Source: Salegentibacter sp. R32 (GTDB taxonomy: Bacteria > Bacteroidota > Bacteroidia > Flavobacteriales > Flavobacteriaceae). From it: a stretch of DNA of 32,779 nucleotides. The number at the start of each line of letters is the position of its first letter. The stretch's first letter is position 1. Location: contig NZ_RXOM01000033.1 in assembly GCF_008692195.1 (NCBI RefSeq), positions 1 through 32,779 of the forward strand, written 5' to 3'. The position numbers were made by a program, and so were the translations under genes. This document shows positions 1 through 32,779 of this stretch, piece after piece. A model generated the notes under the pieces. The model was not told the origin of the DNA. It searched no databases and worked only from the letters and a program-made list of their open reading frames with translations.

Positions 1-1768
1 TGGGAAATGCAGGGTTATTTACAGAAAGGGCCGGTTCGCAATTGGGGTTGACAGGTTCTGTCACCAAGGAACAGTCCTCATATTCCCCACCGACCTGGGC
101 TATTGGGTCAACTGCCATATAACCGAAAGCGGAGTCATCGCAAACGCCCGGGCCATCGTCACCCACATAAAAATTATCAAAATAAGCTGTACCCCAATGA
201 GCGGTATAAATACAATCGCCTGTTGTGATTTCTAATCTAGCCGCCTGCCCTTGCAACTCTATGGTATTTAATTTTATACAAGACCATTCTGTATAAATAA
301 TAGGAAGATTATGAGGGGAACCGTCTGGTTCAAAAGCAGGGTCTATAGTATGAAAAATACAGTTTTCTGGATCTGCTACAACACAACGGCTTTGCACTAA
401 ATTTCCTGTACCATCATAAAGTTTAATCGTAACAAATGGCTGTTCTTCTATGGTAGGATGTCCCGGATCATCCATCAAGAACATAAAATCAAAAGACATC
501 ACTTCTCCTGCAACAAATTCTTTTACCAAGGTAGTCCTTGTTCTTAAACCATTATCATCATTATTTAATTTAATAGATTTCTCGGAACAACCCAAAGGAG
601 AAGTAGTTTGTATATTAACCCCATTTGCCTGTAGCCATGTATTTAGGCCAGTAGAAGCAAAATTTACCACATCATTGTTAGTGAAATAATTATACTGATT
701 TATTGTAGCTGTATACTGACTAGTCCCAGGAAGTATATAACTTGAATCTTTACAAGCTTCAACTTGACTAGCATTCGCATTATCTTGACTATAAAAAGTA
801 AAACCATCACTATTAAAATTTCCTGATTGATCCTGAAAACCAGGGTTTTTAAAACAGGCACATTCATTTTCGGACATATTCACAGGGAACAGATCACTTT
901 CACAACCCCCTATGGTCTGGGAGACATAGTAAACATCCCCATCAGCCAAAGTAACATTAGCTGGGCCATTAACGGGCATAGTTCCATTAGCATCGGCATA
1001 CCACTGAACATTTTCACCACACACCGCAACATCAGACAGAACATCCCCTGCATAATTATAGCCAGCAGCATTCCAAGCGGCCTGGGAACAAAACCTCTTG
1101 GTAGCTTCCACTTGTGGCACAGGAACAGAGTATTCTATATCTACAGGAAAACGCTGGCTACATCCAGCGATGTTCAAATCCACATAATAAGTGGTATTGG
1201 GCTGTATTTGCGTAGTAACAGGTAAAGAGGCTGCCCCAGAGCCAGGACCATCATACCAATTCAACCCGCCAGAAGTATTATAACTTAATAAAGGGATCTG
1301 ATCTAACGTAGTAACATCACCCCTGCAATACCCATCATAAGTAAACCCACCGGTAACAATATATATCTGACCGGTAGAAGTAGAACAGCCCGTACCACCA
1401 GGCAACGTATAAGTATAGGTATACACGGTATTATCTTCTGCCCCAGAGCGGGGGTTGGTATTTGAACTACTGCTGTGAGGGTTTCCATTGAAATAAATGG
1501 TACTTAATGGGTTAGGGGTGTTTTTGGGAAGCGCAAACCCCTGATTAGGACTTACATACAAAAAAGTATTGGGAGACCAACTTATTTGAGGAATTGGCGC
1601 AGATGAATTATCCTCAAAAGTAATTTGAAAATCCGCCGAGGGATCTATTATATAAACATTATTTGCCGGGTCTGAACATAAAGTAGAACCGGTATTGATA
1701 TTACATTGAGAAAATGAATGTAATACACCAAATAGTAGAAACAATAAAAATAAAGTAATGCTTTTCAT
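1..1768 (-). CDS. Secreted multidomain surface protein, paralogue of the 943-aa type B cargo (partial, 3' end outside window)
   Basis: The frame is open from the ATG at 1768 to the window edge (589 codons); I checked most lines codon by codon and saw no stop. The first ~21 residues (MKSITLFLLFLLFGVLHSFS) form a clear signal peptide. A region of about 190 residues follows that has no counterpart in the neighbour. After it comes an Ig-like segment (WYADANG...YYVSQTIGGCES), then a long β-rich domain with FVAGEV, EWSCIKLNT and HWGTAYFDNFYVGD. The same order and motifs (FVAGEV, EWSCLKINT, HWGYVYLDDFFVGD, FGYIAM) occur in the protein encoded at 4895-7726, so the two are clear paralogues. I infer that the missing C-terminus carries a T9SS sorting domain, probably type B. 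It lies 146 bp beyond a U-tract terminator and so is probably transcribed separately. Ligand and function are unknown. Confidence 0.85.
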   Translation of the reverse strand, partial: MKSITLFLLFLLFGVLHSFSQCNINTGSTLCSDPANNVYIIDPSADFQITFEDNSSAPIPQISWSPNTFLYVSPNQGFALPKNTPNPLSTIYFNGNPHSSSSNTNPRSGAEDNTVYTYTYTLPGGTGCSTSTGQIYIVTGGFTYDGYCRGDVTTLDQIPLLSYNTSGGLNWYDGPGSGAASLPVTTQIQPNTTYYVDLNIAGCSQRFPVDIEYSVPVPQVEATKRFCSQAAWNAAGYNYAGDVLSDVAVCGENVQWYADANGTMPVNGPANVTLADGDVYYVSQTIGGCESDLFPVNMSENECACFKNPGFQDQSGNFNSDGFTFYSQDNANASQVEACKDSSYILPGTSQYTATINQYNYFTNNDVVNFASTGLNTWLQANGVNIQTTSPLGCSEKSIKLNNDDNGLRTRTTLVKEFVAGEVMSFDFMFLMDDPGHPTIEEQPFVTIKLYDGTGNLVQSRCVVADPENCIFHTIDPAFEPDGSPHNLPIIYTEWSCIKLNTIELQGQAARLEITTGDCIYTAHWGTAYFDNFYVGDDGPGVCDDSAFGYMAVDPIAQVGGEYEDCSLVTEPVNPNCEPALSVNNPAFP

Positions 1769-1913
1769 GGGTTGAGGTTATTTATATCCTGTTTTGCATG
1801 GTTATAACAAATGAAAAAGGGAAATCCCCCTTCTATATTAATTATTTATTAAATCTTAATGAAAGGCTGAATTTAAGAAAAATTAACGAGAGAAAAGCTT
1901 AATAGTGAAATAC

Positions 1914-1947
1914 AAAAAAACCGTCAGTAGGTACTGACGGTTTTTTT
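1914..1947 (-). terminator. Intrinsic terminator after the OmpA-like gene
   Basis: CCGTCAGT (1921-1928) pairs with ACTGACGG (1933-1940) around AGGT. It is flanked by A7 on one side and T7 on the other, so it has a U-tract in either orientation. It sits 20 bp past the stop of the gene ending at 1968 and is the only hairpin in the minus-strand block with a full U-tract. Confidence 0.85.
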
Positions 1948-1967
1948 ATTGTTAATTGAAATCCTTA

Positions 1968-3875
1968 TTAGTCGATTTTAAGGGCCAATGTAAATTCCGA
2001 ACGTCTATTTTTTTGATGTTCTTCTTCTGTACAGTTTTGACCACAATCGATTTTAGGTTGAGTTTCACCTAAACCATTGCTGCTAATCCTATCTTCCGGG
2101 ATTCCATTTTCTATTAAATAATCCACAGTTGCTTTAGCTCTTCTTTCTGAAAGTTTTTGATTATAGGAATCACTTCCCCTTGTATCTGTATGAGATTCAA
2201 CTAAAATATTCATCTTAGGATATTTATTTAATGTTTGAATCACCTTATCCAATTCAAAAGCAGCTTCTGCTGTAATGCTAGACTTATCAAACTCAAAGTA
2301 AATAGGTTTTAAATCAATATTTTCCGGATCAACAGTTTTAATTGGATCTAGCTTAACAACTAAATTAACTTCTCCAACCTCATCCTCTGATACCACAGCA
2401 GAGTTACTTTTGTAACCTTCTGCATTCACCTGAACATCATAAGCTATTTTTCCCTGTAATTTAAAATTAGACAAGCCATCGATATCAGACATAGCAGAGG
2501 CCACCTGATCATCATTATTGTCATATATTAAGACTTCTGCTCCGGAAATAACTTCGTTTGATTCAGAATCCACCACTTTAACCTCCAACATAATTTCCTC
2601 AAGAGGCGCAATTTGAGTTACTTCATAGATATTGTCATTTGCAACATTTTTTTCAACTCCACCCCGGTTAGAACTTACAAAGCCTTTTTCTTCATTTAAA
2701 TCAAAATAAAAAGCAAAATCATCTCCAGAACTGTTTACAGGTTGCCCGAGATTGGTAACATCACCAAAGCCATTACCTTCAGCTTTAGCATAAAAAACAT
2801 CTAACCCACCAATTCCTAGATGACCATCACTTGAAAAGTAAAGTGTACCTTCACTATCAACAAAGGGAAAACTTTCCCTGCCAGGTGTGTTAATACCTGA
2901 TCCAAGATTTTCAGGCTCTCCAAAAGTTCCGTCATCATTTATAGAAACTTTATATAAGTCTGATTCACCACTACCTCCGGGCATATCACTCGAGAAATAC
3001 ATGATATTTCCATCAGGACTTAAAGCAGTATGCCCAGTGGAATATTCTGAATCGTTAAAGGATAACTCTTGAACATCATCCCATTCACCATTCACCAATG
3101 AGGCTTTATAAATTTTCAGTTGCCCAATACCATTTGAACTTTTGTTATAATCCCCATCTAAATAATCATTTCTAGTAAAATAGATGGTCTTTCCATCTGG
3201 TGAGATACTAATAGTACCTTCATGATATTTAGAATTCACCTCCCCTTCAACAAGTTTAGCGTCCTGATAAGTATCATCCACTTTCTCAGCCACATAAACA
3301 TCTAACGTTGGTTGATCGTTCCAACCATAATCGCGTCTGGATTTATTTCTTGCAGAAACAAAATATAATTTATCATTATATATATATCCTCCAAAATCGG
3401 AAAGTTCAGTATTTACACCTGAGGCTTTAACCTCAAATTTCGGTTTACTATTTAAAATATTATTTAAATAATCTTTGTTATTTTTAAATGATCGTGCTCT
3501 TGCATCGTTAGGTGCTGTAGCCGCAAATTGAGACATGATTTTTTCAGATTCATCATAATTCTCGTTTGCTTTTAGCATTTGCGCATAGCGATACAAAGCT
3601 TCAGCTTCAGGGCTTTCTTCATTTTGAAGGTAAAGCCCATAATATTTTTGAGCATTCGTAGAATCATACAGATTGTAATAAGTATCTGCTAGTTTTTTAT
3701 AAACATAGGCATCTGCTTCATTATCTTCTACTAATTCTTCATACTCTTCTGCAGCTTTCACATATTGTAAACGATCAAAATATTTATCTGCCTTTTCTGT
3801 AGATTTATTCTGTGCTTTTACACTAAGCAGTCCTATAAACAATAATAATGTTATTGTATAAAAGTTTTTTTTCAT
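1968..3875 (-). CDS. TPR / WD40-like (PD40) / OmpA-family outer-membrane-associated protein of a T9SS cassette
   Basis: 635 aa. Residues 1-21 look like a signal peptide ending in VKAQ. Residues ~25-125 are TPR-like helices (YFDRLQYVKAAEEYEELV, then YYNLYDSTNAQKYYGLYL). Residues ~145-420 hold β-propeller PD40 repeats with ISPDGKTIYF, LSPDGNIMYF and SEGTLYFSSDG. Residues ~430-520 resemble a carboxypeptidase regulatory β-sandwich. Residues ~530-635 are an OmpA C-terminal domain with HTDTRG (562-567) and LSERRA (575-580); D564 and R579 are the expected peptidoglycan-binding pair. This architecture is that of PorE-like proteins and of OmpA proteins encoded next to porP/sprF. The role inferred is to tether the neighbouring PorP/SprF protein or the secreted cargo to peptidoglycan. 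The gene lies 23 bp after porP/sprF and is surely co-transcribed with it. Confidence 0.9.
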   Translation of the reverse strand: MKKNFYTITLLLFIGLLSVKAQNKSTEKADKYFDRLQYVKAAEEYEELVEDNEADAYVYKKLADTYYNLYDSTNAQKYYGLYLQNEESPEAEALYRYAQMLKANENYDESEKIMSQFAATAPNDARARSFKNNKDYLNNILNSKPKFEVKASGVNTELSDFGGYIYNDKLYFVSARNKSRRDYGWNDQPTLDVYVAEKVDDTYQDAKLVEGEVNSKYHEGTISISPDGKTIYFTRNDYLDGDYNKSSNGIGQLKIYKASLVNGEWDDVQELSFNDSEYSTGHTALSPDGNIMYFSSDMPGGSGESDLYKVSINDDGTFGEPENLGSGINTPGRESFPFVDSEGTLYFSSDGHLGIGGLDVFYAKAEGNGFGDVTNLGQPVNSSGDDFAFYFDLNEEKGFVSSNRGGVEKNVANDNIYEVTQIAPLEEIMLEVKVVDSESNEVISGAEVLIYDNNDDQVASAMSDIDGLSNFKLQGKIAYDVQVNAEGYKSNSAVVSEDEVGEVNLVVKLDPIKTVDPENIDLKPIYFEFDKSSITAEAAFELDKVIQTLNKYPKMNILVESHTDTRGSDSYNQKLSERRAKATVDYLIENGIPEDRISSNGLGETQPKIDCGQNCTEEEHQKNRRSEFTLALKID

Positions 3876-3898
3876 AATTCTTTCTTAGCTGTTTAAAA

Positions 3899-4813
3899 TT
3901 AGAAGTATCTTGGAGATCGGTATGTTTTTTTACTAAAGAAGATATCAAATATCACAAATGCTTCATATGATGGCTCTTCTATGTCTGAAATGGAGTGATC
4001 ATATGCAAAACCAATATGCACCCAGTCCGCTGGTTTCACTCCTACAAGACCACTTACTGCATCTTCGTATCTATAGGAAGCCCCTATTTCAAATCGTTCA
4101 TAAAATAAGAAATTCGCATTAACATCAAAAGATAACGGAGAATCAAAGGAAGATTTCACTAATGTTGATGGTTTAAATTTTGTATTCTCTGATAATTGAA
4201 ATACATAACCTGCAGTTCCAAAAAAGTGCATTTCTTCATTACCATATTCCCTTCCATCAGGATCGGCATCTAAATGTTTTGATTTCAACATATTTGGGAC
4301 TGAAAAGCCAATATACCATTTATCGGTATAATAAAAAGCACCAGCACCAATATTTGGATAGGTATTATTAACATTTTCTGAAAATGCATTATCACCTTGC
4401 TGTTGAAGTTGTACACTAGTTAAATTAACGTCATGGAATGTAGCACCGGCTTTTATACCAAAAGCCAAATTATGATTGTTAGAAAATCTTAATGTATAAG
4501 AAAAATCTGCATAAACATTTGTTTCTTTAACCGGACCATTTTCATCAGAAATTGCCGAAAGCCCTAAACCAGTTTTATCTCCTATTGGGCTATGAGCATT
4601 AAAAGTAAATGTTTGAGGAGCGCCTTCAACACCACTCCATTGATCTCTATATAAAAGACCAACACTTAAATTTTCTTTAGAACCAGCATATGCGGGATTT
4701 ACCACGTTCATGTTATACATGTACTGAGTGTATTGTGGATCTTGTTGGGAAAAGGCTTTAAATGACATACATAAAATCACGGTCACAAATAGCGCTTTGT
4801 ATAGTTTTCTCAT
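3899..4813 (-). CDS. PorP/SprF-family type IX secretion outer-membrane protein
   Basis: 304 aa with a signal peptide (residues 1-23, ending KAFSQ). The family hallmark follows directly: QDPQYTQYMYNMNVVNPAYAG. The rest consists of alternating β-strands typical of an outer-membrane barrel (GLLYRDQWSGVEGAPQTFTF, IGFSVPNML, HIGFAYDHSISD), ending in aromatic-rich YRSPRYF. The family length of about 300-330 aa fits. In Flavobacterium johnsoniae, SprF-like proteins are needed to secrete or attach cargo bearing type B C-terminal domains and are encoded beside that cargo. Here the type B cargo gene lies immediately upstream (81 bp) and an OmpA-family gene 23 bp downstream, so this copy is probably dedicated to its neighbour. 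It could be called sprF-like or porP-like; I do not assign a symbol. Confidence 0.93.
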   Translation of the reverse strand: MRKLYKALFVTVILCMSFKAFSQQDPQYTQYMYNMNVVNPAYAGSKENLSVGLLYRDQWSGVEGAPQTFTFNAHSPIGDKTGLGLSAISDENGPVKETNVYADFSYTLRFSNNHNLAFGIKAGATFHDVNLTSVQLQQQGDNAFSENVNNTYPNIGAGAFYYTDKWYIGFSVPNMLKSKHLDADPDGREYGNEEMHFFGTAGYVFQLSENTKFKPSTLVKSSFDSPLSFDVNANFLFYERFEIGASYRYEDAVSGLVGVKPADWVHIGFAYDHSISDIEEPSYEAFVIFDIFFSKKTYRSPRYF

Positions 4814-4855
4814 ATTATAACTTTTGTTTTTTTGTCAATTTTTAGGGTGAAAATC

Positions 4856-4883
4856 TTAGCTTATCCAAGTTTGGATAAGCTAA
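4856..4883 (-). terminator. Intergenic hairpin between the type B cargo gene and porP/sprF
   Basis: TTAGCTTATCCAA (4856-4868) pairs over 13 bp with TTGGATAAGCTAA (4871-4883) around a 2-nt loop, 11 bp after the cargo stop codon. On the minus strand it is followed by GATTTTC, only a short U-run. It may therefore be a leaky terminator or an mRNA-stabilising element that sets cargo above porP/ompA expression. Only 42 bp separate it from the next start codon. Confidence 0.6.
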
Positions 4884-4894
4884 AATTACTTTTT

Positions 4895-7726
4895 TTAGTT
4901 AGCCTCTCTATTAATATAAATCCAACCTTTTATGACTTTTTCAAAAATTGGATCTTCAGCATCTAAAACAAGTACATAATAGTATGTTCCTGTTGGAAGT
5001 ACATCACCATCCATATCTTGGCCACAGAAACTATCAACATAATCATTCTCATCAAAAACAAGTCTTCCGTATCGACTGTAAAGTTTTATATTGGTAATTC
5101 CAGTTCTATCTGATAAAAACTTAAGATCTAGACAATCGTTTTGACCAATAGTAACATCAGGAGAAAGACCTTGAGTAATTACACAATCTGCATTATCATA
5201 ATATTCTGCAGTAAATTCTTCTGAGGTAAAACAAAAATCGTATCCTACTTCATTAACCTCTACAGTATAAACCCCTTCTTCCCCAACAGTAATTGTAGAA
5301 CTAATTTCTCCAGGTAAAACTTGACCATCTCTATACCAAACAAATTCAGATTCTTGTTCTGTTAAGTTATTTAAAGTTGCTGTAACTTCAACTTCATCCA
5401 TTGTACACATTTCAAAATCTGAAAGCGAAGCAATATCAGGTTCTGTTGCAATCAGTACATCTACACTTTTTTGCTTCATACATTCCCCATTATAATCTAC
5501 TTCAACAGTATAAACGTTAGATTCTGAAACCTCAATACTCTTAGTAGTTTCACCTGTACTCCATAGGTAATTTAAATTTGATTCATCTATTGCTGGGCTA
5601 CTACTATCTATAATATTAGCAGTTAGGGTAACAGTTTCATTGTTACCACATACCTGAATAGGATCCTCATCCCCCAAGTCTACTTCAAAATCTATTCTTT
5701 TTACAGCAACAGTTTGAGTCGTCGAACAATTTTCTTCAGAAACAGTAATTTCATAAGTACCCGGCTGCTTTGCCGCGTAATAACTTCCTGAAAAAGCCAT
5801 TAGATCTCCATTTCTTCTCCAAGTATAACTAACATCTGTAAGTTCATTAATATTGGTAGGAGTAGCAATGATTGGAACATTAAAAGTACCATTTCCACAT
5901 TGTACAATTTCGGAAGGTATATCTAAAATAGGATCTGTGTATACACTAACATCTACTGCCAATATATAAAAACAATTAGTAGTGGTACCTTGTGGATGCC
6001 AATCTAACCTTGCATAGATTAATTGACCTTCTGGAACTGTATTTTCATAAGATCCAGGATTTGTAATTACATTCTGTTCATCAACCGCATCAATGTCAGA
6101 TTCATAAAAAGCAATATCTACATCTGCGGAAGTCCAATCTGAACCTAAAATTTGATCTTCAGTCTCTGTCAAATCAAATATACCTATCCCATTACCTGTA
6201 TCATCACAAGTTTCTAATGGGGCAACACAGCTAGCAATAGTTGGGCATACATCAATGGTTGCTCTATCATTTAGTACTATTTCATATGGGTCGCCACAAT
6301 CTAAGCTATAATCAATAGTGGAAGATACTTCAAATTCTCCATACGGAGATACATTGATATCACTAGCGTCTATTGTAAAGCAAAATTGATCTCCAGTTAT
6401 AGTTGGGTTAGCAACTGAGCCTACTTGTGTCCCATTTTGGGTTATAGTTAACACGAGATCATCAATATTTGGAGGATTACTATTACTAATAGGGGTTTTA
6501 ATTGTCCCACATACATCTATAGGAAATGGTACCGATGCATTAATATCAGCCCCACAGCTCTGTGCTGTCCCTGCTACATCTACAACACAATCTAAGGTTT
6601 GACTATTTGCCTGTACAGATTCCATGGCAATATATCCAAAAGAGGGATCACTACAGCCAGAGTCTATATTATCTCCAACAAAGAAATCATCTAAATACAC
6701 ATAACCCCAGTGTCCACTTTGTTTACAATCTGCTATTGTAAATTCCACTCTTGCTTTTTGCCCAATAATATTCAATGTATTAATCTTTAAGCAAGACCAT
6801 TCATTATATAAGGTATACGTATAACTAGTCGTCGGTTCATTATTAGCTTGTTTAAAAATACAATCCGTATCAGAAGACACCAAACAACGTGCAGCAACCA
6901 CCTCATCATTTTCATCATATATTTTTACAAACATATATGGTTGCTGATCATAGGTATGCCCAGGAGGGTTATTAAGTATAGCAGAAAAGTTAAACATAAA
7001 AACTTCTCCAGCTACAAACTCCTTGGTCATATGCTCTACCCTACCATTATAAGTATTAGAGCCTGGAGCTGTATTTAGACCATTTCCTAAACGTAAACCA
7101 TAGTCAGAATTGGCATTTAAAGGAGAAGTTCTTGGTAGATTAGCAGTAACTACGTTTGGATCTGAGCCAGAAGAAACCAGTGCTACAACATCTGCCATAT
7201 TATCCATGGTTCCTAAAGCAATAGGGGAAAGTCCTGCAATAGAACCTCCACACGTTTTATGTCCATCTGCATATGATTCATCATAATAAACATACCCCTC
7301 ATCAGTAGGTTGTCCATCAGAAGTTTCAAATTTTGGATTTTTAATACAGCCACATTCCCTATCGTTAACAGTTATAGTAAGAGGGTCACTTTCCACTCCA
7401 CCTATGGTTTGGGTAACATAATAGGTTGCTCCATCAACTAGTACAAAATTACTAGGATTAGAAATTACGTTTCCGGGCGCGCCTCCATTATCTTCATAAA
7501 AAGTCAAATCTTCCCCGTACACTTGAAGTTCATCAAAAGTATCTCCAGATTCACTAAACCCGGCATTCATCCAACTGGTTGCTGAACAAAAGTATTGACT
7601 CATATTTCCTGAAGGAGCTGGGGGAGCGGTTTGCCCATAAATTGTTGCAATATTCACCATTAAAACAATCTTAAACAAGAACATTTTAAAAATGATTCTT
7701 TTTTTGCGAGGTATTTTTTTTATCAT
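4895..7726 (-). CDS. T9SS type B cargo: multidomain surface protein with gliding-motility-type C-terminal domain
   Basis: 943 aa. A lysine-rich N-terminus and hydrophobic stretch give a signal peptide ending near residue 32 (TIYGQ); Met15 is an alternative start. Next come an Ig-like segment (YYVTQTIGGVESDP), a large β-rich domain with HWGYVYLDDFFVGD, and a segment beginning ETCDDTGNGIGIFDLT, of a type often seen in flavobacterial type B cargo. Three Ig-like domains rich in cysteine follow. The C-terminus (~853-943) is a type B sorting domain: ITNIKLYSRYGRLVF, LPTGTYYYVLVL and GWIYINR. The usual SPNGDGxND lead-in is altered to LSPDVTIGQND. Export through the T9SS and surface attachment follow from the domain; the adjacent PorP/SprF gene fits as its partner. 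The substrate or ligand is unknown. Its N-terminal half is paralogous to the gene at 1-1768. Confidence 0.9.
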   Translation of the reverse strand: MIKKIPRKKRIIFKMFLFKIVLMVNIATIYGQTAPPAPSGNMSQYFCSATSWMNAGFSESGDTFDELQVYGEDLTFYEDNGGAPGNVISNPSNFVLVDGATYYVTQTIGGVESDPLTITVNDRECGCIKNPKFETSDGQPTDEGYVYYDESYADGHKTCGGSIAGLSPIALGTMDNMADVVALVSSGSDPNVVTANLPRTSPLNANSDYGLRLGNGLNTAPGSNTYNGRVEHMTKEFVAGEVFMFNFSAILNNPPGHTYDQQPYMFVKIYDENDEVVAARCLVSSDTDCIFKQANNEPTTSYTYTLYNEWSCLKINTLNIIGQKARVEFTIADCKQSGHWGYVYLDDFFVGDNIDSGCSDPSFGYIAMESVQANSQTLDCVVDVAGTAQSCGADINASVPFPIDVCGTIKTPISNSNPPNIDDLVLTITQNGTQVGSVANPTITGDQFCFTIDASDINVSPYGEFEVSSTIDYSLDCGDPYEIVLNDRATIDVCPTIASCVAPLETCDDTGNGIGIFDLTETEDQILGSDWTSADVDIAFYESDIDAVDEQNVITNPGSYENTVPEGQLIYARLDWHPQGTTTNCFYILAVDVSVYTDPILDIPSEIVQCGNGTFNVPIIATPTNINELTDVSYTWRRNGDLMAFSGSYYAAKQPGTYEITVSEENCSTTQTVAVKRIDFEVDLGDEDPIQVCGNNETVTLTANIIDSSSPAIDESNLNYLWSTGETTKSIEVSESNVYTVEVDYNGECMKQKSVDVLIATEPDIASLSDFEMCTMDEVEVTATLNNLTEQESEFVWYRDGQVLPGEISSTITVGEEGVYTVEVNEVGYDFCFTSEEFTAEYYDNADCVITQGLSPDVTIGQNDCLDLKFLSDRTGITNIKLYSRYGRLVFDENDYVDSFCGQDMDGDVLPTGTYYYVLVLDAEDPIFEKVIKGWIYINREAN

Positions 7727-7753
7727 GATCGCTAAAGTTTAATCTTTTTTATC

Positions 7754-7796
7754 AATCAATTACTTCCCAAACTATGTATTTGGGAAGTAATTGATT
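7754..7796 (-). terminator. 18-bp perfect hairpin between two secreted-protein genes
   Basis: Positions 7754-7771 pair perfectly with 7779-7796 (core ACTTCCCAAA/TTTGGGAAGT) around a 7-nt loop. It starts 9 bp after the stop at 7805. The minus-strand sequence after it is GATAAAAAAG, which is A-rich, so it does not look like a classical U-tract terminator. An mRNA 3'-end stabiliser or processing element is equally likely. Confidence 0.5.
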
Positions 7797-7804
7797 TATT
7801 ACTA

Positions 7805-10800
7805 CTACTCTTTTATAATTTTAATTATTTGCTTAGTATTTTTCACATATACACTTGCAAAATAAACACCTGATGAAAAACTTTCCATGGATAACATAAC
7901 TTTATCCATGCCAACTTTCTTCGTCAATATTTTTTGTCCGGCAAGGCTATATATTTCAATAACATCAATAGCAAATTCATTCTCAAAATAAATATTGTCT
8001 TTAGTAGGATTAGGATAACAAACTAATTTATTAAAAATTTTATTGTTATCAACAGACAAATCTTTTGTATCGAAATTCAAAACTTCTACATTACTCTCTA
8101 CCGGAATTGTAGGATCACATAAAGAATACATTGATAAGGTTAAATCAGCATTAATAGGCAAATCATTAATTACTTCGAAATTGGTTCCTCCCTCAATTAT
8201 ACCAGAATAAACTTCCTGACCAGAACTATCATCTGTTATTTCAATAATATAATCCTGTATACTTCTAACGTTAGCAGGCTCATCCCATTCTATTACAATA
8301 CTAGCACTATCCTCATCTAAAGAGAGCCCTGTATCTACAATCGTTAGATTGGTAGGTTGTGGACAATCTAACTCCACTGTTATAGGCAAAAAGTCACTTT
8401 CACACCCATTCAAGGTCTGGGTTACATAATAGGTCTGCCCGTGGGATAATAAATAATTTATGGTAACTAAATCATATTCTCCATTTTGATCAAGAAGATA
8501 AAACTTCAAATTAGTGCCAGTCACATCTAAATCATCCACAACATCTCCCGAAACATACGATTGAGTACTACTAGATGTGGTAGGTATATCTGTATAAGAT
8601 ACTGAAATATCTACATTACTACTAACATTTGGACATGTATCAAAATTCAATAAAGCAGTATAAGTATAATCACCATCTTCAGATTGAGTAAAGTAAACTT
8701 CATTTACAGGAGAACCATCATAAGGGATGGTAGCCTGATCGTCAAAATATAAATCAGAAGTTGGAGACCAAGTTACAAAACCTTCAACAAATTGTCTTTT
8801 AAAGACTACATTATCAACAGCCATCCACCAGCCCCAAGTACCAGTATAATGAAAAGAGATAAGAACATTTGACAATCCTACATATTCATCTAAACTTATA
8901 CTCTCTGTTTCAAAAGGGCCAGCAGGATCTAATTGATCAAAATCGTAAGTAGCAACAGACTCCCAATTATCACCTTGATCTAAAGACACTTCAACATTTA
9001 TTGCTGTATCTGTATTTGATAAATAACTATAATTCCTAAAAAAATATTCAAAATTCAAATCGAAACTAGCCACACCCACTAAGTTGACCGTAGGTGAAAT
9101 TAGGCGAGTATCTAAAGATGCTCCACTCCCTAATTGGTCTGCTACAGAAATATAATATTTAGAATTATCGTTACTAGACAAGTTTACAGCAGGACTACCT
9201 TCAGGAGAGAATGGTGAATTTACGATTTCCCAATCTGCCGAAGAAGAATTCCCTATATTTGACATACTATTATTTTCTGTAGTCCATCCTTGGCTACCAT
9301 CCTCAAAATCGAATATTTCTGAACCAGCCGTTAGTCTTACAATATCATCTGAACATACGTCTGTAGAAACAGGAATCACTCCTAAATCCCCCACACCATT
9401 TGCAATTATATCAAAACTAGCAGTTGTACTACAGGTTGTTATTGGATTATAGCCTTCCACAGTAAAAGTGGTATTCCCTAGAATTGTAGGCGTTATGGTT
9501 GTACCAGTTTCTGAATGATTAGTATTATCATTCCAAGTCCAAGTGTATTGGTAATCAGTATCAGTACTTGAAGCTGTTAATTCTGCCATAGACCCCACAC
9601 ATACAATATCTTCTACTGCAGTAATAGTTATAGGTTGTATTTCATGTACAATAGCTTCTACTTCAGTTCGCGGAGTTCTCTCACATAACACTTGCGTACC
9701 CTTAATCGTCCAATTATAAAAATAATAATAGTTAGAAGAGTTGCCCCCTGATGCATTGGCTCCTCCTGTAATGCTAGCAGAAGAACCTAATGAATAAGGG
9801 AAATTGGCATTAGAAGAACTAGTATACAATAAAGTAGGACCACTTACCTTTCTTAAATAATAGTCTCCAGCATTTTGAAACTCCCAATCTAAATTGATAG
9901 TAGTTAATACCGGAACACTCGAAGAACCTCCATTTAATGTAACTGTTTTAGTTAATGTCAATTGAGAAGAAGACTCATCAACTAATTCCAATACCAAATT
10001 ACCACTTCCCAAAGCATAAACATCTACTGAAGAGAGTGTAAAAGGTTCAATAGCACTAATACTTAAACCAAAATCTGATGATGAACTAGAAGACGTAACA
10101 GGGCCTATAATACCTTGATTCGGTACTGTTCCAGCTCCTAAAAACACCTCTGTTGCCCAATAAGATGTAGTCTCAGATATAGGAGGAGTATCAAAAGTTT
10201 CCCCTACCCCTAGTCGTTGACCTCCACTTGCAGCATTATACCAATAGACTTCAGAATAATTATCAAAACTACTTGAATTTTTAACAACTGATAACTCCAT
10301 AGAACCACTTCCACATACTTCATCACCTTGTGGGGAGGACAAGCCACCTAAATCAGCATTACACGTAATTTCATCAAAAGTTACTGCTAAAGGCGTACTT
10401 TCACAGCTCCCTATATTCTGAGTTACATAAAAAACATCTTGATCATTAATGATAATAGAAGAAGGGTCAGAAATTGGGTTACTAAAATCAGGAGATCCTC
10501 CACTATCAGGATACCATTGTAAAGATATAGAAGGACCTTTATGAGGACTCGGAGATACACCTCTGATACTATTGGTAAAATCACTTAATGTTTGATTCGC
10601 TGAACCTACAAACGGTATAACAGAGTCTCCAGCCGGAGCTCCCCAAGTATTACAATCAAAACCTTCAATATGTAATTCATATGGAGAATTAACTGGATTG
10701 CCCCCAGTGTTATCAATAGTTGCAATTACTATATATATTTCTTGACCGGCATCTACAAAAACACTGTTCAATTGTATATCTGAACCGTCAGAAGTTGAGT

Positions 10801-12070
10801 CTCCATACAAACATATTCCATCACTGCCTCCTATATCATCACAACTATCATACACAAATACCCCCGCAGTAATATTACTATCTAATCCAGTAACGTCTAT
10901 TGTTAAAATATCATCTTCACTGGAAACCATGTTATATACCACTTCATACCCATCAAGTACAGGAGCGTTCGTTCCACACGCAGCTCCTGGAGTACTACTA
11001 TAGTCCTCAAAACCAAACCTGTCTGTTTGATCTATAGAAGTATATGGTAAATCTACAGAATTATCAGGATTAAGCGGATCTTGGTTAATAATAATAGATT
11101 CTTCACAATAAGAGCCTATTGCTAAGGTTTGAACTTGTAAAGGAGTATCTAAATTATTCCAATTACTTTTATCATTAGGACCACAAACTGTTCTTACATA
11201 AATATAATAAGTAGTACCATCAGCCAACCCGGGTATAGTAGCAGTCATTCTATTGGTTGCGGGATCAGGGGTCCCATTTACAGTAATAATATCTGACCCT
11301 CCACCTAGACTATAGCAAAAGGGATTTCCATTATTTACCGAATCACCAGGATTTCCAGGTCCCGTACAAGCAACAACTTCCCATTCTGAAGCATTTGGAC
11401 TATTCAAATCTACCCAAGAAATATCTAGCGACGTAAAGCTAACAGAAGAAGGATCTACTTCAATATTAATAGGTTTCAAACAACCAACATCTTCAATAGC
11501 TGTAAAATCATCAACATAAATATAAAACTCATTACCTGAAGTAGTGTTTAAATCTTGAGCTCTCAAACGCCAAGAGAAGTTATCACCCGGTGCTAAAGCA
11601 GAAGCCGGTATTGTAGAAGTATGCACAGAACAGTTAGAAGTAGGAAGATCATTTTGATCTATCACATCGTAAACGTTCCAATTCTGCCCACCATTTACAC
11701 TATACTGTAATTCAATATTAACAATATTTCCAGAGCTTAAGCTCCCTGTTGCCATATCTATTAACTTATAAGTAAAACTAATTTCAATAGCGTTTCCTAA
11801 TTCTACAACTTGGGAAGGAGATTCTACAAATGTTACCCCCCCAGTAGGAGATAAGACCCTAATAGATTGATCCCCATTACAAGGATTAGTATCAGTTATT
11901 AAAAACTCTGGTAAACCTGAGTCCCAACCGGTAATATTAGTCACAGATATACCTGGGGTACCCTGCTCAAAGTTTTCGTACATTATTACCTGCGCATTTG
12001 ATTTGAAATTAGAAAAACAACAAATCAAAACCAGCAAACATGGAATAAAGTATTTTTTTATCATTCTCAT
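7805..12070 (-). CDS. Large T9SS type A cargo with MAM-like, fibronectin III and Ig-like domains
   Basis: 1421 aa. The signal peptide ends near residue 27 (KSNAQ); an ATG two codons further in is an alternative start. The order seen is a MAM/jelly-roll-like domain (~28-195, ending FYIYVDDFTAIEDVGC), an Fn3-like domain (~198-316), a bacterial pre-peptidase-like β domain (~320-475), Ig-like segments (QWYPDSGG...FYVTQNIGSCES; YWYNAASGG...TSYWATEVF), a second MAM-like domain (FDFEDGSQGWTTEN...WWMAVDNVVFKR), another Ig-like segment and a last Fn3. The final 73 residues (1349-1421) are a type A sorting domain: YPNPTKDNIYF, IEIYSLAGQKIL, SSGVYFASV, KIIKE. No catalytic domain is recognisable, so an adhesive or structural role is inferred. 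It lies 70 bp after the 2635-aa gene and 78 bp before the type B cargo gene. Confidence 0.9.
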   Translation of the reverse strand: MRMIKKYFIPCLLVLICCFSNFKSNAQVIMYENFEQGTPGISVTNITGWDSGLPEFLITDTNPCNGDQSIRVLSPTGGVTFVESPSQVVELGNAIEISFTYKLIDMATGSLSSGNIVNIELQYSVNGGQNWNVYDVIDQNDLPTSNCSVHTSTIPASALAPGDNFSWRLRAQDLNTTSGNEFYIYVDDFTAIEDVGCLKPINIEVDPSSVSFTSLDISWVDLNSPNASEWEVVACTGPGNPGDSVNNGNPFCYSLGGGSDIITVNGTPDPATNRMTATIPGLADGTTYYIYVRTVCGPNDKSNWNNLDTPLQVQTLAIGSYCEESIIINQDPLNPDNSVDLPYTSIDQTDRFGFEDYSSTPGAACGTNAPVLDGYEVVYNMVSSEDDILTIDVTGLDSNITAGVFVYDSCDDIGGSDGICLYGDSTSDGSDIQLNSVFVDAGQEIYIVIATIDNTGGNPVNSPYELHIEGFDCNTWGAPAGDSVIPFVGSANQTLSDFTNSIRGVSPSPHKGPSISLQWYPDSGGSPDFSNPISDPSSIIINDQDVFYVTQNIGSCESTPLAVTFDEITCNADLGGLSSPQGDEVCGSGSMELSVVKNSSSFDNYSEVYWYNAASGGQRLGVGETFDTPPISETTSYWATEVFLGAGTVPNQGIIGPVTSSSSSSDFGLSISAIEPFTLSSVDVYALGSGNLVLELVDESSSQLTLTKTVTLNGGSSSVPVLTTINLDWEFQNAGDYYLRKVSGPTLLYTSSSNANFPYSLGSSASITGGANASGGNSSNYYYFYNWTIKGTQVLCERTPRTEVEAIVHEIQPITITAVEDIVCVGSMAELTASSTDTDYQYTWTWNDNTNHSETGTTITPTILGNTTFTVEGYNPITTCSTTASFDIIANGVGDLGVIPVSTDVCSDDIVRLTAGSEIFDFEDGSQGWTTENNSMSNIGNSSSADWEIVNSPFSPEGSPAVNLSSNDNSKYYISVADQLGSGASLDTRLISPTVNLVGVASFDLNFEYFFRNYSYLSNTDTAINVEVSLDQGDNWESVATYDFDQLDPAGPFETESISLDEYVGLSNVLISFHYTGTWGWWMAVDNVVFKRQFVEGFVTWSPTSDLYFDDQATIPYDGSPVNEVYFTQSEDGDYTYTALLNFDTCPNVSSNVDISVSYTDIPTTSSSTQSYVSGDVVDDLDVTGTNLKFYLLDQNGEYDLVTINYLLSHGQTYYVTQTLNGCESDFLPITVELDCPQPTNLTIVDTGLSLDEDSASIVIEWDEPANVRSIQDYIIEITDDSSGQEVYSGIIEGGTNFEVINDLPINADLTLSMYSLCDPTIPVESNVEVLNFDTKDLSVDNNKIFNKLVCYPNPTKDNIYFENEFAIDVIEIYSLAGQKILTKKVGMDKVMLSMESFSSGVYFASVYVKNTKQIIKIIKE

Positions 12071-12096
12071 TTGAATTTAATTAAATAATACAATTA

Positions 12097-12131
12097 AACA
12101 GTCAAGGGTTATTTCTCAACCCTTGACTGTT
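12097..12131 (-). terminator. 14-bp perfect hairpin after the 2635-aa gene
   Basis: AACAGTCAAGGGTT (12097-12110) pairs perfectly with AACCCTTGACTGTT (12118-12131) around a 7-nt loop, 9 bp past the stop at 12141. The minus-strand tail is TTTAATTGTATT, moderately U-rich, so some termination is plausible. Only 26 bp remain before the next start codon, which leaves no room for a separate promoter in the gap. Confidence 0.6.
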
Positions 12132-12140
12132 CTTTTTCAT

Positions 12141-15100
12141 CTATTCTTTTAGAATTTTAACTATAGTAGATTTGTTATCCACAGATATTTTCACCATATA
12201 GGTTCCAGAAGCTAAATGAGAAATATTTATCTCTGCCTCCATACTATTGATATTTTTAGTCATCAATTTTTGTCCTAATAGGTTATAAACTTCAATATTG
12301 TCAATTGACACATTATTTTTTATAAACAAACTACTACTAGTAGGGTTTGGATAATATTTTAAACTGGAGAATACAATATCATCAGCATCCAAGCTACCAA
12401 CGTGAACAGTAATACCAACTAATTCACTTTCACATTCACCATTCAAGGTTTGAGAAACATAATATGTTTCTTGGTCTTCTAAAACTTCAGTAGTTGGAGT
12501 GGGTATTGGATTTATACCAAACTCATCTGCATACCAATTTAAATTATCTCCCTGAACCTGTAAATCTGCAACAGTTTCACCTAAATCAAAACTTTGGTTT
12601 ATTGGAGCATCAGGCATTAAAGAAGTTTCTTTAACATCTACAGTAACTTGTAAACGGTCATCACTTTCACAACCATTTATGGTCTGTGTAGCATAATAAA
12701 CATCGCCGTTAGTTAACATTTGATTTGAAGGAACCATTTCGTTAGAAGATTCATCAGCATACCAAATCACTTCAGTTCCTGTTACACTAATATCACTAAC
12801 TCTAGCACCCTCACAAAACTCTTGAACAGAATCTCCAGCAGGTATTTGAGTTGGCGTGTAATTAACATTAATCACAACCTCTTCACGTTCAGTTGAACAT
12901 TCAACAGCAGATTCTCTGGTAAAAATTTCAGCAACCCAAACAGATGTTGTTCGATCTATATCTATCACTAAAGTTTCACCAGTACCTAAAATCACACCGC
13001 TTTCATCATCTGAATACCAAACTACATAACTTCCAGTTCCACTAGGCGTTGCAGTAAGAGTTACCTCTCCTCCCGGAGCACATAGATAAGGTAATATATC
13101 TGTATCAATACTTAAGCCATCACAATCAAACTCAACCGGATCAATTGCCACAGGATTACTTTCACAACCTAATATGGTTTGTGTTACATAATATGTTTTA
13201 TCAGAAGATATAATTTCCTGACTAGGATCAATTACATTAGTAAGTGCCTGATCATCATACCAAGTAAAGCCTTCGTTATAAACCGATCCATCTAATCCAA
13301 TAAGTGGAATGATATTAGACAAAGTATTGCCATTCACAAAGTAAGGAGAAGTTGTTTCTACATTTGGTTCATCAATATTATTACAATCTAAACCATTAAT
13401 AGTTAGAGTATAGTTAACAGAACCTGATTCCGAAGAAACCACAATAAATAAATCCTCTCCAGCATTTACATAATAATCTTCAAAAGCCACACTAGTTAAA
13501 CCTTCACTGGTCAAGCCATCTAAGCAATCAATACCTATTAAGCCACAACTAGAGTAAAGATAAATACCGGTTGCTGTATTTGTAATATCTGACAACTCAA
13601 TAGTCAAAACATCATCATTAGCTGGATCTGCAGTATATTTATAAATCACTTCATTTCCGTCTAAATACTCTGCCCCAGGACAATCAGATCCTGGATCTCC
13701 AGAAAAATCATTACCATATATAGATGTACTTGAACTATGCTCATAGGGTAAATCTGTATAATCTACCAACTCATCACCAGATTGATTAACCATAGCCACA
13801 GCCTCTTGACGCGGTGATTCACAAAGTACAGAAGCACCAGTAATAATTACTTTATAATCATGTACTTCACCAAAAGAACCCCCAGCATTACAAGGATCTG
13901 CAGGATTACCAGCAAATCTATTCATAACCCTCATAACAGTTGTTGTACCAAGCGCGCTCTGAGGAACTGTAAAAGTACCTTGTGTTGGGCTTGTAGTACT
14001 ACCTGACTCATACAAACTTTCAGCCGGATCAAAAGTACCATTATTATCCAAATCAATCCAAATTCTAACATACTGACTAGTTGTATAGTTATGAGTAACA
14101 TACACATCATAATTTTGTCCTGCTACTAATACTCCGGTTCCAGTAAGACTAGAAGAGCCTGAAGTATAATCGGTATAATAACCACTAGATGCACAACCAG
14201 TGCCTTCATGTTGAATTATACTTGCACCCGACAAACTATTGGTCAAAATAAAATCATCAATATCATCTCCTGAACTACAGCCAAAAGTAGGAGCTACAGG
14301 ATCACAATATGATTGTAATGTTCCTCCACCAGAACCAGTACCCGACTCAAGCTCAACTTCTGCAGCCCAATAAGAAGTAGTAGTATCTAAATTTGGAGTA
14401 ATAAAATCTGATCCAATCCCCACTAAATTTCCACCAGTTGCCGCATCATACCAATAAACATCATCCCCAGTTCCGCTTGCGGTAGCAGAAAGCTGCATTG
14501 TCCCTCTACAATTTGCAGAATCATCAAAAACAGCAGTAATTGCCAAAGCACTACAGTCTATTTCAGAAACCGTTATAGAAACTGCCGCACTGTCACATCC
14601 ATTAAACACTTGAACAACGTCATAGGTTTCACCATCTACTAATGCATCGGTTTCTGCCAATTGATTGTTATTAGAATCGTAATACTTAAAGGTTACATTA
14701 GATTTTGTCCCTTCTACTTCAAGGTCAGCCAATGTTTCTCCGGTCACAAAATCTTGATTAGCTTGAGCGTTTGGAGCTTCAAAACTTGAACAATCAAAAG
14801 GAATAATGTCCAAAGTATAATCTACAGATGGATTCAACCAACTAGAAACTACAATAATATATTCTTGACCTGATGTCATTTCAAATTCTAATATATCCAG
14901 ATCCATTTCTGTTGGCCCGGCAACAACACCGGCAACACAACTATTTCCGATATCCCCACAACTTTCATATACAAATACACTAGCATATAAACCGGTAATA
15001 TTGGACAATTTAATATCAACCAAGTCATCATTGGCTGCAGTATATTTATAAACAGTTTCGTTTCCATTTAAATACCCTTCAGAAGTACCACAATCTGAGC

Positions 15101-18100
15101 CAGGTTCTCCTGAGTACCAATTTTGATAATCTCCTGTATTACCTGTAAAGTTATATGGTAAATTTGCAATATCAATAGCCACATCACATCTTGCTCCAAT
15201 CACAAGAGGTTCAAACGAAGCTTTCACCCAATCACTAGTTGATCCGCCACCACAATCAGTTTGTATATAAACATCATATTCTGTTCCTGACGATAAATTA
15301 TCAATAGTAAAAGGTAAAGAAGATACTGTCTCCGTAGTCCCATTACCTTGTACAAAACCTTGAGGGCCATACTCAATAGTCCAAGAATTAGAGTTATTAA
15401 AATCTAACCAAGCAATATCAACCTGATCTAGCTGATAATTAAAAATTGAAACTTGCTCAGGCTCCAAACAAGGATTAGGCATTTCATCTACCACAATATC
15501 ATCTATAAGAATATCATGATTAGAAATATCTCCACCATTAGCGGCACCAGTTACGGTGAAACGGAATTGAACATCCCCACTAATAGTATAAGTAGATAAA
15601 TCAAAAACAAATCTATACCAATTGCTACCTAATAAATTAGTAAACGTATCTAACGTATTCCAATTAGCTCCATCATAAAATTCCACTTCCATCTCGTTAA
15701 TAGCAGCATCATCAGTATTATCACTGAACATATAAAATTCTAATGATGGAACTGTTAAACTTGACAAATCCATAAGTGGACTAACAAGACTTGCTGTTTC
15801 ACCATCATCATTATCATCTCCATCTACCCAAGCATAATTAGTACTCCCGGAAGTATGATCTCCCGCATCTGAAGCAGCATTATCAGCACCTGTACTAAAC
15901 ATCCAAGCATCAGGGTTATCCCCTTCTACACTCCAACAATCAGGAATACTGGCATCCACAAAACTCTGCATATAAGGAGCAACAATCACCTCACAAAGAG
16001 TAGTAAAAGTAATAGGTCCAGCCCAAGTACTATATCCATCTGCCGTACCACAATAAGCTCTCACATAAAAATCGTAAGAAGTATTAGGATCTAAGCCTGT
16101 TTTCACAAAAGGACTTGTAACATTTGTATCGGTAGGAGTCCCTGAAGGAGCTGTACCAGCTTCAACCACTTCTACATCCCAAGAAACTTCATTCCCTTGA
16201 GAAGACCAGCTCAATTCTGCAGAAGTTGAGGTAATATTTGAAGCATCCAAAGCACCAGGCTCTATACAAGGAGGAGATTCAATCACTGAAACATCATCAA
16301 TCAACACGTCATTATTAAATGTAAAGCCTTCTGTATCATCACCAGTTACAGTAAACCTCACCTTAATATTACCATTTACCGTAATCACATTAGCAATATT
16401 AACGGAATACTGTCTCCAACTACTATCTAAGGTGTTTATGGTTTCAACCAAAACCCAATTCACACCATCATATATCTCTACATCAAGCGGGTTAGCACCA
16501 GGATGATCATCATTATCACTAAAAACATAAAACTCCAATAAAGGATTAACCAATGAAGACAAATCAATTTCCGGAGTAATTAATGAACTTACTTCGTCAT
16601 CAGTATTATCAGAACCATCTATCCAAGCATAATTAGTACCTCCTCCAGCGGTATGATCCCCAGCAGCAGCGGCAGCGTAAGCAGCACTAGTACTATAATC
16701 CCAAGCAGAATCTCCGCTTTCCGTCCAACAATTAGGAGTAGTAGAAGACGCAAAAGTTTCTGTAAATGGCGCAGTGATCGCTCCACAAGCAGTATCAAAG
16801 GTATACGGACCAGCCCAACCACTAAAACCGTCAACAGTTCCACAATCAGCTCTGACATAAAAATCATAACTACTAGCAGAAGAAAGACCCGTTTTCACAT
16901 AAGGACTAGTAACTCCAGGATCGGTTGGCACCCCTGTAGGCTGAGAACCTGCAGAAACAACTTCAACATCCCAAGAACTTTCCGTCCCACCAGGCATCCA
17001 ACTTAACTCTGCACTGTTGCTTGTAATACTTGTCGCATTTAAGGAAGTAGGATCTAAACAAGTAGGCGCTTCATCTATACTTACATCATCTATTAAAACA
17101 TCATTATAAAAAACACTAGCACCACTGCTTGAAATCACACTAAATCTTATCTGCACAGGACCGGTAATAGTATAATTTTCAGAAAGCCCAACAATATACT
17201 CTCGCCATCCACTCTGATGAGTATCTACAGTTTGAATTAAATTCCAGTTAGCACCATCATAAAATTCTATTTCTAAAGTATTAACTGTGGAATTATTAGT
17301 ATTATTACTAAACACATAAAAAGATACAGCAGCACTATTTAGATTAGAGACATCAACAAGAGGCGTACTCAAACTACTTTTATCTCCTGATGAATTACCA
17401 GATTGATCTACCCAAGCATAATTAGTTCCACCTCCGGCAGTATGATCACCGGCACTACTCGCAGCATAATCTGCCCCGGTAGTATATATCCAAGATTCGT
17501 CACCGCTTTCACTCCAACAATCTGGAGTAGATCCTGATTCAAAATCTTCATAAAATGGAGCAGGATACACATCACATTCTGTTGTGAAAGTAATAGGCCC
17601 AACCCATTCAGAAGAACCATCTGCCCCACAATCTGATTGCACATATACTTCATATGAAGTAACAGGTGTTAAATTAGTTACCATATAAGGATTAGAGACA
17701 CCTGAAGCGGTAGGTACCCCGGTAGCAGAAGAACCAGTAGGCACCACCTCTACATTCCATAAAGACTCATTCACAGTAGAAAACCAACCAACATCAGCGG
17801 TCGTTGCAGTCACATTTGAAGCAGAAACACCTAGAGGAGGTGCGCAAGCATCCCCTAATTGAATAGTCACATCATCAATGGCTATATCACCAGTACCCCC
17901 ATCAGCACGAACCGCTCTAAAACGAACCTGAACAGTACTTACAGAGGTATAAGCCTGCAAACTAATCTTAGCTTCTTCCCAAGCATCGCCTGCACTCGCC
18001 TGCTGTTGACCACTTATTACAAGTAAATCATTATCCCAAGAGGCACCATTATTCACATCTATATGCAACTCCCCTGTATCATCACCATACATATGGTAAT

Positions 18101-20048
18101 AAAACGACAACACTGGAGATGATAAAAGATCTATATTTATTAAAGGAGAAATAAGCTCAGCCTCATCTCCTTGAGCACCACCAGTAGATTCTACATAGAA
18201 ATAATTATTACCGCTATTTGCCCCTGAAGGCCCCGTATTAGAAGTTGGCGTAGAACCGCCACCATCTACATTCCAATTAAAATCGCTTATAGAATTAGCC
18301 GTCCAACATCTTGAATCTGTAAAATCTTCCACAGCCATATGCCCTTCCACATCATCATTCCACGGCGCTTCAAATTCTAAAGGGCACGCAGTAGTAAACG
18401 TAAAAGGCCCTATCCAATCACTAAAACCATCTCCACCACAATCAGATTGCACATAAAAATCATAAGCAGTATTCGGGTCTAAACCAGTTTTAACAAAAGG
18501 ATTTGTCACCCCGGTATCTGTAGCTATATTCATTAGCCCTGCCCCTTCCGGCACCACCTGCACATTCCAACTATTTATACTAGGATCTGCATTCCAGCTC
18601 AACTCTGCAGTATTAGCAGTCACACTAGCAACCGATAGACTTGCCGGAGGCAAACACAATACATTTTCTACAGAGATATCGTCAATCAAAATATCATTAT
18701 GATAGGTTTGCCCTCCGGTTAAAGATTCATCGGCACCCGTAACCGTAAATCTAAATTGCACGGCTCCAGTTATCGTACTAACACCAGATAAGTTAAAAAT
18801 GTATTGTCGCCAATTACCATCTAATGTATTGACAGTTGTCAACAAATTCCAACTCGCCCCATCATAAAACTCTACTTCTAAATCATTAACTAAATCATTA
18901 TTCGTATTATCACTAAATACATAAAATTGCAACACCGGTTTAGACAAGGAAGACACATCTATTAAAGGAGTTTCTAAAACACCTGTTTCAAAATCCGTAT
19001 TATCACTACCATCTATCCAAGCATAATTAGTACCCCCACCAGGTGTATGATCACCTGCCGAAGATGCTGCATAAGCTGCACTAGTACTATAATCCCAACT
19101 CGTATCACCACTTTCAACCCAACAACTACTAGGAGTAGAACTTGAAGAAAAATCTTCATAAAAAGGGGCAGAAACCGCCTGACAAGCAGTTTCAAACGTA
19201 AAAGGACCAACCCAAGCACTCAAATCACCACCCCCACAATCAGCTCTCACATAAAAATCATAAGGAGTTTGAGGAGACAAACCCGAAATTGGATAAGGGT
19301 TTGAGGTAACCCCACTACCTGTAGGAGTACCAGTTGGTGTAAAACCTACAGGACCATACTCTACATCCCAAGCAGAAGCACCGCTTGTCCATGATATCAT
19401 CGCATTAACATCACCAGCAAAATCCAAACTTACATTACTAGGCATAGCACAAGTAACATCCATCACTTCAACATCATCCAAATACCAACCTGCTCGCTGA
19501 GCAGAAGTATCGCTTTCCAATCTAAATCTCACCATAAATTGAGAACTCCCCACATAAGCAGACAAATCAAACAATTCATTTTTCCACCAAGTATTGTTAG
19601 GGGTAGTATTACTAGTACCCCAATCCGAGTAAGAATCCTCATCAAAAGTACCATCAGCCTCCAAAACCCCACTACCCTGGTATTCAGAAGACAATAAAGG
19701 AGAAAAAGTAGAACCGCCATCTGTTGAAACTTCAACAATCGCCTCATCCCATCCACCTTCTGTTTTCGCGATGTGATAAAAACTCAACATTGGAGTTCCC
19801 GAAAAAGAAGTCAGATCTATAGCGGAACTCAAAAAAAGAATATTAGAATTACTAGCCTGATATTCATTTTTCACTGATTGAGCCCCACCGTGGAACAAGG
19901 TAGTTTCCACGACCCAATTCACATCATTCGTTGATCCATTAGAAAACAACCCTAGACCTGACTCAAAATCTTCAGAGATTTGAGCCCTAACACCATGAAA
20001 AGATGCGAATAGGATTATTCCCAATAAATAAAAGTATTTTTTTTTCAT
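12141..20048 (-). CDS. Giant T9SS type A cargo built of tandem MAM-like/Fn3 modules
   Basis: 2635 aa with a signal peptide ending near residue 23 (GVRAQ). The N-terminal ~1530 residues are six modules of ~260 aa. Each is a jelly-roll/MAM-like domain followed by an Fn3 domain (SYDFYVRADCG...WAGPYTF). Modules 2, 4, 5 and 6 share AGDHT, NYAW and ILIDD; modules 1 and 3 are divergent. After this come pre-peptidase-like β domains (NGNETVYKYTAANDD and DGNEVIYKYTADPAND), a GEVED-type domain (RIWIDLDNNGTFDPAES...GEVHDYKVIITG) and several Ig-like segments ending TYYVSQTLNG. The last 73 residues (2563-2635) are a type A sorting domain: YYPNPTSSSLFI, IEVYNLLGQKL, ASGTYMVKI, KILKE. There is no visible catalytic site. 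The architecture suggests a secreted adhesin or glycan-binding protein. It is the first gene of the minus-strand block and has its own -7 box upstream. Confidence 0.9.
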   Translation of the reverse strand: MKKKYFYLLGIILFASFHGVRAQISEDFESGLGLFSNGSTNDVNWVVETTLFHGGAQSVKNEYQASNSNILFLSSAIDLTSFSGTPMLSFYHIAKTEGGWDEAIVEVSTDGGSTFSPLLSSEYQGSGVLEADGTFDEDSYSDWGTSNTTPNNTWWKNELFDLSAYVGSSQFMVRFRLESDTSAQRAGWYLDDVEVMDVTCAMPSNVSLDFAGDVNAMISWTSGASAWDVEYGPVGFTPTGTPTGSGVTSNPYPISGLSPQTPYDFYVRADCGGGDLSAWVGPFTFETACQAVSAPFYEDFSSSSTPSSCWVESGDTSWDYSTSAAYAASSAGDHTPGGGTNYAWIDGSDNTDFETGVLETPLIDVSSLSKPVLQFYVFSDNTNNDLVNDLEVEFYDGASWNLLTTVNTLDGNWRQYIFNLSGVSTITGAVQFRFTVTGADESLTGGQTYHNDILIDDISVENVLCLPPASLSVASVTANTAELSWNADPSINSWNVQVVPEGAGLMNIATDTGVTNPFVKTGLDPNTAYDFYVQSDCGGDGFSDWIGPFTFTTACPLEFEAPWNDDVEGHMAVEDFTDSRCWTANSISDFNWNVDGGGSTPTSNTGPSGANSGNNYFYVESTGGAQGDEAELISPLINIDLLSSPVLSFYYHMYGDDTGELHIDVNNGASWDNDLLVISGQQQASAGDAWEEAKISLQAYTSVSTVQVRFRAVRADGGTGDIAIDDVTIQLGDACAPPLGVSASNVTATTADVGWFSTVNESLWNVEVVPTGSSATGVPTASGVSNPYMVTNLTPVTSYEVYVQSDCGADGSSEWVGPITFTTECDVYPAPFYEDFESGSTPDCWSESGDESWIYTTGADYAASSAGDHTAGGGTNYAWVDQSGNSSGDKSSLSTPLVDVSNLNSAAVSFYVFSNNTNNSTVNTLEIEFYDGANWNLIQTVDTHQSGWREYIVGLSENYTITGPVQIRFSVISSSGASVFYNDVLIDDVSIDEAPTCLDPTSLNATSITSNSAELSWMPGGTESSWDVEVVSAGSQPTGVPTDPGVTSPYVKTGLSSASSYDFYVRADCGTVDGFSGWAGPYTFDTACGAITAPFTETFASSTTPNCWTESGDSAWDYSTSAAYAAAAAGDHTAGGGTNYAWIDGSDNTDDEVSSLITPEIDLSSLVNPLLEFYVFSDNDDHPGANPLDVEIYDGVNWVLVETINTLDSSWRQYSVNIANVITVNGNIKVRFTVTGDDTEGFTFNNDVLIDDVSVIESPPCIEPGALDASNITSTSAELSWSSQGNEVSWDVEVVEAGTAPSGTPTDTNVTSPFVKTGLDPNTSYDFYVRAYCGTADGYSTWAGPITFTTLCEVIVAPYMQSFVDASIPDCWSVEGDNPDAWMFSTGADNAASDAGDHTSGSTNYAWVDGDDNDDGETASLVSPLMDLSSLTVPSLEFYMFSDNTDDAAINEMEVEFYDGANWNTLDTFTNLLGSNWYRFVFDLSTYTISGDVQFRFTVTGAANGGDISNHDILIDDIVVDEMPNPCLEPEQVSIFNYQLDQVDIAWLDFNNSNSWTIEYGPQGFVQGNGTTETVSSLPFTIDNLSSGTEYDVYIQTDCGGGSTSDWVKASFEPLVIGARCDVAIDIANLPYNFTGNTGDYQNWYSGEPGSDCGTSEGYLNGNETVYKYTAANDDLVDIKLSNITGLYASVFVYESCGDIGNSCVAGVVAGPTEMDLDILEFEMTSGQEYIIVVSSWLNPSVDYTLDIIPFDCSSFEAPNAQANQDFVTGETLADLEVEGTKSNVTFKYYDSNNNQLAETDALVDGETYDVVQVFNGCDSAAVSITVSEIDCSALAITAVFDDSANCRGTMQLSATASGTGDDVYWYDAATGGNLVGIGSDFITPNLDTTTSYWAAEVELESGTGSGGGTLQSYCDPVAPTFGCSSGDDIDDFILTNSLSGASIIQHEGTGCASSGYYTDYTSGSSSLTGTGVLVAGQNYDVYVTHNYTTSQYVRIWIDLDNNGTFDPAESLYESGSTTSPTQGTFTVPQSALGTTTVMRVMNRFAGNPADPCNAGGSFGEVHDYKVIITGASVLCESPRQEAVAMVNQSGDELVDYTDLPYEHSSSTSIYGNDFSGDPGSDCPGAEYLDGNEVIYKYTADPANDDVLTIELSDITNTATGIYLYSSCGLIGIDCLDGLTSEGLTSVAFEDYYVNAGEDLFIVVSSESGSVNYTLTINGLDCNNIDEPNVETTSPYFVNGNTLSNIIPLIGLDGSVYNEGFTWYDDQALTNVIDPSQEIISSDKTYYVTQTILGCESNPVAIDPVEFDCDGLSIDTDILPYLCAPGGEVTLTATPSGTGSYVVWYSDDESGVILGTGETLVIDIDRTTSVWVAEIFTRESAVECSTEREEVVINVNYTPTQIPAGDSVQEFCEGARVSDISVTGTEVIWYADESSNEMVPSNQMLTNGDVYYATQTINGCESDDRLQVTVDVKETSLMPDAPINQSFDLGETVADLQVQGDNLNWYADEFGINPIPTPTTEVLEDQETYYVSQTLNGECESELVGITVHVGSLDADDIVFSSLKYYPNPTSSSLFIKNNVSIDNIEVYNLLGQKLMTKNINSMEAEINISHLASGTYMVKISVDNKSTIVKILKE
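15470..19470 (-). repeat. Tandem ~790-800-bp coding repeats inside the giant gene
   Basis: The complement of the NYAW codons (CCAAGCATAATT) recurs at 15828, 16623, 17412 and 19017. The spacings are 795, 789 and 1605 bp, the last being two units with the diverged third module between. Conservation at nucleotide level is high enough that several copies produce similar open shadow frames. This points to recent duplication or gene conversion and makes unit number liable to change. Outer limits are approximate. Confidence 0.8.
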
Positions 20049-20103
20049 AAAACTAATTTTAATTTAATTAACATTGGGGTTAATATTCATTATATTATTC
20101 TGC

Positions 20104-20111
20104 CAAATATA
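20104..20111 (-). promoter_or_regulatory. Bacteroidota -7 box for the minus-strand surface-protein block
   Basis: CAAATATA on the plus strand reads TATATTTG on the minus strand, an exact TAnnTTTG. It lies 56 bp upstream of the ATG at 20048, implying a ~50-nt leader. No clear -33 TTG was seen at the usual spacing, which lowers confidence. Confidence 0.45.
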
Positions 20112-20407
20112 ATTTTTTTAGAACAAGAAGTAAAGGATTTATTAACTTTTTTTTAATGATAAACCTAAAAACCATCGAATTAAGATTTAATACTAAATCA
20201 TTCGATTAAATGAATTTTAGTGTAAAAAAATTAACAATTCCCCTCTTAGTCTTCATGTTTCCACCCTAATATATTAAAATTTATCAAAAGTACATCCCTA
20301 TAGGAAACTGTAACAAAATTAGAAATACCGATAATTTCATTAGAAGTCCTTAAATTAACTTTAATTCTATATTAACAACTTTTACCATAAAAAACATAAA
20401 TTTTCAA

Positions 20408-20415
20408 TATATTTG
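20408..20415 (+). promoter_or_regulatory. Bacteroidota -7 box of metK
   Basis: TATATTTG matches TAnnTTTG exactly. A TTTA at 20381-20384 is a weak -33 candidate. Transcription would start near 20421, about 10 nt before the first stem of the structured leader, which fits a riboswitch placed at the 5' end of the mRNA. Confidence 0.55.
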
Positions 20416-20430
20416 TCTCAAATAAAAATA

Positions 20431-20508
20431 TAGGGAAAAATTTGACTGATTGCAACCCTTAAAAATGCTAAAGCAGTAAATTACTTCTTTAGATTGAACT
20501 TCAATCAG
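20431..20508 (+). promoter_or_regulatory. Putative SAM-II-like riboswitch in the metK leader
   Basis: The pattern matches what I remember of the SAM-II aptamer. A P1 stem is formed by AGGG (20432-20435) and CCCT (20456-20459). Its loop contains ATTTG then ACTG and TTGC, and the 3' part contains the SAM-II-like GCTAAAG (20467-20473). A pseudoknot is possible between ACTG (20445-20448) in the loop and CAGT (20474-20477). A competing fold pairs CTGATTG (20446-20452) with CAATCAG (20502-20508), and inside it CTAAAG (20468-20473) with CTTTAG (20487-20492), extended by AGTA/TACT. The competing fold uses both pseudoknot strands, so the two are mutually exclusive. The gene downstream makes SAM. No U-tract follows, so control of translation is more likely than termination. 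P1 is only 4 bp, so the class assignment is tentative. Confidence 0.55.
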
Positions 20509-20534
20509 CCTTCTTCCCTACTAAAATATAATGA

Positions 20535-21791
20535 ATGGCTTATTTATTTACTTCGGAAAGTGTTTCTGAAGGGCATCCAGATAAAATCGCAGATCAAATT
20601 AGCGACACCCTATTAGATAATTTTTTAGCGTTTGACGAACAGTCCAAAGTTGCTTGTGAGACTTTGGTTACTACAGGACAAGTGGTACTTGCCGGTGAAG
20701 TTCGCTCAAATACATACCTAGATGTGCAACAAATTGCACGTGATGTAATTAATGATATTGGTTACACCCAAGGGGCTTACCAATTTAGTGGTGATTCTTG
20801 TGGTGTGATTTCTCTAATTCACGAACAATCCCCCGAAATTAACCAAGGAGTGGATCGTGAAAGTAAAGAGGAACAAGGTGCTGGAGACCAAGGTATGATG
20901 TTTGGCTATGCAACCACAGAGACCGAAAATTATATGCCGCTAGCGCTCGATATCTCTCATAAAATGATGATTGAATTAGCTAAGCTAAGAAGGGAAAATA
21001 AAGAGCTAACTTATTTGCGGCCTGATGCAAAAAGTCAAGTAACTATTGAATATAGCGATGATAATATTCCGCAACGAATTGTAGCGATTGTGCTTTCTAC
21101 ACAGCATGATCAATTTATGGAAGATGATGAAAAGATGCTTCAGCAAATTAAAGAAGACATTATCAAGATTTTAATGCCACGCGTGATTGAGCAACTACCG
21201 GAATATGTTCAGCAATTATTTAATGATGATATTACGTATCACATTAACCCGACCGGAAAATTCGTGATTGGCGGACCTCATGGTGATGCTGGACTTACCG
21301 GTAGAAAAATTATTGTAGATACTTATGGAGGTAAAGGAGCCCACGGTGGTGGCGCTTTTTCCGGTAAAGACCCGAGTAAAGTAGATCGTTCGGCAGCTTA
21401 TGCTTCAAGACATATTGCCAAAAACTTAGTAGCTGCCGGTGTAGCTGATGAAGTTTTAGTGCAAGTTTCTTATGCAATTGGTGTGGCTGAACCTACTTCT
21501 ATTTTTGTAGATACTTATGGAACTTCTAAAGTAGAGCTATCAAACGGGGAAATCGCCCAAAAAGTAAAGGAGGTTTTTGATATGCGCCCAGCGGCGATTG
21601 AAGAACGCTTAAAACTTCGAAATCCAATCTACCGAGAAACCGCGGCTTACGGACATATGGGGAAAGAACCGAAAACCATTACGAAAATTTTCGAAAGCCC
21701 ATATTCAGGTAAAATCACTAAAGATGTCGAGTTGTTTACTTGGGAGAAATTAGATTACGTAGATAAAGTGAAGAATGCTTTTAATTTATAA
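20535..21791 (+). CDS. metK: S-adenosylmethionine synthetase
   Basis: 418 aa, a usual length for Bacteroidota MetK. It makes S-adenosylmethionine from methionine and ATP in the cytoplasm. Conserved segments are visible: [20 protein letters not shown] at the N-terminus, [10 protein letters not shown] near residue 118, the [20 protein letters not shown] stretch, and [19 protein letters not shown] with its catalytic and phosphate-binding residues. The start is ATG at 20535; an out-of-frame ATG at 20531 overlaps it (ATGAATGGC). Its promoter and a SAM-II-like leader lie immediately upstream, consistent with feedback by its own product. The AhpD-like gene begins 94 bp downstream. Confidence 0.98.
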
Positions 21792-21885
21792 TTGAACTGT
21801 ATTTTATCTATCCCCTTAAGCAAAATTATTAATTAATAACATATTTTTTTATCTTATATTTATAAAAAAATTGTAATAAAATAAT

Positions 21886-22467
21886 ATGAGTACTACTACC
21901 CCACAGGCTCGTTATCAGTTAGTTTCTCTAGAAGATGCTTCTGAGCCAGTAAGAGCTATTTATGAAGATACGATGAAAACCTTGCAAATACCATTTGTTT
22001 TAAATTGGTTTAAATGCCAAGGGAGCAACGTTAATCTACTAAATGCTAATTGGACAAAACTTAAATATACATTGATGACAGGTGATATCCCTAACGTATT
22101 AAAACAGGTTATTATCTATAATGTATCTAAAAAAAGAAATTGCAGCTATTGCTCTACTGCTCACGGTATTTTTGCAGATAGCATGAGTGCAATGGTAAGT
22201 GAGAATGAAAATTTTAAAATTACTGATGATTTAGACTCTCCCCTTATTCCGGAAAGTTATAAAGTAGCTATTGATGTGGTCACAAAAGCAGCACTTAACC
22301 ATCAAAATATAAATGATGAAGATTTTAATAAACTTCAGAATGCTGGCTTTAATTTAAATGAAATTCAAGAATTGATGGCTCAGGCAGATTTAGTGAATAT
22401 GTTGAATACAATAGCAGATGTTTCTGGTATAAAAATAGATAATGAATTATTGGAAGCCACAGCTTAA
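21886..22467 (+). CDS. AhpD-like / carboxymuconolactone decarboxylase-family protein
   Basis: 193 aa, soluble, all-helical by composition. The family redox motif is present as NCSYCSTAH, with C86, C89 and H93 in the CxxCxxxH arrangement of AhpD-type alkylhydroperoxidases. The N-terminal part (YEDTMKTLQIPFVLNWFKC) resembles other uncharacterised AhpD-like proteins. Peroxide or thiol-disulfide chemistry is inferred; the physiological reductant is not evident. A near-consensus -7 box (TATATTTA, 21855-21862) precedes it. The gene downstream starts 22 bp after its stop, so it may be co-transcribed with the sensor/receiver pair. Confidence 0.85.
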   Translation: MSTTTPQARYQLVSLEDASEPVRAIYEDTMKTLQIPFVLNWFKCQGSNVNLLNANWTKLKYTLMTGDIPNVLKQVIIYNVSKKRNCSYCSTAHGIFADSMSAMVSENENFKITDDLDSPLIPESYKVAIDVVTKAALNHQNINDEDFNKLQNAGFNLNEIQELMAQADLVNMLNTIADVSGIKIDNELLEATA

Positions 22468-22489
22468 CTCTATTACTAAATACTAAAAT

Positions 22490-23362
22490 GTGAATGTGAG
22501 TTTATACGAAAATAAATATAGGGTAACTTATGAGGCTTTTTCAAAATTCTCTGCAAAAATAAGCAAGGTAGACACTAAGCAGGAGTTATTATCTATTATT
22601 GAAAGTCATCTTAAATATTTATTTAATTATAAATTTTTTAGAGTTCTTATAAAAGATGAAGACAGTTTAAAGTCTTTCAATATTTTCTACAATTCACGTT
22701 ATCCGGCCAAATTAATCCAAGACAATATTTTTGAGTATGAGGAAAATTTGTTAGCTAAAAATATTCCTTTATACCAAGATACTGATGCAGGATTTTTGAA
22801 CGAATATAAAGAGCCACTGGAGCTTTACGAGGGTAAATTATGGGGATGGTATTTTAAATACCAAGACGTTAAACTTTGTGTATCCTTAATTTCCGATAAA
22901 AGCAGACCCTTTATTATTAAAGACGTAGAGATTTTAAATTTATTAATAGATAGTTTTTTTACAAAATATCAACAATTAAAATTAAGAAACCGTCTTAATT
23001 ATAAAAATAGAAATTTAGAAAGCGCTATTAATGTAATTAAAAGCCAAAAACTCCAAATATCTAAAATTGTAGAAAATCAAAAAGATATTATAGAGCAACG
23101 TACCCGAGCTCTAAAACAAAAAAATAATGAATTAGCTGAAATTTCCAGACTAAATGCACATAGCGTTAGAGAACCTTTATCTCGGATTTTAGGCTTAATT
23201 GAAATTGCCGATTTATATTCTTTAGAAGAATTGAAAAGTGAAATTTTAGAAAAACTAAAACTTTCTGCTCAAGATTTAGACAAAGCCCTAAAAGATGTTA
23301 TTAGTAAAAGTTCAAAAGCAATAGAAAAATCATCTGGAGAAGAATTATTGGAGGGAGAATGA
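22490..23362 (+). CDS. GAF-like sensor with histidine-kinase dimerisation helix but no ATPase domain
   Basis: 290 aa from a GTG start (22490; GTG at 22496 is also possible, while the ATG at 22488 runs straight into TGA). Residues ~15-165 look like a GAF-type sensory domain. Residues ~170-220 form a charged coiled coil (IIEQRTRALKQKNNELAEIS). Then comes a DHp-like H-box, LNAHSVREPLSRILGL, with H224 as the candidate phosphorylation site, and a second DHp helix (LKLSAQDLDKALKDVI). The protein stops there. The N, G1, F and G2 boxes of a HATPase domain are absent, and no frameshifted remnant follows because the next gene overlaps by 4 bp (ATGA). It may be a phosphotransfer or kinase-regulating protein for the downstream receiver. 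Function is inferred from domain order only. Confidence 0.75.
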   Translation: MNVSLYENKYRVTYEAFSKFSAKISKVDTKQELLSIIESHLKYLFNYKFFRVLIKDEDSLKSFNIFYNSRYPAKLIQDNIFEYEENLLAKNIPLYQDTDAGFLNEYKEPLELYEGKLWGWYFKYQDVKLCVSLISDKSRPFIIKDVEILNLLIDSFFTKYQQLKLRNRLNYKNRNLESAINVIKSQKLQISKIVENQKDIIEQRTRALKQKNNELAEISRLNAHSVREPLSRILGLIEIADLYSLEELKSEILEKLKLSAQDLDKALKDVISKSSKAIEKSSGEELLEGE

Positions 23363-23736
23363 AAAACAGAATTAAAATTTTACTAGTCGACGACCAAAAA
23401 ATCGCTAATTTCATCATGAAAAAAGTGATTTCTACCTTAGAAATAGATTGTGAAATTTTAGCTTTCGAAAAACCTGAAAAAGCCTTATTGGCTTTAGACG
23501 AAATTAAACCCAATTTAATTTTTCTAGATCTAAATATGCCTATCTTAAATGGATGGCAATTTTTAGAGCGTATGCAACATAATCATCATGCCAATGTAGT
23601 TATTTTAACTTCCAGTATAGACCCAGCAGATGAGCAAAAATCAAAAGAATTCCCTCAGGTAATTAGCTACCAAACCAAACCACCTTCTAAACAAAAAATT
23701 AGAGCAATTATTACTGGAGAAAATCATAATAATTAG
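23359..23736 (+). CDS. Stand-alone response-regulator receiver domain
   Basis: 125 aa, a single REC domain with no output domain. The acidic pair D11-D12 (LLVDDQ), phosphoacceptor D57 (FLDLNMP), T84 (ILTSS) and K107 (YQTKPP) are all in place, so it should be phosphorylatable. It overlaps the upstream DHp protein by 4 bp, implying translational coupling and partnership. Being output-less, it probably acts through protein contact or as a phosphorelay intermediate (CheY/Spo0F-like). Confidence 0.93.
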   Translation: MKNRIKILLVDDQKIANFIMKKVISTLEIDCEILAFEKPEKALLALDEIKPNLIFLDLNMPILNGWQFLERMQHNHHANVVILTSSIDPADEQKSKEFPQVISYQTKPPSKQKIRAIITGENHNN

Positions 23737-23786
23737 ATTTTTTTAATTCGAAATAAATCTATTTTATTTGCAAAAAATTTTAAGTA

Positions 23787-24422
23787 ATGAACGATTTGGT
23801 AGGTTTTGGTTTACTGGTATTTACTTCCTTTTTCACCTTAATTAATCCTATAGGCACCATGCCCATTTTTATGACGATGACTTCTGAGTTAGACACAGAA
23901 CATCGTAATGCCACCGCACGGAAAGCTACTATCGCAGCTTTTGTTACCATTGTTGCTTTTGCCTTTTCCGGACAATTACTCTTTAATTTCTTTGGTATTT
24001 CGGTTAATAGTTTTCGTTTAGTGGGGGGTGTGATTTTCTTTCAGATGGGGATGGATATGCTTCAAGCCCGTTTAGCCAGTATAAAAATAAAAAGCAAAGC
24101 TGCCAAGAAAACTTACGTGGAAGATATTTCTATTACGCCATTGGCTATCCCCATGATTTCTGGTCCCGGTTCAATCACCAATGCTATTATTATGATGGAA
24201 GATGCCGAAACCGTTCAGGCCAAAGCTGTTTTAATTGGTGGAATATTTCTGGTACTACTCCTCACCTACCTTATTTTACTAAGTTCTTCTAAAATCTTAA
24301 AAATACTGGGGAATACCGGAAAAAATGTATTAATGCGCTTGATGGGGTTAATCGTAATGGTAATCGCGGTAGAATTTTTCTTTAGTGGTTTAAAACCTAT
24401 TATTCAAGATATTATAAAATAA
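23787..24422 (+). CDS. MarC-family integral membrane protein
   Basis: 211 aa with about six hydrophobic segments. Family features are visible: an N-terminal FTSFFTLINPIGTMPIFMTM, GVIFFQMGMDMLQA, and the conserved PLAIPMISGPGSITNAI in the middle, ending with MRLMGLIVMVIAVEFFFSGL. Length is typical. MarC proteins are inner-membrane proteins of uncertain transport role; the old link to multiple antibiotic resistance was not upheld. It lies 50 bp after the receiver gene and may or may not be co-transcribed with it. Confidence 0.93.
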   Translation: MNDLVGFGLLVFTSFFTLINPIGTMPIFMTMTSELDTEHRNATARKATIAAFVTIVAFAFSGQLLFNFFGISVNSFRLVGGVIFFQMGMDMLQARLASIKIKSKAAKKTYVEDISITPLAIPMISGPGSITNAIIMMEDAETVQAKAVLIGGIFLVLLLTYLILLSSSKILKILGNTGKNVLMRLMGLIVMVIAVEFFFSGLKPIIQDIIK

Positions 24423-24611
24423 TGTAAGTTATAAGCTGAGTTCAATATAATAAGATATTTAACCGAGCATAGAAAAAATACCCGCACAGTAGTTTTGAAT
24501 GACTTTCAAAAATCTTGAAATGATGATAAACGTTACCACAAGCTATTAAAAAACATTCATTAATTTCAACTTCTTTCCACATAAGGACTACTAACTTTTT
24601 TCGTAAGTAAA

Positions 24612-24721
24612 AACCTGAGTTCGATCTAAGAAAATTTCGGAGACTGAGTGAAATCTTTTTGCAAAGATTTCACTCAATGATCCAAAATGCCTGCAAAAAA
24701 CTTTTATATCAAACTCAGGTT
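24612..24721. repeat. 110-bp MITE-like palindromic element
   Basis: Terminal inverted repeats AACCTGAGTT (24612-24621) and AACTCAGGTT (24712-24721) match perfectly over 10 bp. Similarity continues imperfectly inwards (CGATCTAAGA against TGATATAAAA on the opposite strand). Near its centre is a perfect 14-bp stem, 24645-24658 with 24663-24676 (TGAGTGAAATCTTT, loop TTGC). A third end-like copy, CTGAGTTCAATATAA, lies at 24436-24450 in the left-end orientation. No transposase is present. A clear target duplication was not seen. Confidence 0.55.
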
Positions 24722-24842
24722 AAAACAATAGCTACGGCATCAACCCTTATTAATTGATTAAAAAATATTGCTTTACATATATTCAAAAAAGTCATTTTTT
24801 GTAGTATTTGAGCAGGAAAAGTCACCGCTGCTCCGTAACTTC

Positions 24843-24928
24843 TTCGAGTTTTCTTCGAAATTCCTAGGAAATATGGGGCTCCACTCGAGGAAAACTCGAA
24901 AAAGTCTCGAAGGAGCATCGAATGAGCT
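24843..24928. repeat. Inverted arrays of an 11-bp TCGAA unit
   Basis: The left arm reads TTCTTCGAGTT then TTCTTCGAAAT from ~24841. The right arm reads CTCGAGGAAAA, CTCGAAAAAGT, CTCGAAGGAGC and ATCGAATGAGC (24885-24928), each 11 bp. The arms can pair: TTCGAGTTTTC (24843-24853) is the exact complement of GAAAACTCGAA (24890-24900). The same unit family recurs at 27095-27127. Confidence 0.6.
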
Positions 24929-24937
24929 AGGGCGATG

Positions 24938-24971
24938 ACCCGTCCTAAAATACCTATACATGTTATTAAAT
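24938..24971 (+). repeat. Dispersed repeat, copy 1
   Basis: A 34-nt sequence beginning ACCCGTCCTAAAA and containing CTATACATGT recurs in the same orientation at 27205-27236 with two 1-nt gaps and one mismatch. In both places it lies just to the right of an 11-bp-unit repeat. A shorter match, CGTCCTAAAAA, occurs at 25338-25348. Confidence 0.7.
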
Positions 24972-25469
24972 AAATCCTGATATAATTATACAACAGTAAA
25001 CAGGTTAGATATATCTTCTTAGCCTGACCCTTCAGAGATAAAATGAAAGGATGGTGTTCTTTTTTTAGCGCTTGCTAGTTACTTCCTGCTTTTTTCTGTA
25101 ATAACAAGAAGCTTATAGCAACGCGATAGTGGGCACATTAAAAATAGTTGGTATTGACTATTCTTGTTAAAAAATAATATCCGCCAAAAGCACTAATACA
25201 CAAATTGTGTATCTTATTAAAAAGGTAAGGGGGTTAAAATGAGATTTGAAAAAGAAAGATACTTATAGCTAATTCAATTTGGACAGCTGTCCTGAGAAGA
25301 TGTAAAAGCTAAACAAGAACAAGGGCTGAATAAGCCTCGTCCTAAAAATTAGTTTAAAGGATTTATGACGTGAAAGCGGCCCTCATAAAACGGTAAATGA
25401 TGAACTGAAGAATAAGAAGAATAACTTGTCTGGTGGCCGTCAGATATGCCAAATCCAACTCACGTTAAG

Positions 25470-26741
25470 TTATTCTAAATCTACATCCTCTTTAGGACGA
25501 ATAATCATCCGAAGGTCTTCTTTTTTGGCAAAATAAGAAACACTCCAATTAAAGAAGGTTCTTACACGGTCGGTTCTTCCTATTAGGGAAAATAAATGGA
25601 TCAGCCCCCAAATCATTAATGCTATAAATCCTTGAAAATGCAATTTATTAGGTAAATCTGCTACGGCATCACTTTTACCAATCACTGCCATGGCTCCTTT
25701 ATCTTTATAGGTAAAAGGTTTTGGTTTTTGTCCGTTTTCTGCAGCAATTAAATTTTTCGCTAAATTCCGACCTTGTTGAATAGCGACCTGTGCCAACCGA
25801 GGATGGCCTTTTGGGAAGTCTTTATCTTCATACATCATACTTCCATCGCCAATCACATAGATATTATCGGTCGATTTTATTTTATGATATGCATTTACCA
25901 ACAATCGATTGCCCGGTTCATACCAATCTTTTGGTAAACCTTTAAAAGTTCTTCCTTTTACGCCGGTTGCCCAAATTAAATTTCGGCTTTTAATAACACT
26001 ATCGTCATTTAAAATTACTTCGTTACCATTAAAATCTTTTACCCGTTTATTCAGCAGTATTTTCACATAGCTTTTATGAAGTTGATGGTAAGCAAACTGT
26101 TGTGATTTGCTACTCATAGATTTTAGCAAATTGTCACCACTGTTCACTAAATAAATACTCGCCTTCACATTTTTTAATTCTGGATATTCCTCTAAAATCA
26201 CCTGCTTTCTCAACTCTGCAAACATCCCAGACACTTCTACTCCGGTAGGACCGCCTCCGGCAATCACCATCGTTAACCATTCTTCTTTTTCTTCCTCACT
26301 TTTTGCCCGGGTTGCCTTTTCTATACGTTGTAACAATACATTACGCATGTTAAGTGCATCGTTTAAAGAATTCATGGGGATTCCATGTTTTTTTATGTTT
26401 TCGATTCCGTAGTAATTGGTACGGGTTCCCGTGCTTAAAATTAAAGTATCGTAGTTCAGTTCTCCATTAGAAAGTATGATTTTGTTCTCTTCAGGAATTA
26501 TTTCTTTTAGTTTGCCTAACCAGAAATGAGCATAAGGATTTCCAGAAAGTAAACTCCGAAAAGGATAACTTATAGAAGAGGGTTCTATAAAACCCGTCGC
26601 AACCTGATAAATGAGTGGAGTAAAGTAATTGTAGTTGTTTTTATCGACAAGGGTAACTTCAAAATCATCATATTTTATAAGGCGCTTTAACACATTTACC
26701 CCGGCAAAACCGCCTCCTACAATTACTATTTTTTTCCTCAT
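25470..26741 (-). CDS. ndh: Type II NADH:quinone dehydrogenase (NDH-2)
   Basis: 423 aa from the ATG at 26741; a TTG four codons upstream (26753) is in frame but less likely. This FAD enzyme passes electrons from NADH to quinone at the inner membrane without pumping protons. Two nucleotide-binding fingerprints are visible: KIVIVGGGFAGVNVLKRL at the N-terminus (FAD) and VIAGGGPTGVEVSGMFAEL near residue 165 (NADH). Also present are LSTGTRTNYYGI, the FAD-contacting IYVIGDGSMM, and AQVAIQQGRNLAKNL. A hydrophobic C-terminal stretch (FIALMIWGLIHLFSLIG) fits membrane association. It is monocistronic and lies between two repeat-rich gene-free regions. Substrate specificity (NADH versus NADPH) is not settled by sequence alone. 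Confidence 0.9.
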   Translation of the reverse strand: MRKKIVIVGGGFAGVNVLKRLIKYDDFEVTLVDKNNYNYFTPLIYQVATGFIEPSSISYPFRSLLSGNPYAHFWLGKLKEIIPEENKIILSNGELNYDTLILSTGTRTNYYGIENIKKHGIPMNSLNDALNMRNVLLQRIEKATRAKSEEEKEEWLTMVIAGGGPTGVEVSGMFAELRKQVILEEYPELKNVKASIYLVNSGDNLLKSMSSKSQQFAYHQLHKSYVKILLNKRVKDFNGNEVILNDDSVIKSRNLIWATGVKGRTFKGLPKDWYEPGNRLLVNAYHKIKSTDNIYVIGDGSMMYEDKDFPKGHPRLAQVAIQQGRNLAKNLIAAENGQKPKPFTYKDKGAMAVIGKSDAVADLPNKLHFQGFIALMIWGLIHLFSLIGRTDRVRTFFNWSVSYFAKKEDLRMIIRPKEDVDLE

Positions 26742-27005
26742 AAAATTTTTCAATTTTTATAAAATTAAATGATTCCGAAGGTATTTCAATAACAAACACT
26801 CAATTTTAAAGTACTTATAACATTCTATGATAGTAGAAAAAACCATTTTGAACTTTGTTATTTTCTCTTCAAGTGAAAATTCGTTTCTCAACTACAATTT
26901 CATTTCGGTTCACTGCGAAAAAATCACTTGAATTGACTAATTTCTTAATTTATTGATGGTTTTAATATCTTAAAAGTAAAACCCTTGCCGAAACCAACAA
27001 ATAAA

Positions 27006-27075
27006 TGTCTGCAATTGTCTGTTATTGTCCATAATTGTCTTTAAATGTCCACTTTTGTCAAGAATTGTCAATTTT
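27006..27075. repeat. Seven TGTC motifs at exact 10-bp spacing
   Basis: TGTC occurs at 27006, 27016, 27026, 27036, 27046, 27056 and 27066. The 6 bp between motifs are AT-rich and vary, mostly ending AT or TT. TGTC is invariant through all seven units. Confidence 0.9.
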
Positions 27076-27094
27076 CAGTGATTTTCTAGGGGTT

Positions 27095-27127
27095 TTGTTC
27101 GGGTCTTGTTCGAGTCTTGTTCGGGTG
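27095..27127. repeat. Three 11-bp tandem units
   Basis: TTGTTCGGGTC, TTGTTCGAGTC and TTGTTCGGGTG are contiguous. On the complementary strand they read CYCGAACAAGA-like, the same family as the 11-bp units at 24885-24928 but in the opposite orientation. Confidence 0.85.
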
Positions 27128-27129
27128 GG

Positions 27130-27157
27130 CTTCGGTAAAATGGAACTTTTACCGAAG
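27130..27157. repeat. 11-bp perfect hairpin next to the repeat arrays
   Basis: CTTCGGTAAAA (27130-27140) pairs with TTTTACCGAAG (27147-27157) around TGGAAC. No U-tract follows, so it is not an obvious terminator. It sits between the 11-bp array and the dispersed repeat. Confidence 0.7.
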
Positions 27158-27204
27158 GATTGTCGAAGAAGAGTAGAAGGAAAGTAAAAGAAGTTAGAAG
27201 TATA

Positions 27205-27236
27205 ACCCGTCCTAAAAACTATACATGTAATTAAAT
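27205..27236 (+). repeat. Dispersed repeat, copy 2
   Basis: A 32-nt sequence matching 24938-24971 in the same orientation. The pair brackets the ndh gene as direct repeats about 2.27 kb apart. Confidence 0.7.
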
Positions 27237-27396
27237 GAAGTAAACCCTTGTATTTCTACAAATAAATTTTAAATAAAAAACACAACTAAATATTTACAAA
27301 ACCGATTAAATAAAATTTTTCAATATAAAATTGTTTATTCAACGACACAAACCTTACCATTCAACGAATTTAATATTTACATAGTAGGCTTTAAGA

Positions 27397-27404
27397 TATT
27401 TTTG
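27397..27404 (+). promoter_or_regulatory. Candidate -7 box for the adhesin gene
   Basis: TATTTTTG matches TAnnTTTG, with TTTAC at 27376-27380 as a weak upstream element. It implies a long (~185-nt) leader before the ATG at 27595, so a closer, less canonical promoter is also possible. Confidence 0.3.
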
Positions 27405-27594
27405 ATGGTTAAAAATATTAACAATAAATAAGCCTATGGGTGAATTTTTACGATTAACTACAACTTCTTTAACATCTTTAGATAGGAAAAATAGTGTAAG
27501 AAATTCGATTTTCTTATCCTATACACTTGCGATTTACTCACTAAATTCTAAACACTTTCAATCTAACTTAGTATTCATTTAATATCCTCAATCT

Positions 27595-30500
27595 ATGAAA
27601 ATGTATCTTTACTTTTTATTTCGTTTTTCGAAATTGTCATCTAAACAACTGATGTATGTCTTAATACCCCTCTTATTTTTTGTGGGTGCAGAGATGCAGG
27701 CACATGTAACCACGGTAAGTACAATTACCTTCGAGACAGGGTCAACAAGGCTTTTCACAAGAGCTTCTACTAATCCTAGTACTACTAATATTGATAGTCA
27801 TGGACTGGATGTTTCGGCTGTTACCAGTGGTGATATTAAAAATATTACTGTAAATAGTACTTTTACTGGTATTTCCGTAGGTAGTGATCTAGCAGTGATC
27901 AAGACAACTTCAGGAAAAACTGTGACATCATTCTCTATGAAAGCTGATAATACATCTGATAATTTTGGTGTGACTAGTTTTGATTTTGGCTTTGCCTCAG
28001 GAACTTCCAATACAATAACTATTCAGGGTTACGATAATGGATCCGCTATATCTGGAACTATATCAAAATCAGTTTCTGGCGGGGCTAACCATGTTACGGT
28101 ATCATCAGGTGATATCTCAGGTTCAACAGGTTGGGGTAATATAGACGAAATCAGGATGACTCCAACAGCACCTGTAGCTTCTAATTGGGCTGTTGACGAT
28201 ATATTGTTAGCTCCTGTATCATCAGGAACCACCCTAACAGATGGAGACCTTGCTTTTACCAGAGTTAACGGAGATGACCCTGATTCATTTTCATTTGTTT
28301 TGCTTACAGATATACAAGCAGGAACAGAAATTTTAATAACTACAGAATACTGGGGAACAGATGTTCCCCTCTCAGGAGGAGGTACCGATCCTGGACCTAC
28401 ATTCAGTAATTACTATTTTACGATACAATTTACCGCTACCTCTACTATTAGTGCGGGAGAAGAAGTACATATAAATGCAGATGCATTTACTGTAACTTTC
28501 TCTTCAGGAGGAACTTTAGGCACTATTACTTCTTTAGGACCGGTAAATCCGACTGGAGGAAACCTTATTCATTCAGGAGGAGATAGCATCCTAGCATTTC
28601 AAGGTAGTAAGGCAAGCCCAGTATTTATTGCAGGAATAAGTACTGAAACCGGTGTTTCAGGAACTTCGGGTAATTCTTGGCAAACCAACTTTTCTGTTAA
28701 CGACACTCAGTTACCTGACGGAAAAGTAAATGCACAAGATGGTTGGCTTGGTCTATATCCTTTCGGAATATCATCAATAAACGAATATGATAATGTTAGA
28801 TATAAAGAAAGTGCATTACATACAGGAACCAAAGAAGATATAATGGCTGCTATTATGGATGTTTCAAATTGGGAATTTCATGGAAGTGATACTTTTGATC
28901 CATCTACAACAGCTTTTTCTGTTTCTAGTGGGGTTTCCTGTACTATGACAGCTTCTATTTCATCGCAAACTAATATAGCATGTAACGGAGGATCAACAGG
29001 CTCGGCAACCGTTACACCTACAGATGGCCTAGCCCCCTATACTTATTTATGGGATGACGGTTCTTCACAAACTACTGCTACAGCTACAGGTTTAGCAGCA
29101 GGAACATATGAAGTAACAGTAACTGATGACAATGGATGTACAGCTACAGCAAATGCAACCATAACTGAACCTACCAGTGCCCTTACCGCATCAGGGATCG
29201 TCACCAACGTTTCTTGTAATGGTGGAAGCGACGGGGCTGTTGACCTGACCGTAACAGGTGGTACTTCTCCATATACATATGCTTGGAATAACTCTGCCAC
29301 TACTGAAGACCTTACAGGTCTAGAAGCAATGACTTATTCTGTCACGGTAACTGATGCCAATGGATGTACAACAACTGAATCTTTTGATGTTGAACAACCT
29401 ACCATACTAACTATTACAGACATAACTCCTACAAATGTGAGCTGTAACGGTGGTAATGATGGATCAATAAACCTAACCGTAATTGGTGGTAATTTCCCAT
29501 ATTCTTTTGAATGGAGTAATGAAGAAACATCCCAAAATCTTGAGGATATTGCCGCAGGCTATTATAGTGTAACCGTAACCGACGCTAAAGGATGTACGGC
29601 TAACAGTGGTGTTTTTGTTAACCAGCCTTCTGCTATTTTTGCAAGTCCCAGTGTTACTGACGCAAATTGCAACAGCAATGATGGTTCTATAGACTTAACT
29701 GTATTCGGAGGTGCTCCTCCATATACTTTCTTATGGGACGATAACACTACAACTGAAGACAGAGCAGACCTTTCTGCAGGTATATATACGGTAACAATAA
29801 CCGATGATACAGGTTGTGCAGTAGACAAAACCGTAAATGTATCGAACAGTGATGCCTTTTCAGTTAATGGAACACCCACAAGTGTAAGCTGTAACGGTGA
29901 TAGTGACGGCGCCATAGATTTAACAGTAACTAATGGTACAGAGCCATATACCTTTGAATGGAGTAACGGAGCTACAACTGAAGACATAACAGGCCTTCTC
30001 CCAGGCACATATACCGTAACAGTAACCGATGATACCGGATGTATTACTATTAAAGATATAACTGTATCTGAACCTGCTACTCTTGAAACTTCTGGTACTG
30101 TTACAAATGTAAGCTGTAATGGTGGTAGTAATGGTCGTGTAAACCTAACTGTTTCAGGTGGTACTTCACCATATACATACGAATGGAGTAACGAAGCTAC
30201 TACTGAAGATATAAAAGATCTTATGGCAGGTACCTATACTTTAACTGTAACCGATGCTAACGGATGTATTGCTACCGATAGTTTTGAAATAACAGAACCT
30301 ACTGTACTTATAGCAAGTGTTATTGTTAATAGTAATGCTTCATGTAATAATAACGACGGTAGTGCCACAGTTAATGCTAGCGGCGGAACACCCCCTTATG
30401 TTTATTCTTGGAGTAATGGTTTACAAACAGAAACCATTAGTGGAGTAAGCTCTGGCGTTTATAATGTGACAGTGATTGATAATAATGGGTGTACTACTAC

Positions 30501-32779
30501 CGACAATGTAACTATTCAAGCAGCACCTTCAGCACCTTCTATTGCTGTAGAAAACATTACCAGTGTAACTTGTACAAGTGGCGATGATGGCGCTATAGAT
30601 ATTACCGTAACGGGTGGTGCTTCGCCATATACCTTTGAATGGAGTAACGGAGCTACAACCGAAGATGTATCGGGATTAATGGCCGGCACCTATTCAGTTA
30701 CCGTAACCGGTGATGATAGTTGTGCTGTAACCAAATATATAACTGTAGATCAACCGGATGTATTATCCATTGTATCGCCAGGAACAGGTATTGATGGTAG
30801 TATTTTAGTATACGATGAGTATTTTGCTAATAGTCAAACATATTTACCAGGGTCTAATAATTATGATAACTGGGCTAGTTTTAGAGCCTCTATAGCCCCT
30901 GATGCATACTATTTAAGTGTAACTATTTCAGGTTCGGAATTACCTGCAGGACTTACATTAAATAACCCTGAGGCAGCTACTGCAATAGCACGTGCATTAT
31001 ACAACGGAAATGAAGAAGTTAGCTTTTTGGTTGATGGTGTTACTTGGTCTGTAGATTTTGGTTGTAGTGCTCTAGGCTCTGATAATACAAATGCTGTAGA
31101 ATTAATTATAGATACCCAAAACGGAAGTACTCAAGGATGTAGTTGCAGTTCTAACACTTATAAAGTGATAAGACCCGGCATAGGTAATGTTAACTGGGGT
31201 GGCCTAGGCACAGGTACTACCTGTGGGGCTGTATCACAAACTATGCGTGTTGAGCTTGTTAACGGTGGCCTAGTAAATAATGTTACTTGTAATGGTGATA
31301 ACGATGGTTCTATAGAAGTAACTGGTATTGGTGGGACGCCACCTTACTCCTTTGAGTGGAACACAAGTGCTACTACAACTTCTATAACCAACCTAGAACC
31401 AGGTGATTACTCCGTTACTATTACAGATGCTAACGGATGTACCACCTCTCAAGATTATACGATTACAGAACCGGATGTACTAACCGTAGATGCCATAACA
31501 CCAACAGCTATTAACTGTAATGGTGGTGATAATGGTAGTATCAATCTAAGTGTAATAGGAGGTACTATGCCATACACCTACGAATGGAGTAACGAAGAGA
31601 CAACCCAGAATTTAACCAACCTTACAGCAGGCACTTATAGTGTAATGGTAACAGATGCCAATGGGTGTACCGTAACTGATAGTGTAGAGGTAACAGAACC
31701 TCTTGCCATTGACGGAAATGCAGATGTAATCAGTGTTAGTTGTAATGGTGGCAGTAATGGTAGTATTACGTTAGCTCCAACAGAAGGTACTGCTCCATAT
31801 ACCTATTACTGGAATGGAATAACTGAAGTTATTTTAGCTTCTCAAGGTTTTGAAACATCAGGCGATACATGGAATTACACATTAGATCCTGCCGCTACTT
31901 ATAATACGGTAGAAGACCCTATTATTAATGATGGATTTGCAAACGTATGGGATACGGTAGAATCTTTTGATCATTACTTTAATGCTTCTGCAACAGAAGG
32001 AGATCAATTCTTCGCAGCACAGATGGTTAATAATACTAATGGCGGTGGAGCTTTCCCTCATACTATTACATTTGATGCCTTGGATGTTTCCACTTATGGA
32101 GAACTAGTACTCGAATTTTATTACTATGCTGCTAACTACAATAGTAATTTCGATGTTCAGTATGTTGTAGCTTTTGATGATGGTAATACTTGGGACAATC
32201 CTGTAGATCTCACTAAATCCACAGGTTCATGGACAAAAGTAACCATCACAGTTCCTGACACCGCAAATGATGTGAGATTAAGATTGCAAACCAACCAAAA
32301 TGGTAATTATCAATACGTTGGTTTTGATAATGTAAGATTATATGAAGCTGGTCCGGCAGGAGAATCTTTAACAGACTTATCCCCTGGAACTTATTCTGTT
32401 ATTATAACTGACGATGCCGGATGTAGTGTTACAGAAAATATAAAAGTTTCAGAACCTGCCGTGCTTTCAGCAAGTGGTGTAGCTACCAACGTTTCCTGTA
32501 ACGGGGGCAATGACGGGGCTGTTGATTTAACTGTTGTCGGAGGAACACCACCCTATACCTTTGCATGGAACAATACAGCTACCACAGAAGATTTATCAGG
32601 TCTTACCGCTGCTACCTACTCCGTAACGGTCACCGACAGCAAAGGGTGTACAGCTACCGAAACTGTAGATGTATTTGAACCAATTATACTGGAAGCTAAC
32701 GGAGTTGCAACCAATGTAAGTTGTAATGGCGGTAACGATGGAGCTATTGATTTAACTGTAATAGGCGGTAACCCACCCT
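27595..32779 (+). CDS. Giant SprB-repeat surface adhesin (partial, 3' end outside window)
   Basis: Open from ATG 27595 to the edge, 1728 codons; an ATG two codons in is an alternative start. The long N-terminus and hydrophobic stretch (LMYVLIPLLFFVGAEMQA) form a signal peptide ending near residue 36. Residues ~38-210 are a β-rich domain (FETGSTRLF...WAVDDILL). Residues ~211-455 form a second domain opening with GDLAFTRVNGDDPDSFSFVL and LLTDIQAGTEI. From residue 463 there are 13 SprB-type repeats (VSCNGGxDGxxxLTVxGG...PYTYxWSN...GTYxVTVTDxxGC). SprB of Flavobacterium johnsoniae is the mobile gliding adhesin exported by the T9SS; similar repeats also occur in non-gliding adhesins. I expect a C-terminal T9SS tail beyond the window. 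It is separated from the secretion cassette by about 7.5 kb. Confidence 0.9.
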   Translation, partial: MKMYLYFLFRFSKLSSKQLMYVLIPLLFFVGAEMQAHVTTVSTITFETGSTRLFTRASTNPSTTNIDSHGLDVSAVTSGDIKNITVNSTFTGISVGSDLAVIKTTSGKTVTSFSMKADNTSDNFGVTSFDFGFASGTSNTITIQGYDNGSAISGTISKSVSGGANHVTVSSGDISGSTGWGNIDEIRMTPTAPVASNWAVDDILLAPVSSGTTLTDGDLAFTRVNGDDPDSFSFVLLTDIQAGTEILITTEYWGTDVPLSGGGTDPGPTFSNYYFTIQFTATSTISAGEEVHINADAFTVTFSSGGTLGTITSLGPVNPTGGNLIHSGGDSILAFQGSKASPVFIAGISTETGVSGTSGNSWQTNFSVNDTQLPDGKVNAQDGWLGLYPFGISSINEYDNVRYKESALHTGTKEDIMAAIMDVSNWEFHGSDTFDPSTTAFSVSSGVSCTMTASISSQTNIACNGGSTGSATVTPTDGLAPYTYLWDDGSSQTTATATGLAAGTYEVTVTDDNGCTATANATITEPTSALTASGIVTNVSCNGGSDGAVDLTVTGGTSPYTYAWNNSATTEDLTGLEAMTYSVTVTDANGCTTTESFDVEQPTILTITDITPTNVSCNGGNDGSINLTVIGGNFPYSFEWSNEETSQNLEDIAAGYYSVTVTDAKGCTANSGVFVNQPSAIFASPSVTDANCNSNDGSIDLTVFGGAPPYTFLWDDNTTTEDRADLSAGIYTVTITDDTGCAVDKTVNVSNSDAFSVNGTPTSVSCNGDSDGAIDLTVTNGTEPYTFEWSNGATTEDITGLLPGTYTVTVTDDTGCITIKDITVSEPATLETSGTVTNVSCNGGSNGRVNLTVSGGTSPYTYEWSNEATTEDIKDLMAGTYTLTVTDANGCIATDSFEITEPTVLIASVIVNSNASCNNNDGSATVNASGGTPPYVYSWSNGLQTETISGVSSGVYNVTVIDNNGCTTTDNVTIQAAPSAPSIAVENITSVTCTSGDDGAIDITVTGGASPYTFEWSNGATTEDVSGLMAGTYSVTVTGDDSCAVTKYITVDQPDVLSIVSPGTGIDGSILVYDEYFANSQTYLPGSNNYDNWASFRASIAPDAYYLSVTISGSELPAGLTLNNPEAATAIARALYNGNEEVSFLVDGVTWSVDFGCSALGSDNTNAVELIIDTQNGSTQGCSCSSNTYKVIRPGIGNVNWGGLGTGTTCGAVSQTMRVELVNGGLVNNVTCNGDNDGSIEVTGIGGTPPYSFEWNTSATTTSITNLEPGDYSVTITDANGCTTSQDYTITEPDVLTVDAITPTAINCNGGDNGSINLSVIGGTMPYTYEWSNEETTQNLTNLTAGTYSVMVTDANGCTVTDSVEVTEPLAIDGNADVISVSCNGGSNGSITLAPTEGTAPYTYYWNGITEVILASQGFETSGDTWNYTLDPAATYNTVEDPIINDGFANVWDTVESFDHYFNASATEGDQFFAAQMVNNTNGGGAFPHTITFDALDVSTYGELVLEFYYYAANYNSNFDVQYVVAFDDGNTWDNPVDLTKSTGSWTKVTITVPDTANDVRLRLQTNQNGNYQYVGFDNVRLYEAGPAGESLTDLSPGTYSVIITDDAGCSVTENIKVSEPAVLSASGVATNVSCNGGNDGAVDLTVVGGTPPYTFAWNNTATTEDLSGLTAATYSVTVTDSKGCTATETVDVFEPIILEANGVATNVSCNGGNDGAIDLTVIGGNPP
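30775..31257 (+). other. Domain inserted between SprB repeats 8 and 9
   Basis: After VDQPDVLSI the repeat pattern stops for ~160 residues and resumes at NGGLVNNVTCNG. The insert has YDEYFANSQTYLPGSNN, a block on alternating strands (FLVDGVTWSVDFGC) and a Cys-rich stretch (QGCSCSS, GTTCGA). I do not recognise the family. Limits are approximate. Confidence 0.7.
31819..32370 (+). other. MAM/jelly-roll-like domain nested inside SprB repeat 11
   Basis: Repeat 11 begins normally (SCNGGSNGSI...APYTYYWNG). It is then interrupted by ~184 residues (LASQGFETSGDTWNY...FYYYAANYNSNFDVQYVVAF...YVGFDNVRLYEAG). It is completed afterwards by TDLSPGTYSVIITDDAGC. The insert resembles the MAM-like domains of the minus-strand secreted proteins (ASF.ETSG, ELVLEFYYY, VGFDNVRL). 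Confidence 0.75.

Follow-up and report, generated by a model that had tools for sequence, protein, structure and literature searches.

How can a SAM-II riboswitch control a gene whose start carries no Shine-Dalgarno (SD) site? SAM-II is known for hiding the SD site or for making a terminator. The phylum Bacteroidota is described as lacking SD sites, with initiation tuned by mRNA structure (PMC6847099). A sensor that is kept in a group whose ribosomes ignore the SD sequence must therefore be read differently. The leader of metK in Salegentibacter sp. R32 raises this question. It lies on a contig of 32,779 nucleotides, here called the window, for which a preliminary description from sequence had proposed a SAM-II-like riboswitch and a second, mutually exclusive fold. 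The rod-like anti-aptamer described below offers a concrete and testable answer to the problem of an SD-free read-out.

The SAM-II aptamer and its gene

A cmscan search placed a match to RF01726 (SAM-II, "long loop") at 20426..20481 on the + strand, covering model positions 1-60 of 60 with 59.3 bits (gathering cut-off 44) and an E value of 3.7e-9. This is the sole over-threshold Rfam match within the window, and the whole genome holds one SAM-II copy. A search of a short stretch at E <= 10 returned the same match together with four on the minus strand (E 0.25 to 7.6), which were dismissed as chance, their scores lying far below the cut-offs.

All elements named in the preliminary description are present in the sequence. 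Alignment to the RF01726 structure line gives a P1 stem on the + strand at 20432-20435/20456-20459 and inner pairs ATT 20440-20442/GAT 20448-20450. P1 consists of four standard pairs, and the model P1 position T20431/T20460 is a non-standard pair. The complementary segments ACTG 20445-20448 and CAGT 20474-20477 (+ strand), placed according to the SAM-II model, we take to be the pseudoknot, which is not shown in the Rfam model line. Given the full-length RF01726 match, the earlier call of a SAM-II member stands and its reservation that this might be a distinct SAM-sensing RNA falls away. Judged by its sequence, the sensor is an ordinary member of the known SAM-II class, and it presumably binds SAM in Salegentibacter sp. 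R32.

The gene downstream, at 20535..21791 on the + strand, is metK, identified as SAM synthetase by TIGR01034 (513.9 bits, cut-off 309.4). There are 53 bases between the aptamer 3' end and metK, and 57 bases from the CAGT strand to the start codon. On the other side of the aptamer, the sequence TATATTTG (20408..20415, + strand) is of the TAnnTTTG type, which we take to be the Bacteroidota-type -7 promoter element. Of 146 relatives, 134 have such an element no more than 45 nt 5' of the aptamer, usually at a distance of 4-12 nt; in shuffles the figure is 4.9%. Because it stands shortly before the aptamer in both the window and the relatives, the metK mRNA very probably starts at about 20420, at the aptamer edge. 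The placement proposed earlier, after a promoter and ahead of a SAM synthetase gene, is thus borne out.

Two further features were observed in the window. An extra ATG at 20531-20533, out of frame and four bases 5' of the metK ATG (AATGAATGGC), is absent from the other genus leaders listed. The minus strand carries two very long ORFs, 12141-20048 (2635 aa) and 7805-12070 (1421 aa), the longer of which is repetitive and presumably resembles surface proteins that are secreted and carry a C-terminal sorting domain.

Distribution of SAM-II among relatives

SAM-II is present in 373 of 397 genomes of Flavobacteriaceae, the family of the window. Among the 60 closest relatives 53 have it, all 16 members of the genus being among them. 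In the phylum it was found in 45 of 296 genomes, 30 of them from the same family, 6 from elsewhere in the order, 8 from elsewhere in the class and 1 from beyond. For comparison of the leaders we used 161 loci (61 returned directly by the searches and 100 further places), which are better-scoring matches and not a random draw; 146 of the metK leaders were usable. The gene 3' of SAM-II is metK in 155 of the 161 loci. The remaining six are an O-acetylhomoserine sulfhydrylase (L020, tested; L033, by likeness), QueF three times and DUF6580 once.

The aptamers ahead of QueF (preQ1 synthase) score above the gathering cut-off (L009:1501-1560, L086:301-360 and L097:301-361), the identity of QueF having been tested in L009 and assigned by likeness in the other two. 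Their cores deviate, with ACTG changed to ATTG in L009 and L086 and an extra base in L097. A putative SAM switch ahead of a queuosine gene is unexpected. At L084:301-359, SAM-II lies directly 3' of a tRNA gene and 5' of a gene for a DUF6580 membrane protein, and no anti-aptamer is visible there. The DUF6580 protein could be a transporter under the control of SAM.

The genome of strain R32 also carries a SAM-I riboswitch (RF00162, 76 bits, L162:1501-1613, that is G000:C43:5631-5743 on the + strand) before a metH-like homocysteine methyltransferase gene. Among the 397 family genomes SAM-I is found in 310 and SAM-II in 373, and therefore at least 286 carry both. In a 2007 survey, no species was reported with the two classes together (PMC2258182).

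An alternative fold that captures the aptamer

The minimum free energy (MFE) structure of 20424-20560 (-21.7 kcal/mol) differs from the aptamer fold and contains a long rod on the + strand, made of three parts. Its outer helix, TAGGGAA 20431-20437/TTCCCTA 20514-20520, captures the P1 5' strand; its middle helix, CTGATTG 20446-20452/CAATCAG 20502-20508, captures the pseudoknot 5' strand; and its inner hairpin, CTAAAG 20468-20473/CTTTAG 20487-20492 with AGTA 20475-20478/TACT 20482-20485, captures the pseudoknot 3' strand. Since the P1 5' strand and both strands of the pseudoknot are bound up in the rod, aptamer and rod are mutually exclusive. The nested hairpin consuming both pseudoknot strands, as described earlier, is present as part of the MFE rod. 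Its extent had been underestimated: the helices claimed are there, but the outer helix had been missed, and because this also pairs, the fold ends at 20520 and not at 20508.

Inside the inner hairpin, C20474 faces T20486 as a mismatch. Within the 55 bases that follow CAG., one of ACTTC, ACTTT, ACTCC, ACTAC and ACTCT is found first in 97 of 146 leaders; for ACTGC the number is 4. A kept C/T mismatch may limit the stability of the inner hairpin, so that SAM can prevail.

Taken alone, the rod of the window is mildly unusual under whole-stretch shuffles (z -1.62; 12 of 200 shuffles as good), and shuffling only the part after the aptamer gives z -3.3 (20 shuffles). In MFE structures of a growing transcript the inner hairpin appears from 20492 on and the rod is complete at 20520. 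When pseudoknot and ligand energies are left out, P1 by itself contributes -2.6 kcal/mol and the rod -20.3 kcal/mol; SAM would therefore have to act before 20482-20520 is completed, which makes this a question of timing.

Conservation and co-variation of the alternative fold

Pairing between the aptamer core and the leader strand (mean probability > 0.5) is predicted in 127 of 146 leaders (87.0%); with shuffled leaders the share is 28.2% (n=2920), with swapped ones 57.9% (n=876). Both pseudoknot strands, the core and the GCTAAAGCAGT strand, are captured in 84 of 146 (57.5%, compared with 3.3% shuffled and 29.9% swapped). Within the genus a core position is paired at >= 0.91 in 16 of 16 leaders despite the changing sequence of the strand, and the GCTAAAGCAG strand is captured at > 0.7 on average in 15 of 16 (0.27 in L067). 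The exact CAATCAG partner occurs in four of the 16 genus leaders, with other registers elsewhere, such as CAAATC in L045, L046 and L050; CTTTAG is found in 13, and one more has TTTTAG opposite CTAAAA. Outside the family, in 16 leaders drawn from 11 further families of this order, a core position is paired at > 0.5 in all cases except L055, and core pairing is likewise predicted in five of six non-metK leaders, the exception being L084.

The paired part of the aptamer is invariant inside the genus, and compensatory evidence therefore comes from the wider family and the order. The main set for co-variation comprised 89 leaders, selected greedily at < 60% leader identity; single-linkage clustering put 98 of the 146 leaders in one cluster, and its result was kept beside that of the greedy set. 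All these statistics ignore kinship, with no tree correction, so relatedness can inflate them. Aptamer cores paired better with their own leader than with permuted ones (-10.62 versus -9.32 kcal/mol, sd 0.18, n=89), with none of 20000 permutations as good (p <= 5e-5). With the P1 strand added, the values for the 89 leaders were -15.45 and -13.40 kcal/mol, and with single-linkage clusters none of 5000 A:D permutations was as good. In a composition control with shuffled leaders the difference between own and permuted was -0.23 to +0.12; since it vanishes there, base composition is not the cause of the fit to the own leader.

Individual leaders exemplify the exchange. In L154, AUUUGGUC replaces AUUUGAC and GACCAAAU stands opposite, giving -22.3 with its own core versus -12.7 with the consensus core, and paired variants are also seen in L041 (GGC with GCC) and L031 (GUC with GAC). 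Across 45 variant cores, the own core was better than the consensus in 25, equal in 7 and worse in 13.

For the hairpin on the GCTAAAG strand (H:D) the motif pairings are mixed, and no energy excess of own over permuted leaders was found in 41 clusters (p 0.55). AAAA[CT] goes with TTTTAG in 7/22 versus 7/124 of all leaders and 6/18 versus 3/71 of the 89-set (p 0.0018); AAAGC goes with CTTTAG in 34/96 versus 4/50 and 23/61 versus 4/28 (p 0.028); AAAGG goes with TTCCTT in 14/22 versus 9/124 and 2/6 versus 7/83 (p 0.11).

By these comparisons of predicted pairing the second fold is real, conserved and co-varying across related metK leaders, as would be expected if the earlier proposal of two competing folds is right. 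Of the two outcomes named as refuting that proposal, a missing covariance-model match and a lack of compensatory changes among related leaders, neither was observed.

Accessibility of the start region

The predicted cost of opening the start region (-12..+12) over all 146 leaders is 3.02 kcal/mol in the rod state versus 4.34 with a shuffled leader (p 8e-21). With the aptamer removed, as if SAM-bound, it is 5.13 versus 4.56 shuffled (p 0.003). Leader L001 has costs of 2.3 in the rod state and 5.7 with the aptamer removed. In the genus the rod state costs 1.70 versus 2.97 shuffled; with the aptamer removed the cost is 3.86, not significantly harder than the 3.39 of shuffled leaders (p 0.43). For a window of -18..+15, native leaders gave 4.99 free and 6.14 bound versus 5.37 and 5.42 for shuffled ones (difference p 1.8e-6). 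The genus has the opposite sign at -25..+5, where the cost in its 16 leaders falls from 7.69 with the rod to 4.63 kcal/mol without it; the reversal there and at -18..+15 arises because the outer helix of the rod lies in this region, and the narrower start windows were used for the opening costs reported here.

A mask over the start is clearest in a subset of leaders. In 22 of 146 (4.8 expected from single-base shuffles) the bases after CAGU match at least 7 bases near the AUG. From these, 18 were chosen by eye as a three-strand group, L017, L036, L044 and L111 being dropped as low-complexity. In a typical member GUUGCUUU pairs with AAAGCAAC, which lies 2-9 bases 5' of the AUG; the same UUGCUUU can, in most of the 18, pair with the aptamer's AAAGCA instead. 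Their opening cost is 2.49 in the rod state and 6.16 with the aptamer removed, versus 4.03 shuffled (p 4e-4); for the 128 leaders outside the group the latter comparison is 4.99 versus 4.64 (p 0.1). Modelled in this way, the three-strand leaders amount to a simple off-switch of translation that lacks an SD site. Within the wider group they speak most clearly for the direction of control. In them, one strand may couple ligand binding directly to the start codon. With one exception, the 18 belong to genomes no larger than 2.2 Mb.

A more general pairing of leader strands with their own start region is weakly supported. It is slightly better than with permuted partners (p 0.008-0.019, an effect of about 0.3-0.45 kcal/mol), and exact 5-mers shared by leader and start occur in 10 of 146 leaders, compared with 4.2 permuted and 3.6 shuffled, one round of shuffling also reaching 10.

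Proposed mechanism and alternative explanations

We propose, with a probability of roughly 0.65, that a SAM-II riboswitch controls metK and is read out through a long-range anti-aptamer. The rod is most likely the SAM-free, metK-on state, which SAM binding breaks. When SAM is absent, the strand 20482-20520 would pair back onto the aptamer, engaging the 5' strand of P1 as well as the core ACTGATTG and the strand GCTAAAGCAGT; the rod would stop about 14 bases before the AUG, so that the start region stays open and metK is translated. When SAM is present, the aptamer, being transcribed first, would fold and bind before the competing strand is complete and would block the rod, and the freed strand could then base-pair around the start, so that metK would be turned down. 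The analysis shows the class of the aptamer, the gene, the position of the promoter, a conserved and co-varying rod and, in the rod state, an open start region; for Salegentibacter sp. R32 we infer the binding of SAM, its timing and its off direction, and with them the on/off logic of the switch. Several results count against the proposal: with the aptamer removed, opening costs in the genus and in the 128 leaders outside the three-strand group do not significantly exceed those of shuffled leaders, the genus changes sign at -25..+5, the GCTAAAG hairpin lacks an excess of own over permuted pairing, 13 of 45 variant cores pair less well than the consensus would, and P1 is far weaker than the rod.

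The same two folds could serve another output, in which the SAM state acts by Rho-dependent termination or RNA decay through the freed strand, C-rich and poor in G. We consider this unlikely. The freed stretch is indeed G-poor (A32 C20 G11 T37 percent over 146 leaders, median C/G 1.9; 12 C and 4 G in the window), and in the genus a specific mask of the start was not found by the opening-cost test at -12..+12. An excess of C over G is, however, also expected from complementarity to the G-rich aptamer strand, and 18 leaders do have a clear translational mask.

Reversed polarity, with a rod reaching to about -14 that hinders ribosome loading and SAM turning metK on, appears quite improbable. It would account for the drop in the wide-window (-25..+5) cost in the genus once the rod is gone. 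Against it speak the feedback logic expected of a SAM synthetase, the more open start region itself in the rod state of the genus (1.70 versus 3.86) and the three-strand leaders, which point the opposite way (2.49 versus 6.16).

More doubtful still is an ordinary SAM-II read-out, in which SAM buries the SD site in the pseudoknot or makes an intrinsic terminator. Both are described for the class (PMC1273637, PMC10907184, PMC9373788): SD occlusion is given as the SAM-II mechanism in PMC10907184, and many leaders were described with a terminator in 2005 (PMC1273637). Neither fits here. The distance from CAG. to the AUG is 45-116 bases (median 63; 146 leaders), 57 in the window, and an SD-like motif at -16..-5 was seen in 2 of the 146, in a phylum described as being without SD sites (PMC6847099); direct occlusion therefore cannot apply and was ruled out. 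By our script criterion, a terminator-like hairpin followed by a T-run was found in none of the 146 leaders, and none was found in 20250-20700 of the window.

That the leader strand is passive 5'-end structure fitting the aptamer by chance or base composition is hardly credible, as the modest z of -1.62 for the window alone is outweighed by the shuffles and swaps made across the family, by the permutation test and by the control for composition, all of which contradict a chance fit.

An anti-aptamer read-out may extend beyond this locus. We see about even odds that SAM-II in this order is its own read-out class for non-SD ribosomes, in which a shared strand, having evolved together with the aptamer throughout the order while free in register, would pair either with the ligand pocket (open) or with the neighbourhood of the start (closed). 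The leaders compared here show a sensor that is nearly frozen, while the read-out strand shifts in sequence and register.

Comparison with known systems

The sensor is already known, and the anti-aptamer read-out appears to be undescribed: a literature search found no description of one for SAM-II, although Additional File 1 of PMC2864571 may say more. The account of RF01726 by Weinberg et al. 2010 (PMC2864571) shares with the window the full-length aptamer, its occurrence in Bacteroidetes and a methionine/SAM gene downstream; in the description given there, the aptamer is presented and an anti-aptamer read-out is not part of it. The alphaproteobacterial SAM-II riboswitches (Sinorhizobium metA/metZ and a marine metagenome metX; PMC9373788, PMC10907184) have in common with it the fold class, the H-type pseudoknot and the off logic. 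Their read-out is described as a ribosome binding site within the pseudoknot or a terminator made by SAM (PMC9373788, PMC10907184), whereas in the window the start lies 57 bases past CAGT, with neither an SD-like site nor a terminator, and it is a strand further downstream that refolds the aptamer. The SAM-I riboswitch of the same genome (RF00162) is also SAM-sensing by class and belongs to the methionine pathway, but it is an unrelated RNA class ahead of a different gene.

An alternative helix that competes with P1 is common among riboswitches of Firmicutes, where it is usually an antiterminator. Like the window, these riboswitches have mutually exclusive folds that share aptamer strands. The metK leader differs from them in that a terminator was not found and in that the rod captures the ligand-binding pseudoknot strands themselves.
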